Assembly (NCBI GenBank): GCA_015064155.1
Contig: SVST01000016.1
Coordinates: 1-64,000 of the forward strand
Direction: 5' to 3'
Source: Oscillospiraceae bacterium
Lineage (GTDB): Bacteria > Bacillota > Clostridia > Oscillospirales > CAG-272
Length of the DNA: 64,000 nucleotides
Part shown: one piece after another, positions 1 to 64,000 of the stretch
How the letters are laid out: every line of letters begins with the position of its first letter
How positions within the stretch are numbered: the stretch's first letter is position 1
Program-made: the position numbers and the translations under genes
The notes under the pieces: generated by a model
Database searches by the model: none
What the model saw: only the letters and a program-made list of their open reading frames with translations
What the model was told of the DNA's origin: nothing

Positions 1-148
1 AAGACCCATTCTTCAACACAAAAAATGCAACTCAATTCGTAAAAGATCGTCCCTCAAAAAGGGGATCCACCCCTGCTGTAGCGGATTTCAGGTATAGGGC
101 TCCGCTATGTCCCCGGCTGGTATGGCCTCGTTTTGCGGTTCGAGGCGC
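1..148 (-). ncRNA. ffs: Signal recognition particle RNA, large Gram-positive type (5' portion, runs off window start)
   Basis: Minus strand reads ...ACCAGCCGGGGACATAGCGGAGCCCTATACCTGAAATCCGCTACAGCAGGGGTGGATCCCC..., matching the recalled 5'/Alu domain of Bacillus-type scRNA (GGUGGGGAGGUAGCGGUGCCCUGUACCUGCAAUCCGCU.UAGCAGGGCCGAAUCCC). Preceded by TTGCAA (176-181)-17 bp-TATAAT (153-158) on the minus strand. The helix 8 region lies outside the window. Confidence 0.85.
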
Positions 149-228
149 GTCTATTATAACAGATTATTTGCCGTTTTGCAAGTCTTTTTTCAAAAAATCC
201 TTATTTTTTCGCATAAAAGGCAGATAAT

Positions 229-1530
229 TTATCCTTTCACATACTGCATCACGCGCAAAAGCATCACTGCAGTGTCCTCGCGCGTCATTTTTGCGGTGGG
301 AGCAATACACCCGTCACTTTCGGTCATAATACCCGCGGTGTTGAGTGAATAGATCGATTCTCTAGCCCAAACGGGAATTTCCGAGCTATCCGCAAAGGTG
401 GGAATGAGGGGAACGTCGCAAAGCCCGACTATGTTTGAAACAATCACTGCTGCCTGTGCCCGCGTGATCTCTTCGTGCGGGAGGAAGCAAAGCACACCGT
501 TTGCAAGCGTTCCGCTGACATAGCCCAATTCATGAGCTGCGGCAACGTATCCTTTCATGGTGTTGGGGATATCACCGTCATCGGCAAACACCGTTTGATT
601 GCAATCGGGAAGATCGTCAATCCCCGCCGCATGCATTGCCATCACCAAAAATTCCACACGGCTGATCGACCGCTCGGGATAAAAATAGTGCGCATCTCCC
701 ACCTGCGTGCCGCTCATCACGCCCGCCTCAGTCAAAGCAAGTGCCGCATAGCAGGAGCGTGGATCCTCCATGTCGGCATAGGTCACAAGACTTCCCTCTC
801 GCGTGACACTCAGATTGACGGTTGCCGAGGCGCTGTAGTTGCCATAGCGATCACGCACAACGTAAGAAAACCGATCCTCTCCCACATATCCGTCAAACGG
901 CTTGTAAAGGTAGCTTCCCTCGTTGCGGTCCAAAAGGAGAAGTGAGCCGTTTCGGGGGTAAGAAACCACCTCAAAGATCAATTCGTCGCCGTCGGGGTCA
1001 TAGCCCGAAAGTCTTCCCTGCACCTCCAGATCGCGGTAGGTGGAAAGATTCAAGGATAGCCCCGATGCCATGCTCACCGTGGGCGTATAATTGATGCTGC
1101 CTGTCAGATAGACGTTACAAATCAATGGCGTACTGCCGCCGTTTGCCGTAAAAGTAAACGAAGCTTGCGTATAATTCTCGGTTGCCGCCGAAAAAGTCAT
1201 CAAAGAAAGATTTGCCCCCGAAATCGTCTGATCCTTTACCACTCGCGTAGAGCCTAACAAAAGCGCCCCTTTGAGCGGATCGGGCAGAGATTTTACGGTA
1301 ATATAATTCACTTTCGGCAAATTGAGCCCACGGGCAAAGCAATCTGCCGAAAACACCACGTCGTTGCCGATCGGCGCCGATACAGCCACGTCGGTACCCG
1401 CCGCCAAAACGCAAAGCCCATAGGAAACCACAGGCGCTTCGGGTTCCTGTGCCTTTCCAACAAAGCTAAAGCAACACAAACACAACACCATCGATAAAAG
1501 CATAACCGCAAACCTATTTGCTTTTTTCAT
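229..1530 (-). CDS. Secreted S-layer homology (SLH) domain protein with cadherin/Ig-like repeat domain
   Basis: Signal peptide MKKANRFAVMLLSMVLCLCCFSFVGKAQ; Big-type segment GYDPDGDELIFEVVSYPRNGSLLLLD; C-terminal SLH-like repeats (ISRVEFLVMAMHAAG, ITRAQAAVIVSNIVG, MTREDTAVMLLRVM). Start taken at internal Met (1530). Confidence 0.8.
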   Translation of the reverse strand: MKKANRFAVMLLSMVLCLCCFSFVGKAQEPEAPVVSYGLCVLAAGTDVAVSAPIGNDVVFSADCFARGLNLPKVNYITVKSLPDPLKGALLLGSTRVVKDQTISGANLSLMTFSAATENYTQASFTFTANGGSTPLICNVYLTGSINYTPTVSMASGLSLNLSTYRDLEVQGRLSGYDPDGDELIFEVVSYPRNGSLLLLDRNEGSYLYKPFDGYVGEDRFSYVVRDRYGNYSASATVNLSVTREGSLVTYADMEDPRSCYAALALTEAGVMSGTQVGDAHYFYPERSISRVEFLVMAMHAAGIDDLPDCNQTVFADDGDIPNTMKGYVAAAHELGYVSGTLANGVLCFLPHEEITRAQAAVIVSNIVGLCDVPLIPTFADSSEIPVWARESIYSLNTAGIMTESDGCIAPTAKMTREDTAVMLLRVMQYVKG

Positions 1531-1613
1531 AGATACTCCGCCTTTCAAAATCATTCTCACCTTATCCATATGAAAAGCGGAAAATAATTAGAACGGTTCG
1601 CATGCCGAAAAAA

Positions 1614-1646
1614 GAAAAAGCGCTTGCCTTTTCGACAAACGCTTTA
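1614..1646 (-). terminator. Rho-independent terminator downstream of rplS
   Basis: Minus strand AAAGCGTTTGtcgaaaaggCAAGCGCTTTTTCTTTTTT hairpin plus U tract. Confidence 0.7.
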
Positions 1647-1660
1647 TCTCTTGGATAGAA

Positions 1661-2002
1661 TCAGATCTGTTCCTTAACCTTGGAAGCCTTACCAACTCTG
1701 TCACGCAGGTAGTACAGCTTTGCACGTCTTACCTTACCAACGCGGATGATGTCTACCTTCTCAACGTTGGGAGAGTGGATCGGGAAGGTCTTCTCAACGC
1801 CTACACCGTAGGAAATACGTCTTACGGTAAAGGTTTCGGAGATTCCGCCGCCATGCTTTGCAATAACGGTGCCTTCGAACATCTGGATTCTTTCTCTGTT
1901 ACCCTCTTTGATACGGTTGTGCACACGAATGGTGTCACCGATGCGGATTACGGGCAGCTCCGCCTTCATTTGCTCATTGGTAAAAGCCTCAATCAAATTC
2001 AT
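1661..2002 (-). CDS. rplS: 50S ribosomal protein L19
   Basis: [53 protein letters not shown]...; RBS AGGAGG upstream. Confidence 0.97.
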
Positions 2003-2083
2003 TTGTGAGTCCTCCTATTATACCGGGTGTTCATGCGAGCATAGCAGCGGACCACCCTAAAATCACGTGCGCATAGCGCAACG
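2003..2083 (-). promoter_or_regulatory. rplS 5' leader, candidate L19-type autoregulatory leader, with promoter
   Basis: TTGCAA-17-TATAAT promoter (-10 at 2089-2094) followed by ~80-nt leader with TGCGCtaTGCGCA hairpin and GGGTG...CACCC helix before the RBS; position matches ribosomal protein leaders. Family membership not verified. Confidence 0.5.
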
Positions 2084-2253
2084 GGGGTATTATATCATAC
2101 TTCTTTTCATTTTGCAAGTCTTTTTTCATATTTTTTTCACTTTTTTGCACTTTTTTTCGTTTTTTTGGGTTTTGACCCCGTCATTGGAAGAAAACAGAGC
2201 TTTTTCATCTGTATAAACTCTTTGTGAAGTTTTAAAACTTTCCTTACAAAATC

Positions 2254-2282
2254 TTGATTTTAGGGCGAAAACGCGCTATAAT
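2254..2282 (+). promoter_or_regulatory. Sigma-A-like promoter for cardiolipin synthase gene
   Basis: TTGATT-17 bp-TATAAT. Confidence 0.7.
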
Positions 2283-2323
2283 ACTCTTAGTCAGAGAGTC
2301 TCAAGGAAAGGAGAAGAACCGCT

Positions 2324-3868
2324 TTGAAACGAAAACCAAGAATCATCAGTGCCTTTCAATCGCTGTTTAACCGCCGTGTGTTCATTCTTTTACTGATCCT
2401 TTTGCAGATCGGCTTGACCGTTATGCTGCTCATGCGTTGGTCGCAGCTGAAATGGCTTGCCGACGGCTTCAAGCTCTTTAGCCTGATCACCGCGCTTCAT
2501 CTGCTGCTTCGAAACGACAAAGCGGCTTTTAAGCTCTCGCTGATTTTTTTAATTTTACTGTTTCCTCTTGTGGGCGGTGTGTTTTATTGGATCTTCCATT
2601 CGCAAACCAATTCGGGCGGACTTCGAAAGCGGCTTTCCAACGTGGAAAAAAAGACCAACGTCTTTTTCGAATACCCCGAAACGGCATACCGCGAGGCGGT
2701 GGAAGCGATCTCCTCCGCCCAAAAGATGCTCCATTACATGAAAAACAACACGCCCTTCCCCATCTATCAGAATACCGAAACCGAATATTTCCGGAACGGT
2801 CAAAGCATGCTATCTCGCCTATTGGAGGATTTGCAAGCCGCTAAGCACTATATTTTCATGGAATATTTCATCATTGCGGACGGTGTAATGTGGGAATCGA
2901 TCCTTGCCGTGCTGCAAGAACGGGTTCGGACGGGTGTGGACGTTCGCATCATCTACGACGACATCGGATCTATGCCGACGCTTCCCCCCGCCTATGCAAA
3001 AAAGCTGCGTGCCATGGGAATCCGCTGTGAAAAATTCAATCCCTTTCACCCCTTTCTCACCAGCACGCAAAACAACCGCGACCACCGAAAGATCACGGTG
3101 ATCGACGGACAGATCGCTTATACGGGCGGCATCAACCTTGCCGATGAGTATATTGACAAGAAAATCCGCTTCGGCACATGGAAGGACAGCGCGATCCGCT
3201 TAAAAGGCGACGCAGCATGGGGATTTGCCGTTATGTTTTTACAGATTTGGAGTCTGTTGGTGCGACGCGAGGAGGATTTTGAAGTCTACAAGCCTCGCCT
3301 GCCCCACAACGTTTCCACGAAAAGCGGTTGGATCCAGCCCTATTCGGACAGTCCCATGGACAACGAAAGCGTGGGAGAACAGCTCTATTTGCGGATCATT
3401 GAGCGTGCGCATAGCTATCTGTATATCACCACGCCTTATCTGATGGTGGACGATCACATGATCGCCGCCTTGAAATCTGCCGCAAAATGCGGGGTGGACG
3501 TTCGCATCATCACACCCGAAATTCCCGACAAGAAAAGCGTCCATTTCACGTCGCGCTCCTATTACGGAACGCTGGTTGATGCGGGGGTCAAGGTATACGA
3601 ATATACGGGCGGATTCATGCATGCCAAGAACGTCGTTTCGGATGACACGGTGGCAACGGTGGGAACCACCAATTTTGATTTCCGAAGCCTTTACCTGCAT
3701 TTTGAATGCGGCGTATGCCTTTATCAAACCGACTCGATTGCCGAAATCAAACGCGACTATCTGGAAACACTGACCCAATGCAAGGAAATCAAGAAAGAAG
3801 ACTGCCGCGGCAATCTCTTCGTTTGGTTTCTCAGAAGCATCTTCCGCATTTTAGCCCCCTTGATGTAA
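2324..3868 (+). CDS. cls: Cardiolipin synthase (two PLD domains)
   Basis: N-terminal TM helices; HKD motifs NNRDHRKITVIDGQIAYTGG and FMHAKNVVSDDTVATVGTTNFD; TTG start with AAAGGAG RBS. Confidence 0.9.
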   Translation: MKRKPRIISAFQSLFNRRVFILLLILLQIGLTVMLLMRWSQLKWLADGFKLFSLITALHLLLRNDKAAFKLSLIFLILLFPLVGGVFYWIFHSQTNSGGLRKRLSNVEKKTNVFFEYPETAYREAVEAISSAQKMLHYMKNNTPFPIYQNTETEYFRNGQSMLSRLLEDLQAAKHYIFMEYFIIADGVMWESILAVLQERVRTGVDVRIIYDDIGSMPTLPPAYAKKLRAMGIRCEKFNPFHPFLTSTQNNRDHRKITVIDGQIAYTGGINLADEYIDKKIRFGTWKDSAIRLKGDAAWGFAVMFLQIWSLLVRREEDFEVYKPRLPHNVSTKSGWIQPYSDSPMDNESVGEQLYLRIIERAHSYLYITTPYLMVDDHMIAALKSAAKCGVDVRIITPEIPDKKSVHFTSRSYYGTLVDAGVKVYEYTGGFMHAKNVVSDDTVATVGTTNFDFRSLYLHFECGVCLYQTDSIAEIKRDYLETLTQCKEIKKEDCRGNLFVWFLRSIFRILAPLM

Positions 3869-3976
3869 CGTCACATTCAGATTGTTCTTGTCAAAAATTG
3901 CGTCGGTTGCTATTGACTTCCTTTTGCTCCCGTGATATAATTATCTTAAATTTATAATTATATTAAAGGAGTTCGC

Positions 3977-4798
3977 ATGAAATCCCCACGCAGACGATCC
4001 CACCGCTTCCCCATCCGCCTCGTTGCCGTTCTTTTGCTGTTTTCGCTCCTTTCCTCCTGCAGCTACTCAGAGGGACCTCGCGAAACCACCGCCAACGAAA
4101 ATCCAAGCTCTCCCACAAACACCAAGCCCACAAAACGCGTTGCCATCACCTTTGACGACGGACCGCAATGCCGCGACGGAGCGATTTACGGTTCAAACAC
4201 CAAGATGGTGGTGGATGAATTGAACAAATACGGCTTCCACGCAACCTTTTTCGTGGTTGGTAAGAATATCGTCAACGATGCCGGAAATTTGAAGGACAAC
4301 GGAACGCTCTCCTACGTCGTACAAAACGGAAATGAGATCGGGATTCACGGCTTCTCACACATCAACTATCGCGATTGCTCCGATGCCCAATACGCCGAGG
4401 AAATCAACCGAACGCGCGATGCGATCCACCTGGCACTTCCCGGCTACAATATCCGTGTCATGCGACCGCCCGAGGGGGAGATGACGGCTACTCGCGTGGC
4501 GCAATCTCCGTATGCCGTGATTTATTGGGACGTGGATTCAGAGGATTCCAGAAGAGAAAACCAATACGCAAAGGGTGACACCGAAGAAATTTGGACGCAA
4601 AAGGTCAATACCATTGTAAACAACGTCATGTCCAACGTAAAGGACGGCGATATCATTCTGCTTCACGACCTGCTTCAATCCTCCTACGATGCAACCGTTA
4701 TTATCCTGCAAAGACTCAAGGAAGAAGGCTACGACGTGGTCACGGTTTCCGAATTGCTGGGGGATTCCCTGCAGGCGGGACGGTGGTATGCGAAGTAA
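3977..4798 (+). CDS. Polysaccharide deacetylase (NodB-like) lipoprotein
   Basis: Lipobox LLSSC; TFDDGPQ, HGFSH and RPPEGE NodB motifs. Confidence 0.9.
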   Translation: MKSPRRRSHRFPIRLVAVLLLFSLLSSCSYSEGPRETTANENPSSPTNTKPTKRVAITFDDGPQCRDGAIYGSNTKMVVDELNKYGFHATFFVVGKNIVNDAGNLKDNGTLSYVVQNGNEIGIHGFSHINYRDCSDAQYAEEINRTRDAIHLALPGYNIRVMRPPEGEMTATRVAQSPYAVIYWDVDSEDSRRENQYAKGDTEEIWTQKVNTIVNNVMSNVKDGDIILLHDLLQSSYDATVIILQRLKEEGYDVVTVSELLGDSLQAGRWYAK

Positions 4799-4816
4799 CG
4801 AAAAATTCCCGATTTC

Positions 4817-4857
4817 TAAAAGCTCTTGCTATCAACTCGATGGCAAGGGCTTTTTCT
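4817..4857 (+). terminator. Rho-independent terminator
   Basis: AAAGCTCTTGC...GCAAGGGCTTTTTCTTC. Confidence 0.65.
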
Positions 4858-4944
4858 TCGGGATCGTAAAAAAAGGAGAATACAAACATATCTTCTCCGT
4901 GCGCTTCATAAATTGGAAAAAGAACACCGCACGGAGGTACAAGA

Positions 4945-7626
4945 ATGACGGGCTATCAAAAAACGCAACGTACAAAAGCCACGGGACTTTCCGACGAGGA
5001 AGTCTTGGCTTCCCGTGCCGCGCACGGCACAAATCGGCTTTCAAAAGCACGTCGAAAAAGCTTTTTGAAGTATTTTCTTGCCAATTTTGGGGACCCCGTG
5101 ATCCGCATTTTGCTCGGCGCACTGGTGATCAAGCTGTTTTTGCTGACGAAGGGAGGCGACCTGATCGAAACGGTAGGCATCGGAGCTGCCGTTTTTCTTG
5201 CCACGCTGATCTCTACCCTTTCGGAATACGGCTCGGCACGCGCATTCGAAGCCTTGTCGGGCGAGAGCGAGCAAACGCTCTGCCGTGTCCGCAGAGCCGG
5301 AAAGCTCCGTGAAATCCCCGTCGTTGACGTGGTGGTAAACGACGTCGTTCTGCTCGGCGCAGGCGAACAGATTCCTGCCGACGGCCTTTTGCGCAAGGGA
5401 AACCTCCGATGCGATCAATCCTGCATGACCGGAGAAAGTAAGGAAATCAAAAAATCCCCCTCCAATAACCCGTCCACGGCACCCGATTCGCCCTCCTCAC
5501 TGTTTCGGGGCTGTACCGTGACGCTGGGCAGCGGCGAAATGGAGGTTACGTGCGTGGGGGACGCTACCTTTCTCGGTCAGATCTCCCGAGAAATTCAGCA
5601 GGATGCCCGAGAAAGCCCCCTGAAACGCCGTCTTACCAAGCTGGCAAAAGAGATCAGTTATTTCGGCTACATAGGTGCCGTATTGGTCGCGTTTGCCTAT
5701 CTTTTTAACACCTTTTGGTTGGACAGCGGGATGCAATGGGAGGTCGTACTGTTTAAGCTTTCCGATTTTTCTTATCTGCTCGGTCAGCTTTTTCACGCCT
5801 TTACACTGGCACTGACGGTGCTGGTGGTTGCCGTTCCCGAGGGACTCCCCATGATGATCGCGGTGGTTCTTTCCTCCAACATCCGAAAAATGCTCAAGGA
5901 TCACGTGCTGGTTCGTAAGCCGACCGGGATCGAAGCCGCCGGCAGCATGAACCTTTTATTTACCGACAAAACGGGAACGCTGACCGAGGGAAAAATGAAG
6001 GTTGCCGCATTTCTGACGGGCGACGGACAGCTGTGCTCATTTGCAGAGTTGAAGCAGCGTCAACCAACGCTTGCAAAGCTGCTGCAATTAACCTTTCAAC
6101 ATAATAACGAGGCTGTAGCCGGAATCGATCAAAACGGGGACGCGTGTGCGCTGGGCGGCAACGCAACCGAACGCGCGCTTCTGGAATACGCCATGCAAGC
6201 CCCCCTTTTGGACGGATATCGCGTACGCTCCCGACTGCCGTTTGACAGTACCCGAAAATACTCTGCGGTCACGCTGGGCGGAAAGGAATCGCTGACGCTC
6301 GTCATGGGAGCTCCGGAACGGCTTTTTCCAAGCGTGACACACGTCTTTTGCGAGGGGAAATCCCCCAAGCCCTTTCGCCGCCCTCAAGCCGAACGGGAAA
6401 TCGCAAAAATTGCCGCTACGGGATCGCGGATGCTTGCGGTTGCGGTTGCCTCTCACGACGTCTCCGCCGAGATGCTTGCCGCGGGGCTGACGCTTCCCCT
6501 GACCCTTTTGGGTGCCGTCTGTCTTTCCGACCCTTTGCGGAAAGAAGCCGCCCCCTCGGTTGCAACGCTCCAGGATGCGGGGATACAGGTCGTTATGATC
6601 ACGGGCGATAATCCCGATACCGCACGTGCGCTGGCAAAGCAATGCGGTATTTTGAATCCCTTGCAAAATCTGGTTCTCACGGGCGAAGAGCTATCGCAGC
6701 TTTCCGACCGACAGCTTTGTGAACGCTTGCCCCATATTGCCGTCATTGCAAGAGCACTTCCGACCGATAAAAGCCGTTTGGTACGACTTTCAGAGGAGCT
6801 GGGCTTGGTAACCGGTATGACAGGTGACGGAATCAACGACGCGCCCGCATTGCGTCGCGCCGATATCGGATTTTCCATGGGAAGCGGAACGCAGGTTGCA
6901 AAGGACGCAGGTGATATTTTGATCATGGATAACAATTTAGCCTCTATCGTTCGCGCGGTTTTATACGGCAGAACCATCTTCAAAAGCATCCGAAAATTCA
7001 TCACCCTACAGCTCACCATGAATTTTTGTGCCATGGCGGTCACCATGATCTGCCCGTTCCTTGGGATCGACTCTCCCGTCACCGTCGTGCAAATGCTTTG
7101 GATCAATCTGATCATGGACACTCTGGGAGGGCTCGCCTTTGCGGGAGAACCACCGCGACCCGATTACATGAAGGAATCCCCCAAACGGCGCGACGAGCCG
7201 ATCTTGAATCGCTATATGGTCAACGAAATTGTCTTTTTGGGCGGATTTACCGTAGCTCTTTACTTGTATTTTTTGTTCTCTCCAACCATGCGCGCAAATT
7301 TTCGTCCCGATACCAATCAGCTCTATCTGCTCACCGCTTTCTTCGCGCTTTTCATTTTTTCCTCGGTTTTCAACTGCTTCAATGCGCGCACCGATCGTTT
7401 GAATCTCTTTGCGGGACTTGGAAAAAACCGTATTTTCCTATTCATCATGCTTGCCATTCTCGTCATTCAGATCGGATTCGTGTATCTGGGCGGAAGCGTT
7501 TTGCGAACCGCGCCGCTTTCGCTTCGCGAGCTGACCGTTACCTTGGCTTGCTCGCTGTCGGTATTCCCTGCCGAATTGATCCGCAAGGCACTTTGGCGGC
7601 TGAGAGGAAAGAAAAACGGCTATTAA
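4945..7626 (+). CDS. Cation-transporting P-type ATPase (calcium-type, P2)
   Basis: DKTGTLTEGK phosphorylation motif, VVAVPEGLP, TGDGINDAPALRRADIGFSMGSGTQVAKDAGD, 893 aa. Confidence 0.93.
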   Translation: MTGYQKTQRTKATGLSDEEVLASRAAHGTNRLSKARRKSFLKYFLANFGDPVIRILLGALVIKLFLLTKGGDLIETVGIGAAVFLATLISTLSEYGSARAFEALSGESEQTLCRVRRAGKLREIPVVDVVVNDVVLLGAGEQIPADGLLRKGNLRCDQSCMTGESKEIKKSPSNNPSTAPDSPSSLFRGCTVTLGSGEMEVTCVGDATFLGQISREIQQDARESPLKRRLTKLAKEISYFGYIGAVLVAFAYLFNTFWLDSGMQWEVVLFKLSDFSYLLGQLFHAFTLALTVLVVAVPEGLPMMIAVVLSSNIRKMLKDHVLVRKPTGIEAAGSMNLLFTDKTGTLTEGKMKVAAFLTGDGQLCSFAELKQRQPTLAKLLQLTFQHNNEAVAGIDQNGDACALGGNATERALLEYAMQAPLLDGYRVRSRLPFDSTRKYSAVTLGGKESLTLVMGAPERLFPSVTHVFCEGKSPKPFRRPQAEREIAKIAATGSRMLAVAVASHDVSAEMLAAGLTLPLTLLGAVCLSDPLRKEAAPSVATLQDAGIQVVMITGDNPDTARALAKQCGILNPLQNLVLTGEELSQLSDRQLCERLPHIAVIARALPTDKSRLVRLSEELGLVTGMTGDGINDAPALRRADIGFSMGSGTQVAKDAGDILIMDNNLASIVRAVLYGRTIFKSIRKFITLQLTMNFCAMAVTMICPFLGIDSPVTVVQMLWINLIMDTLGGLAFAGEPPRPDYMKESPKRRDEPILNRYMVNEIVFLGGFTVALYLYFLFSPTMRANFRPDTNQLYLLTAFFALFIFSSVFNCFNARTDRLNLFAGLGKNRIFLFIMLAILVIQIGFVYLGGSVLRTAPLSLRELTVTLACSLSVFPAELIRKALWRLRGKKNGY

Positions 7627-7635
7627 ACAAAAAAA

Positions 7636-7652
7636 CATCGGCTGAGCCGATG
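7636..7652 (-). terminator. Rho-independent terminator of the minus-strand RNA
   Basis: CATCGGCTCAGCCGATG followed by TTTTTTT on the minus strand (CATCGGCT/AGCCGATG); no T-run on the plus side. Confidence 0.7.
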
Positions 7653-7672
7653 CAAAAATATCCCCATCAATT

Positions 7673-7722
7673 AGAAATGACCCTTGACCATGGTTGTAAG
7701 CCCACGATCAAGGGTCATTTCT
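7673..7722 (-). other. 21-bp near-perfect RNA helix with 8-nt loop inside the candidate RNA
   Basis: AGAAATGACCCTTGATCGTGG / gcttacaa / CCATGGTCAAGGGTCATTTCT; pairs throughout when G-U is allowed on the minus-strand transcript. Confidence 0.85.
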
Positions 7723-8184
7723 GTTCACTCTTGGTATCTAACATCATTTGTTTATCCTCTCTTTCTGCAGTCTGCCTTTCGTCCTTCCGCTACGCACCTT
7801 GAACACAACTTCTCTTTCTTCTCCAGCGGGAGTTCACTTGTTACCGTTCGTTTGCTTTGGCTCAAAAGGCGAATTTTTGTGGGACTTCGTTACAAAGGCA
7901 TCTATCTCCAATCAATTTGAACACACTTTTTTCTTTCTTCACTCCGAGATTCCTTTCTCGAATCTCCCATAAACCTCGCTCCAGATTCAAATCTTCCTAC
8001 CGTACACTCACTCAAGCCTTCGTAAAACGTCCCGTTGTTACTTGTACATTGGTCTGTACCTCCTTCCTCCTCTGTGTCTATAGTATACCACAAAAAATCG
8101 GCTTTTACAATTGACATTTTGTAAAAACTTAACAATTATTTTTTGTATAAAAAGCAGATTTTGGTTACTATTTCGATTTTATGC

Positions 8185-8213
8185 TTTACAAACCGTAAAA
8201 AATATGATATAAT
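8185..8213 (+). promoter_or_regulatory. Sigma-A-like promoter of orphan sRNA
   Basis: TTTACA-17 bp-TATAAT. Confidence 0.75.
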
Positions 8214-8219
8214 AGGTAT

Positions 8220-8369
8220 GTTGCGTGGGTTGAGCCGCGCGTTCTACAAGTTCCCTCAACAGAAGAATTCAAAATCGGTTCCCTCAACCGTATAAAAGGA
8301 GGCTGGTTCATTTTCCCGCAGAAGTCGTGTCCGGGTTCTGCTTGGAATGAATCAGCCTCTTTTCTTTTT
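8220..8369 (+). ncRNA. Candidate ~150-nt orphan sRNA with two CCCUC-loop hairpins
   Basis: Promoter upstream; hairpin 1 GCGTGG-gttgag-CCGCGC (8223-8240); hairpin 2 TTCT..GTT-ccctc-AAC-AGAA (8242-8264); hairpin 3 CGGTT-ccctc-AACCG (8276-8290); terminator stem GAGGCTG...CAGCCTC + TTTTCTTTTT; the next gene (8376-9662) is on the opposite strand. Confidence 0.65.
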
Positions 8370-8375
8370 ATTCGT

Positions 8376-9662
8376 TTATTCGCCGGCAGGCTCTTCCCAA
8401 CGGCTCGCCGCGCTCCAATCGTGGCACGGCTTGACGTCGGCTCGAACCGATACCTCTGCGTAAAACGCGAAATGATCGGAAGGAGTTCTTCCGTCGTAAT
8501 ACCCCTTTTTGTCATCGGGATCGGGGTAGGTTTCGGTACAGCAATGATAAAATTCGGCGTCCGCACAATCCTTGGTGTACATGATCCAATCGATTCGGTT
8601 GTGTCCGTCGCGAATCTTTTTCGCCGTATCGTGTGCCGATGCGAATCCTGCGATCTCTCGCATCTGATACAGAACGGGTTTGTCGGCTTCGTTGTTGAAG
8701 TCGCCGATCAAGAACACGGGAACGTCGGGAAACAATCGATTCAGATGCTCAAATACCACGTTCATCTGCCGCACGGCGGAATGGCGCTGCAGATGCAGGT
8801 TGACAACCGCAAAGCGTGTATCGGTGACAAGGTCCTCCAGCTCCACGTAGCTGAAATGGCGGTAGTACACCGAATCGGCAAACTTGGAGGGAACGTCGGG
8901 GGTGTCACTCATCCACTTGGTGTCAGCGGACAACAGCCGATAGCGCGTTGCATTGTAAAGGATCGGTGCCACCGAGTTCGCACCCTTCGCATCAACGGGA
9001 ACCGCCGCTTCGTCTTCCCCGTGGCGAGGTCGACCGTTATAATATTGATAGTAACCGTCCAAATTCGCGTGCGTCAGTGCCATCATCGCAAGATCGGGCT
9101 CCTGAATACAAAGCACGTCGGGCAAATACTTGCAAATCACACGGCAGATATTATCCATACGGGTTTGATACGCATGAAACCCGTAAAAATTATATCCCAT
9201 CAAGGAAATCTCCCGACGCGCGGGAATCGCTGTCACACCGCCAAAGGTGAGCGTTCCGTGACCGGCTTTCACCGCATCCTCTACCGCATCAAGGAAAAAG
9301 TGCATTGCCAGTCCAAGCACATACGGGGTCTTGCCGCACAAAGAAATGCCGCGGTCAGACGAAACAAGCTGTGCTTCGGTTTCACCTACCGGCATCTCAT
9401 CCTCCTTGCCCAAAATCAGAATTTCACGCGCTCCGCGCATCTCTTCGTCCGATCGAACCTGCAATTGATCCCCGCACAGATCAAAGATCCGTGCCGCAAG
9501 GGACTCGGCAATTGTCTTTTCAAAACACCGTGCCGCACGCGGATAGACGATACAAAACTCGTCCAAACGAACACCGTTCAAACGCAACGGCTCGTGCGCA
9601 TAGCAAGGAACGATCCCGCAAAGCCCTTTTTCGCGAAGAGCAACGTTTCCATCATTATGCAT
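8376..9662 (-). CDS. Endonuclease/exonuclease/phosphatase family protein
   Basis: MGYNFYG..., CIQEPDL, VVNLHLQRHSAVRQ, LIGDFNNEADKP, RIDWIMYT, PSDHFAF motifs; start at MHNDGNV with AAAGGA RBS. Confidence 0.85.
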   Translation of the reverse strand: MHNDGNVALREKGLCGIVPCYAHEPLRLNGVRLDEFCIVYPRAARCFEKTIAESLAARIFDLCGDQLQVRSDEEMRGAREILILGKEDEMPVGETEAQLVSSDRGISLCGKTPYVLGLAMHFFLDAVEDAVKAGHGTLTFGGVTAIPARREISLMGYNFYGFHAYQTRMDNICRVICKYLPDVLCIQEPDLAMMALTHANLDGYYQYYNGRPRHGEDEAAVPVDAKGANSVAPILYNATRYRLLSADTKWMSDTPDVPSKFADSVYYRHFSYVELEDLVTDTRFAVVNLHLQRHSAVRQMNVVFEHLNRLFPDVPVFLIGDFNNEADKPVLYQMREIAGFASAHDTAKKIRDGHNRIDWIMYTKDCADAEFYHCCTETYPDPDDKKGYYDGRTPSDHFAFYAEVSVRADVKPCHDWSAASRWEEPAGE

Positions 9663-9701
9663 TTCTGATATCCTTTCATTTTTCAAGAACAAGAATTAGT
9701 C

Positions 9702-12700
9702 TTATTTTAAAATCACGTTTTCTTCCCCAAGAAGTGTACGAAGCTCGCGCAAAACGTAATCGGACACGGCAACGCTGTGTGCTACGGTTTCGTACCGCTT
9801 TTCATCTGCGAAGAAAAAGAAGGTTGGGAAGCTTCCCTCAAAGATCTCCAAAAGATTCAACGCTTTATAATATTCCGATGATTTTGCCGACGGAACACGC
9901 AAAAACAGCCTTGACGGTGCTTTTTTTACAGCCTCCGAGGTGCTTTTTTCGGAAGCTTGCGCGGAAGACGGGGAAGAAGCCTTGCGCTCGTCCTCCCTCT
10001 TTGCGGCATACTCCTCGGGACGAAAGCGTTGATCCTCAACCAAAGCCTCAAGCCGATTGACCAAAAGCTTGGGCGGCTCGTCCTCCCGAACCGATACACT
10101 TCCCACCACGTACAGGGCACTGTCGGTGTGGAGCAGATGCGAAGCGTCACGGTATTGACGTGCAAACGCAACACACTCGATCTCCGCCATGCGATCCTCC
10201 AGGGTAAAGAATGCCATCCGTTCTCCGTTTTTGGTGTTTTTGAGGGTAACGGACGTCACGATCCCCGCCAAGGCGGCTCGCGACTTATCCGCGGGGTCGC
10301 AATCGTCCCCCACCAATTCGGCAATCGAATCGGGCGCAAGAATCGCCACGTGCTTGGAATACTCGTCCAGCATCTGCCCCGAGAAATACATTCCCGTGGC
10401 TTCCTTTTCCATGAGCAGCTTTTCTCGCGTGCCAAGCTCGGGAATTTCGGGATATTCGCACGCAGGTGCTTCGGCAACGAGTCCCGGCATGGAAAACATA
10501 TCCAGCTGTCCGTCCAGATTGTTTCTTCCTTTCTCGACCACCTGCTCGATCATCGATTCATAGACGCGGAGCATACGGCTGCGGAACACACCGAGGCGAT
10601 CAAAGGTACCCGCCTTCAAAAGTGCCTCCACCATACGCTTGTTCAATTCGCTGTACGGCATACGGTTGACAAAATCCTCAAACGAGGTAAATTCACCGTG
10701 CTCACGCTCACGAAGAATGGCTTGCAAAAAGCTTTTTCCCACGTTTTTGAGTGCCAAAAGACCGAACCGAATATCCTTTCCGCAAACCGAGAAATACATT
10801 CGGCTTTCGTTGATATCGGGAGGAAGAACGCGAATTCCGCGCGCAGAGCATTCCGAGATATACTCGGCAATCTTGGCATGATTGCCCAAAACGCTGGTTA
10901 AAAGTGCGGAAAAATACGCATGGGGATAATGGCACTTGAGATATGCCGTGCGGTATGAAATCAGAGCGTATGCCGCCGCGTGCGATTTGTTGAACGCGTA
11001 GTTGGCAAAGCTCTCCATATCCGAAAAGAGCCGTTCTGCCGCCTCCCCATCGATTCCCCGCACCCGCGCGCCCTCTACGAAGCATTCACGCTCGGCAAGA
11101 AGCACCGCCGCCTTCTTTTTGGACATGGCACGGCGCACCACGTCTGCGTGTCCAAAGGTATAGCCCGCGATCTCTCGGAAGATACGCATGACCTGCTCTT
11201 GGTAGACCACGCAACCGTAGGTCGTGCGCAAGATCGGCTCCAGCTCGGGAATGGCATAGTCAATCTTCTCGGGATTATGACGGCATTCGATAAATTTGGG
11301 AATCGAATCCATCGGTCCCGGTCGATACAACGCAATGGCGGCAATGATATCGTCAAGACGCTCGGGAGCAAGGCTTGAGAGCATCTGCTTCATGCCTCCC
11401 GACTCCAGCTGAAAAATTCCAGAGGTTCGTCCCGAAGCGATCAATCGGTAGGTATCCTTATCGTCAAGCGGCAGCTTTTCTATTTCAAACAGAGGATCCG
11501 ATTCGCGGATCTGCAGCTCGGCATCGTGCAAAATCGTCAGGTAGCGCAACGCCAAAAAGTCAAATTTCAGAAGTCCGAGCTTTGCCACCGTATCCATATC
11601 AAACTGCGTCACGGGCGTCCCGTTGCTGACGGCAAGCGGCAAATAGGAGGAGATGGGACGGTCGGTTATCACCACACCCGCCGCATGGACCGAAACGTTT
11701 CTCGGCATTCCCTCCAGTGCCATCGCGGTGTCAACCAAGCGACGCACACGGGGCGAGTCCTCATACTGATTCTTAAGCTCGGGCAGCTTGAGTGCCATGG
11801 AAATGGTAATATTCAATTCCTGCGGCACGGCGCGTGCAACGGTATCCACCTCGGCATACGGCATCCCGAGAGCCCGTCCCACGTCACGGATTGCCGCGCG
11901 CGCCGCAAGCGTTCCGAACGTAATGATTTGCGATACGTGATCCTCACCGTATTTATTGGAAACGTACTCGATCACCTCATCGCGTCGATTGTAGCAAAAA
12001 TCAATATCAATATCGGGCATACTCACGCGCTCGGGGTTGAGGAAACGCTCAAACAAGAGATCAAATTTCAAGGAATCCACGTCGGTGATCCCCAAGGCAA
12101 ACGCTACAAGACTGCCCGCCCCCGAGCCACGTCCGGGTCCCACCGGAATGTCCCGGCTTTTGGCAAAATTTACGTAGTCCTGCACGATCAGAAAATAATC
12201 GGCATATCCCATTTGTCCGATCACCGAAAGCTCGTATTCCATCCGTTGGATATACTCGTCTTTGGAATGTCGGTCAAAGGTCACGTGTCCCCGTTCGATG
12301 CGCGTGTCAAGACCGTCAAACGCAAGACGGCGAAGCAGCTCCTCGGCACTCACTCCGACAGGACACGGAAATTTCGGCAAATAGGTGGTGGAAAAATCAA
12401 AGTCCACCTCGCAACGCGCGGCAATGCGAACCGTATTCTCCAAAGCACCCTCATACCGAGAAAAGAGCATTTCCATCTCGTTGGTGTCCTTGACGTAGAA
12501 CTCATCGGTAGCAAATGCCGCAGGACGTCCCGCATCCACGGTGGTATTGGTTTGAATACACATCAAGATCGCCTGCGTTTCGGCATCGGCGCGCGAAAGA
12601 TAATGACAGTCGTTCGTCGCAACCAACGGCAAGTCGCAGCTCTCGGCAAGACGCACGAGAGAGGGCAAGATTGCACGCTCCTCTGCAAGTCCGTGATCCT

Positions 12701-13247
12701 GAAGCTCGATATAAAAGTGATCCTTCCCAAAGAGCGCGGCATATCGGTTGGCTACCGTACGGGCACCTTCAAAATCGCCCTTGCTTAAAAGCTTGGGGAT
12801 TCGACCGCCCAAGCACGCCGACAGCGCGATCAACCCCTCACTGTGACGTCGAAGCAGCTCCTCGTCCACGCGGGGCTTGTTGTAAAAGCCCTCGGTGAAG
12901 GACTTCGATACCATTTCGGTCAAATTTCTGTAGCCAACCATATTTTCACAGAGTAATACCAAATGATCGGCATAGCCCTCGGAGCTGTTGGTACGGTCAA
13001 AGCGCGAATCGGGTGCCACATAAACCTCACAGCCGATAATCGGCTTGATGCCCTCTTTTCGGCATGCCTCGTAGAATGCCACCGCACCGTACATGACCCC
13101 GTGATCAGTGATTGCCACGGCCTCCTGACCGCACGCCTTGACTCTTGCGGGGAGCTCGGAAATGCGACAGGCACCGTCCAAAAGGCTGTATTCACTGTGC
13201 AAATGCAAATGTACAAAACGATTCAAAATCGCGCTCCCCCCTCTCAC
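9702..13247 (-). CDS. dnaE: DNA polymerase III subunit alpha
   Basis: PHP motif FVHLHLHSEYSLLDGA; VGPGRGSGAGSLVAFALGITDVDSL; PDIDIDFCYNRRDEVIEYV; 1181 aa. Confidence 0.96.
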   Translation of the reverse strand: MRGGSAILNRFVHLHLHSEYSLLDGACRISELPARVKACGQEAVAITDHGVMYGAVAFYEACRKEGIKPIIGCEVYVAPDSRFDRTNSSEGYADHLVLLCENMVGYRNLTEMVSKSFTEGFYNKPRVDEELLRRHSEGLIALSACLGGRIPKLLSKGDFEGARTVANRYAALFGKDHFYIELQDHGLAEERAILPSLVRLAESCDLPLVATNDCHYLSRADAETQAILMCIQTNTTVDAGRPAAFATDEFYVKDTNEMEMLFSRYEGALENTVRIAARCEVDFDFSTTYLPKFPCPVGVSAEELLRRLAFDGLDTRIERGHVTFDRHSKDEYIQRMEYELSVIGQMGYADYFLIVQDYVNFAKSRDIPVGPGRGSGAGSLVAFALGITDVDSLKFDLLFERFLNPERVSMPDIDIDFCYNRRDEVIEYVSNKYGEDHVSQIITFGTLAARAAIRDVGRALGMPYAEVDTVARAVPQELNITISMALKLPELKNQYEDSPRVRRLVDTAMALEGMPRNVSVHAAGVVITDRPISSYLPLAVSNGTPVTQFDMDTVAKLGLLKFDFLALRYLTILHDAELQIRESDPLFEIEKLPLDDKDTYRLIASGRTSGIFQLESGGMKQMLSSLAPERLDDIIAAIALYRPGPMDSIPKFIECRHNPEKIDYAIPELEPILRTTYGCVVYQEQVMRIFREIAGYTFGHADVVRRAMSKKKAAVLLAERECFVEGARVRGIDGEAAERLFSDMESFANYAFNKSHAAAYALISYRTAYLKCHYPHAYFSALLTSVLGNHAKIAEYISECSARGIRVLPPDINESRMYFSVCGKDIRFGLLALKNVGKSFLQAILREREHGEFTSFEDFVNRMPYSELNKRMVEALLKAGTFDRLGVFRSRMLRVYESMIEQVVEKGRNNLDGQLDMFSMPGLVAEAPACEYPEIPELGTREKLLMEKEATGMYFSGQMLDEYSKHVAILAPDSIAELVGDDCDPADKSRAALAGIVTSVTLKNTKNGERMAFFTLEDRMAEIECVAFARQYRDASHLLHTDSALYVVGSVSVREDEPPKLLVNRLEALVEDQRFRPEEYAAKREDERKASSPSSAQASEKSTSEAVKKAPSRLFLRVPSAKSSEYYKALNLLEIFEGSFPTFFFFADEKRYETVAHSVAVSDYVLRELRTLLGEENVILK

Positions 13248-14128
13248 AAGTCCTCTGCAAGCTCAATCAGCTTTGCCAATCGATGATTCAAGCCGGATTT
13301 TGAGATCGGCGGCTCGTGGATCGCCACAAGCTCGTCCAGCGTGGCATCGGGATTTCGGTAACGCACCATCGCGCTCACGCGGAGTCCCTCCGGCAGGGCT
13401 TCCAGCTTGCCGCGCTCCATCAATGCGCCAATCGCCTCCATCTGCCGCGTTGCCGCCGAAATTGATTTTTCGATGTTTTTGGTTACACAGTTGGTTGCTC
13501 GGTTTTCGTTGTTTCGGATTTCTCTTGCAATTCGGCTGTTAATAATCGAAAAAACCTTGCTTTGAGAACCCATTTTCGCAATCAGATCCTCCACCGAGCC
13601 GCTGTTTTTGTAATACAGCCCAATGCCCTTGGCACGAACAATTCTGCGCGGCTCATAGCCGATTCCCACGAGAAAGTCCCGCAAAAAAACCTCGTACCGC
13701 CCGTTTGGCAAGAGAAATTCCAAATGAAAGGACTTGGAGGGGTCATTTAATGTCCCGACGGACAAAAAAGCACCTCGCAAGAAAGCCGCCGCACAGCCCT
13801 CGCAAGAAAGATAATGCGCCACCAGCTCGTCGGTCGGCTGTGAAAGCTGACGCAAAAGCTTCGCAGCTGCGGGGGATGTGAACTGCAGGTCGTAAAAGCG
13901 GTGTCCGCACAGCCCCGACATCACCGACTCGGGAGCTTTCGCATATTGCCGATGGATCATATCGGATGCTACCGTAGCAACGACCTCTCTTCGATAGCGA
14001 GCCGAAACGGTGTGCTTTCCCGTTTCCTCGGCGGCAAGCAAAAGACCGTCCCCGAAAGCGCGCCGACAGCAGGGCTTTTTGATCGGCAGCTCGCAAAGCT
14101 CCAGGCAAACCTCATCCGCAAAAGACAT
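13244..14128 (-). CDS. whiA: DNA-binding protein WhiA
   Basis: LAGLIDADG-like N-term and SVGTLNDPSKSFHLEF, NRATNCVTKNIEKSISAATRQMEAI, LDELVAIHEPPISKSGLNHRLAKLIELA; overlaps dnaE start by 4 nt. Confidence 0.93.
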   Translation of the reverse strand: MSFADEVCLELCELPIKKPCCRRAFGDGLLLAAEETGKHTVSARYRREVVATVASDMIHRQYAKAPESVMSGLCGHRFYDLQFTSPAAAKLLRQLSQPTDELVAHYLSCEGCAAAFLRGAFLSVGTLNDPSKSFHLEFLLPNGRYEVFLRDFLVGIGYEPRRIVRAKGIGLYYKNSGSVEDLIAKMGSQSKVFSIINSRIAREIRNNENRATNCVTKNIEKSISAATRQMEAIGALMERGKLEALPEGLRVSAMVRYRNPDATLDELVAIHEPPISKSGLNHRLAKLIELAEDL

Positions 14129-14169
14129 CGCTTTTCCTCCCTTCCCAACTTCTTTTTCTTTGATTTACT

Positions 14170-15066
14170 TTATAAAAAACGAATCTCGCATTCCAATTCG
14201 ACACCGTATCTTTGCAAAACGGTTTCTTGTATTTTTTCCACCAAGCAGCGCACGTCCTTCGCGGTTGCACCGCCGCGGTTCACGATAAAGCCCGCGTGCT
14301 TTTTTGAAACCTCTGCACCGCCAACCGTCAATCCCTTGAGTCCGCAATCCTCGATCAGCTTCCCCGCAAAATGTCCAACGGGTCGCTTGAAGACGCTTCC
14401 GGCACTCGGAAGCTCCAAGGGCTGCGAGCTTCTTCTGCGTTGCTTCAAATCCTCCATCCGTTCACGAATCAAGGCGGGATCGTCGTCGTGCAAAGCAATC
14501 TCCGCGCCCAAAACGACGTACTCGGGATGCGTCATGTAAATACTCGCGCGATATCCGAATGCATGCGCATCCCCCGTCACCGTTTCGATCTTTCCCGTTT
14601 CCATATTGAAATAGGAGGATGACACGCACACGTCGCTCATGCATCCACCGTACGCGCCCGCGTTCATGACCAATGCGCCGCCAAGCGTTCCCGGGATGCC
14701 GTGTGCAAATTCCAAGCCCGAAAGCCCCGCCCGTTCTGCCGAGGTGGCAAGTGAAAACAAGGTCACGCCCGAATCGGCACGGAGAAGATTGCCCGATACG
14801 GAAGAGGAACAAAACGACGTGGTAAAAACGACCACTCCGGAAAAGCCCTCGTCGGAGAACACCACGTTGCTGGCTTTTCCCATCAAAAGATAGCGCACTT
14901 GAAGTAGGCGGATCGATTCCAGCGTATACAAAAGCTCTTTTTCGGTACGCGGAAAAGCCGCAACGGCAGCCTTTCCTCCGATGCGGAAGCTTGAATGCTC
15001 GCACAGGGGGTATTCGGTTTGAAAGGGTACACCCCCTAAAAGCAGAGTGTCGCGAAGCCGTTCCAT
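14170..15066 (-). CDS. murB: UDP-N-acetylmuramate dehydrogenase
   Basis: NTSFRIGG-like SSFRIGGKAAVAAFP, ALVMNAGAYGGCMSDVCV, LPSAGSVFKRP. Confidence 0.94.
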   Translation of the reverse strand: MERLRDTLLLGGVPFQTEYPLCEHSSFRIGGKAAVAAFPRTEKELLYTLESIRLLQVRYLLMGKASNVVFSDEGFSGVVVFTTSFCSSSVSGNLLRADSGVTLFSLATSAERAGLSGLEFAHGIPGTLGGALVMNAGAYGGCMSDVCVSSSYFNMETGKIETVTGDAHAFGYRASIYMTHPEYVVLGAEIALHDDDPALIRERMEDLKQRRRSSQPLELPSAGSVFKRPVGHFAGKLIEDCGLKGLTVGGAEVSKKHAGFIVNRGGATAKDVRCLVEKIQETVLQRYGVELECEIRFL

Positions 15067-15171
15067 TTCGATCCTCCGAAAACAAAGATATCTTACTTAC
15101 CATTATACACCGTGACACCCAAAAATGCAATACGAATCTGCCGAAAAAAGCGAAAAAACCTACAATTCCCC

Positions 15172-15200
15172 TTGCAAAAGAAGCTTTTTTGGTGTATAAT
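15172..15200 (+). promoter_or_regulatory. Promoter of the oxidoreductase-coaE-lytic transglycosylase cluster
   Basis: TTGCAA-17 bp-TATAAT. Confidence 0.7.
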
Positions 15201-15250
15201 AATATGGATATAATTTTGAACAGCGTCCAAAAGTGACGGAAAGGAACGAA

Positions 15251-16408
15251 ATGATGAAGGAACAATCCGCAAAACAGCTCCGCATCGGAATGCTGGGCTT
15301 CGGCTCCATGGGCAGAACCCATACCTGGGCAATCCAAAATATTCCCTTTTTCTACGGCGAACTTTCGTTCTCCGCCAAGGTAGCCGGTGTTTGTACCACA
15401 ACGCTTGAGAAATCGCGGGCGGTTGCCGACAGCTTCGCAATCCCGGTTGCAACGGTTTGCGAGGACGACCTGATCAACGACCCAACGATTGATATCATCG
15501 ATATTTGCACACCGAATATCTATCACTTTGATACGTTGAAAAAAGCGATTGCAAGCGGCAAGCACGTGCTTTGCGAAAAGCCCCTTTGCGTATCGACAGA
15601 GCAAGCAAAGGAAATCCTTGCGCTGTGCAAAAACCAAGGGCAAGTTCTCGGAATGGTTTTCAATTACCGTCATCTTGCTCCCGTCATGCGCGCAAAGCAG
15701 CTGATTGACGAGGGACGGATCGGTCGCGTGCTCAGCTTCCGCGCGGCATATCTGCACAACAGCGCAACCGACGTTCAGAAAAACGCAGGCTGGAAGCAGG
15801 ACCGCGATATCTGCGGTGGCGGTGTATTGTTTGATCTCGGCTCACACGTGATCGACCTGATCGGCTGGCTGTGCGGAAACTTAACCGCTGTCAGCGGAAT
15901 GTCGCAGATTGCTTACCCCACCCGCCGCGGCAGAAACGGCGAGCTTTGGCAAACGAATGCCGATGAGTCCTTTTACCTGCTCGGAAAAACCGAGGGCGGT
16001 GCAAAGGGGACGATTGCGGTTGGAAAATTGCAGGTTGGCACGAACGACGACCTCTCCTTTGAAATCTACGGAGAACACGGTGCGTTGCGCTTTTCTCTGA
16101 TGGAACCCAACTGGCTCTATTTTTACGACGGCAAGGCTCCCGACGGTGCCATGGGCGGCGAACGGGGATTTACACGCATTGAGTGCGTGGGACGTTATCC
16201 GAATTTGATCTTCCCCTCCCCCAAGGCCCCCGCAGGCTGGCTGTACAGCCACCTTAGCGGGATGTATCAGTATCTCTCGGCAGTGGCAAACGGCACGCCG
16301 TTTGAGCCGTCGATTCAAACCGGTGCTTACGTTCAGGCGGTAATGGATGCGGCATACCGATCGGCTGAAGCCGACAGCGTCATGACCGAGGTATCCACAT
16401 GCTGGTAA
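15251..16408 (+). CDS. Gfo/Idh/MocA family oxidoreductase
   Basis: Rossmann GMLGFGSMGRTHTWA; GKHVLCEKPLCVS; GGGVLFDLGSHVIDL. Confidence 0.9.
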   Translation: MMKEQSAKQLRIGMLGFGSMGRTHTWAIQNIPFFYGELSFSAKVAGVCTTTLEKSRAVADSFAIPVATVCEDDLINDPTIDIIDICTPNIYHFDTLKKAIASGKHVLCEKPLCVSTEQAKEILALCKNQGQVLGMVFNYRHLAPVMRAKQLIDEGRIGRVLSFRAAYLHNSATDVQKNAGWKQDRDICGGGVLFDLGSHVIDLIGWLCGNLTAVSGMSQIAYPTRRGRNGELWQTNADESFYLLGKTEGGAKGTIAVGKLQVGTNDDLSFEIYGEHGALRFSLMEPNWLYFYDGKAPDGAMGGERGFTRIECVGRYPNLIFPSPKAPAGWLYSHLSGMYQYLSAVANGTPFEPSIQTGAYVQAVMDAAYRSAEADSVMTEVSTCW

Positions 16409-17001
16409 TCGGATTAACGGGACCAACGGGTGCCGGAAAGGGCTGCGTTGCCGAGCTGTTCGCCTCTTACGGGTTGCCGATTTTGGATGCCGATGCCATC
16501 TACCACGAGCTGTTATGCCCTCCGTCCGCCTGTCTTGACGCACTCACCGAACGCTTCGGAAATACAATCTTAAATGCCGAGGGAACGCTCAATCGCCGTG
16601 CTCTTGCAGGCATTGTGTTTTCCTCCGAATCGGCACTTGCCGATCTGAACCGAATTGCGCACCGCTACGTGATGGAAGAAATCCGCCGTCGGTTAGATCA
16701 CTTGCGAAAGGAAAATACCGTTGCCGCCGTTTTGGATGCTCCCCAGCTGTTTGAAGCGGGGGCCGCGAACGATTGCAACGTCATTGTTTCGGTACTTGCC
16801 GACCCCGCCTTGCGTCTTGAACGCATCGTGCGCCGCGACGGGATTGGCCGCGAAACCGCCAAGGAACGAATGGATGCACAGTACAGCGATGCTTTTTTCC
16901 GCGCACATTCGGACTACGTGATCGAAAACAACGATTCCACCGAGCAGTTGCTTCCGACAGTCCGTAAAATTCTGACCGAAATGGGGGTACTCAAGGCTTG
17001 A
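16399..17001 (+). CDS. coaE: Dephospho-CoA kinase
   Basis: VIGLTGPTGAGKGCVAELFASYGLPILDADAIYH; VIENNDSTEQL. Confidence 0.93.
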   Translation: MLVIGLTGPTGAGKGCVAELFASYGLPILDADAIYHELLCPPSACLDALTERFGNTILNAEGTLNRRALAGIVFSSESALADLNRIAHRYVMEEIRRRLDHLRKENTVAAVLDAPQLFEAGAANDCNVIVSVLADPALRLERIVRRDGIGRETAKERMDAQYSDAFFRAHSDYVIENNDSTEQLLPTVRKILTEMGVLKA

Positions 17002-17579
17002 AATTCAATCTGCGACACGTTTTGATCTTTCTTGCCATTCTCTTGCTCTCCGTGGGATTCGGGTTCGGATTTGACGCGGTTGCAACCGCAGTGGAACGCA
17101 AAAATCATCCGCGCCCCGTCGAGCTTCAAGCAGAGATTTCGCAGAATGCCAAGGAATTCGGTATTCCCGAAGCGATCCTTTGGGCAACCGTGAAAACAAG
17201 CAGCAATTTTGCCAGCAACGTCGTATCCGAGGACGGAAGAATCGGCTTGATGCAGATTTCTCCCGACTGCTTCTCCTTCGTCTGCACCGAGCTTTTGGGA
17301 GAAGACGTCAAGGACTCAGGGCTTTTATATGATCCGTCCACCAATCTTCGTGTCGGCAGTGCGTGGCTTTCTTATCTGTACGGTCGATACGGCGTTTGGG
17401 AACACGCGTTTTTGGCATACGTTGTCGGAACCGAAACGGTAGACAGCTGGCTCTCGGATCCCAACAATCTTTCGGCGCAAGGACAACTCAAAAAAATCCC
17501 GAACAAAACCGCCGCATCCTTTGCGAAAAAGGTAGAAAAAGCGGCATCCTATTACAGCAAACTATATTACGAGGTATAA
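16998..17579 (+). CDS. Membrane-anchored lytic transglycosylase (SLT family)
   Basis: N-terminal TM; EAILWATVKTSSNFASNVVSEDGRIGLMQISPDCF; NLRVGSAWLSYL. Confidence 0.88.
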   Translation: MKFNLRHVLIFLAILLLSVGFGFGFDAVATAVERKNHPRPVELQAEISQNAKEFGIPEAILWATVKTSSNFASNVVSEDGRIGLMQISPDCFSFVCTELLGEDVKDSGLLYDPSTNLRVGSAWLSYLYGRYGVWEHAFLAYVVGTETVDSWLSDPNNLSAQGQLKKIPNKTAASFAKKVEKAASYYSKLYYEV

Positions 17580-17592
17580 GGAGAACCGTACC

Positions 17593-18963
17593 ATGTCAAA
17601 TGCTTTGGCTTATGAAAAAAAGACCGTTTACGAAAAAGCGGGTAAGGAAACCGTAGCAGAGGCTTACGAATATGCCAAGGGCTACGCGCGCTTTCTCGAT
17701 GCCGCAAAAACCGAGCGCGAGGCTGTTTGCGAAGCCATTTCCATGGCAGAAGCAAAGGGCTACCGTCCCTACTCCTTCGGTATGCCCATGAAAGCCGGCG
17801 ATAAATTCTATTACAATAACCGCGACAAAAACATCTATCTCTTTTCGATCGGTACCGAGGATATCAACGAGGGAATCCGCATCACCGCCGCACACATCGA
17901 TTCCCCGCGCTTGGACCTCAAGCAGGTCCCCCTTTACGAGGATGCGGGAATGTGCTATCTCAAAACCCATTATTACGGCGGAATCCGCAAATACCAATGG
18001 TTGGCAACACCGCTTGCCTTGCACGGCGTTGTGATTAAAGAGGACGGAACCGCGGTGAAGATCACCGTTGGTGAGGACGAATCCGACCCCGTTCTGTATA
18101 TCACCGACCTGTTGCCCCACTTGGCAGGCGGGGACGCCGAAAAATCGCTTTCCAAGGCATTCTCTGCCGAAAAGCTGAATATTCTCATCGGTTCCAAGCC
18201 CTTGGACGGTGAGGATAAGGATGCGGTGAAGGCAGGCGTGTTGCGGTATCTCAACGATACCTACGGAATTGTAGAGGAGGATCTGCTCTCCGCAGAGCTT
18301 TCGATCGTCCCCGCAGGAAAAGCACGCGATGCCGGACTTGACCGTTCGATGATCTGCGCTTACGGTCACGACGACCGCGTTTGTGCCTATCCCTCCATCA
18401 CTGCCATGATCGATGCCGACGAAAAGAAGCACACGACCATGTGTATCTTGGTAGACAAGGAGGAAACCGGCAGTGACGGTGTCACGGGCATGCAAAGCGC
18501 TTTGATTACCGATATCATTACCGAAATTGCGAAGGCACTCGGCGGCAACGAAGCAACCGTGAGAGCCCATTCCAAATGTCTTTCCAGTGACGTTGCCGCA
18601 ACCTTTGACCCCAACTATGCCGACGTTTTCGAGCGTCGCAATTCCGCGCTGATCGGGTGCGGTGTTGCCATGTGCAAATATACCGGCTCGCGCGGCAAGA
18701 GTGGCACCTCGGATGCCAGTGCCGAGCTGGTTGCGTGGGTGCGCCGTTGCCTCAACCAAGCAGGGGTGGTTTGGCAGACCTGTGAGCTTGGAAAGGTAGA
18801 CGTAGGCGGTGGCGGAACCGTTGCCAAATATATGGCAAACCACAACATCGATACCATCGATATCGGTGTCAGCGTGCTTTCGATGCATGCACCGTACGAA
18901 TTGATCTCCAAGGTTGATCTGTACGAGGCTTACCGCGCGTTCTACGCATTCTATCGATTCTGA
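17593..18963 (+). CDS. M18 family aminopeptidase
   Basis: AHIDSPRLDLKQVP, YGHDDRVCAYPS, DKEETGSDGVTGMQS, SVLSMHAPYELISKVD. Confidence 0.93.
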   Translation: MSNALAYEKKTVYEKAGKETVAEAYEYAKGYARFLDAAKTEREAVCEAISMAEAKGYRPYSFGMPMKAGDKFYYNNRDKNIYLFSIGTEDINEGIRITAAHIDSPRLDLKQVPLYEDAGMCYLKTHYYGGIRKYQWLATPLALHGVVIKEDGTAVKITVGEDESDPVLYITDLLPHLAGGDAEKSLSKAFSAEKLNILIGSKPLDGEDKDAVKAGVLRYLNDTYGIVEEDLLSAELSIVPAGKARDAGLDRSMICAYGHDDRVCAYPSITAMIDADEKKHTTMCILVDKEETGSDGVTGMQSALITDIITEIAKALGGNEATVRAHSKCLSSDVAATFDPNYADVFERRNSALIGCGVAMCKYTGSRGKSGTSDASAELVAWVRRCLNQAGVVWQTCELGKVDVGGGGTVAKYMANHNIDTIDIGVSVLSMHAPYELISKVDLYEAYRAFYAFYRF

Positions 18964-18993
18964 TTTTCAAAAAACGGGAAAGGAGAGCCAGCT

Positions 18994-20067
18994 ATGCTGG
19001 GAAAGCTACAACAAACCGAAGAAAAATATCAACATCTCGAAGCAAGGCTCTCCGACCCTGCGGTTGCCGCCGATCCCCAAAAATTCGTGGAGGTCATGAA
19101 GGAATACCGTGCGCTGACCCCGATCATAGAAGCTTTCAGAGCCTATCGCGCGGCACAGCAAACGGTGGAAGACGCGCTCCTTCTTTTGGAGGAGGAGTCC
19201 GACCCCGAGCTTCGCCAACTGGCGGCAGAGGAGCTAAAAGCGGCACGCGAAAGATGCGAAGCACTGCAAAAGGATCTGACGATTCTACTGCTTCCCCGTG
19301 ATCCAAACGATGAAAAAAACGTCATGGTGGAGATCCGCGCGGGAGCCGGCGGTGAGGAAGCCGCACTCTTTGCAGCCGTCCTATACCGCATGTACACCAT
19401 GTATGCAACCTCCGCGGGCTATCGCACGTCGATGCTGAGTAATACCCCCACCGAGCTTGGCGGCTACCGAGAGGTGGTCTTTCAGATCGAGGGCGACGGT
19501 GCATATTCCCGCTTCAAGTTCGAAAGCGGTGTACACCGTGTGCAACGAGTTCCCGAAACCGAATCCCAAGGACGGATCCAAACCTCCACCGCAACGGTTG
19601 CGGTATTGCCCGAGGTCGAGGAGGTTTCCATCGAAATTAACCCCGCTGACCTCTTGTATGAATCCTGCAAATCCAGCGGTGCGGGCGGTCAGCACATCAA
19701 CAAAACCGAATCTGCCGTGCGCCTGACGCATAAACCAACGGGCATCGTTGTGGAATGTCAGGAGGAGCGCAGTCAGTTCAAAAACAAGGACAAGGCATTG
19801 AAAATGCTGAAAACCATCCTTTACGACCGCGCACAGCGCGAGCAATCCGACGCGATTGCCTCCGACCGCCGTCAGCAGGTGGGCACGGGTGACCGCAGCG
19901 AACGAATCCGAACCTATAACTATCGCGAAAACCGCGTATCCGATCACCGCATCGGTCTTACGCTGTATTCGCTCGACAGCTTTCTCAACGGTGAGATCGG
20001 GTCGATGATCGACGCTCTTGCCACGGCGGAAACCGCCGAAAAGCTGAAAAAGCAATCGCAGGAATGA
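18994..20067 (+). CDS. prfA: Peptide chain release factor 1
   Basis: GGQ motif SSGAGGQHINKTESAVRLTHKPTGIVVECQEERSQ; VHRVQRVPETESQGRIQTSTATVAVLPE. Confidence 0.96.
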   Translation: MLGKLQQTEEKYQHLEARLSDPAVAADPQKFVEVMKEYRALTPIIEAFRAYRAAQQTVEDALLLLEEESDPELRQLAAEELKAARERCEALQKDLTILLLPRDPNDEKNVMVEIRAGAGGEEAALFAAVLYRMYTMYATSAGYRTSMLSNTPTELGGYREVVFQIEGDGAYSRFKFESGVHRVQRVPETESQGRIQTSTATVAVLPEVEEVSIEINPADLLYESCKSSGAGGQHINKTESAVRLTHKPTGIVVECQEERSQFKNKDKALKMLKTILYDRAQREQSDAIASDRRQQVGTGDRSERIRTYNYRENRVSDHRIGLTLYSLDSFLNGEIGSMIDALATAETAEKLKKQSQE

Positions 20068-20076
20068 GGTGTTTTC

Positions 20077-21117
20077 TTGCATACCGAACATATCAAAATC
20101 GAACGTCTTGAGGCTGCGGAAACCGACCTCTTACGTGCCGCCGAGATTTTGCGAAGCGGCGGACTTGTGGTCTTCCCCACCGAAACGGTTTACGGGCTGG
20201 GCGGAAATGCCCTTGACGCGCACGCAGCCGAAAGAATCTATGCGGCAAAAGGAAGACCCTCCGACAATCCCCTGATTATTCACGTGGCTTTCCCCGAGGA
20301 GGCGGAACGCTATGCCTATCCGAACAAAACCTACTACCGGCTGGCAAAGGCATTCATGCCGGGGCCCTTGACCGTGATCCTCCCCAAAAAGGAAAATATC
20401 CCCACAACAGTTACGGGAGGACTTGACTCGGTGGCAGTCCGTTGCCCCTCCCATCCCGTGGCGCACCGCTTGATTGAGCTTGCCGGGGTTCCGATCGCAG
20501 CCCCCTCCGCCAATCTCTCCGGGAAGCCCTCCCCCACCGCCGCGTGCCACGTGGCAGAGGACCTTGACGGACGCGTGCAAATGATTCTGGACGGCGGAGA
20601 AAGCGAGATCGGACTGGAATCCACCATCGTCAAAATCGACGGTGACACGCTGACGCTTCTGCGTCCCGGCGGAATCACCTACGACGCGCTTTGTATGGTA
20701 TGCGACAAGGTAACGGTTGCCCCCGCCGTCACGCATCGGCTTGCGGAAAACGAGCGTCCCCTCTCCCCCGGCATGAAATACCGCCACTACGCTCCAAGTG
20801 CGCCCGTAGTCCTACTGGACGGCGACGAAAAACAAGTGCTTGCTTTTCTGAAAGCCGAGCAAGAACGCACAAGCTGCGCGATTCTTTGCTACGACGAGGA
20901 GCTTTTACGTCTTGCTCCCGTCAATCTTTTCCCCATAGGTCCCAAGGATGACCTTGCCACGCAGGCAAAGCGGCTGTTCTCGGCGCTTCGCGAGGCAGAT
21001 TCCGCCAATGCCGAGATGATTTACGCGCATTTGCCCCCCATGGAGGGCATCGGACTTGCACTGTATAATCGCATGATCCGCGCCGCAGCACATACCGTAA
21101 AAACGATTGCCCAATAA
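20077..21117 (+). CDS. L-threonylcarbamoyladenylate synthase (Sua5/YwlC type)
   Basis: GLVVFPTETVYGLGGNALD, KGRPSDNPLIIHV, LESTIVKIDGDTLTLLRPGGIT, C-terminal Sua5 domain SPGMKYRHYAP. Confidence 0.94.
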   Translation: MHTEHIKIERLEAAETDLLRAAEILRSGGLVVFPTETVYGLGGNALDAHAAERIYAAKGRPSDNPLIIHVAFPEEAERYAYPNKTYYRLAKAFMPGPLTVILPKKENIPTTVTGGLDSVAVRCPSHPVAHRLIELAGVPIAAPSANLSGKPSPTAACHVAEDLDGRVQMILDGGESEIGLESTIVKIDGDTLTLLRPGGITYDALCMVCDKVTVAPAVTHRLAENERPLSPGMKYRHYAPSAPVVLLDGDEKQVLAFLKAEQERTSCAILCYDEELLRLAPVNLFPIGPKDDLATQAKRLFSALREADSANAEMIYAHLPPMEGIGLALYNRMIRAAAHTVKTIAQ

Positions 21118-21143
21118 AGACAGAAAGGATCAGCAACCGTCCA

Positions 21144-23336
21144 ATGGCAAAAAAACAAAAGAAAGAACAAAAAGAGATCGTATATGCCCCGATCGTCTAT
21201 CAGCCGATCACCGAAACCATTGAAAAAAACTACATGCCTTACGTCATGAGCGTCATTGTTTCCCGTGCCATTCCCGAAATCGACGGACTCAAGCCCTCTC
21301 ACCGTAAGCTTTTGTATACCATGTATAAAATGGGACTGCTCACGGGTCCTCGCACCAAAAGTGCCAATATCGTCGGTCAGACCATGCGGCTCAACCCCCA
21401 CGGTGACGCCTCCATTTACGAAACCATGGTGCGCCTGACACGCGGAAATGCCACGCTGTTACATCCCTTAGTGGACTCCAAGGGGTCGTTTGGTAAGCAG
21501 TATTCCTCGGATATGAAGTACGCCGCGGCGCGCTATACCGAATGTAAGCTCGATACCATCTGTAACGAGTTTTTCGGAGGTATTGATAAGGATGCCGTTG
21601 ACATGGTAGACAACTACGACGCTACCATGAAAGAGCCGATTCTGCTGCCCACCACCTTCCCCAATATTTTAGTCATGCCCAACAAGGGAATTGCCGTGGG
21701 AATGGCATCCGATATCTGCTCGTTTAACCTTGCCGAGGTCTGTGACGGAACCATCGCGCTCTTGCGCAAGCCCAATCTCTCGGTAGACAAGCTCATGGAG
21801 ATTATCAAGGCTCCCGATTTTTCGGGCGGCGGTACGCTCCTTTACGACCGTGAGCAGATCCGACAGATCTATACCACGGGTCAGGGATCGGTCAAGCTGC
21901 GCGCACGCTACGTCTACGACAAGCAAAACAGCTGCATCGATATTTTGCAGATCCCCTACTCCACCACCATTGAGATCATTCTTGCCAAGCTGACCGCGCT
22001 CTACAAGGAGGGCAAGATCAAGGAAATCACCGATTTCCGCGACGAAATCGACCTCAACGGCTTCAAGCTGACCCTTGACATCCGCCGCGGTGTTGACCCC
22101 GATAAGCTGATGATGAAGCTCTTTAAGCTGACCGCGCTTGAGGATAGCTTCAAATGCAACTTCAACGTGCTGATCAACAGCGTTCCGCGCACGATGGGCG
22201 TTGCCGAAATTCTCTCGGAATGGATCAAATTCCGCTTGGATTGTCTGCGTCGCGAATTGACCTTTGATCTTGGCAAAAAGCGCGACAAGCTGGAGCTGCT
22301 TTTGGGTCTTGGCAAAATTGTGTTGGATATCGACAAGGCAATCCGCATCATCCGTCACACCGAAAAGGAAGAGGACGTTGTTCCCAACCTAATGTCGGGC
22401 TTCTCCATTTCCGAGCGTCAGGCGAACTACGTTGCCGAGATCAAGCTGCGAAACCTCAACCGCCAGTATATCCTCAACCGCATCTCCGAAATTGAAAATC
22501 TGCAGAAAGAGATTGCGGACCTGGAGGAAACGCTTCGCGACGAGCTGAAGCAAAAGGCTTTGATCATCGCACAGCTCACCGAAATCAAAAAGAAATACGG
22601 TCAGCCGCGACTGACGCAGATTCTGCAAAGCGATGCTGTGGCAGAATACGTGGAGGAAGAGCATATCGAAAATTACCCTGCTCGCTTCGTGCTGTCACGT
22701 GCGGGCTACTTCAAAAAGATCACGTTCCAGTCGCTCCGCGGAAACGACGAGCAGATCTACAAGGACGGCGACAGTGAACTGAATCTTGTGGACGGCTCCA
22801 ACACCGACAATCTGATCTTTATCACCGACAAATGCCAGCTGTACCGCGCCAAAGCGGACGACTTCGGCACGACCAAGGCATCGGCATTGGGCGACTTCCT
22901 GCCTGCAACCCTCAAAATGGACACCGACGAAAAGCCGATTTTGATGAATATTCAAAACAGCTATCCCGAAAAAGAAAACTTCGTATTCATTTTTGCAAAC
23001 GGAAAAGGGGTGCGCATTGCGGCATCCAACTACGAGATTACGGGCAACCGACGCAAGCTGACCTCGGCATTCTCCAAAAACTCGCCGATTGTGGCGGCAT
23101 TCTACGAGAAAGCCCCCATGGAAATCATGCTGGTTTCCTCGGACAAGCGGGCGATCGTGATTAAATCCTCGCTCATTCCGCAAATGGCCACCCGAACCTC
23201 GGGAGGTTCTACGTTGATGAGCTTGAAAAAGGGGCAGACCCTAATCAGCGCGACCACCGATCTTTCCGCCATTCCGGACGGTGCAAAAAGCTTGAAAAAG
23301 ATCAAAATTCCAGCAACGGGTGTGCCGTTGCCCTAA
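21144..23336 (+). CDS. Type IIA DNA topoisomerase subunit A (GyrA/ParC family, divergent)
   Basis: YVMSVIVSRAIPEIDGLKPSHRKLLYTMYK; active Tyr context MKYAAARYTE; C-terminal strand-rich domain; 730 aa; no B subunit adjacent. Confidence 0.88.
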   Translation: MAKKQKKEQKEIVYAPIVYQPITETIEKNYMPYVMSVIVSRAIPEIDGLKPSHRKLLYTMYKMGLLTGPRTKSANIVGQTMRLNPHGDASIYETMVRLTRGNATLLHPLVDSKGSFGKQYSSDMKYAAARYTECKLDTICNEFFGGIDKDAVDMVDNYDATMKEPILLPTTFPNILVMPNKGIAVGMASDICSFNLAEVCDGTIALLRKPNLSVDKLMEIIKAPDFSGGGTLLYDREQIRQIYTTGQGSVKLRARYVYDKQNSCIDILQIPYSTTIEIILAKLTALYKEGKIKEITDFRDEIDLNGFKLTLDIRRGVDPDKLMMKLFKLTALEDSFKCNFNVLINSVPRTMGVAEILSEWIKFRLDCLRRELTFDLGKKRDKLELLLGLGKIVLDIDKAIRIIRHTEKEEDVVPNLMSGFSISERQANYVAEIKLRNLNRQYILNRISEIENLQKEIADLEETLRDELKQKALIIAQLTEIKKKYGQPRLTQILQSDAVAEYVEEEHIENYPARFVLSRAGYFKKITFQSLRGNDEQIYKDGDSELNLVDGSNTDNLIFITDKCQLYRAKADDFGTTKASALGDFLPATLKMDTDEKPILMNIQNSYPEKENFVFIFANGKGVRIAASNYEITGNRRKLTSAFSKNSPIVAAFYEKAPMEIMLVSSDKRAIVIKSSLIPQMATRTSGGSTLMSLKKGQTLISATTDLSAIPDGAKSLKKIKIPATGVPLP

Positions 23337-23379
23337 CCCCGTACACATCGCTCACAAAAACAGAAAGGACCGTTTTGAC

Positions 23380-23541
23380 ATGGCAAAAAATTATAAATCC
23401 TCAAAATCCTCATATTCCCTGCCCGTTCGTATCATCACCATCGCACTGTCTGCGCTGGTTGCTTCGGGTGCTTTGGTCTACCTTGTGATGCTGTTGCTCA
23501 ACCTCTTCGGAGTCGGCTCCGGCGACGCGCACGTGCATTGA
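23380..23541 (+). CDS. Small single-pass membrane protein, unknown function
   Basis: MAKNYKSSKSSYSLPVRIITIALSALVASGALVYLVMLLLNLFGVGSGDAHVH; upstream purine-rich RBS AGAAAGGA. Confidence 0.6.
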   Translation: MAKNYKSSKSSYSLPVRIITIALSALVASGALVYLVMLLLNLFGVGSGDAHVH

Positions 23542-23567
23542 GCATAGGAGAAAGGGAGAATGATGTT

Positions 23568-23714
23568 GGGAGGGGGAGAACCCGTTTTGAAAAACGGTGT
23601 TCTCCCCCTCCCATACCCTCCCCCTCTCCCCAAAACTTTTACAAAAAAACGACGAGCGCACGGCACTCTGAACAAGTGCCGTGCGCCCGTCGTTTGCAAA
23701 CGCTTTGCGTTTGC
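23568..23714 (+). repeat. Multi-hairpin repeat element, copy A
   Basis: Hairpins GGGAGGGGGAGAAC..GTTCTCCCCCTCCC; ACGACGAGCGCACGGCACT..AGTGCCGTGCGCcCGTCGT; TGCAAACGCtttGCGTTTGCA; separated by CCCTCTCCCCAAAACTTTTACAAAA. Confidence 0.85.
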
Positions 23715-23737
23715 AGGGGTGGGTATTTTATAGTTTT

Positions 23738-23842
23738 TTATTCGAGAGAAACCGTGCCGTCGGTGCAGGTGACCGAGGTGGTGGGGACATCGTAGTTCCA
23801 ATAGGAACCCTTGGAAATCGCATTCCACTGGTCAACCGTGCC
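23738..23842 (-). pseudogene. Remnant of the C-terminus of a BspA-like leucine-rich-repeat surface protein
   Basis: Minus-strand translation GTVDQWNAISKGSYWNYDVPTTSVTCTDGTVSLE*, typical of Clostridia LRR_5 surface-protein tails; in-frame TAA just upstream and no N-terminal part. Confidence 0.7.
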
Positions 23843-23889
23843 TTATCTGTGCTTTTGAGAAAAACGCAATAGATAGTTTGGAGTAGACT

Positions 23890-24050
23890 ACCCCTCATCC
23901 GCCTCGTTCCTCGGCATCTATCTCGCCGCGGCTCGGTCACGCTCGGGTTCTGACAGCCCACCGTGCTGTCATTCATTGCCCTCGCGCCGCTTCGCTACCC
24001 CTCGGGAGAAGGCTTCTTTCGTTCCCTCCCTACAAGAGAAAATGCCGTAA
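23890..24050. repeat. Intergenic repeat-like sequence (CCCCTCATCCGCCTCG ... CCCCTCGGGAGAAGGC type)
   Basis: Non-coding, GC-rich, with ACAGCccaccGTGCTGT dyad and CCCCTCGGGAGAAGGC block resembling dispersed repeats in gut Clostridia; single copy in window. Confidence 0.45.
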
Positions 24051-24058
24051 TCCTCCCC

Positions 24059-24199
24059 TGCAAACGCAGAAGCGTTTGCAGAACGAGCGACGGACGAACC
24101 GCTAAACACGGCTCGTCCGTCGCTCGTTCTTTTGTAAAGGTTTTGGGGAGAGGGGGGTTAGGGGTAGAGGGACTTTTTCCGAAAAGTCCCTCTACCCCT
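24059..24199 (-). repeat. Multi-hairpin repeat element, copy B (inverted relative to copy A)
   Basis: Reverse complement carries AGGGGTAGAGGGACTTTT..AAAAGTCCCTCTACCCCT; CCCTCTCCCCAAAACCTTTACAAAA; GAACGAGCGACGGACGA..TCGTCCGTCGCTCGTTC; TGCAAACGCttctGCGTTTGCA. Confidence 0.85.
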
Positions 24200-24220
24200 A
24201 AAAAACCTCATTCCAAAAAC

Positions 24221-25081
24221 TTACTGCAACGGATGATTGCGGATAAACAACACACCAAGCGTGTTTCTGCCGCAGTGCGAGGAAACGGTACAGCCCGCGC
24301 GCGTCAAGTGTACTTCCTTGAACGCTGCCAAGGATTTGACCTCCTCCACGATCTCGGCACAAAGCTCGGGATCACAGCCTGCGTGAGTCACAAAGACACG
24401 GCTCATATCGATATCCGATGCGTCCCCGATCTGCTCGGCAACGTACTTTTTCAACACCTCGGCAAACTTTCCGCGGTATTTTTTGGTAACTCCCATCGAA
24501 CCGCCGCGCACCGAAATACAAGGCTTCAGATGTAACAGATTCGCGCCGAATGCCGCAAGTGCCGAGCAACGTCCGCCCTTGTGCAAGAACTCCAGGCTGT
24601 CGATCACAAAGGATGCGTCCACGCAAGATACCAGCTCTTTGCAAAGTGCCACGATTTCGGTAGCACTCTTGCCATCCTTCACCATTTCCGCCGCCGCAAC
24701 GACCACAAGTCCGCCACCCGTGGAAAGATTCATGGTGTCAACCACGTAGACGTTCTCAAACGATTCCGCCGCGACCCGTCCGTTTTGATTGGTGGACGAC
24801 ATTTTCGCGCTGATGGTAAAGAAAATAACGGTATATCCCTCGTCGGTATATTTCTTGAAAAAGTCCTCGTAATCCCCGATGTTGATGGCAGAGGTTTTGG
24901 GAAGAACCCCGTTTTTCTCGTAATAGTCATAGATGAAATCGGGATCAATATCCACACCGTCAGTGTATTCCCGATCCCCCAGCGTCACACCAAGCGGCAA
25001 CACCCGAATTCCGTATTTCGAAATCAATTCGTCGTTCAAATCCGCCGTGCTGTCGCAGGCAATCAAAATTTTCTCACTCAT
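24221..25081 (-). CDS. DegV family (fatty acid-binding) protein
   Basis: MSEKILIACDSTADLNDELISKYGIRVLPLGVTLGDREYTDGVDI; KTSAINIGDYEDFF; FIDSLEFLHKGGR-like. Confidence 0.93.
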   Translation of the reverse strand: MSEKILIACDSTADLNDELISKYGIRVLPLGVTLGDREYTDGVDIDPDFIYDYYEKNGVLPKTSAINIGDYEDFFKKYTDEGYTVIFFTISAKMSSTNQNGRVAAESFENVYVVDTMNLSTGGGLVVVAAAEMVKDGKSATEIVALCKELVSCVDASFVIDSLEFLHKGGRCSALAAFGANLLHLKPCISVRGGSMGVTKKYRGKFAEVLKKYVAEQIGDASDIDMSRVFVTHAGCDPELCAEIVEEVKSLAAFKEVHLTRAGCTVSSHCGRNTLGVLFIRNHPLQ

Positions 25082-25117
25082 AAAAAGCTCCTTTTCGTGA
25101 TATTGGATCAAACACGC

Positions 25118-27520
25118 TTATATCGTTTCGGCATAACGAACCGCCTCCATTGCATCCTTGCAGTAACAGTCGGCGCCAATTTCTTTGGAATAAGCTTCGT
25201 TCATCACAGCGCCGCCAACCATCACACGGCAATTCGGGGCAGATACGCGCAATGCCGCAATCGTTTCCGCCATGGCAGGAACCGTTGTCGTCATCAGTGC
25301 GCTGAGCCCGACAAGCGGTGCGCCGCTTTCCAAAACGGTCTGTACCACGCTGTCCGGCGGTACGTCCTTGCCAAGATCGATCACCGAAAAACCGTAATTT
25401 TCCAGCAACAGCTTCACGATGTTTTTGCCGATGTCGTGGATATCACCCTTTACGGTTGCCAGCACGACCGTCATTTTTTTGTCAGCGGTGCTTGCTTGTG
25501 ACGACATCCGACGCTTGATTTCCTCGAACGCTGCCTTTGCCGCCTCGGCACTCATCAAAAGCTGCGGCAGATAGACGGTTTTCTCTTCAAAACCTTTTCC
25601 GACTCGGTCAAGCGCGGGAATAATCTCCCTTTGCACGATCTCCAAGGGCTCGGTGGTTTGCAACAGAAGTGACGTTTGCGCCGCCGCAGAGGAAGCGCGT
25701 CCGTTTAAAATCGCTTTTTGCAGCGTGCTTCCGCCCTCTTCCCTGACCGTCGCATTTCCGCGGGATGCGTCACTTCCTATCACCGTTTGCTGTGGGCAGG
25801 TTGACGCAAAGTCAATATACGCGGCGCAATTCTCATCCATACCGTGTAAAACACGATATGCATAATAAACCTTTCTCATGTCAATCGAATCGGGATTCAT
25901 AATCGCGGCGGAAAGTCCGTTTTCCAATGCCGCCGCAAAAAAGACGCTGTTCACCGCATCGCGCATGGGCAATCCGAACGAAACGTTGGACACACCGAGC
26001 GACGTGTGACATCCAAGCTCCCGTCGGATCATGCGCACCGCCTGCAGGGTCACGCTTGCCGCCCCTTGGTCTGCGCTGACCGTCATGGCAAGCGGGTCAA
26101 AAATAATATCCTCCTTGGAAATTCCGTACGACGCGGCAACCTCCAAGATTTTTTTCGCGATCTGCACACGTCCCCGTGCATCTGCGGGGATTCCGCTGTC
26201 GTCCAGCGTCAACGCAATGACAACACCGCCGTATTTTTGTACCGCCGGAAAGATTGCGTGCATTGACTCGGGCTTTCCGTTAACCGAATTGACCAAAGCC
26301 TTTCCGTTATACAACCGCAATGCCCTCTCCATTGCCGTGGGATTTGCGGTATCCAGCTGCAACGGCAGATCGATCACCGCCTGCAATTCTCTTGTTGCCT
26401 CGCAAAGCATTGCCGCTTCGTCGATTTCGGGTAATCCTACGTTGACGTCCAGAACGTGGGCACCAAGCTCCTGTTGACGAATTCCCTCTTGCAGGATATA
26501 GTCGATATCATGCTCCGCCAAGGCTTGCTTGAATCGCTTTTTTCCGGTGGGATTGATACGCTCGCCGATCAGGACGGGAAGATCGGAAAAATCCACCGCA
26601 TGGGTATAAGAGGACACGACCGTACGGTGCTTTTCTGTCAGCGGCAAAACGGCGGTGTTTTTCGTTTTGTCGGTCAACGCACCGATATATGCAGGGGTCG
26701 TTCCGCAGCATCCGCCGGCTCCGCGAACACCCATGTCGATCATGTGCGCCACATCGGAGGCAAAGTCTTCGGGAGATACGTCGTATACGGTTTTCCCGTT
26801 GCGGCTTTGCGGAAGCCCCGCATTGGGCTTTACGAACACGGGAACCGACGCAACTTTGAGAAGTCGCTCTACCACGGGCATGAGTTGACGGGGACCAAAC
26901 GAGCAGTTGACACCAATCGCATCGGCATGCATTCCCTCAAGAAGTGCCGCCATTGCCTCGGGCTCGGCACCCGTCATCAGCTTTCCGTCCTCCCCGTAGG
27001 CATTGGACACCAGCACGGGAAGATCCGAATTTTCTTTCGCGGCAAGCAAAGCTGCCTTGGTTTCGTAGCTGTCGTTCATGGTTTCGATCATGATCAGATC
27101 AACCCCCAAGCGAACGCCAATACGTACCGTTTTGGCAAAAATTGCTACCGCATCCTCAAAGTCCAAGTCACCGTACGGCTTGAGCAGCTTTCCCGTCGGA
27201 CCAATATCCAAAGCAATCCACTTGCTTTGCATTCCAACCGACGTATCACGTGCAATCCGCGCATTTTCAACGGCAGCCGCAAGGATCTGTTCCAGCTCCT
27301 CATCGGAAAAATGCAGGCTGTTTGCGCCAAAGGTATTGGTATTGACAATATGGCTCCCCGCATCATAATACGCGCGGTGGATCGACTGCACTACGTCCGG
27401 ATGAGAAAGATTCCAACGCTCGGGAGCTTCCCCTGGAGCCAGTCCCGCATCCTGCAGAAGCGTTCCCATCCCACCATCCAGATAAAAAAGACCTTCTCCG
27501 ATCAATTCCTTAACATTCAT
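25118..27520 (-). CDS. metH: Cobalamin-dependent methionine synthase, lacking activation domain
   Basis: Homocysteine-binding domain (DGGMGTLLQDAGL, GVNCSFGP, GAGGCCGTTPAYI), pterin-binding (IGERINPTGKKRFK), B12-binding (GDIHDIGKNIV). Ends after B12 domain. Confidence 0.94.
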   Translation of the reverse strand: MNVKELIGEGLFYLDGGMGTLLQDAGLAPGEAPERWNLSHPDVVQSIHRAYYDAGSHIVNTNTFGANSLHFSDEELEQILAAAVENARIARDTSVGMQSKWIALDIGPTGKLLKPYGDLDFEDAVAIFAKTVRIGVRLGVDLIMIETMNDSYETKAALLAAKENSDLPVLVSNAYGEDGKLMTGAEPEAMAALLEGMHADAIGVNCSFGPRQLMPVVERLLKVASVPVFVKPNAGLPQSRNGKTVYDVSPEDFASDVAHMIDMGVRGAGGCCGTTPAYIGALTDKTKNTAVLPLTEKHRTVVSSYTHAVDFSDLPVLIGERINPTGKKRFKQALAEHDIDYILQEGIRQQELGAHVLDVNVGLPEIDEAAMLCEATRELQAVIDLPLQLDTANPTAMERALRLYNGKALVNSVNGKPESMHAIFPAVQKYGGVVIALTLDDSGIPADARGRVQIAKKILEVAASYGISKEDIIFDPLAMTVSADQGAASVTLQAVRMIRRELGCHTSLGVSNVSFGLPMRDAVNSVFFAAALENGLSAAIMNPDSIDMRKVYYAYRVLHGMDENCAAYIDFASTCPQQTVIGSDASRGNATVREEGGSTLQKAILNGRASSAAAQTSLLLQTTEPLEIVQREIIPALDRVGKGFEEKTVYLPQLLMSAEAAKAAFEEIKRRMSSQASTADKKMTVVLATVKGDIHDIGKNIVKLLLENYGFSVIDLGKDVPPDSVVQTVLESGAPLVGLSALMTTTVPAMAETIAALRVSAPNCRVMVGGAVMNEAYSKEIGADCYCKDAMEAVRYAETI

Positions 27521-27542
27521 AAGAACTCCTTATCAAAAAAAC

Positions 27543-28160
27543 CTACTTTACGCCGTTGTGAAAAGCACCCACGATTGCCGTTACCGATTTAGACGGCGAC
27601 ATCAGACAATTTTCGCAGAGCGTTACACCGATCCTTTTGGGGCAATCCAGCACACGAAACAGATCGGCTTGAAAAGACAGCGAAAGATCACCGTAGCCCG
27701 GGCTGAATCGAGGCTTGAGAGCATACCCTTTGGGAGCATATTCGTCCTGCAGTGTCTTCATGAAGGCATTGCAAAGAGATTCCACCCGTTCTGCCCCCAA
27801 AGCCTGCAGAGCAACGGCTCGCGAGGGGGAGGTATGCGTATATTTCGCCAGCAACCGATCGAACGGAAGCCCAACCGTTGCGGCAAAAAGGATAACTCCC
27901 GTACAGTTCTCCAAGCATTTTGCCAGCATTCGACTCTCAACCGAAAGCGAACAAAAGGATAACGACGCTCCGTTTTGCTGCAATGCGGCTTCGCGATAGC
28001 ATACGCGATACTGTAAAATCGGGCGCGCCTCCTCGATCACCGAATCGATCAGCATCGACACGTCCTCGGTTTCCGCGCGGCATCCCATATAGCGCAACAG
28101 CTCGCGTCTGTCGATCGGCGGCGCGGAATAGGCTACTGTAAGAATCGGTCCGTTTATCAT
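27543..28160 (-). CDS. Stand-alone vitamin B12-dependent methionine synthase activation-domain protein
   Basis: RRELLRYMGCRAE, AERVESLCNAFMKTLQ, RFSPGYGDLSLSFQADLFRVLDCPKRIGVTLCENCLMSPSKSVTAIVG; ATGA overlap with metF end. Confidence 0.88.
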   Translation of the reverse strand: MINGPILTVAYSAPPIDRRELLRYMGCRAETEDVSMLIDSVIEEARPILQYRVCYREAALQQNGASLSFCSLSVESRMLAKCLENCTGVILFAATVGLPFDRLLAKYTHTSPSRAVALQALGAERVESLCNAFMKTLQDEYAPKGYALKPRFSPGYGDLSLSFQADLFRVLDCPKRIGVTLCENCLMSPSKSVTAIVGAFHNGVK

Positions 28161-29044
28161 TTGCCCAGCATATCCGAAAGATTGCTTTGAATGCATCTTG
28201 CAATCTCCGGCTTATTCATCGAATATACGTGGACGTTCGTAATATTGTTTGCGAACAAGTCAATAATCTGGTCGGTTGCGTACGCAATTCCAGCCTGCTT
28301 CATTGCGGCAGGGTCGGATCCGAATTTATCCACCAAGGACTTAAACCGTTGTGGCATAAACGACCCCGAAAGCTGAATCGCACGCTCCACCTGATTGGCA
28401 TTGGTAATCGGCATAATGCCCGCGATCACCGGGACGGTAATGCCCGCCTCGCGGATCTTATAGAGGAAATTGTACAACAGATGATTGTCAAAAAACATCT
28501 GCGTCGTTAAAAAATCGCAGCCGGCATCCACCTTTTCCTTGAGCCGCTTGATATCATCCTTTTGATTGATGCTTTCGGGATGAATCTCGGGATAGCACGC
28601 GCCGCCGATGCAAAAATCGGGGTTGCTCTCGCGAAGCTCACGAATCAAGTCCACCGCGTACCGATAATCCCAGCCGCTGCGGTCGGCATTCAGCAAATCC
28701 TTGGGGATATCTCCGCGCAAAGCCATCACGTTTCGGATTCCTGCCACCTTGATTGCGTCAATTTTCTCCTTTACCGTGGTTTTGGTGGAAGAAACACAGG
28801 TCAAATGCGCCAAGGTCGGAACCCCGTATTTTTCTTTGATATCTTTGGCAATATCCAAGGTATACTGGCTCGTACCGCCGCCCGCACCGTATGTTACACT
28901 CATAAACGCGGGATGAAGTGCGGCAATCTCCTCGACCGCCGTCTTCACGCTTTCAAACGCGGTATCGGTCTTCGGAGGAAACACTTCAAACGACAAAGAA
29001 AGTGTATCGTTTTTGATAATATCCATCAAATTCATATTCTGCAC
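28157..29044 (-). CDS. metF: Methylenetetrahydrofolate reductase
   Basis: LSLSFEVFPPKTD, SVTYGAGGGT, MALRGDIP, DFLTTQMFFDN. Confidence 0.95.
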   Translation of the reverse strand: MQNMNLMDIIKNDTLSLSFEVFPPKTDTAFESVKTAVEEIAALHPAFMSVTYGAGGGTSQYTLDIAKDIKEKYGVPTLAHLTCVSSTKTTVKEKIDAIKVAGIRNVMALRGDIPKDLLNADRSGWDYRYAVDLIRELRESNPDFCIGGACYPEIHPESINQKDDIKRLKEKVDAGCDFLTTQMFFDNHLLYNFLYKIREAGITVPVIAGIMPITNANQVERAIQLSGSFMPQRFKSLVDKFGSDPAAMKQAGIAYATDQIIDLFANNITNVHVYSMNKPEIARCIQSNLSDMLGK

Positions 29045-29261
29045 CTACCTTTTTTATCATCTCTTATTGTAGCACAAAAAGCGTAAAATGTAAATAGAAT
29101 TCCCCAAAAAAAGAAAAGACCGTCATTGGATGTCAAAAACAGACAGCCCTTTTCAGCGGCTTTTCGTGCGTGCGACAATTATTTTATCGTTTTTTATTGA
29201 CTTTATCATCGAAATATGGTAATATGTTGGGAGTATCAAAATGCATCCCGGAGAAATAAAC

Positions 29262-30053
29262 ATGGAAATCATAGACGCACACGCACACATATATCCCGAA
29301 AAAATTGCCGCCAAGGCAACCGATACGATCGGAATCTTTTACGACATCAAAATGGAAATGCCCGCGGGGACAACCGAAAATCTCTTGCTTGAAGGAAAAA
29401 GCGCGGGAATTTCAAGATTTGTGGTTCACTCGGTAGCCACCACCGCGCATCAGGTTCGCTCGATCAATGAGTTTATCAAGCGCGAAATCGACGCTCACCC
29501 CGAGTTTATCGGCTTCATTACCTTGCACCAGGATCTTTCCGAAGAGGAAATCGTTGCCGAGATCGATTGGGCAATTGCCAACAACTTCAAGGGCATCAAG
29601 CTCCATCCCGATTTTCAGAAATTTTATATCGACGATGAAGCGGTTGAAAAATTTTACCGTGCGGCGGCGGGCAAGCTGCCGATCCTCTTGCATATAGGCG
29701 ACGACAGATACGATTATTCAAAACCGTTTCGTCTTGCAAGCATGGCAAAAAAATACCCGAAAACCAACTTTATCGCGGCACATTTCGGAGGCTACCGCTG
29801 TTGGTCGGAGGTGTCGGTATATCAGGGACTTGACAACGTTTGGTTCGACACCTGCTCTGCCCTCCCCATGATCGACACGGCTGAAGCCATGCGAATCATC
29901 AAGCTGTTTGGTGCAGACAGATTTTTCTTTGGAACCGACTTCCCCATGTGGGATGCCTCGGGGGAATTGGAACGCTTTAACAAGCTTCCCTTGACCGATA
30001 CCGAGCGCGAAATGATTCTCAGCGGCAACGTCAAAAAGCTACTGAAACTATAA
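29262..30053 (+). CDS. Amidohydrolase family protein (TIM-barrel metal-dependent hydrolase)
   Basis: MEIIDAHAHIYPEK, GIKLHPDFQKF, LPILLHIGD, AHFGGYRCW, RFFFGTDFPMWD. Confidence 0.9.
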   Translation: MEIIDAHAHIYPEKIAAKATDTIGIFYDIKMEMPAGTTENLLLEGKSAGISRFVVHSVATTAHQVRSINEFIKREIDAHPEFIGFITLHQDLSEEEIVAEIDWAIANNFKGIKLHPDFQKFYIDDEAVEKFYRAAAGKLPILLHIGDDRYDYSKPFRLASMAKKYPKTNFIAAHFGGYRCWSEVSVYQGLDNVWFDTCSALPMIDTAEAMRIIKLFGADRFFFGTDFPMWDASGELERFNKLPLTDTEREMILSGNVKKLLKL

Positions 30054-30074
30054 AAAAACAGTTTTCTAAAAAAG

Positions 30075-30127
30075 CAACCGCCAAGGAGTGTGGAAGTTCC
30101 CACAGCCTTTGACGGTTGCTTCTTTTA
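30075..30127. terminator. Bidirectional terminator between convergent genes
   Basis: AAAAAAGCAACCGCCAAGG...CCTTTGACGGTTGCTTCTTTT. Confidence 0.75.
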
Positions 30128-32347
30128 GGTTTTAGCGGATGCTTCCATCCGACTCATTTCACGTTGCGCCATCACCAGTCCATAGTAGATGCCGCCCTTT
30201 TCCATCAGCTCGTCGTGCGTTCCAACCTCGGCAATCCCGCCCTTGTCCAAAACGACCAGCCTTGTGGCATTCCGAAGCGTGGACAGCCGATGCGCAATGG
30301 CAATGGTGGTCCTACCGCCCGACAACGCCTGCAGTGCGTCCTGGATCAGCTTTTCGGTTTCGGTATCAAGAGAGGCGGTCGCCTCGTCCAGAATCAAAAT
30401 TTTGGGATTGTGGAGCAACGCGCGTGCAATGGCAATCCGCTGACGCTCGCCGCCCGACAAGGTGTGTCCTTTTTCTCCAACGTAGGTATTGTAGCCGTCG
30501 GGTAAGCGAATGATAAACTCATGTGCTCCCGCAGATTTCGCAGCCTGTATGATCTCCTCGGGCGTTGCGCTCGGCTTTGCGTAAGCAATATTTTGCATCA
30601 CGCTGCCGGTAAAGAGAAAATTCTCCTGCAAAACAACCCCCATCTGCGAACGCAGCTGCTCCTGCGAAAGCTCGCGAATATCCACACCGTCAATGAGGAT
30701 TGCCCCCTCGTCCACGTCGTACATCCGCATAATCAGATTGATCAGGGTCGATTTTCCAACCCCCGATTTTCCAACCAATCCCACAAATTCTCCGGGTCGG
30801 ATTTGCAGATTGATATCGTGCAAAACCTCCTCGGCATCCTGATAGCCGAACGACACGTGAGAAAGTTCAATCTGCCCTTGCAAAGACTTTTCCTCTGCAT
30901 CTGCAGGCGATACCAAGTCCAAAGGCTCGTCCAAAATCTCGTAAACGCGCGTCACCGAGGTCATCATGTGCATAAAATGACGCGGAAAATTCACCAACGC
31001 GCTCAACGGTGCGTAGATCATGCCTGCGTATGCCGAAAACTGCGACATTTCTCCTGCGGTCATCTGTCCGTCCAGCATTTTTCTGCCCACGTAATAGAGC
31101 AGCACGTACTCGCCGATGCCCATAATAAAATGCAACAGTGGCATCAAGACCGCCCAAACGCGCTCCTGCCGCAGCTGCGCATCGCGCTCCTTGGCGGAAA
31201 TTTCCTCGTAGCGCTCCTCCTCGTGCTTTTCCATGCCGTACGCTTTCACCACGCGAATGCCCGAAAAGATATCGTGCAGAATGGCATTGGAACGGGAATT
31301 CAGCTCCCAACGGCGGTGAAACATTCCACGCATAAATCGCCAGAACAAACGAAAGGCAATCACAACGAACGGCGCGGGCACCAAAATCAAGAGAGCCAGA
31401 CGCCAATCGTAAAAGAACAGAATTCCGCCTACCGCCAAAAGCAGCATCGTTTGCTCCAAAATTCCCGGCAACTGGCTGATCAGAAAGTTCTTGATGACTC
31501 GCGTATCGCTTCCCACACGGTTCATCAGTTCTCCCGAGGTTCGTTCCGAAATTTTGCCAATCGAAAGCTGTTGAATCTTTTCAAACACCAGATTCCGCAG
31601 CCGTACGATCAAATTATTTCCCGCCAGCGTTAAAAAGTAACCACGAAAGGCGGAAAGCACCCGCCGCACCAAATTGGCGGCAAGCATCGAAAGGATAACC
31701 CCCAAAAAGCCCCACCAAAAAACGTTTTCGGCACTTTTTCCGATGTAATCGTCCACCAAAATGCGGTTGAGCCAAGGGGTAATAACACTGACACCGGTCA
31801 CCGCAAAAAAGAGCAAAACCGACGCGATAACGTACCATTTTTCGGGCAATGCCAGCTTGCACAGCCGTATCATCACCTTTTTCTTGGACGCACACCTGGG
31901 GCAGGTTCGGCTTCCGCGCGGATACGGCTTGCCGCAAGAGGGGCAGGTTCCCGACGTAGCCTTTCTCATTTTGGAAAAATCGGTGCTTTGATGTCGCAAA
32001 TAAAAATTCGCTCGCTTGACGCATTGCGCCATCAGTGCTTGAAACCGACTGTCGGCACGTGCCAACAAGGTCTGTGATCCGTCCTTGCGGGTCAGCTCCA
32101 CCGATTGACAGCCCACTCCCGATACCAGGGTGAATCGCTCGACATTGTCCATCGGCTCACAAAACGTAAGCTCCTTTTCGGTGTAAACGCGAATTTCGTT
32201 TGTCCAAAAGCCGACTAACACGTCGGCTTGTTTTTTGGGATTCAGCCGATCCAAATTGGCAAGCATGACGGCAAACAAGCCCTCCTCGGGAGCCTTTGGA
32301 TCGACCTTACGTACCTTTTCAAAAAGGCGCGGATTGACTTGCTCCAT
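30125..32347 (-). CDS. ABC exporter (TMD-NBD) with N-terminal extra domain and zinc ribbon
   Basis: Walker A GLVGKSGVGKSTL, signature LSGGERQRIAIARAL, Walker B ILILDEATASLD; GTCPSCGKPYPRGSRTCPRCASKK before the TMD. Confidence 0.93.
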   Translation of the reverse strand: MEQVNPRLFEKVRKVDPKAPEEGLFAVMLANLDRLNPKKQADVLVGFWTNEIRVYTEKELTFCEPMDNVERFTLVSGVGCQSVELTRKDGSQTLLARADSRFQALMAQCVKRANFYLRHQSTDFSKMRKATSGTCPSCGKPYPRGSRTCPRCASKKKVMIRLCKLALPEKWYVIASVLLFFAVTGVSVITPWLNRILVDDYIGKSAENVFWWGFLGVILSMLAANLVRRVLSAFRGYFLTLAGNNLIVRLRNLVFEKIQQLSIGKISERTSGELMNRVGSDTRVIKNFLISQLPGILEQTMLLLAVGGILFFYDWRLALLILVPAPFVVIAFRLFWRFMRGMFHRRWELNSRSNAILHDIFSGIRVVKAYGMEKHEEERYEEISAKERDAQLRQERVWAVLMPLLHFIMGIGEYVLLYYVGRKMLDGQMTAGEMSQFSAYAGMIYAPLSALVNFPRHFMHMMTSVTRVYEILDEPLDLVSPADAEEKSLQGQIELSHVSFGYQDAEEVLHDINLQIRPGEFVGLVGKSGVGKSTLINLIMRMYDVDEGAILIDGVDIRELSQEQLRSQMGVVLQENFLFTGSVMQNIAYAKPSATPEEIIQAAKSAGAHEFIIRLPDGYNTYVGEKGHTLSGGERQRIAIARALLHNPKILILDEATASLDTETEKLIQDALQALSGGRTTIAIAHRLSTLRNATRLVVLDKGGIAEVGTHDELMEKGGIYYGLVMAQREMSRMEASAKT

Positions 32348-32358
32348 ACGTCGCCTCC

Positions 32359-32946
32359 TTACAGATACAGCTCGATCTTTTTATAGCTTTTTCGATCCAG
32401 CTTTTCCACGTCGGGAAGCTCAAATCGATTGCCGTTAACGTCCATAAAAATCAACCGATGCTCGCCGGCACGAATGATGCTGCGGAAGGTATCGTGCAAG
32501 GTAAAGCTGACGTTTCCCTCTTCGGTTACGACCTTCCAATAGGAGAAGCCGTAACGCTCCTTCACGCTCAGAATTCTGATGACCGTGGGTGCAAAATAGC
32601 GGTGCTCCAGCTCGGTACGCAAAAGCGCATACGCCTCTCCTTCAAAATCGGACAGTCTGCGTATAATTCCGATCTCGGCTTGCTCCTCGTCAAGCACCGA
32701 AATGAATTCCCAAAGAAAATCAAACGGAAATTGACGGGAGAGAAAGGCGCGCTTTTCTTCTCCTCCGTACGTAACGAACAGCAACCCGTTTTTGCATGCG
32801 AAGGAGGCATTTTCTGCGGTCAACCAAACCGTTACCGATATTTCGGCAAGACTGCGTTCGCGTTTTTCTCGACGTGGAGGTCCTCCGTTCGGACCGTGAT
32901 GTAAATGATGTTCCATCGTTGTTGCGCTCCCTCCTTTTACTCGCAA
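32359..32946 (-). CDS. DUF1854-family protein
   Basis: FLWEFISVLDEEQAEIGIIRRLSDFEGEAYALLRTELEHRYFAPTVIRILSVKERYGFSYWKVVTEEGNVSFTLHDTFRSI...FMDVNGNRFELPDVEKLDRKSYKKIELYL resembles DUF1854 encoded beside ABC transporters. Confidence 0.8.
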   Translation of the reverse strand: MRVKGGSATTMEHHLHHGPNGGPPRREKRERSLAEISVTVWLTAENASFACKNGLLFVTYGGEEKRAFLSRQFPFDFLWEFISVLDEEQAEIGIIRRLSDFEGEAYALLRTELEHRYFAPTVIRILSVKERYGFSYWKVVTEEGNVSFTLHDTFRSIIRAGEHRLIFMDVNGNRFELPDVEKLDRKSYKKIELYL

Positions 32947-35228
32947 ATGCCGGCGCTTTTAAGGGCTTCCTCTTGCAAGGTGTACAGCTTTTTGTAAACG
33001 CCGTCCTCCTTGGCAAGCAGCTCCGTCTGTGTGCCGCGCTCGGCAACCCGTCCATGCTCAATCACCACAAGCTCATCTGCATCTCTGAGCGTCGACAAGC
33101 GGTGTGCGATCATAATGGTGGTTTTGTTCTTGATCAGCTCGGCAAGAGCCTCCTGAATCTTCCGTTCTGTCCCCGTATCCATCGCGGCGGTCGCTTCGTC
33201 CAAAATCAGAATTTTCGGATTCTTCAAAATGGCGCGCGCGATCGAAATACGCTGTCGTTCGCCCCCCGACAAATCCTTATATCCAAAGCCGATACGCGTT
33301 TGATATGCATCGGGCAGCTTCATGATAAAGTCATGCGCCCCCGCGCATTTGGACGCCTCGATAACCGCCTCGTAGTCGGCATCGGGACACGCATACCGAA
33401 TATTATCCAAAATCGTTCCCATGAACAGATAGGTTTCCTGCGACACGATGGCAATATGTCGGTATAGCGTGGAAAATTCCAACTCGCGAACGGGATACCC
33501 GCCAATTCGTATTTCTCCCTCGTCAACGTCGTACATCCGCATCAAAAGGTTGGCAAGCGTGCTCTTTCCGGCACCCGTGTGTCCCACAATTCCCAGCACG
33601 TTTCCCTCGGGAACGGTAAACGATACGTTATCGATGATTTTTTTGCCCTTTTGATAAGAGAACGACACGTTCTCAAACTCTACGCTGCCGCCAAGCTCGC
33701 TCGGAGCCACGGCATTTTCGCTTTGCGATACGTCGGGCTGCGCATCCATAATCTCAAACAGTCGTTGCAAGGAATTGGAGCAATCGGCGGTGCGGTCCAC
33801 AAAATCGATAAAAAAGTTCAAGGGCTCGAATACCATATTCAAATAGGCAATGAAGGTCAGCAGCATTCCGTAGGTCATGCCGCCCTTGCCGGTGATCACC
33901 ATCCATCCGCCAAGACCCCAAGCCAAAATATTTCCGATGTAAAGAATCATGCCTGCGGCAGGACCTGCATAATGGTTGAAAATCGCAAGCCGTTTCTCGT
34001 CAGCCGCCAAGCGTCGGTTATAGCCACCGAAGCGTTCGATCTCCACCTGCTCCTTGGAAAATGCCTTTACCACGCGCGCACCCGACAGCACGTCGGCAAG
34101 AAAGCCGTTGAGTCTGCGCGATCCCGCATAGTATTTTGCGTGCAGATTCCGCTTTCTGCGGTAAATCCAGCGCAAGAGAACCACGAAGACGGGAACCGTA
34201 ACTAACACGCAAACGGCAAGCACAGGTTGCAAAATAAACAAAAGCACCACCAGCACGACCACCTGCACGGCATTGATAATCAAATACGGCACGCTGTCAC
34301 AGAAAAAGCCGTAAATCGTGTTTGCATCCTGGTTGATCTGTGTCATAAGTCCGCCCGTTTGACGCCCCGTAAAGAATCCGAGGGACAACCGTTCAATGGC
34401 TTGGAAAATCGTTTTTTTCAGGTCATAGACCATTTTTGCCGCGATCTCCGAGGTCACGCGGTTGTTAATCATGGTAGCGAACATCCGTAAAATCCGCGTA
34501 GAAACGATTAAAAACAGAACGGTCAGAATTGCCCCCGCAAATTCTCCGGTTCCGTAGATCACTTCATCATAGAAGAACCCGCTGGACAGATACGGAGCCA
34601 AAATGCTCATTCCCGTCAACAAGACGAGTGACAGCACGGCAAGGATTAAGTACACACGGTAGCGCAGCAAAAAAACGGAGAATCGCTTGAACAGCTTGCC
34701 CTTCTCCATGCAATGCGGACAAACCCGACGATTACGGTCGGGATAGCGCAGGCCGCAGGTGGGACAAGAGTTGGTGCGCAAATCCTCCTTTGGATCGATT
34801 TCCGCCGACTCCCCTTTTGCCAGCTTCTCCGTATATTTGGCAAACAAGCGAATCGAATCCTTGCAAAAATTCGTAAAGGAAGCCAACAAAACACGTTCTT
34901 CACTCACCACGCGCTTTGCCGTCAAGCGTCCCGACGAAAGCAGCTCCTCTACACAAAAGCCTTGCCAATCGGACAATGGGTAAGACTCGAACGATATCTC
35001 GCAAAAGGACTCACCCACGTTTTGCGCGCACGGCAATTCCTCGCCCTCCCAATTTCCGCGCACGATGAACAGCTCGGTTTGACTTGCAAACAAGTAGGAC
35101 GGCGCAGGACGGTGCTCAAGATCGCGGTCGCAAAAAACGCCCAAAAGAATCGACTCGGTGTCTACACCGTGCCGACCCAGCAACGATATGATGGAATCCG
35201 GTATTCGATCAATTTGAAACACTGCCAT
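32937..35228 (-). CDS. ABC exporter (TMD-NBD) with N-terminal extra domain and zinc ribbon (partner of 30125-32347)
   Basis: GIVGHTGAGKSTLANLL, LSGGERQRISIARAI, ILILDEATAAMD; NSCPTCGLRYPDRNRRVCPHCMEKGK. Confidence 0.93.
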   Translation of the reverse strand: MAVFQIDRIPDSIISLLGRHGVDTESILLGVFCDRDLEHRPAPSYLFASQTELFIVRGNWEGEELPCAQNVGESFCEISFESYPLSDWQGFCVEELLSSGRLTAKRVVSEERVLLASFTNFCKDSIRLFAKYTEKLAKGESAEIDPKEDLRTNSCPTCGLRYPDRNRRVCPHCMEKGKLFKRFSVFLLRYRVYLILAVLSLVLLTGMSILAPYLSSGFFYDEVIYGTGEFAGAILTVLFLIVSTRILRMFATMINNRVTSEIAAKMVYDLKKTIFQAIERLSLGFFTGRQTGGLMTQINQDANTIYGFFCDSVPYLIINAVQVVVLVVLLFILQPVLAVCVLVTVPVFVVLLRWIYRRKRNLHAKYYAGSRRLNGFLADVLSGARVVKAFSKEQVEIERFGGYNRRLAADEKRLAIFNHYAGPAAGMILYIGNILAWGLGGWMVITGKGGMTYGMLLTFIAYLNMVFEPLNFFIDFVDRTADCSNSLQRLFEIMDAQPDVSQSENAVAPSELGGSVEFENVSFSYQKGKKIIDNVSFTVPEGNVLGIVGHTGAGKSTLANLLMRMYDVDEGEIRIGGYPVRELEFSTLYRHIAIVSQETYLFMGTILDNIRYACPDADYEAVIEASKCAGAHDFIMKLPDAYQTRIGFGYKDLSGGERQRISIARAILKNPKILILDEATAAMDTGTERKIQEALAELIKNKTTIMIAHRLSTLRDADELVVIEHGRVAERGTQTELLAKEDGVYKKLYTLQEEALKSAGICE

Positions 35229-35276
35229 GTCCTTTCCTTCGCTGATTGCTATGTACCTCCCTTTCGGGAGGTCGGC

Positions 35277-35501
35277 TCAAAAGCGATTTTGATTGTTCTG
35301 ATTGTTTTGATTGTTCTGATTGTTTTGATTGTTCTGATTGTTTTGATTGTTCTGGTTGTTCTGTTTGTTCTGATTGTTCTGGTTGTTCTGATTGTTCTGA
35401 TTGTTCTGGTTGTTCTGGTTGTTCTGATTGTTCTGGTTGTTCTGATTGTTCTGATTGTTCTGATTGTTCTGATTGTTCCTGTTATTTTGATTGAGGTTCA
35501 T
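35277..35501 (-). CDS. 74-aa Asn/Gln tripeptide-repeat protein (NNQ)n
   Basis: MNLNQNNRNNQNNQ...NQNRF*; RBS AAAAAAAGGAGAACAGGC-ATG; repeat units vary almost only at synonymous positions. Confidence 0.7.
   Translation of the reverse strand: MNLNQNNRNNQNNQNNQNNQNNQNNQNNQNNQNNQNNQNNQNNQNKQNNQNNQNNQNNQNNQNNQNNQNNQNRF
35289..35477. repeat. 21 tandem 9-bp units (YTGRTTGTT consensus)
   Basis: Direct count of TTGATTGTT / CTGATTGTT / CTGGTTGTT / CTGTTTGTT units. Confidence 0.95.
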
Positions 35502-35551
35502 GCCTGTTCTCCTTTTTTTGTAATTGGATTACAAAAGAAGTATTCACGGCA

Positions 35552-36946
35552 TCATTCTTTTTTATACGCGGGATCGGGAAAGTAGCGAGCTTGAATTTGC
35601 AGCTGCAATTCGTGAAGCAGTGAGTAAAATGCGGCAATCCCAAAAAAGGAAAGCACAAAGGAAACCAGCCACATCCAAGGCAACTGCAGCATAAAAAAGG
35701 CATCAACCATATTTCCAAGCATGCCCAAGAAAAAGAGGACGAATATCCAGGTGGTTCGTTTTTCAAATTCTCCGTGCAAGCGCGCGGTTGCCGCATTGGA
35801 AAGCGTGTGGGTAACGTCACCCTCATATTCAACCGAGGTATGCTCGTACACAATCTCCAAAAGCATCTGCAACAAAAGCCAAATCAAAAGCATCGTTAGT
35901 CCTGCCTCGGCAACACCCAGCAAGCGTACGACCAAATATCGAACGAACGCATCCGGCTCATTCAAGGAATCCTTGGGCAAAAAGCGATGCAGATACATTG
36001 AATTGGCAACAAAGTGCGCGATGCTGACAACCGCCAAGCCGATACCTGCCACACAGATGCTTGTGCGTTTTTCCGAAAACCGTTTTTCCGACCAAAAGAT
36101 GGCAAGAATGGCAAACGCCGCCAAGCCCACGCTCGGTAAAACCGCAAAATAATTGATCCGCAGCGTCACGGAGAAAACGATTGCAATTTGCAAAAGGAGG
36201 GTAAAACCGCGAAACCGACGCACAGTCAGTAGTCCCTTTTGCGTTAAGATTTCCGACGCATAGTCGCGATAGATACGCTCCAACCACGCTCGATCCAAAA
36301 GTGCTCGTCCAAAATACCGCACGAATCCAAGCAGCCATCCCAAGCCAACAATTGCCGCAAATCCGCAGCCCACTACGCGAAACATGAAAATAAACTCGTA
36401 CCAGTCAAAAGAAAATTGCATGCTTTGCGCCGTTAAAACCGTCAGCTCGGGAAGTGTGCTGCCAAGGGTGGAAAGCACCACGAAGATCACCGACAGCTGC
36501 CGCATCCGAGCACTTTCCGAAAAACGGCGATTGGGATGATTTAATTTTTCGGATTGGTATTTTTCGACCATACGCTCCATCCCCAAAAACAGCTGTCGCA
36601 GAGTCGGCAACAAAAAATACCATTTAAAAAAGGCTAATGAAAAGGAGAAAACGAGAATCCACGTGGATCTGTCGTAATTTGTGTTTTTCGATGTAGCAAG
36701 CAGATCGTAAATGATCCACATCGCCAAAATCTGACCGCCACCGACCCACAATAGGGCGCGGAGCTTTTTCCGAGCCTCCAAAATATGCGGATTCAGATCG
36801 GCAAGGCGGGATAAGCCAACGTACAAAAGGAGATACCCAAAGAAATCCGGCAATATATCCTTAAATCCGATAATCGGATTGAACAAGAACACTGCCGAAG
36901 CCAAAACAAAGCCCAGTCCCATTCGGCAAGGTGCTTTTTTCGTCAT
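35552..36946 (-). CDS. Multi-pass membrane protein, unknown function
   Basis: 464 aa, many hydrophobic segments; no recognised family motif. Confidence 0.75.
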   Translation of the reverse strand: MTKKAPCRMGLGFVLASAVFLFNPIIGFKDILPDFFGYLLLYVGLSRLADLNPHILEARKKLRALLWVGGGQILAMWIIYDLLATSKNTNYDRSTWILVFSFSLAFFKWYFLLPTLRQLFLGMERMVEKYQSEKLNHPNRRFSESARMRQLSVIFVVLSTLGSTLPELTVLTAQSMQFSFDWYEFIFMFRVVGCGFAAIVGLGWLLGFVRYFGRALLDRAWLERIYRDYASEILTQKGLLTVRRFRGFTLLLQIAIVFSVTLRINYFAVLPSVGLAAFAILAIFWSEKRFSEKRTSICVAGIGLAVVSIAHFVANSMYLHRFLPKDSLNEPDAFVRYLVVRLLGVAEAGLTMLLIWLLLQMLLEIVYEHTSVEYEGDVTHTLSNAATARLHGEFEKRTTWIFVLFFLGMLGNMVDAFFMLQLPWMWLVSFVLSFFGIAAFYSLLHELQLQIQARYFPDPAYKKE

Positions 36947-36963
36947 GGGAATCCCCCCTTTCT

Positions 36964-37701
36964 TTATTTTTTCTTCTTCTTTTGTTGCCGTTTCTCTTTC
37001 GCCGCTTGGCGACGCTGAAGCAGATCCTTTGCATCCTGCTTTGCGTTTTCGATTGACCGTTCACGGTTGCGATCGTAGGTTTCATTCAATCGGTTGATGA
37101 AGGCAAAGCGAGATTGCCGCATAGGTTGATCCTCTTCCCCCTCGGGGCAAATGTTTTTGTTGCAGGAAAGCAGCAAGAAAAGATCGCATGCAATCACCGC
37201 CAAGCCCAAAAGCCAAACGGGAAGCTCCATATAGTTCCCGACGTTTCCGATAGAATCGCTTGGCATCTGTGAAAAGACGTACAAAATACCGTACATTCCG
37301 ACAAACACCATATTGCGAATTGCTTTGGTAACGATATGCGACAGCTCAACGTCCCGTGCCAGCAAGCGAATGCCCAAGAGAACCGATAAACGGAAGCAAA
37401 TCATCAACACAAAATCGATCCACCAAACGATTTGAACCGCTTGCCCGTTAAATAGGTCAACGTTCCACAGAAACAGCGTATCCAACGATACCAGCAGGCT
37501 GTAGCAGGACGTAAGAAGCAATGGATAGAGTACATATTTTGCGGTTTGGAATGCACGCTGATAGCGGATCAGCTCTAAAATGCCGCGGAACATCAACAAA
37601 TATCCCAGCAGATAGGCAACACCGCCCACGCCCAATCGTTCCATCGTCATCGACAGCACGTAACAAACCAAATAACCGATCAGTAAAAAGCCAAATCCCA
37701 T
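36964..37701 (-). CDS. Multi-pass membrane protein with Lys-rich C-terminus, unknown function
   Basis: MGFGFLLIGYLVCYVLSM...; C-terminal ENAKQDAKDLLQRRQAAKEKRQQKKKKK. Confidence 0.75.
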   Translation of the reverse strand: MGFGFLLIGYLVCYVLSMTMERLGVGGVAYLLGYLLMFRGILELIRYQRAFQTAKYVLYPLLLTSCYSLLVSLDTLFLWNVDLFNGQAVQIVWWIDFVLMICFRLSVLLGIRLLARDVELSHIVTKAIRNMVFVGMYGILYVFSQMPSDSIGNVGNYMELPVWLLGLAVIACDLFLLLSCNKNICPEGEEDQPMRQSRFAFINRLNETYDRNRERSIENAKQDAKDLLQRRQAAKEKRQQKKKKK

Positions 37702-37718
37702 AGTCTGTGTCCTTTCCG

Positions 37719-40475
37719 TCAGCCCTCGGTTCTCATACAGCAATTCTTGTACTTTTTACCGCTGCCGCACGGGCAAGGGTCATTTCTGCCAACGCGTGCG
37801 CCATCGCGCACCACAGTCGTTGCGGCACGTGCCTTGGGCGCATTTTTACGGATGGGAGTCTTGGGACCCGTGGAAATCGGGTTTGCAACCTGCACGCGTG
37901 CAATCGGCTGGGTCTTGGGAACCACCGACAAAATGGTGCGCACGGTTCCCTGACGAATGTCGTCAACCATCGCGTCAAACATATCCGCGCCCAAGATACG
38001 GTATTCGGTAACGGGGTCGCGCTGTGCGTAGGATTGCAAGCTTGCCGCACTCTTGAGATCGTCCATCGTGTCGATATGCTCCATCCAAGCGGAATCGACG
38101 TGTCGCAAGAGGATCGCACGCTCGATCTCGCGGAAGGCTTCCTCGCCAAAAAGCTCCTCCTTCTCGGCATAGCGAGCCAATGCCCGTTCGGTCAAGTCCT
38201 CGGTCAATGCATCTCTGTCAAGCGACTTCAACTCCTCCTCGGAATAGCGGAAATCGGCATCCTCGGTCAAAAAGCCCATAAACTGCGCGCGAAGACCGTC
38301 GAAATCCCATTCTGCCGTCACATCAGAGCGAGTATAGGCGGCAACCGCGCCCTCCACGGTTGACACGATCATCTTCTTGATCGTTTCGGAAATATTCTCC
38401 CCGTCCAGCACCTCTTGACGTTGCTTGTAAATGATGGAGCGCTGCTGGTTCATGACGTCGTCGTATGCCAGCACGTATTTTCTGCGTTTAAAGTTGGTTT
38501 CCTCCAGGTTGTGCTGTGCCGATTCAATGCGATTGGAAAGCAATTTTGCTTCAATCGGCATATCCTCGGGAATCTTCAAGGCACTGACGATGCCCTGCAT
38601 GCGGTCGGTACCGAACAGACGCATCAAATCATCCTCCATAGAAAGGAAGAAGCGTGATTCGCCCGGGTCACCCTGACGTCCCGCACGTCCGCGAAGCTGA
38701 TTGTCAATGCGTCGGCTCTCGTGACGCTCGGTGCCGAGAATGAAAAGTCCTCCCGCCGCCTTGACCTGCTCGGCTTCGGGCGCAATCTGTGCGCGGTATT
38801 TCTCTACCAGCTCGCGGAAAACGCGGCGAGCCTCCAGAATCTCCTCGTCCTCGGTTTCGGAGAAGCCCGCACATGCAGCGATTGCCTCCTCGGAAAACTC
38901 CTTGGCGCGCATATCTGCCTTTGCCATAAACTCGGGGTTACCGCCAAGCAAAATATCGGTTCCGCGTCCTGCCATGTTGGTGGAGATCGTAACCGCACCA
39001 AGCTTGCCCGCCTGCGCAACGATCTCTGCTTCCTTGGCATGATACTTTGCATTCAGAACGGTATGCGGAATGCCCGCACGCATCAACCGATGGGAAAGCT
39101 CCTCGGATTTATCAATCGATACCGTACCGACCAGAACGGGCTGCCCTTTTTCATGGCAAGCCTTGACCTGCTCGACAATTGCGTTGTATTTCCCTTTGAT
39201 GGTACAGTAAACCGAATCGGGGTGATCCTTTCGGATCATCGGCATATTGGTGGGAATCTCCACGACGTCCAAGCTGTAAATTTCACGGAATTCACTTTCC
39301 TCGGTCAGTGCCGTTCCTGTCATACCCGAAAGCTTGCGATACATACGGAAATAGTTTTGGAAGGTGATGGTTGCCAGCGTTTTGTTTTCCTTTTGAACCT
39401 GTACGCCTTCCTTTGCCTCAATTGCCTGGTGCAAGCCGTCGGAATAGCGGCGACCGGGCATCAAACGACCGGTAAAGCTGTCTACGATCATCACTCCGCT
39501 GTCGTTGACAACGTAATCAACGTCGCGGTGCATACATCCGTGCGCACGGATTGCCTGATTGACGTGGTGCGCGATCTGTGCGTTTTCGGGATCGTTGAGA
39601 TTATCCAGTCCAAAAAACGCCTCTGCCTTTTTGGCACCCTGCGGTGTAATGATTGCGTTATTCGCCTTCTCGTCCACGATATAATCGGCATTGATATCAT
39701 CGTGGCTTTCCTTTTGATCCAGCTCCTTGATCACGAATTTACGCATGGAGCGAACCAATACCTCCGCACGGTCATACAGATCGGTTGCCTTTTCTCCCGC
39801 ACCCGAAATAATCAACGGTGTCCGTGCTTCGTCGATCAAAATCGAGTCCACCTCGTCGACGATGGCAAACACGTGACCTCTTTGCACCATCTGCTTCTTG
39901 TATACCACCATGTTGTCGCGCAGATAGTCAAAGCCGAACTCATTGTTCGTTCCGTAAGTAATGTCGGCACGGTAAGCCGCCATTTTTTCCTCGTTGCTTT
40001 GGTCGTGGATCACAAGACCCGTCGTAAGTCCCATAAACTCATAAACGCGCCCCATTTCCTCTGCACCCACGCGTGCCAAATACTCATTGACGGTAACGAT
40101 ATGCACACCGTCGCCCGTCAAAGCATTCAGATAAGCGGGAAGCGTTGCCACCAACGTCTTTCCCTCACCGGTTTTCATTTCGGCAATGCGCCCCTGATGC
40201 AAAACGATACCGCCAAGGATCTGCACGCGGAAAGGACGCTTGTTCAAAACGCGGTGCGCCGCCTCGCGGATTGCCGCAAAGGCATCGGGCAGGATATCGT
40301 CGGTGGTTTCACCGTTTGAAAGTCGCTCCTTCAAGGCGGGTGTTACCGCCTTCAATTCCTCGTCCGACATGGCAGCGTAGGTTTGTGCGAGCGCGTCCAC
40401 CTCGTCGGCAATCACGTTCAATTTTTTGATCTGACGTTGGCTATAGGTTCCAAAAACTTTTTTCAACAAAGACAT
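37719..40475 (-). CDS. secA: Preprotein translocase subunit SecA
   Basis: MSLLKKVFGTYSQRQIKKLN; AEMKTGEGKTLVATLPAYLNAL; TNMAGRGTDILLGGNPE; C-terminal zinc motif GRNDPCPCGSGKKYKNCC. Confidence 0.98.
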   Translation of the reverse strand: MSLLKKVFGTYSQRQIKKLNVIADEVDALAQTYAAMSDEELKAVTPALKERLSNGETTDDILPDAFAAIREAAHRVLNKRPFRVQILGGIVLHQGRIAEMKTGEGKTLVATLPAYLNALTGDGVHIVTVNEYLARVGAEEMGRVYEFMGLTTGLVIHDQSNEEKMAAYRADITYGTNNEFGFDYLRDNMVVYKKQMVQRGHVFAIVDEVDSILIDEARTPLIISGAGEKATDLYDRAEVLVRSMRKFVIKELDQKESHDDINADYIVDEKANNAIITPQGAKKAEAFFGLDNLNDPENAQIAHHVNQAIRAHGCMHRDVDYVVNDSGVMIVDSFTGRLMPGRRYSDGLHQAIEAKEGVQVQKENKTLATITFQNYFRMYRKLSGMTGTALTEESEFREIYSLDVVEIPTNMPMIRKDHPDSVYCTIKGKYNAIVEQVKACHEKGQPVLVGTVSIDKSEELSHRLMRAGIPHTVLNAKYHAKEAEIVAQAGKLGAVTISTNMAGRGTDILLGGNPEFMAKADMRAKEFSEEAIAACAGFSETEDEEILEARRVFRELVEKYRAQIAPEAEQVKAAGGLFILGTERHESRRIDNQLRGRAGRQGDPGESRFFLSMEDDLMRLFGTDRMQGIVSALKIPEDMPIEAKLLSNRIESAQHNLEETNFKRRKYVLAYDDVMNQQRSIIYKQRQEVLDGENISETIKKMIVSTVEGAVAAYTRSDVTAEWDFDGLRAQFMGFLTEDADFRYSEEELKSLDRDALTEDLTERALARYAEKEELFGEEAFREIERAILLRHVDSAWMEHIDTMDDLKSAASLQSYAQRDPVTEYRILGADMFDAMVDDIRQGTVRTILSVVPKTQPIARVQVANPISTGPKTPIRKNAPKARAATTVVRDGARVGRNDPCPCGSGKKYKNCCMRTEG

Positions 40476-40607
40476 GTGTATGATCCTTTCGGTCCAATAA
40501 TCGTTTCGGTGTGATACACCTACAATACTCCAGTATCTATTATACAATAAAAATACGTAAATTTATATTATAATTTGTAAACTTTAAAAAAATCGCAAAA
40601 AAATCGC

Positions 40608-40636
40608 TTGCAGAAAATGCAAAAATATGCTATGAT
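40608..40636 (+). promoter_or_regulatory. Promoter of trmL-mnmA
   Basis: TTGCAG-17 bp-TATGAT. Confidence 0.65.
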
Positions 40637-40672
40637 AGAGGAAACGTGAGCAAAGAAAGAGGGTCACCCACC

Positions 40673-41176
40673 ATGAAAGCCGTTAACATCGTTCTGCACG
40701 AGCCCGAAATCCCACAAAACACGGGAAACATTGCAAGAACCTGCGCCGCTACCGGTGCCGCATTGCACCTGATCCGCCCCTTGGGATTTGAGATCGACGA
40801 CAAAAAGCTGAAGCGTGCGGGGCTTGACTACTGGCAGTATCTTGATATTACCTACTACGACGGGCTTGAGGATTTCTACCAAAAGAATCCCGATGCCAAG
40901 GTCTATTATTTTACCACCAAGGCGAAGTATAATTACTGTGACGTTTCCTACCCCGACCCCGTTTTTATCATGTTTGGGAAAGAAACGAAGGGACTGCCCG
41001 AAGAACTGTTGGTACAACACCCCGAGGACTGTGTCCGTCTTCCGATGAAGGAAGGACTTCGGTCACTGAATCTCTCCAACACGGTAGCGGTAGCGGTTTA
41101 TGAAATCTTGCGTCAAAAGAATTTCGACGGATTGCAAGAAGCCGGCGAGCTGACACGTTTTTCTTGGGATGGTTGA
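40673..41176 (+). CDS. trmL: tRNA (cytidine(34)-2'-O)-methyltransferase (SPOUT)
   Basis: MKAVNIVLHEPEIPQNTGNIARTCAATGAALHLIRPLGFEIDDKKLKRAGLDYW; FGKETKGLP; LNLSNTVAVAVYE. Confidence 0.95.
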   Translation: MKAVNIVLHEPEIPQNTGNIARTCAATGAALHLIRPLGFEIDDKKLKRAGLDYWQYLDITYYDGLEDFYQKNPDAKVYYFTTKAKYNYCDVSYPDPVFIMFGKETKGLPEELLVQHPEDCVRLPMKEGLRSLNLSNTVAVAVYEILRQKNFDGLQEAGELTRFSWDG

Positions 41177-42266
41177 TATGAAAAAAGAAATGAATCGGGG
41201 GACCGTCCTGGTTGCCATGAGTGGCGGTGTTGACAGCAGCGTGGCTGCAAAAATTCTCACGGATGAGGGACTTCCTTGCGTGGGAATCACAATGAAGCTG
41301 TTCGATCCGAGCAAGCTTGCATCTGACGTTCCCACGCCTACCTGCGGAACTGCCGCCGAAGCCGAGGATGCGGCACGTATTGCAAACCGGCTGGCAATTC
41401 CCTTTCACGTCATCGATTTTTCCGATGATTTTCAGCGAAACGTCATTGAGTATTTCATCGAAACCTACGTCAAAGGCGGCACGCCAAACCCTTGCGTGCA
41501 ATGCAACCGCACCATGAAATTCGGGAAGCTCTATGAAGCGGGAAAACAATTGGGATGCGAGGAAATTGCAACGGGTCACTATGCGCGGATCGACAAAAGC
41601 GGGTCCCGTCCACTGCTTTTGCGCGCCAAGGATCCCACAAAGGATCAAAGCTACGTTTTGTGGCAGCTATCTCGGGAGCAACTACGGGTCACCCGTTTTC
41701 CGTTGGGGGACATGACCAAGGACGAGGTTCGCGAAATTGCCCTCTCAAACGGCTTTTGCAACGCAACAAGACGTGACAGTCAGGATATTTGCTTTATTCC
41801 CGACGGAGATTACGTATCGTTTATCGAGCGAAATACCAATTTACAGTTCCCCTCGGGTGATTTTATCGACGTCAACGGAAAGCCCCTTGGCAAGCACCAA
41901 GGAATGATCCGCTATACGGTCGGGCAACGAAAGGGCTTGGGGATTGCCTTTGGAAAACCCACCTACGTATGCAAAAAAGACCCCGTTACCAACACGGTAA
42001 CGCTGGGGGACAACGACCAACTGTTCAGTCGTGAGCTGACGGCAAAGCAGATCAATCTCATTGCCATGGATCGCATGGATTCTCCAATCCGCGTCCAAGC
42101 AAAGGTGCGCTATTCGGCGCGCCCTGCGTGGGCTACCGTAGAACAATCCGACGACGATACCATTGCGCTTCGTTTCGACGAAGCACAACGTGCAATCTCC
42201 CCCGGTCAATCGGTGGTTCTGTACGACGGTGACGTCGTGCTGGGCGGCGGGATCATTCAATCTTAA
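41169..42266 (+). CDS. mnmA: tRNA-specific 2-thiouridylase
   Basis: VLVAMSGGVDSSVAAKIL, GGTPNPCVQCNRTMKFG, KDQSYVLWQL, DSQDICFIPDGDY. Confidence 0.97.
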   Translation: MVDMKKEMNRGTVLVAMSGGVDSSVAAKILTDEGLPCVGITMKLFDPSKLASDVPTPTCGTAAEAEDAARIANRLAIPFHVIDFSDDFQRNVIEYFIETYVKGGTPNPCVQCNRTMKFGKLYEAGKQLGCEEIATGHYARIDKSGSRPLLLRAKDPTKDQSYVLWQLSREQLRVTRFPLGDMTKDEVREIALSNGFCNATRRDSQDICFIPDGDYVSFIERNTNLQFPSGDFIDVNGKPLGKHQGMIRYTVGQRKGLGIAFGKPTYVCKKDPVTNTVTLGDNDQLFSRELTAKQINLIAMDRMDSPIRVQAKVRYSARPAWATVEQSDDDTIALRFDEAQRAISPGQSVVLYDGDVVLGGGIIQS

Positions 42267-42277
42267 AATAAAATGCA

Positions 42278-42330
42278 AAAAGCTCCGCACGGAACGAAAA
42301 AAGCGTTCCCCATGCGGAGCTTTTCATTTT
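42278..42330. terminator. Bidirectional terminator
   Basis: AAAAAGCTCCGCAcgGAACG...CGTTCCccaTGCGGAGCTTTTC. Confidence 0.7.
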
Positions 42331-42360
42331 ATAAAAAGGATGTTTCCCTACCGTGACCGT

Positions 42361-43035
42361 TTACAGTGCCGCGATGAAATCCATCAGCTTCTGTGCCAGA
42401 ATCGCATGACCGTCATCGTTGAAATGCAATCCGTCTGCCGTGTATTTCTCATACTGTACGGGATCGTGAGGATCGATGCCAAGATCACGGTACAAATTCA
42501 ACACGGGAATGTTGAAGTTCTTTGCCGTTTCCTCGATTACCTCAACGTAAGCCAACAAAGGCTTGGCATCTGTATTTTTGCCCTCTCTGGGAGAGGGAGC
42601 GAGATCATTGACGTTTCCGTAGTTGCAACGGGCGGGCGTCATAAAGACGATCGGCTTGCCCGCGAAGCGTTCAAGCAGGTAATTCATCAAGAAATACACG
42701 CCGCCGCAAAAGGTTGCGGGCGTGGTATCACCGATGACACCGAACGGTGCATCTCCGTGAATATAATCATTCACTCCGCCGTAAACGATCACCATATCCG
42801 CATTTTTGTCCAGGTTGTAAGCGCGTCCGCAGAAGCAAAGATCGTGCCGTGGCTTTGCGCTGGCATGAATTTGATGCGCGATTCGCGTGCCGCCAATACC
42901 GTAGTTATTTACCGCCGCAAGTGCGCAAGCCTTTTTGATGCGATTGTCGTAACGACAGCTTTCAATATCGGCAACCCCTGCACCCTCGGTGATACTGTCA
43001 CCCAAAAAGTTGATTGTAAAGCCTTTGATTTCCAT
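42361..43035 (-). CDS. SGNH/GDSL hydrolase
   Basis: INFLGDSITEGAGV, VIVYGGVNDYIHG, DGLHFNDDGHAILAQ. Confidence 0.9.
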   Translation of the reverse strand: MEIKGFTINFLGDSITEGAGVADIESCRYDNRIKKACALAAVNNYGIGGTRIAHQIHASAKPRHDLCFCGRAYNLDKNADMVIVYGGVNDYIHGDAPFGVIGDTTPATFCGGVYFLMNYLLERFAGKPIVFMTPARCNYGNVNDLAPSPREGKNTDAKPLLAYVEVIEETAKNFNIPVLNLYRDLGIDPHDPVQYEKYTADGLHFNDDGHAILAQKLMDFIAAL

Positions 43036-43142
43036 AATCAGTCCTCCGTTTTTTGGTATCGACTTATCATATCACGATTTTTGGGTTTTGTCAAGTGCAG
43101 ATAGCAACGGTTTGCTTCTTTTTCAAAAAAAGAGAAAAACAT

Positions 43143-44111
43143 TTAAAAAGAATTCCTCCGAACGATCCTGTGCCTCATCAGCATCAAAAGGCACGCGGTT
43201 GTAAGACATGCTATACTTGCCAATTCATAGCGTGACCAAACACCGATCAACAAGGATAACGCGCAAAAGCAAAAGGAAATGGTCAATAAAATTCGTGCGC
43301 ACTGTGCGCTTGAAATCCCCGCATCGCAAATACGGTGGTGCAAATGTCCGCGATCGGCATAAAACGGGCTTTTCCCACGCAAGATCCGACGCAGAACCGC
43401 AGCCGCCAGATCGGCAAGAGGATACGCAAAAATCAACAACGGTAGCATCGGAATCTCTACTCCACCGTGCAAGCGAAACAAGTCCCATGACATGACCCCC
43501 AACCAAAAGCCGACACTCCCCGAGCCGCAGTCCCCTGCAAAAATCACGGCGGGATGCCGATTAAACACCCGAAAGCCAAGCAACGCAACCGCCAAAGCCG
43601 CAGACAAAGCCGCGCGTTCGGGCATTCCGAGCCCGACGAAAAAAAGACTAACCGTAAAAGCCTCCATTGCAGCACAGCCGCAAAACAATCCGTCCAAGCC
43701 GTCGATAAAATTATGGGCATTGGTCAACAGAAGAATCCAAAAAAAAGCCCCAAACGCTTCCCAGCCCCGAGCACCGATTCCCTTGCCGACAACGGTCAAC
43801 GAGCAAACCATCTGTATCAAAAGCTTCACCCGGGCCGGCAACGGGTTCACGTCATCGATCAATCCCAACCCCAGTATCACTGCACCAAGACCGACCGTAT
43901 ACCCCCAAAAAGGGCTGTCTATCCCAATCAGCGCACAGCCGAGGAAAAAGCCAAGACCGATTGCCAGCCCCCCGTTGCGCGGAATACTTTTGCGATGCAT
44001 TCTCCGCCAATCCTTGGGCACGTCAACGGCACCGATTTTCCAAGCAAAAAGCCAGGTCATCGGCATCAAGCATATCACGAAAGAAAAAACCGCAAGCAAC
44101 ATCCATCCCAT
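43143..44111 (-). CDS. MraY/WecA/TagO-like undecaprenyl-phosphate sugar-1-phosphate transferase
   Basis: GAVDVPKDWRRMHRKSIPRNGGLAIGLGF; LGLIDDVNPLP; NAHNFIDGLDGL; FAGDCGSGSVGFWLG; DRGHLHHRICD. Confidence 0.92.
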   Translation of the reverse strand: MGWMLLAVFSFVICLMPMTWLFAWKIGAVDVPKDWRRMHRKSIPRNGGLAIGLGFFLGCALIGIDSPFWGYTVGLGAVILGLGLIDDVNPLPARVKLLIQMVCSLTVVGKGIGARGWEAFGAFFWILLLTNAHNFIDGLDGLFCGCAAMEAFTVSLFFVGLGMPERAALSAALAVALLGFRVFNRHPAVIFAGDCGSGSVGFWLGVMSWDLFRLHGGVEIPMLPLLIFAYPLADLAAAVLRRILRGKSPFYADRGHLHHRICDAGISSAQCARILLTISFCFCALSLLIGVWSRYELASIACLTTACLLMLMRHRIVRRNSF

Positions 44112-44171
44112 TTTATCACCCTCTTTTCATGCGTCGCAATTTATTCTTTCCCAAACGCAAAAAAAGATACC

Positions 44172-44206
44172 AAAAGAGGCTGTTTCCGCAACAGAAACAG
44201 CCTCTT
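44172..44206 (-). terminator. Rho-independent terminator
   Basis: AAGAGGCTGTTTC tgttgcg GAAACAGCCTCTTTT on minus strand. Confidence 0.7.
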
Positions 44207-44224
44207 GAACGTTATTTTGTTTAA

Positions 44225-47200
44225 TTACGAAGCAGCCGTGGTGGTTTCAGCCTCTTCCTCGGTTTCCTCGTCGGAGGAGGAATCGTCTTCTACAACGTCA
44301 TCGGGCAGATAGCCGTATTCCTTCATCCATGCATAGTAGAGCATGTAAGGAGAATCGAAGTATACGAAAGGCTCCTTGTAGTCACCACTGAAGTCGGGGT
44401 CGTAATCGCCAACCTCACCGTTAACCTTGTACTCAACCAGCTTGTAGGAAGCCAGTGCGCGCACGTTTCTGCTGAACTGCGACAGGTCGGGGTATTTCTC
44501 ACCGGTCTTGTTGGTTCTGTCGGCTACGCAGAAATATGCTTCGACATCGGCTGCAATCACCTTGAGATCGGAATCTGTCGGCTTAGGAGTCTTCTCGCCG
44601 GTGCCGAGCAGTACGCTGAACGCCTTTACAACCTTCTGCATGGATTCCAACGCAGTTTTCATTGCGGTTTCCAACGCACGTTCATCAACCGCACCGTCCT
44701 CGGAGATTGCCTTCTTGCAATCATCCTCATAGGTCTTCACGATAGACGCATACTGGGTTTCCCAAAGCAACTCAACCTTTTCGTTCGTGTCTTCCATGAA
44801 CTTCACAAGGTCGGTGTCAAGCGTTCCCATTCTGTCGTAACTGAAGTTGTCCTGGGTGGTGATTTCGCTGAAGTCGGTTTCGACACCGTTGATGCGCAGT
44901 ACGGGAGTAACCTCTGCGTCTGCATCTGCAAGAACGGATACGTAGCTGAATACGTACGACAGATCTTCCTCGGAATCAAAGCCCATGCCTTCCGCGAACG
45001 AGATGTCAAAGTTGACAAGCAAATCATTCTTCTCACCGGTGGGCTGAACGACAAGATAGTTGGTATCGCTCACGCGTGCACGGTATACAACGAAGATATG
45101 CTCTACCTGATCCAGCGCAGCCTTCTCGCCTGCCGCATTTACGTAGGTGTAGTCGATACGAGCGCATTCTGCCACGTTACCAAGCGAATCCATATACACC
45201 TTCGACTTGGAATCATAGGTCAGCTTATTGCCTGCGGCATCGTAATAGGTTTCGCTGCCAACGGTCAACTCGTTGCCGTTTTCGTCGTAGTATTTTTTAC
45301 TGAGCATCAAGTAGTTATTGGGAGTTCTCGAAATCTTCTTGTCAAGACCCAAAACCCACTCGATCAAGGTCGTATTCTTCAATACGGTTGCCTTGGTCAG
45401 CTCGTAAGTGCTGATGGAGTACTTTTCGGTATTGTTGAAATCGAATACCAAACGACCGTTCAAATCCTGCGTTGCAAATACAACGGGATCATCTCTTTCG
45501 ATCACCAACGTTTCGGGATCGTCCAAGCTGGGAACGTACACACCGAGCGCATAACGGAAGCCAACCTGCAAGCCCTTTTCGGTATCCTTGGACAAGGATT
45601 TTTCAACGTCGGCATATACTACCGTGAACTCGTAAGGATCGCCGTCCTCATCAATGGTCTTGGAGGGAGTATCCAGCGAAATGTAGGAAACGTCGATATT
45701 GATACCAACGCGCTCACTCTTAACCTCGCCCGTTTTGGAATCCTCCAAATCAGCCATGATATCCGCAGGGGTATCCAAAATAACCTCTACCGATTTCCCT
45801 GCCTCGATATCGGTATTGTACAGATAGTAAACGGCTCTGTAGTAATCGTCGTCAACCTGATAGGTTCTCAGCGCATACATGCCGGGACCCTTTCTGTCGC
45901 ACTCCTCGATAAAGTTCTTCAAGGTTGCATTCTGCATCACAACCGATTTGCTGTATCCGGTGGAGTACGAAACGGTGTAGCCGTCGTCGCCGATCACCAC
46001 CTCGTCGTTCACGGGCTGTGATTGAATTGCATATTCACCCAAGTCAAAGCCGAGCAACGGGTCAACCAAGGATGCACGGTTCTGAATCTTACCGGTTTCC
46101 CAAATGTCGGGGGACATATTGTACGCGGGATCGGGATATGCGATGAAGGTATTACCGGTTGCATAGATGTCCATCATGTAACGGAAGTCGGGGTCGGACT
46201 TACGCTTCACCGACACGTTACCGTCCTCATCCTCAACCAAGGAATAGTGCATGTCCTCAACACCGTACTGCAAAATATTGCGGAACTCGGGGTTGGTGTT
46301 CAAGTATGTAACAACCTGCATGCTGCGGGATACGCTCACGGAATAAGAGCAAACGCCGAACATATGTCCGTAAATATCCTCGGAGGTTGCAGTGGGATAT
46401 CCAACGACTACGGGGTAATAAGCGGTGCCGTCGTCATCAATATACTCACCCTTCGTCAAAATGGTGGAGTCACCGGTTGCGAACTTCACCGCAACCTTGG
46501 TACGCACGTCACCCTCGATACCGAAGTACTCCTTCATGCGGAACTCATTCAGCTTGAGGAAGCCGTTTGCAAATTCCTCGTTTTCAAACAAGCTGTCAAA
46601 GCCCAGAATCACGCTTCCGCGGTTCAGATCCGCCATGTTATCGTAATGATAGCCGAACACCGAGAACTGATCAAGCTGGGTGCTGTAATCGGTAGAGTCG
46701 ATCGACCAATAATGTGCCAGGAGCTTCAAGCACTCCTCGTACGTGGAGTCGATCGGAATCACGTCCTTGTTGTTCTTGGAAACCGCATCAAGGAAGGAAT
46801 AGAGGTTCTTGTTGTAAAGACCGTCAATCAGCTCCTCATCCCACCATGCGTGCATGTTGTACTCCTGCATCAGCTCTTTGTTGAGTAGCATGTACTTGTA
46901 CTCACCGATGGTGTGGTTGTTCGGGATTGCGTAGGTGTTATCACCAACGCGAGCCGCCGACAGCAACGTACCGGACACGTACTCGTAAAGCTTCTTCGAG
47001 GAAACGTCCAGCTCGGTGTTCAGATTTGCAAGCCATCCCTTGCCGACGAAATCAAGGTACATATCCTCGCCTGCGATGTAGATGATGTCAACCTGATTTG
47101 CCAAAAGCTCGGGGTATTTGATAACCGTCATACCAAGGTCGTTGGTTTCGGTTGCGTCGGTAACCTCTTCAGTCTTTTCAGCCGTCGTTTCTTCACCGTC

Positions 47201-47554
47201 TTCCGCTTCGGTTTCTTCTTCATCAGGCTGCAAGCTCTCCTGCAATGCTGCAAACTTTACGATGGCATCGTCCAGCTTTTCACGATACTCATCCTCGGTC
47301 AGGAAGTTGACAACCAGCTTGGTTTTAAACTTCGAATTGGTAATTGCGTTCAGAGCAGCGCTAACGGCAGCGGCATTGTCCGCCGAAACCTCCTCCTCAC
47401 AAACAACCCACATGGACAGCGTCATTGCCGCTTGAGATGCGGTTTCCGTGATTTCATCTTTTGCCTCTTCATCACTCTTCTTCGAGCATCCGGTCAGGAC
47501 CACTCCCAGAACCATTACAAGGCACAAAAGCAGACAACACAGTCTTTTTTTCAT
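44225..47554 (-). CDS. Very large lipoprotein with extracellular solute-binding-like N-terminus
   Basis: Lipobox MKKRLCCLLLCLVMVLGVVLTGCSKK; GKGWLANLNTEL...YAIPNNHTIGEYKYMLLNKELMQEYN typical of family 1 SBPs; ~1109 aa; acidic Ser/Thr-rich C-terminus. Confidence 0.75.
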   Translation of the reverse strand: MKKRLCCLLLCLVMVLGVVLTGCSKKSDEEAKDEITETASQAAMTLSMWVVCEEEVSADNAAAVSAALNAITNSKFKTKLVVNFLTEDEYREKLDDAIVKFAALQESLQPDEEETEAEDGEETTAEKTEEVTDATETNDLGMTVIKYPELLANQVDIIYIAGEDMYLDFVGKGWLANLNTELDVSSKKLYEYVSGTLLSAARVGDNTYAIPNNHTIGEYKYMLLNKELMQEYNMHAWWDEELIDGLYNKNLYSFLDAVSKNNKDVIPIDSTYEECLKLLAHYWSIDSTDYSTQLDQFSVFGYHYDNMADLNRGSVILGFDSLFENEEFANGFLKLNEFRMKEYFGIEGDVRTKVAVKFATGDSTILTKGEYIDDDGTAYYPVVVGYPTATSEDIYGHMFGVCSYSVSVSRSMQVVTYLNTNPEFRNILQYGVEDMHYSLVEDEDGNVSVKRKSDPDFRYMMDIYATGNTFIAYPDPAYNMSPDIWETGKIQNRASLVDPLLGFDLGEYAIQSQPVNDEVVIGDDGYTVSYSTGYSKSVVMQNATLKNFIEECDRKGPGMYALRTYQVDDDYYRAVYYLYNTDIEAGKSVEVILDTPADIMADLEDSKTGEVKSERVGINIDVSYISLDTPSKTIDEDGDPYEFTVVYADVEKSLSKDTEKGLQVGFRYALGVYVPSLDDPETLVIERDDPVVFATQDLNGRLVFDFNNTEKYSISTYELTKATVLKNTTLIEWVLGLDKKISRTPNNYLMLSKKYYDENGNELTVGSETYYDAAGNKLTYDSKSKVYMDSLGNVAECARIDYTYVNAAGEKAALDQVEHIFVVYRARVSDTNYLVVQPTGEKNDLLVNFDISFAEGMGFDSEEDLSYVFSYVSVLADADAEVTPVLRINGVETDFSEITTQDNFSYDRMGTLDTDLVKFMEDTNEKVELLWETQYASIVKTYEDDCKKAISEDGAVDERALETAMKTALESMQKVVKAFSVLLGTGEKTPKPTDSDLKVIAADVEAYFCVADRTNKTGEKYPDLSQFSRNVRALASYKLVEYKVNGEVGDYDPDFSGDYKEPFVYFDSPYMLYYAWMKEYGYLPDDVVEDDSSSDEETEEEAETTTAAS

Positions 47555-47630
47555 GTTGTTTCCTCCCAGTTTTCCCACTTGTCCAAGGTAAACGAGGTCT
47601 ACCTCGACATAGTTACATTTATACCCCTAC

Positions 47631-47659
47631 ATTTTACACTATTTTTCCGAATCTGTCAA
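47631..47659 (-). promoter_or_regulatory. Strong sigma-A-like promoter of the large lipoprotein gene
   Basis: TTGACA-17 bp-TAAAAT on minus strand. Confidence 0.75.
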
Positions 47660-47835
47660 GTGAATTTTTTGTGACGTTCACGCTCGCGCGTACGCAAGCA
47701 AACAAATCCGACATTTTGTGTTCACAATTAGATGTGATATCGCACAAAATCAATTCCGTTATTTTGTGCTTTTAACAGTTCTTTTGGCTCTTTTTAACAA
47801 ACATAGCCATCATTTTTTGTTCTCATAGAACAATT

Positions 47836-48987
47836 TTATTCCATAAAGCCTTTCAAATGTCTGGCGCGGCTTGGATGACGCAGCTTACGCAGTGCCTTGG
47901 CTTCAATTTGACGAATACGCTCACGGGTAATGTCAAATTCCTTGCCAACCTCCTCCAGCGTTCGGGTTCTTCCGTCGTACAAGCCAAAGCGCAATTTAAT
48001 CACGTGCTCCTCACGGGGCGTCAGCGTATGAAGCTGCTTTTCCAGCTCCTCGCGCAAAATATTGGTTGAGGTCGCCTCGGCGGGAGAGGGTGTGTCGTCA
48101 TCGGGAATAAAATCTCCCAAGTGACTGTCCTCTTCTTCACCGATCGGAGTTTCCAAGGACACCGGATCCTGCGCGATCTTCATGATTTCGCGCACCTTTT
48201 CGGCGGTCATTCCCATCTTCTCACCGAGCTCCTCTGCAGTTGCCTCTCTTCCAAGCTCCTGCAGCATCTGACGCGAATAGCGAGATACCTTATGAATGGT
48301 TTCTACCATGTGCACGGGAATACGGATGGTTCTTGCCTGATCGGCAATCGCACGGGTGATTGCCTGACGAATCCACCACGTAGCATAGGTAGAAAACTTA
48401 TAGCCCTTGGTGTAATCGAACTTGTCCACAGCCTTCATCAAGCCGAGGTTTCCCTCCTGAATCAAGTCAAGGAAGAACATTCCGCGTCCAACGTACCGCT
48501 TGGCAATGCTGACAACCAAACGGAGGTTTGCCTCTACCAATTCGGTTTTTGCCGTATCATCTCCGTTCATCATGCGCTCGGCAAGCTCACGTTCACGCTC
48601 GGTGGTCAACAACGGAACCTTACCGATCTCCTTGAGATACAACCGAACCGGGTCGTCGATTGCAAGTCCCTCCTGCTCCAACACGCGTTCCATGTTCTCG
48701 CCGGCACCGAACTTTTCAACCTCGCTCTCGATTTCGTTCATTTCCTCGGTAGAAATCTCTCCGGCAAAGACAATTCCGTTATCCTCAAGCGTTTCGTAAA
48801 GCTTATCAATGCTGTCAACGTCGAAATTCATTTCCTCAAGTGCCTCATCCAAATCACTTGCGGACAGCTTCCCCTTTTTTCCTTTTTCGATCAGCGTATC
48901 CATGCTGGATTTTTTTTCGGGAGCCTTTTCCTGTTCTCCGACTTCCACTTCCTCGATCGCTGCTTCTTTTTCGTTCATCGTGTTCAT
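47836..48987 (-). CDS. rpoD: RNA polymerase primary sigma factor
   Basis: [88 protein letters not shown]. Confidence 0.98.
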
Positions 48988-49003
48988 ATTTTCTGCCTTT
49001 CCT

Positions 49004-50773
49004 TTATGTAGATTTCCTTTTTTTTCGCAAATATTCGATTCGATCGGAAAGTGAGCTTTCCTTGACCGATTTTTGTTCCCGAATATCCCGCAAGACCTGC
49101 ACTGCCGAGCGAAAGACCGGCGGTCCGTTCTCGGTCAGCTGCTGTCTGGCGATCTCCATCCTTTGGATGCGTCCCATCTCGTCGGGAGAAAACTCCTCCC
49201 CCAACAGCTCCTCACGCAATCCGTGCTCGCTTCCGTGCATCCTCATAATCGCCGCAAAGACCCGACGGTTAAATTCGGTTACGAAATCGTCCGTTGACAG
49301 CTCGATTTCCCGCTTCTCCACCGCATGACGGTATTCTTCACGTAGCAAAAGAAGACCCAAAACCGTTTCCTCTGCCGTGGTGGCGCGAGGATCCCTTGCC
49401 GCCTCGGTATTGACTTGGTCCCCGTACTTTTTCACCGAAGCCTGCGCCTCTCGGCTCCTTTGCTGCGCCGCCGCACGGCTTTGCTTTTTTCGGGCTTGCT
49501 CCACCGTGTTCTTCAGAACGTCCACGGGCAGCTCTAAACGCGCCGATGCCTGCGAAAGATAAACCTCTCGCTCCACGGGTGACCAATACTCGGCAATCAA
49601 AGCGCAGATCTCGTTAGATGCCTTGATTTTGTCGGAGCCTACCGACAGATCGTACTTGGAAAAAATGCGCTCGGCTTTGTAGTCAAAGCCGGTTTTACTT
49701 TCCTCCAACGTACGGCGAAAACGATCCGCACCGAATTTCTTGATGTATTCGTCGGGATCCTTTGCACCGTTCAATTTGAGTACACGCACGTCCATTCCCA
49801 CTTCGCCCAGAATCCGCATTGCCTTGCTTGCCGCATTTTGTCCCGCCTCGTCGGCATCATACGAAATAACCACCTTTTGCGTGTACTTGGAAAAGATCCG
49901 CGCATGATCGGGAGTAATCGCGGTACCCAAGGTTGCAACGGCATATTCGAATCCCGCCTCATGCAAGGCGATCACGTCCATGTATCCCTCACATAAGATC
50001 ATTTTTTCGGCACAACAGTTTTTGGCAAAATTCAAGGCAAACAAATGCCTGCTTTTTTTGAATGCGGGAGTATCGGACGTATTGAGATATTTCGGCTTGG
50101 AATCATCCATCACTCGTCCGCCGAAGGCAACCACGTTTCCCGACGGATCGATAATCGGAAACATCACGCGGTTTCGGAACAGATCGTATGCCCGTCCGGT
50201 TTTTTGGCTTTTTCCGCACAGATATGCCGCAATCAATTCCTCGTCACTGTATCCCAACCGATGCATATGATCGGTCAAGGAATTCCAGCTGTTGGGAGCA
50301 AAGCCAAGACCGAAGTGCTTTACGGTTGCCACGGAAAGCTTTCGCTCCTCGCAAAAATAGTGCATGGCATCGCGTCCAAGGTTCCCGTCGAACAGACACG
50401 CGCGAAAGAACTTCGCCGCCTCAAGGTTCATTTCCAAAACCCGTTTTCTTGAAACGCCACCCCGATTTTCGCCGTCGTTCTCCTTGGGAAGCGGAAGTCC
50501 CGCACGCGTGGCAAGATATTCCACAGCGTCCGGAAAATCAAGATTTTCCGCTTTTTGCACGAAGGTAATCACACTTCCCCCCGCGTGACAGCCAAAGCAG
50601 AAAAACATTTTTTTGCCGGGAGATACCGAAAACGAAGGAGTTTTTTCGCTGTGGAAGGGACAGCGACCCAGCAGATTTGCGCCGCTTCGCTTCAATTCCA
50701 CGTATCTGCCGATCAACTCTTCGATATCGGTCCTATCCACAACCTCCTGTATAAAATTCTCGGGAAATCTCAT
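49004..50773 (-). CDS. dnaG: DNA primase
   Basis: Zinc finger [65 protein letters not shown]. Confidence 0.97.
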
Positions 50774-50800
50774 GCAATCTATCCTTTCAAAACAAATCCC

Positions 50801-51838
50801 TTAATGGGTCCACTCGCGCGGAATAAACAAAGCCTTATAGGTATCGATGGCATAACGGTCGGTCATGCCCGAAATAAAATCACAAACGCAACGCTCCACA
50901 CCGTCGGTTTCCACGTTGCCGAAATAGAAAGCAGGCATTTTTTCGGGATGCTCGGAAAAATAGCGGAAGAGCTGCCCGATCAATTCCTTTGCACGACCGT
51001 CCTGCGCCTTTGCAATCGGATTGGTATACACCGCATCGAACATAAATTGCCGCAATCGATCGGTAGCATCCTGAATTTCGGGTTTCATTTTGATCTCGTT
51101 CTGATCGGTGCTTTCCGTAACGATCGCGCCAACCATCGTGTTAATGCGCGCACTGTGCGTCTGTCCCAAAATTTCCCGCAAATCGGCGGGAACGTCCTCA
51201 CCGGTCAAAATTCCTCCGCGAATCGCATCGTCGATATCGTGATTGATATAGGCAATGCGGTCGGCAAATTTTACGATGACTCCCTCTAAGGTTGCCGCCA
51301 TGTGCTTGCCCGTATGGTTAACGATTCCGTTACGAACCTCCCACGTCAGATTCAAGCCCTTACCGTTATTTTCCAAGCGTTCCACCACGCGAAGACTTTG
51401 CTTGTAATGCGTAAAGTCCTCTGAATAATACTCCCGCATCGCATCCTCGCCCGAATGCCCGAACGGCGTATGCCCCAAATCGTGCCCGAGAGCAATCGCC
51501 TCGGTCAGATCCTCATTCAAATAAAGGGCTCTTGCAATGATCCGCGCGATCTGGGCAACCTCCAGCGTGTGTGTCATACGCGTGCGGTAATGGTCACCCG
51601 TGGGTGCTAAAAAGACCTGCGTTTTATACATCAAGCGGCGGAAGGATGCCGAATGAATGATACGGTCGCGGTCGCGTTGAAACGGAGTGCGGATATCGCA
51701 AGGAGTGCAAGGATACTCGCGCCCCTTGGAATCGGCGGTCAGACACGCATACCTTGAAAGGGTTTGCTTTTCTCGTTCCATAAACAGTTCGCGTAAGGTT
51801 GACACGGCAATCGCCTCCCGACAAAAATTCTGATTCAT
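50801..51838 (-). CDS. dgt: Deoxyguanosinetriphosphate triphosphohydrolase-like protein (HD domain)
   Basis: FQRDRDRIIHSASFRRLMYKTQVFLAPTGDHYRTRMTHTLEVAQIARIIAR; ALGHDLGHTPFGHSGE. Confidence 0.94.
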   Translation of the reverse strand: MNQNFCREAIAVSTLRELFMEREKQTLSRYACLTADSKGREYPCTPCDIRTPFQRDRDRIIHSASFRRLMYKTQVFLAPTGDHYRTRMTHTLEVAQIARIIARALYLNEDLTEAIALGHDLGHTPFGHSGEDAMREYYSEDFTHYKQSLRVVERLENNGKGLNLTWEVRNGIVNHTGKHMAATLEGVIVKFADRIAYINHDIDDAIRGGILTGEDVPADLREILGQTHSARINTMVGAIVTESTDQNEIKMKPEIQDATDRLRQFMFDAVYTNPIAKAQDGRAKELIGQLFRYFSEHPEKMPAFYFGNVETDGVERCVCDFISGMTDRYAIDTYKALFIPREWTH

Positions 51839-51916
51839 ATATAAGATACGCAAAAATTCGTCGAAATACTTTTTTATGGGGGATCTTTTTTCAAAAATCC
51901 CCCATAATTGATCATT

Positions 51917-52567
51917 TTATCGATAATCAAAGCGATGTCCGCGCACGCGCGGCTCGGTTTTTCCGCTGCTTGTTTCACGGACGAATCGAAACAGATCCTC
52001 CACAACCGCATCCTTCACGGAAAACAGCACGCTAACCCGATCCGAAAACACGGTATCGTCGGTGATGGCACCGAAGCGCGGAAGCTCTGCAAGATATTTC
52101 TGATACTCGGAATAGGAGCATTCAAGCTCCAGCTCGGTATATTGCTCGTAAGTAATGATATGTGCCGCCTCCAAGGCGAGCTTTGCGGTGTGAGAATACG
52201 CGCGAACCAAGCCGCCCGCCCCCAAAAGGATTCCGCCGAAATAGCGCGTTACCACAACGACCGCATCGGTGACTCCCGACTTGCGGATGGTTTCCAAAAC
52301 CGGAACGCCCGCAGTGCCCTGAGGCTCTCCGTCGTCCGAATAGCGCGCAACGATCTCGCCCTTCATCAAATAAGCCCATACGTTATGCCGCGCATCCATA
52401 TATGCGGATTTCTGACGCTTGACGTATGCCTCTGCCTCTTCCTCGCTTTTGACGGAGATCGCATGCCCGATAAACACCGATTTCTTCTCGGTAAATTCCG
52501 CTTCTCCCTCGTGTTCCAAAGTCGTATATAAAACAGCCACGGTCAATCCTCCTTGGGTTCGGTCCAT
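51917..52567 (-). CDS. YigZ/IMPACT family protein
   Basis: KKSVFIGHAISVKSEEEAEAYV, YSDDGEPQGTAGVPVLETIRKSGVTDAVVVVTRYFGGILLGAGGLVRAYS. Confidence 0.93.
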   Translation of the reverse strand: MDRTQGGLTVAVLYTTLEHEGEAEFTEKKSVFIGHAISVKSEEEAEAYVKRQKSAYMDARHNVWAYLMKGEIVARYSDDGEPQGTAGVPVLETIRKSGVTDAVVVVTRYFGGILLGAGGLVRAYSHTAKLALEAAHIITYEQYTELELECSYSEYQKYLAELPRFGAITDDTVFSDRVSVLFSVKDAVVEDLFRFVRETSSGKTEPRVRGHRFDYR

Positions 52568-53826
52568 TCGGGGTCAAAGCGACGCAGCATTCCATGCACG
52601 CGTGCATCCACGACCGCCGTTACCAGCATTTTCTCCGCACCGTATTCCACGTCCTCTACGGTTGCCTCGCGGTAAAGCGTATTGAGTGCCGCCCCCTCTC
52701 CGTTCGGGATATGGAACACCACGGTTCGCTTTCCGTCATGCAAAATTTCCTGCAAGGCTTCGGTCAACCGATCGATCCCCTGTCCGGTTTTCGCCGATAC
52801 CGCAACCATTCTTGCGCGTTCGGCGGGAACGCCGATGGAGGGAAGACCGCAGGCCCCGAGATCACATTTGTTCAAGACGTACAAGGTCGGTTTATCGGAA
52901 GCTCCCAGCTCCTCCAAAAGCTTCTCGGTAACCTCCAGCTGTGCGCGATATTCGGGATCGGACACGTCGATTACGATCATCAACACGTCGGCATAGACCG
53001 CTTCGTCCAAGGTCGATTGAAATGCCTTGATCAGATGGTGCGGCAATTTGCGGATAAAGCCTACGGTATCGGTCAAGAGGACACCTTCTCCCGTGGGCAA
53101 TTCGAACTTACGGGTCGTGGGATCGAGCGTTGCGAACAGCTTGTCCTCGGCAAGAATCCCCGCGTCTGTCAAATAGTTCAAAAGGGTTGATTTCCCCGCA
53201 TTCGTATATCCCACGATAGCGATCTTCGGCACGCCGCTGCGGTCACGCGCCGCACGCATCGTCTGACGGTTTTTGTCCAGAATCCGAAGCTCCGACTCCA
53301 AAGCCACAATGCGATGCTTCATGTGGCGGCGGTCCGACTCCAGCTTGCTCTCACCCGGACCGCGCGTTCCGATTCCGCCGCCCAGGCGCGACAGATCCTT
53401 TCCCTGCCCCGTCAGGCGCGGTGCGGTATACTTCAGCTGTGCCAATTCGACCTGCAGCTTTCCCTCGCGGCTGACGGCATGCAGCGCAAAAATATCGAGA
53501 ATCAGCATGGAACGGTCGATCACGCGCACGTCGTTGCCGATATCCTCTTCCAAATTGCGAATCTGCGAGGGAGAAAGCTCCTCGTCAAACACAACGAGCT
53601 CAATCTCGTTTAACGAGCAAAGTGCGGAAAGCTCGCGCACCTTGCCCGAGCCGATCAGCGTACGAGGATCAGGCTTCTCCTTGTTTTGCACCAATCGCGC
53701 AAAACAAACACCGCCCGCGGTATCCAAAAGCCGTTCCAATTCGTCAAGGCTTTTTTCAAGCTCCTCGGCATCGTCGTCCCCCGTGCAGATCCCAACCAAA
53801 ATTGCTTTTGATTTTGTGTATTCCAT
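52543..53826 (-). CDS. hflX: GTPase HflX
   Basis: DEELSPSQIRNLEEDIGNDVRVIDRSMLILDIF, GGIGTRGPGESKLESDRR, IVGYTNAGKSTLLNYLT, LTDTVGFIRKLPHHLIKAFQSTLDE. Confidence 0.96.
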   Translation of the reverse strand: MEYTKSKAILVGICTGDDDAEELEKSLDELERLLDTAGGVCFARLVQNKEKPDPRTLIGSGKVRELSALCSLNEIELVVFDEELSPSQIRNLEEDIGNDVRVIDRSMLILDIFALHAVSREGKLQVELAQLKYTAPRLTGQGKDLSRLGGGIGTRGPGESKLESDRRHMKHRIVALESELRILDKNRQTMRAARDRSGVPKIAIVGYTNAGKSTLLNYLTDAGILAEDKLFATLDPTTRKFELPTGEGVLLTDTVGFIRKLPHHLIKAFQSTLDEAVYADVLMIVIDVSDPEYRAQLEVTEKLLEELGASDKPTLYVLNKCDLGACGLPSIGVPAERARMVAVSAKTGQGIDRLTEALQEILHDGKRTVVFHIPNGEGAALNTLYREATVEDVEYGAEKMLVTAVVDARVHGMLRRFDPEWTEPKED

Positions 53827-53867
53827 AAAAACCCCCTTAACGGTTTGGGTAACATTCGTATCAAATA

Positions 53868-53900
53868 ATAACGGGCGAGCCATTGCGACTCGCCCGTTTA
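53868..53900 (-). terminator. Hairpin downstream of rpmE
   Basis: AACGGGCGAGtcgcaatggCTCGCCCGTTATT on minus strand. Confidence 0.6.
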
Positions 53901-53922
53901 TCAGGAAACCCGACGAAAGATA

Positions 53923-54138
53923 TTACTTCTGAGAGGAAGCAAGTCTCTTCTTGAACTTATCCACACGTCCGCCGGCGTCAACAAACTTCTGCTTACCGGT
54001 AAAGAAAGGATGGCACTTGGAGCAGATATCAACTCTCAAATCACCGCCCTTGGTGGACTTGGTTTCAACAACCTCGCCGCAAGCGCATCTGATGGTGCAT
54101 ACTTCGTAGTTAGGATGGATTCCGTCTTTCATTTTCAT
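53923..54138 (-). CDS. rpmE: 50S ribosomal protein L31, zinc-binding form
   Basis: [71 protein letters not shown]; four Cys retained. Confidence 0.97.
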
Positions 54139-54234
54139 GTACCTCTTTTCAAAAATTTGATGTTCTTTGACATCGAGAATCACGTCATGCGTGACAAACA
54201 AAGGTATTATATCACAACAAAGCGAAAATTGCAA
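54139..54234 (-). promoter_or_regulatory. rpmE promoter and short leader
   Basis: TTGCAA (54229-54234)-17 bp-TATAAT (54206-54211); leader with TCACGcatgaCGTGA hairpin. Confidence 0.6.
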
Positions 54235-54256
54235 GGGGTTTTCAAAAGTTTTTTGA

Positions 54257-55843
54257 TTATTTTTCAGAAATCGAAGCAGATGACACACCAATCGGCAATT
54301 CCAGGAAGGACCGATCCAAAATGACGGTATTCGTGGAGATTCGTGCTGTTGTCTGTTCGGCAAAGAGCCCTCGCTGATTGGTATGCGGTACGTAATGCGG
54401 ATATGCCGACGAGGAAATATCGATGCGAAGCTTTTCGCCATTTTGAACGACAAACGCGTGCTCGTCAAAGGAAAAATCCATTTCCAGTGTATCCCCCGGA
54501 CGGTACGCTGCATCAAAGTTGGAAATTTGGTTGATGTCATCTCGCAAGCCGTAGTCGCCCCCCTCCTTACAAAGACTCAGGCGCAGATAAAAGCAGGTAT
54601 CCTCACAATCCGATTGAACCGTCAGCTTCGCTTTGATCTTCCCTTTTACGAACGTATCCTCGGAAAACGGCTCGGTATACAAGCTGATCACATCATACCT
54701 TGCGTTCGGTTGGTTCTGCCATGCGTTTCCACCGAGATTTGTGGAAAGTCCCCCTTGGAAACTTGCAGGCGCATAGGGGTTGTATTTGTAGGTAACAGAC
54801 CCTTTCCCAAGCACGAGCTTTTTCGTCTGTCCGGCATCGTAAAAATCGTCACAGCACCACTTGTTGTCAAACAGCTTGTAATAAGTCACCTTGCCCCTTG
54901 CAAACGGCGGCTCGCATTTTCCGCGAACCGAGTCCGCCCATCGCACCGGATATAAATCAAATTTCTCTTTCAAAACGCCGTTTTCAAAAAAGATCGGCTG
55001 ATCGGTTCCCTTTCCGCCGTGTTCAAAAGGATGGACGGCAAGGGCAGATTGTGCGCGTGTTTGGTCGTCCAGCCCATGCCACATATCAAACACGCCGCCC
55101 GCATAAATGTCGTAAAATCCCGTTACCAAGAGGATGGGAATGTTTGCATGCTTTATGGCATCGTGTGCTTCACCGCCGCCATAGCGTGTTTGCCAAAAAG
55201 GATCGTTTCTGTCGGGATGGCGCAGGATCTCGTCAAAATCCTCGGCGGACTCCCCCAGCACGGTCTTTGAAAACTCTGACAGAGGCAGCATACGGTACGA
55301 ATCGGTGGTATAGCTTTTTTTCAGCTTGCTCTTGTGCTTGTACATCTTGACGTACCACTCACCGTGCAACCCCATTTTGTAAAACCCGTTTCGATAGTTG
55401 CAGTTATAGCGCTCGCAATCCTGCACCTCAAGAATGGCTCCTCGAATGTCGGGTGCAAACGGCGCGGTTACAAAGTGGACCGACGAGGTATAGCTCCCGC
55501 CATACAAATAAAGCTCTCCGTTGTAAAACGGTTGTGTTCGAATCCAATCCTGCAAGAACAGCCCGTCCTCGCGCTCGTAAATGTACGGAACACAATCTCC
55601 ACTGCTCTTTCCTCTGCCGCGGCAATGCTGAAAAACAACCGCGTAGCCGTGCTCCACCCAAGCCGCGTAATGCGAAAGCCGTTGCTCACAGACCTCTTCC
55701 TCCGAAAGCAGCTCTTCCGCGTCGACGTAAGGGGAGCGATAAATCATCGTCGGAAACCGCCCCTTGTCACTTGGCAAACAAATCACGGTAAACAACTCGG
55801 CTCCCGCATATTCCAAATAGCGGAATTGAACGATCGGTTTCAT
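54257..55843 (-). CDS. CocE/NonD family hydrolase (X-Pro dipeptidyl-peptidase-like)
   Basis: [74 protein letters not shown]. Confidence 0.9.
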
Positions 55844-55871
55844 ACTCTTCCCACTCCTCTAAACAGCATTC

Positions 55872-56597
55872 TCAAAGCTTTTTCAGCCACGTTTCGATCA
55901 AATCGGCTGTGAAATCGTATCCTTTTTTGGTCAAATGCTGCCCGTCGCAATAGTATCCCGTGTTTTCCGCGTGATTCTCTTCTTTTGGTTTCGTTGCATC
56001 ATACATATACGGAAGATACGGATTGAGGTAGCATCCGTTCCAAAGATCGATGTACGGGATTCCCCACTTTTTGCAGATTTCTACCGCACGGTCAAAATAG
56101 ATGCGGCGGTTTTCGTATTCCGCGCTTCCGCAAGCAGCCATTTTTTGTGCTACGATAAAGCCGATCTTTTTATCCATCCAATACTTCGTTGCTCTGTAAA
56201 AAACGCTCTCCAGCGCACCGCAGAAGGTGTTTCTGTCGTAATTGCCGCTGTAATCGGACTTCTCAAAGCTACCAAGCTTGGTCGGCTTGTCCCCGAAAAC
56301 CGCATTTCCGAGCAGATCGGCATCATTCGTACCGCCTTCAAGGATGACGTAATCGGCATTGGGATACTCCTCAAACATTAAATCAAGGGTACCTGACACA
56401 GAATGTCGCACCTTTCCCGTTTGCCGTAAAACGTTGGATTCGGCAACCGTTCCGCCTCCAACCGCATAATTTTTATATTGCATGGCATTCCGTTCCGCAA
56501 TACGAGTTGCCCAGCTTCCCTCTCTCTCTGACCCCGCGCAAATAGAATCGCCGTTCCAAAGAATCGTTTTTCCGTACAGTCGATTATTGTTTTCCAT
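55872..56597 (-). CDS. SGNH/GDSL hydrolase
   Basis: ILWNGDSICAGSEREGSWATRIAE, VILEGGTNDADLLG, YCDGQHLTKKGYDFTADLIETWLK. Confidence 0.9.
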   Translation of the reverse strand: MENNNRLYGKTILWNGDSICAGSEREGSWATRIAERNAMQYKNYAVGGGTVAESNVLRQTGKVRHSVSGTLDLMFEEYPNADYVILEGGTNDADLLGNAVFGDKPTKLGSFEKSDYSGNYDRNTFCGALESVFYRATKYWMDKKIGFIVAQKMAACGSAEYENRRIYFDRAVEICKKWGIPYIDLWNGCYLNPYLPYMYDATKPKEENHAENTGYYCDGQHLTKKGYDFTADLIETWLKKL

Positions 56598-56739
56598 ACC
56601 GCAAAATCTCTCTTTCGTTATCAATCAATCTAACACGTTTATTATAACGCATTTTCGCTACCGTGTCAATCACTTTCCGCCGATTTTCCAAAAACACGGG
56701 CAGATGCGTTTTTTGCGCACCTGCCCCTATAAGAAGGTC

Positions 56740-58050
56740 TTATCCGCTTCGCGGCTTCCCCTTGTTCCGATTGGCGGGATTTTCGATCAACCGTCCGTCC
56801 TCGGTAAAGCGCGAGCCGTGGCACGGGCAATCCCATGAATGCTCCAAGCGATTATATTTCAGCGCACACCCAAGATGCGGACATCGCGGAACGGTAGGGG
56901 TTAAAATCCCCTTTGCCGACTCAAGCAAATTCACAGCGGTTTGCCAATGCAACACCGAGCGCGACGGATCATAAACCTCTGCATACGGATTTTTTCGATC
57001 GGTCACGAGATCTGCAAGCAGCATTGCCGCCACCATAGACGAGGTCATCCCCCATTTGTTGTAGCCCGTTGCAACGTATACGTGCGGCATTTTCTTGGAA
57101 TATTGACCGATATACGGAAGACCGTCAAGCGTCATACAATCTTGCGTTGCCCAACGGTAGCGGACTTGAGCATTGGAATAATGCCCCCTTGCAAATTGCT
57201 CCAATTCATGCCAGCATCCGCCCCGTTTGCCGGTTCGGTGTGCGCCGCCTCCCAACAGCAGCATCCCGTCGTAGTTGCGAAAGCTCAATCCATCCATCGC
57301 GGCATCGACGTACATACCGCCAAGATTCGGTGCGTCCTCCAACCCCAGCACGTAGGATCGGTGCTGGTACATTTTCAAAAAATACAGCCCGTGCCGATTG
57401 ATAAACGGAAAATGCGTTGCCACAACCACTCGTTTGGCACGAATGCCTCCGTGATCGGTCCGCGCACCGTTCGGGGTGAGCTCGACAACACGCGTATTCT
57501 CAAAGATCCGCAGCCTTTTTGCCAGTGCGTATGCCAGCTTCAACGGGTGAAATTGCGCCTGCTGCGGCACGCAAACAGCCCCCTCGGTGCCAAAAGGCAG
57601 AGGCAAGTGCTCTGCAAAACGAGCCGTTCCTCCCAAGGCGTTAATCGCGCTGACCTCTTCCTCCAGGCTGCGGCGATCCTTCTTGGCATACACGAAGGAA
57701 TCAACCTCTTCCCAATCACAAAAATAATCGGCACAAAGCTTGCGGTATTCCTCCAGTGCCTCGGTTTGGGAACGCAAGTAGCCTTGCGCGACCGTTTTTC
57801 CAAGTCTGCACAGCGTTTTCTCATAAAAAAGCCCGTGCTGAATTGTCAGCTTGGCGGTGGTGTTTTGCGTAACGCCTCCGCAGATCTTCTCCGCCTCGCA
57901 GAGAATGCAATCCACACCGCGCTTTTGCAGCATATACGCGCATAAAATTCCGGTCATTCCTCCGCCGATAATCAACACGTCGGTCCTTTGATCTCCACAC
58001 AACGCTTCAAATTCAGGCTTTCTCACAGTATCGCGCCAAACAGATTTCAT
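56740..58050 (-). CDS. FAD-dependent oxidoreductase with C-terminal Rieske [2Fe-2S] domain
   Basis: DVLIIGGGMTGILCAYMLQKRGVDCILCEAEKICGGVTQNTTAKLTIQHG; Rieske CPHLGCALKYNRLEHSWDCPCHGSRF. Confidence 0.92.
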   Translation of the reverse strand: MKSVWRDTVRKPEFEALCGDQRTDVLIIGGGMTGILCAYMLQKRGVDCILCEAEKICGGVTQNTTAKLTIQHGLFYEKTLCRLGKTVAQGYLRSQTEALEEYRKLCADYFCDWEEVDSFVYAKKDRRSLEEEVSAINALGGTARFAEHLPLPFGTEGAVCVPQQAQFHPLKLAYALAKRLRIFENTRVVELTPNGARTDHGGIRAKRVVVATHFPFINRHGLYFLKMYQHRSYVLGLEDAPNLGGMYVDAAMDGLSFRNYDGMLLLGGGAHRTGKRGGCWHELEQFARGHYSNAQVRYRWATQDCMTLDGLPYIGQYSKKMPHVYVATGYNKWGMTSSMVAAMLLADLVTDRKNPYAEVYDPSRSVLHWQTAVNLLESAKGILTPTVPRCPHLGCALKYNRLEHSWDCPCHGSRFTEDGRLIENPANRNKGKPRSG

Positions 58051-58156
58051 CGATATCACCTCTTCGAAAACCAGTATTCCCAAAAAGGTCACTTTTCATA
58101 GCAAATAACGAAAAACGCGCGGATTTTACAAGGAAAACCACACGCGTTTACGCAAG

Positions 58157-59308
58157 TTATATGTAATATGCAACGGCAGCCAAGCGTTTTGCCGATTCTC
58201 CAAGAGATTTCAGATAAGCAAACTCGTTCGGACTGTGAATTTTTCCTCCCTCAACCCCCAAAGAATCTATACACGGGATTCCGAATGCCGTAATGTCTGC
58301 CGCATCTGAGCCGCCTTTTCGCTTTGCAGCTTTCAGGACAGGAAGCCCCGTCTGTTCAAAAATACGATTCATATCCTCCAACAACGCGCGATTACGCGCA
58401 CAGTCTTCCATCGTCAACCGATATCCCTTGTGCCAAACGGAACAGGTACAGCCCTTGACATGCTCGGTTGCCGCCAGCTTTTGCACATAGTCACAGATCC
58501 ACTCGTATTGCTCCATCGTGGCAAAACGGACATTCGCCTTGAAGACACATTTTCCAGGGACGGTATTCGGAACGCTTCCGCCACTGATAACCCCACAGTT
58601 ACAGGTCAAGCCATCATCATCCTTGAACTTATCCAATTCCAAGATTTTATATGCCGCATCAACGATCGCATTTGCACCCTTGGTTGCACAATTTGAGGAA
58701 TGTGCCTCTTCTCCCGTAACGGTAAAGGTGAAAGTGACAATCCCCTTTCTGATCAGACATGCCTCTCCGACAGTCCCACCCTCAAGATTCAAAAATGCAA
58801 TTGAATCCTTGGCTTTTTCGCAAATATAGCGGATGGTTTGCTTTTGGCTCGGTATGCTTCTCTTCTCTTCATCACTTTGCAAAAGAAGCTGTACGGGACG
58901 CGCGCAAAAACCGGATCGCGCCAGTGCCTCCATCGCAAGAAAAGCGGCAACAATTCCCCCCTTGCAATCGGTAACACCGGGTCCGTAGATCTTTTCTTCG
59001 TCTACGTGTACAGCAGGTGTCCCAAAGGAACCGATCGGATGCACCGTATCCATATGTGCGGAAAAGCTGATCGGTGCTGCCTTGGCATCGGGGTTCATGG
59101 TAATACAAACAGCATTCCCCGCAACCGGATGTTCCATCACTTCGACTGCCCAAGCATGTTGTTTGGCATGCTCAATGCAATAATCCCCCACCGCATCAAC
59201 GCCTGCCTTGCAATCGGTGGGGCTTTCGATATTACAAATATCTTCCCAAAAGGTAAGGTAAGAAGGATATAATTCATCAATCGTTTGGAACAGCTTTTCG
59301 GAATTCAT
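58157..59308 (-). CDS. M20 family metallopeptidase
   Basis: ISFSAHMDTVHPIGSFG, YGPGVTDCKGGIVAAFLAMEAL, AHSSNCATKGANAIVDAAYKI, GGSDAADITAFGIPCIDSLGVEGGKIHSPNEFA. Confidence 0.93.
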   Translation of the reverse strand: MNSEKLFQTIDELYPSYLTFWEDICNIESPTDCKAGVDAVGDYCIEHAKQHAWAVEVMEHPVAGNAVCITMNPDAKAAPISFSAHMDTVHPIGSFGTPAVHVDEEKIYGPGVTDCKGGIVAAFLAMEALARSGFCARPVQLLLQSDEEKRSIPSQKQTIRYICEKAKDSIAFLNLEGGTVGEACLIRKGIVTFTFTVTGEEAHSSNCATKGANAIVDAAYKILELDKFKDDDGLTCNCGVISGGSVPNTVPGKCVFKANVRFATMEQYEWICDYVQKLAATEHVKGCTCSVWHKGYRLTMEDCARNRALLEDMNRIFEQTGLPVLKAAKRKGGSDAADITAFGIPCIDSLGVEGGKIHSPNEFAYLKSLGESAKRLAAVAYYI

Positions 59309-59391
59309 TGCGATCTCCCCGTTTCATTTTTCTCGCTTCTATTATAGCAAAGAAAATCGCCAAAGTCAACCCCCTGAACAACAGAAAAGCA

Positions 59392-60567
59392 TCAAACACC
59401 AAATGCACGCGCCAAACGCTCGGTTGCCTCACTGAGCTTATCATAGTCGGCGGCATAGCAAAGGCGCAAATACCCCTCCCCATCGGGTCCGAACGCACTG
59501 CCGGGTGCCGTAACGACGTGCGTTTTTTCCAAAATGTATTCAGCCGCTTCAACAGAGGACATCCCAAGCCCCTTGATACTTGGGAAAACGTAGAATGCCC
59601 CTTTGGGACAGTGGCAAGAAAAACCGCGAAGACGGTTGAGCTGATCCACGATCAATCTTCTGTTACGGTCATAATGGGCAACCATCCGTTTGACATCCTC
59701 TTCCGCGCGATAAAGCGCCTCGCATGCCGCAAGCTGCATCGGTTCGGGAATACTCGCGATCATATTCTCGTGCAGCTTAATAAGGTTTTCGATGATACGC
59801 TCGTTCGCACAGATGTACCCCACACGGAAGCCGGTCATGGAATAGGTTTTCGACAAGCTGTTGATGGTCAGCACGTACTCTTCAAGCCCCTCGATAGAAG
59901 CCAGACTTTTCTGCTCAAAGCCGTCGTAAACGATCTTTTCGTAAGGCTCGTCGGAAATGATAAAGATCTTATGCTTTTTCACGAGCTCCGCGATCTTTAA
60001 AAGGTCCTCCCACTCCAAAACTCCGCCCGTAGGATTGGAGGGCGAATTGATAATAATCAGCTTGGTTTTTTCGGTAATCAGCGGCTCAATGATGTCAGCG
60101 GTCATTTTAAATCCGTTTGATTCGTCTACCTTTGCATAAACGGTTTTTCCGTTCACCATATCGATCTGCCCCTTGTAATCGGGCCAGTTGGGACCTTGGA
60201 TAATCACCTCGTCACCCGGATTGACCAGCGTCACCATCGCCAGCATCAGTGCCTGCGTTGCCCCCGCCGTTACGATCAGATTTTTATCGGGATCGGCATA
60301 AATGCCGTTTTCGCGCTGCAATTTATCGGCGATTGCGACGCGCAACTCACGAATCCCCGCATTGGGCGTGTATTTGGTTTTTCCGTCCCGAAGCCCCTGT
60401 ACCGCGGCATCGATCACAAAATCGGGGGCGGGAAAGCAGGGCTCTCCCAAGGTCAGATTGATCGAATCGGGATATTTTTTTGCCAATTCAAACATACGGC
60501 GCACACCGGATGGCATCGCATTTTGCGCCGCAAAGCTCAACGGTAGTCCTTTATCCATCTGTTTCAT
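59392..60567 (-). CDS. Pyridoxal phosphate-dependent aminotransferase class I/II
   Basis: LTLGEPCFPAPDFV, KYTPNAGIRELRVAIA, INSPSNPTGGVLEWEDL, SLSKTYSMTGFRVGYI. Confidence 0.94.
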   Translation of the reverse strand: MKQMDKGLPLSFAAQNAMPSGVRRMFELAKKYPDSINLTLGEPCFPAPDFVIDAAVQGLRDGKTKYTPNAGIRELRVAIADKLQRENGIYADPDKNLIVTAGATQALMLAMVTLVNPGDEVIIQGPNWPDYKGQIDMVNGKTVYAKVDESNGFKMTADIIEPLITEKTKLIIINSPSNPTGGVLEWEDLLKIAELVKKHKIFIISDEPYEKIVYDGFEQKSLASIEGLEEYVLTINSLSKTYSMTGFRVGYICANERIIENLIKLHENMIASIPEPMQLAACEALYRAEEDVKRMVAHYDRNRRLIVDQLNRLRGFSCHCPKGAFYVFPSIKGLGMSSVEAAEYILEKTHVVTAPGSAFGPDGEGYLRLCYAADYDKLSEATERLARAFGV

Positions 60568-61018
60568 CCTCCAAATCGGGTAATATACAAGGCTTGCATT
60601 TATGCTCCATCAAAGAGATCATCGTCTGACTCTTCACCACTCCGTTCTGTCCCTTGACCCGCAACAAGAGCTGCTCCAATTCCTTGATGTCCTTGGCACA
60701 GACCTTTAACATGTAGTCGTATCCGCCGCTGATGGCATAGCACTCCAAGATGTCGGCTTCGGCTTGAACGAAGTCCATGAAATTTTCCACCCCTTGCGCA
60801 TACTGCAAAACCACCAGAATAAATGCCGAAACCGGCTTTCCGACCTTTTCTCCGTCGGTCAAAACGGTATAGGACGTAATCACCCCGTCCTTTTTCAAGC
60901 GGGACAGCCGCTTGTTGGTGGCAGGCACGGAAAGATTGATTGCACGGCTGATCTCCACCGTCTGTACCCCTGCATCTCCGGCAAGAATATGCAATATTTT
61001 CTTATCGATCTGATCCAT
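60551..61018 (-). CDS. Lrp/AsnC family transcriptional regulator
   Basis: MDQIDKKILHILAGDAGVQTVEISRAINLSVPATNKRLSRLKKDGVITSYTV; AsnC ligand domain; overlaps aminotransferase start. Confidence 0.94.
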   Translation of the reverse strand: MDQIDKKILHILAGDAGVQTVEISRAINLSVPATNKRLSRLKKDGVITSYTVLTDGEKVGKPVSAFILVVLQYAQGVENFMDFVQAEADILECYAISGGYDYMLKVCAKDIKELEQLLLRVKGQNGVVKSQTMISLMEHKCKPCILPDLEDETDG

Positions 61019-61207
61019 GTTGCCCTCCCAACGCTCTTATTCCTTTCTATTGTACCATGGATTGGCAAAAATGCAATATTTTTTCAAAAAAAAGAGCAAA
61101 AAAATATGTTTTATTCTTTTTTTATTTTATTTTCGATCAGAATAGTTCTTCCAAGGGAACGTACTCTTAAGAACACTTTTGAGTGTGCGTTACCTACCGA
61201 TAGGAAA

Positions 61208-61249
61208 AGGACGGAGATTGCATTCGCTTTCTCCGTCCCTTTTTCTTGA
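61208..61249 (+). terminator. Rho-independent terminator (plus strand)
   Basis: GGACGGAGA...TCTCCGTCCCTTTTTCTT. Confidence 0.6.
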
Positions 61250-61261
61250 CAAGCACTGACT

Positions 61262-61455
61262 TAATTAAAGACAGCAATATTTTGTCAAAAGTAACGCAAA
61301 GGCACTTTTGACATTAGCATATCAAAAGAGCTTTTGCTTACCTTCCGGGAGGGAGAAAGAAGCCTCCCCTGTGTAAGGGGATGTGGCAGCTGTAGGCTGA
61401 CGGAGGGGTTGTAAAAGCAAGATTTCACACAGGACAATCCCTCACCGCCTACGGA
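61262..61455. repeat. Intergenic dispersed-repeat-like element
   Basis: TGTCAAAAGT..ACTTTTGACA inverted repeat and GCCTCCCCTGTGTAAGGGGATGTGGCAGCTGTAGGCTGACGGAGGGGTTGT block typical of repetitive intergenic elements in gut Clostridia; no ORF. Confidence 0.6.
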
Positions 61456-61511
61456 GATATATCGCACGCGATACGCGTATATCGCAAATCCCGAAAGAGA
61501 TTTATATCGCT

Positions 61512-61537
61512 GCGTAGTGTCCTTAAGGGTACTACGC
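61512..61537. repeat. Inverted repeat GCGTAGT-GT-CCTTAAGG-GT-ACTACGC
   Basis: Outer arms GCGTAGT/ACTACGC and inner palindrome CCTTAAGG read directly. Confidence 0.85.
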
Positions 61538-61583
61538 TAAAGAAGCGCTCCTTTTGAAGGATAAAAATGGACGAAAGATCCGA

Positions 61584-62840
61584 TCAAACGACCGAAACGT
61601 CGGGATCCTCGCAGATCACGTCCAAAGAATATTTCCCTGCCAGCGCAGGTGCGGGATTTTCCCATTTCCCGTTTGTAAAGTCGGGGATCTCCACGGGTGC
61701 GCCGTTCATGGCGATCGATTGCTCGGAAAGAGGTCCGATGGCCATCCAAGCCACCGTATCATATGCGTCGATCGGCGTGTTGCACCCATGCTTCACACTT
61801 TCCACAAAGGCTCGGTTCACCAGCCAGTCCATACCGCCATGTCCTGCTTTTACCCCCTTGGAAACGTACTCCGCATGTAACGGATGGTCGTATTTGGCAA
61901 ACATTTCGGTTTCGTTTTCTCGGATTCCGTCGCCCATTTCAGGGAAATAGACCACATGCCCCTCTTCCGAGGACATAGCTTTTGTCCCTCTGACAGAAAA
62001 GTTACGGCTGTAGTAAGCGCGCGGCAAGGTGGTATCCAGGGTGAGTTGAATGGTTTCTCCGCCTGCGCAGGTAATGATCGTGTTTACAATATCGCCCTGC
62101 TTGTATTCCTTTTTCGCATGCCTGCTGTCCGCGCCAAAGGTTTCACCGGCATAATGCTTCAGCCCGACGCTTTTGGAAGCAAAGGAGGACAACCGCACCA
62201 TGCGGTTTCCTCGGTTGATATTCAATACCTTGGAAATCGGTCCCAGCTCGTGTGTCGGATAGTTTTCCCGATTGCACCGTTCATAATGACCGATACGGTA
62301 ATGCGGGATCTCGTCGGTATCGATTCCCTTGAAAAGATCCTCTGCATTGAGATAGTGATGATACCCGCCCGTACAGTGAACCAGCTCGCCGAAAAGTCCT
62401 TCCCTGACCATACGAAGCACCATCATCTCACGCCGTCCGTAGCAACAGTTCTCCAGCATCATCAAAGGAGCTTTGGTTTCCTCGTACGTACGGATCAAAT
62501 CAAAGCATTCGTCGATCGTATCGGCACAGCCTACCTCAATCGCCGTATATTTGCCCGCTTTCATCGATTCCATTGCCATTTGCGGTCTGCCACTCCAGCC
62601 AATCATGATCACGACGGCATCAATATCGGGGTGATGAATCACCTCGCGGTAATCCGTGGTTAAAGCGGGCTCATAGCCACCGTTTTCGAGTACGATCTGT
62701 TTTCCGGCTTCAAGACGGTTTTGGGAAAGATCGCAAAGCATCACGATCTCAACGTCGGACATCTGTGAATATGAGTTTTTCAACACGCTTTTTCCGCGTC
62801 TTCCAAGCCCGATATAGCCGATCTTAACTTTTTCTTTCAT
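61584..62840 (-). CDS. Gfo/Idh/MocA family oxidoreductase
   Basis: KIGYIGLGRRGKSVLKN; CDLSQNRLEAGK; KYTAIEVGCADTIDEC; GGMDWLVNRAFVESV. Confidence 0.9.
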   Translation of the reverse strand: MKEKVKIGYIGLGRRGKSVLKNSYSQMSDVEIVMLCDLSQNRLEAGKQIVLENGGYEPALTTDYREVIHHPDIDAVVIMIGWSGRPQMAMESMKAGKYTAIEVGCADTIDECFDLIRTYEETKAPLMMLENCCYGRREMMVLRMVREGLFGELVHCTGGYHHYLNAEDLFKGIDTDEIPHYRIGHYERCNRENYPTHELGPISKVLNINRGNRMVRLSSFASKSVGLKHYAGETFGADSRHAKKEYKQGDIVNTIITCAGGETIQLTLDTTLPRAYYSRNFSVRGTKAMSSEEGHVVYFPEMGDGIRENETEMFAKYDHPLHAEYVSKGVKAGHGGMDWLVNRAFVESVKHGCNTPIDAYDTVAWMAIGPLSEQSIAMNGAPVEIPDFTNGKWENPAPALAGKYSLDVICEDPDVSVV

Positions 62841-62855
62841 CCTATTAATCTCCTG

Positions 62856-62884
62856 TTGACAAGCATTGCTTTTTCAGCTATAAT
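62856..62884 (+). promoter_or_regulatory. Consensus promoter for araC-type regulator gene
   Basis: TTGACA-17 bp-TATAAT, exact consensus. Confidence 0.8.
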
Positions 62885-62885
62885 C

Positions 62886-62914
62886 ATTATAGCACATCGA
62901 AAAGCATCATACAA
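62886..62914 (-). promoter_or_regulatory. Promoter for oxidoreductase gene, interleaved with the plus-strand promoter
   Basis: TTGTAT-17 bp-TATAAT on minus strand. Confidence 0.65.
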
Positions 62915-62964
62915 TGCTAAAAAAGACACTAAAATGATAAAAATAGATAGTATCGAGGTAAAAA

Positions 62965-63777
62965 ATGGATCTGAAAATCAAAAAGATAAAGAAAGAATTT
63001 GAAATCATCGGTTTTTATACCGCATTCCGATTCGAATGGAATGAAGCCTTTGTCTTCAACGGTGAGCGTCACCACGTATGGGAGATCGTCTATCTGGATT
63101 CGGGAAAGGTAGAGGTCACCGAGGATGAAAAGGTCTATACGCTTGAATCGGGCAACATTATTTTACACGCACCCATGGAATTTCATCGAATCCGCAGCAC
63201 ATCCGGCACATCTCCTTCGGGCTACATTATCAGCTTTGAAGCGTCCGGAGAGCTTCCCGAGCAATTGAAAAACGGCATTTTTGTGTTGGATCCAAACTCC
63301 GCAAGCAATTATGAAGCCATCGTCAAGCAGATTCAAGCCTTTTTAAAAGTGCCAACGGGTGAATTTGCAGGACAAGAGGCAGCGGCACGTCTAACGGCTT
63401 TCCTGATCGAAATTGCAAACAAAACCGGCTCAACCGAACGGCTCTCCAACACCCAAAGTGCAATGGCATACCGCACAATCATTTCGCTGATGACCAAACG
63501 CGTATGCGAGAATTGCTCCCTTTCCGAGATTGCAGCGGAATGCAACATCAGCACAAGCTATTTGAAATTACTCTTCAAAACCTATGCAGGCATTGCACCG
63601 AAACAGTATTACGCCCATCTGCGAACGCAATATGCCGCAGAATTGCTCAAAAACGGGTTGTCCTCTGCAGAGATCGCAAACCGAATGAACTTCTCTTCTC
63701 CAAGCTATTTTTCCTCCTTTTTCAAGAAGCAAACCCATCTGTTGCCCTCGGAATACCAAAAAAACGCTCCCGTTTAA
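62965..63777 (+). CDS. AraC family transcriptional regulator
   Basis: Cupin-like N-term; CSLSEIAAECNISTSYLKLLFKTYAGIAPKQYYAHLRTQYAAELLKNGLSSAEIANRMNFSSPSYFSSFFKKQTHLLPSEYQKN. Confidence 0.94.
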   Translation: MDLKIKKIKKEFEIIGFYTAFRFEWNEAFVFNGERHHVWEIVYLDSGKVEVTEDEKVYTLESGNIILHAPMEFHRIRSTSGTSPSGYIISFEASGELPEQLKNGIFVLDPNSASNYEAIVKQIQAFLKVPTGEFAGQEAAARLTAFLIEIANKTGSTERLSNTQSAMAYRTIISLMTKRVCENCSLSEIAAECNISTSYLKLLFKTYAGIAPKQYYAHLRTQYAAELLKNGLSSAEIANRMNFSSPSYFSSFFKKQTHLLPSEYQKNAPV

Positions 63778-63788
63778 AGCATCATCAA

Positions 63789-63825
63789 AAAAGAACTCCT
63801 TTCTGCAGAAAAGAGTTCTTTTTTC
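63789..63825. terminator. Bidirectional terminator between convergent genes
   Basis: AAAGAACTCctttctgcagaaaaGAGTTCTTTTTTC. Confidence 0.7.
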
Positions 63826-63829
63826 GAAT

Positions 63830-64000
63830 TTAAAACTCAGGCTCGTAGCTTTGCTCAAACGGTGTCCAAAGTGCGCGGCGAACCTCAATATCCTTGATCG
63901 CAAGCATGGTGCAATACGGAGAAAAGCCCACGTGACCGCCGCTGATGTAGTTCGGATCGATCAGCTCGTTCACAAAAACGTCGTCGGCATACAAAAAGCT
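63830..64000 (-). CDS. C-terminal fragment of a larger protein, truncated by window end
   Basis: Open frame SFLYADDVFVNELIDPNYISGGHVGFSPYCTMLAIKDIEVRRALWTPFEQSYEPEF*; possible concanavalin-like/carbohydrate-active protein, not resolved. Confidence 0.6.
   Translation of the reverse strand, partial: SFLYADDVFVNELIDPNYISGGHVGFSPYCTMLAIKDIEVRRALWTPFEQSYEPEF

Follow-up and report, generated by a model that had tools for sequence, protein, structure and literature searches.

Within the analysed window, a stretch of 64,000 nucleotides from a genome of 2.14 Mb in 29 contigs (assembly 86% complete; referred to as G000), the plus strand carries a gene for a DNA topoisomerase IV/gyrase subunit A-like protein (parC; 21144..23336; PF00521, 3e-122) and, after it, a gene for a small protein of 53 amino acids (23380..23541, plus strand), which faces a DegV-family gene on the minus strand (24221..25081). 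The 53-residue protein contains one likely membrane helix, has no Pfam match and also follows parC in the sister species G004, G025, G027, G017 and G008; an ORF similar to it is present in G003. The 3' ends of the small gene and of the DegV-family gene are each occupied by one copy of a repeated element, termed copy A (23567-23721, minus strand; ~1e-29 with the covariance model described below) and copy B (24053-24203, plus strand; ~1e-33). In antisense reading both copies show the order hairpin 3, hairpin 2, linker and hairpin 1. Folding as DNA yields all three hairpins in both copies, at z-scores of -12.8 and with a stability equalled in 0 of 200 shuffles. The preliminary description of the locus as an inverted pair of multi-hairpin repeats is thus accurate, as both copies lie at this place with three hairpins each; their inverted arrangement is, however, incidental, each copy ending one of two convergent genes.

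Hairpin 1 of copy A (23567..23613, minus strand; R arm GGGAGGGGGAGAAC.. and Y arm ..GTTCTCCCCCTCCC) starts 25 bp past the stop codon (23539-23541) of the small plus-strand ORF. It is neighboured by the segment 23616..23635 (minus strand, reading TTTTGGGGAGAGGGGGAGGG on that strand), which had earlier been described as a linker and is called the third strand below. Hairpin 2 (23647..23695, minus strand) consists of a variable stem with the loop TGTTCAG, followed on the minus strand by TTTTTTTG, and represents a clear terminator-like example on this strand; hairpin 3 (23695..23715, minus strand) is built from TGCAAACGC and GCGTTTGCA. The corresponding parts of copy B, all on the plus strand, are hairpin 3 (24059..24080), hairpin 2 (24080..24130), the third strand (24141..24157; TTTTGGGGAGAGGGGGG) and hairpin 1 (24158..24201), whose end is 19 bp away from the stop codon (24221-24223) of the minus-strand DegV-family gene. 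The third strand of copy A mirrors the R arm of hairpin 1 across its purine part, the mirror of the adjoining pyrimidine cap being absent, and the arm of copy B carries a G-C to T-A change with an unaltered third strand.

Between the two copies lies a C-terminal remnant of a repeated gene (23738..23842, minus strand; ..GTVDQWNAISKGSYWNYDVPTTSVTCTDGTVSLE*), which probably encoded a leucine-rich-repeat surface protein; about ten similar stretches, mostly of 107 bp, are found elsewhere in the genome. The hairpin 3 side of copy A comes after the stop codon of this remnant, and a similar C terminus adjoins another hairpin 3-hairpin 2 copy (G000:C5:88.2 kb); copy A may therefore have served the repeated gene before the latter was lost. 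The segment 23888-24052 is occupied by other interspersed repeats (CCCTCATCCGCCTCG.., CCCTCGCGCCGCTTCGCTACCCCTCGGG..) of a separate family, copies of which on contigs C9, C12, C27 and others are 87-96% identical.

Occurrence of the element and evolution of its hairpins

At least ten full copies were detected in G000 by a covariance model, which was built from the element and then searched against related genomes; G000 contains partial copies as well, and about 60 elements were collected. Of the 34 other genomes of the genus, 33 contain the element, which also turned up in several further genera of the bacterial family. A pattern for the unit of third strand and hairpin 1, in which only purines and a TTYTT on either side are specified and mirror symmetry is not imposed, gave 17 matches in G000 versus 0 for the backwards-pattern control, and across the bacterial family it was matched in 44 of 148 genomes, spread over 32 of 71 genera. 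In the class outside the family, from which ca. 390 genomes were drawn, one genome contained a real-looking unit. An earlier strict pattern was too narrow for counts, yet pointed to other phyla; Ca. Magnetomicrobium (Nitrospirota) harbours 16 pattern sites versus 0 for the backwards control.

Hairpin 2 is paired to 95% in eight full copies of G000 besides A and B, 16 of 19 pairs having both partners altered, and the pairing falls to ~40% when the alignment is slid as a control. The covariation score of the structure bearing hairpin 2 amounts to 0.598 compared with 0.205 for shuffles, none of 500 being as high. At one locus in G003, G009 and G024 the hairpin 2 stems have only the bases of the stems in common, are otherwise wholly different and are nevertheless completely paired. 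Hairpin 1 behaves similarly, as seen from a G-C to T-A double change at one locus in the same three genomes and from a T-A to C-G double change between the orthologous hairpins of G034 and G020. Compensatory stems are thus present within the genome and at orthologous loci, in line with the earlier suggestion that stems of different sequence, each self-complementary, bear the signature of selection for structure. At least 5 T within the next 9 nt follow hairpin 2 in 17 of 44 cases in the antisense direction and in 7 of 44 in the sense direction. We read hairpin 2 as a fast-evolving hairpin which would serve, in part of the copies, as a terminator for transcription from the far side. The sequence of hairpin 3 is invariant within G000 and therefore uninformative on covariation; a hairpin 3 of the G000 type is absent from the Nitrospirota units and from the short units of G000. 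As a further observation, the orthologous hairpins 2 of L100, L103 and L118, derived from close species, have their arms replaced en bloc with full pairing, which resembles template switching in palindromes.

Covariation of the linker with both strands of hairpin 1

The fixed skeleton noted previously holds for the overall architecture; the supposedly conserved linker is itself structural and constitutes the mirror of the hairpin 1 arm. Read in reverse, the linker matches the 5' arm of hairpin 1 in nearly every copy, as illustrated by the copy on contig C6 (linker TTCTTGGGAGGAGGGGTGG, arm GGAGGGGAGGAGGACTTCTT), by another linker/arm pair (TTTTGGGGAGAGGGGTGG and GGAGGGGAGAGGGACTTTT) and by a clean unit written on the antisense strand (AAGTTCTTGAAAGGGGTGTGGGGAAAACTTCTTGAAAGAAGTTTTCCCCAC). 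For 66 units, the summed mirror score between each third strand and its own arm is 765, the maximum in 20,000 permutations being 567; the mean score decreases from 11.6 for the own arm to 9.5 for arms within the same genome and 7.5 for those between genomes. Among 127 distinct sequences found with the pattern, the mean mirror score is 5.08, compared with -0.14 for direct repeats and 0.70 for shuffled halves. Because a best-centre mirror split favours the unit's own pair, more weight is given to these controls, to which the identical procedure was applied, and to the cap, for which third strand and arm agree on TTTTT or TTCTT in 131 of 134 units (p=1e-28), both types occurring matched inside single genomes. 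The lengths of the purine tracts in third strand and arm are likewise correlated (r=0.87). At a second orthologous locus the third strand and both arms all differ together between sister species. Judged from the sequences, dozens of related genomes and, separately, the Nitrospirota genome show joint change of the third strand and the two strands of the hairpin. Pairing of the linker with the 3' arm of hairpin 1 in another antiparallel register, which was considered as well, needs a self-mirror-symmetric tract and was not general on inspection.

Intrastrand triple helices are laid out as a mirror repeat next to a hairpin built from that tract, and the linker plus hairpin 1 has the sequence expected for such a helix, with a putative purine-motif body and a short pyrimidine-motif cap. 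The structured multicopy element anticipated in the preliminary description is supported, its account having missed the role of the linker as a third strand and the orientation to stop codons described below. G runs offer another conceivable basis for folding, since at least four of them extend over linker and arm in both copies of the window; an intramolecular G-quadruplex is nevertheless very improbable and was discarded, as four G runs of at least 3 nt exist in only 5 of the 127 distinct units, while 10 of the 127 lack any such G run and keep the mirror.

The covarying stems might also have a purely mutational origin, if both arms of hairpin 2 and of hairpin 1 are rewritten together, either by template switching in palindromes or by gene conversion from copy to copy. 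The replacement of hairpin 2 arms en bloc at ~83-90% flanking identity, which looks less like stepwise compensation than like rewriting, speaks for such a process. However, the repair of a palindrome equalises complementary arms and cannot make a mirror-image third strand, and conversion between copies would not yield both matched cap types within one genome. We therefore regard this origin as unlikely.

Orientation, position and the terminator slot

In 33 of 39 units for which the genes on either side are known, the pyrimidine side points towards the 3' end of a gene, and the distance between stop codon and unit is at most 31 bp in 31 of 40, most units being located 6-31 bp past the stop codon; these positions are based on simple ORF calls, by which 14 of 53 units fall inside ORFs, either spurious or real. 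The same orientation was obtained for 13 of 19 units at the level of the family, which lie 5-33 bp from the stop, and for 11 of 15 Nitrospirota units, which are spaced more loosely at 17-226 bp.

At both window loci the element is missing from sister species, whose corresponding slots carry an ordinary terminator or a hairpin. Behind the DegV-family gene, an ordinary intrinsic terminator is found in 4 of 4 orthologues in which the slot is clearly visible (G025, G017, G022 and G001); behind the small ORF, a hairpin with a T tail is present in G004, G027 and G008 and a strong hairpin without a clear T tail in G017 and G025. Hairpin 1 as an ordinary intrinsic terminator was rejected, as a U-tract in the direction of the gene (at least 5 T in 10 nt) accompanies it in only 1 of 105 units. 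From the terminators in the slots of sister species and the lack of a U-tract in the unit it follows that the unit fills a terminator slot, yet differs from an ordinary terminator.

These data also bear on mobility. The preliminary description had proposed a REP or MITE family mobilised in trans, and a MITE-like element, whose hairpins serve transposition and whose mirror symmetry arises secondarily from its richness in purines, would indeed explain that the copies are numerous and patchily distributed over genera and phyla and that their presence varies among species at the window loci. Moreover, copy B and the copy on contig C27 have 78 bp beyond the element in common (96%), from which we infer that some copies were duplicated along with their flanks. 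Neither the REP/RAYT variant nor a MITE with target-site duplications is supported by the domain search and flank comparison: the Y1_Tnp/RAYT domain gave 0 matches in the 86%-complete G000 assembly, with positive results in control genomes, and ten copies examined for target-site duplications have no shared flank of more than 6 nt, and at no constant position. In addition, sister species retain the elements at identical gene ends despite turnover of the element sequence, orientation and distance to the stop codon are fixed, and the copy-specific mirror, which exceeds permutation within the genome, is not explained by composition. A MITE-like nature thus appears quite improbable.

Proposed triplex fold and relation to known systems

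Triplex DNA has been disputed for decades, sequence potential alone being weak evidence of function, and evolutionary evidence for triple helix structures in nature is scant. Three strands that co-vary in many lineages, at a given position and orientation at gene ends, amount to a mutational test run by evolution. With modest confidence, we favour a composite intrastrand triplex unit which would take the place of the terminator at gene ends and act there as a one-way barrier. In the proposed fold, the antisense strand would contain, from 5' to 3', a cap (TTTTT or TTCTT), the purine third strand, a turn of ~3 nt and the purine arm, followed by a second cap, a tight loop, the cap complement and the pyrimidine arm at the 3' end, the two arms forming hairpin 1. 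The third strand would fold back along the major groove of hairpin 1, with its purines antiparallel to the purine arm in reverse-Hoogsteen G.GC, A.AT or T.AT triplets, and with the pyrimidine cap running parallel to the other strand of the hairpin, whose A/G it would contact in T.AT and C.GC triplets. Counter-evidence comes from the window itself, where copy A breaks the cap and the arm change of copy B is unmatched in the third strand. Folding programs, for their part, take no account of triplexes.

The mirror rule alone cannot tell which strand folds, but departures from it can. In the purine body, a third-strand T faces 24 of 385 A positions and 2 of 679 G positions (p=2e-9, in a scan without reward for T.A), in 12 genomes or loci compared to 1; these counts are small and partly inherited, and C as well as T prefers A positions, so that a specificity for T is tentative. 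T.AT counts among the recognised purine-motif triplets (PMC4666352). At the junction between purines and cap, a third-strand G often faces C, as do four G facing four C in G059, and a junction G opposite C is a parallel G.GC in DNA and no standard triplet in RNA. Considering that purine-motif triplexes are not formed in RNA while pyrimidine-motif ones can be (PMC4666352), both departures moderately favour the antisense DNA strand over RNA as the candidate folding strand.

The main rival to a DNA barrier is an RNA triple helix in the 3' UTR, which we consider possible at a distinctly lower level. R arm, Y arm and Y third strand of the sense mRNA would form a pyrimidine-motif triplex (U.AU, C+.GC), feasible in RNA as opposed to the purine motif (PMC4666352), that might protect the 3' end or help transcript release. 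Its position as the first 3' UTR structure, 6-31 nt after the stop codon and in a slot where orthologues carry terminators, suits such a role equally well, and the mirror rule is symmetrical, so that the main covariation fits to the same degree. The departures fit less well: the pyrimidines of the antisense third strand opposite A would correspond to A.AU or G.AU, outside the pyrimidine motif, G opposite the junction C and the GGGG opposite CCCC of G059 suit the parallel G.GC of DNA but not RNA, and the cap would turn into a purine motif in RNA.

Returning to the DNA barrier, the purine strand is the template for the gene's own transcription and the coding strand for transcription from the far side. 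According to Grabczyk and Fishman (1995), as cited in PMC6356060, purine tracts form triplexes or hybrids when they are in the transcribed coding strand and not in the template. By analogy, the barrier might let the gene's own RNA polymerase pass outward and block the entry of antisense or read-through transcription, assisted in some copies by the terminator-like hairpin 2. Such a one-way barrier would account for the orientation, the position and the replacement of terminators, which like the three-strand covariation are observed features. Terminator activity was, on the other hand, not seen for the triplex-forming PIT/BoxC elements of E. coli (PMC4666352). The wider proposal, that a selected alternate-strand DNA triplex of purine body and pyrimidine cap operates throughout the family and in Nitrospirota as a direction-sensitive barrier in place of an intrinsic terminator, is put forward more tentatively and somewhat below an even chance. 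If true, it would provide direct evolutionary evidence that cells use triple helices, reveal a terminator-like element invisible to terminator predictors and offer hundreds of natural variants for probing triplex rules and the effects of transcription direction.

Alternate-strand, i.e. mixed-motif, triple helices have been made with synthetic oligonucleotides, and like these the units would use a third strand of one polarity on the purines of one strand and then of the other; unlike them, they reside in natural genomes, consist of a single strand and covary. Bacterial intrastrand triplex motifs are already known (Hoyne and Maher 2000; Holder 2015, both as reviewed in PMC4666352), and the best reading of the present units would be a new composite variant of them. 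The ITxF class I (Holder et al. 2015, PMC4666352) shares the location on one strand in the order 5' reverse-Hoogsteen, purine, pyrimidine 3' with GGC, AAT and TAT triplets, which are found in the sequence, and the multicopy, patchy occurrence among close relatives. Differences are the extra, strand-switching pyrimidine-motif cap (class IV-like), the three-strand covariation, the set orientation and distance past stop codons, and the loop between R and Y, which with the cap measures ~12-16 nt versus the ITxF limit of 1-6 nt (PMC4666352), if the cap is not counted as stem; the turn has ~3 nt. BoxC/PIT/TMECO of Enterobacteria are likewise G/C-rich purine-motif intrastrand triplex repeats, at times in inverted pairs. 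TMECO, however, is a class II motif (Y-R-RH) of highly conserved sequence, without strand bias or fixed distance and more often upstream of ORFs, whereas the units described here are RH-R-Y and oriented to stop codons; neither the BoxC/PIT/TMECO consensus (CCCTCNCCC..GGGNGAGGG..GGGNGAGGG) nor its class II order or lack of orientation bias was found in them. With intrinsic (rho-independent) terminators the units share a GC-rich hairpin right after stop codons, but in 104 of 105 units hairpin 1 has no U-tract in the direction of the gene. H-DNA and the purine 'transcriptional diode', as presented in PMC6356060, also involve a mirror-repeat purine tract, with an effect dependent on transcription direction in the diode; H-DNA requires no inverted repeat, while the present arm is also part of a hairpin and one strand is enough. 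In the literature surveyed, mostly outside subscription journals, no natural mixed-motif unit, three-strand covariation or placement at stop codons is reported. Rfam families were rejected as an identity, with 0 hits in the window and otherwise matches far below the gathering scores, nearly all to microRNA hairpins, and none at or above threshold.

Several individual units deserve mention. A single unit of the same design is contained in the Desulfobacterales MAG DeMMO6_21 (L145), a member of a third phylum, for which horizontal transfer and convergence are both conceivable origins. The units of the Ca. Magnetomicrobium genome (L162-L177) fall into at least three sequence types, and several of them are followed by long T/C-rich simple-sequence tracts. 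In G000 itself, short triplex-type units are arranged in tandem, 129 bp apart, beside a CGGCAGTACCGA repeat (G000:C5:124951-125116; L151, L153).
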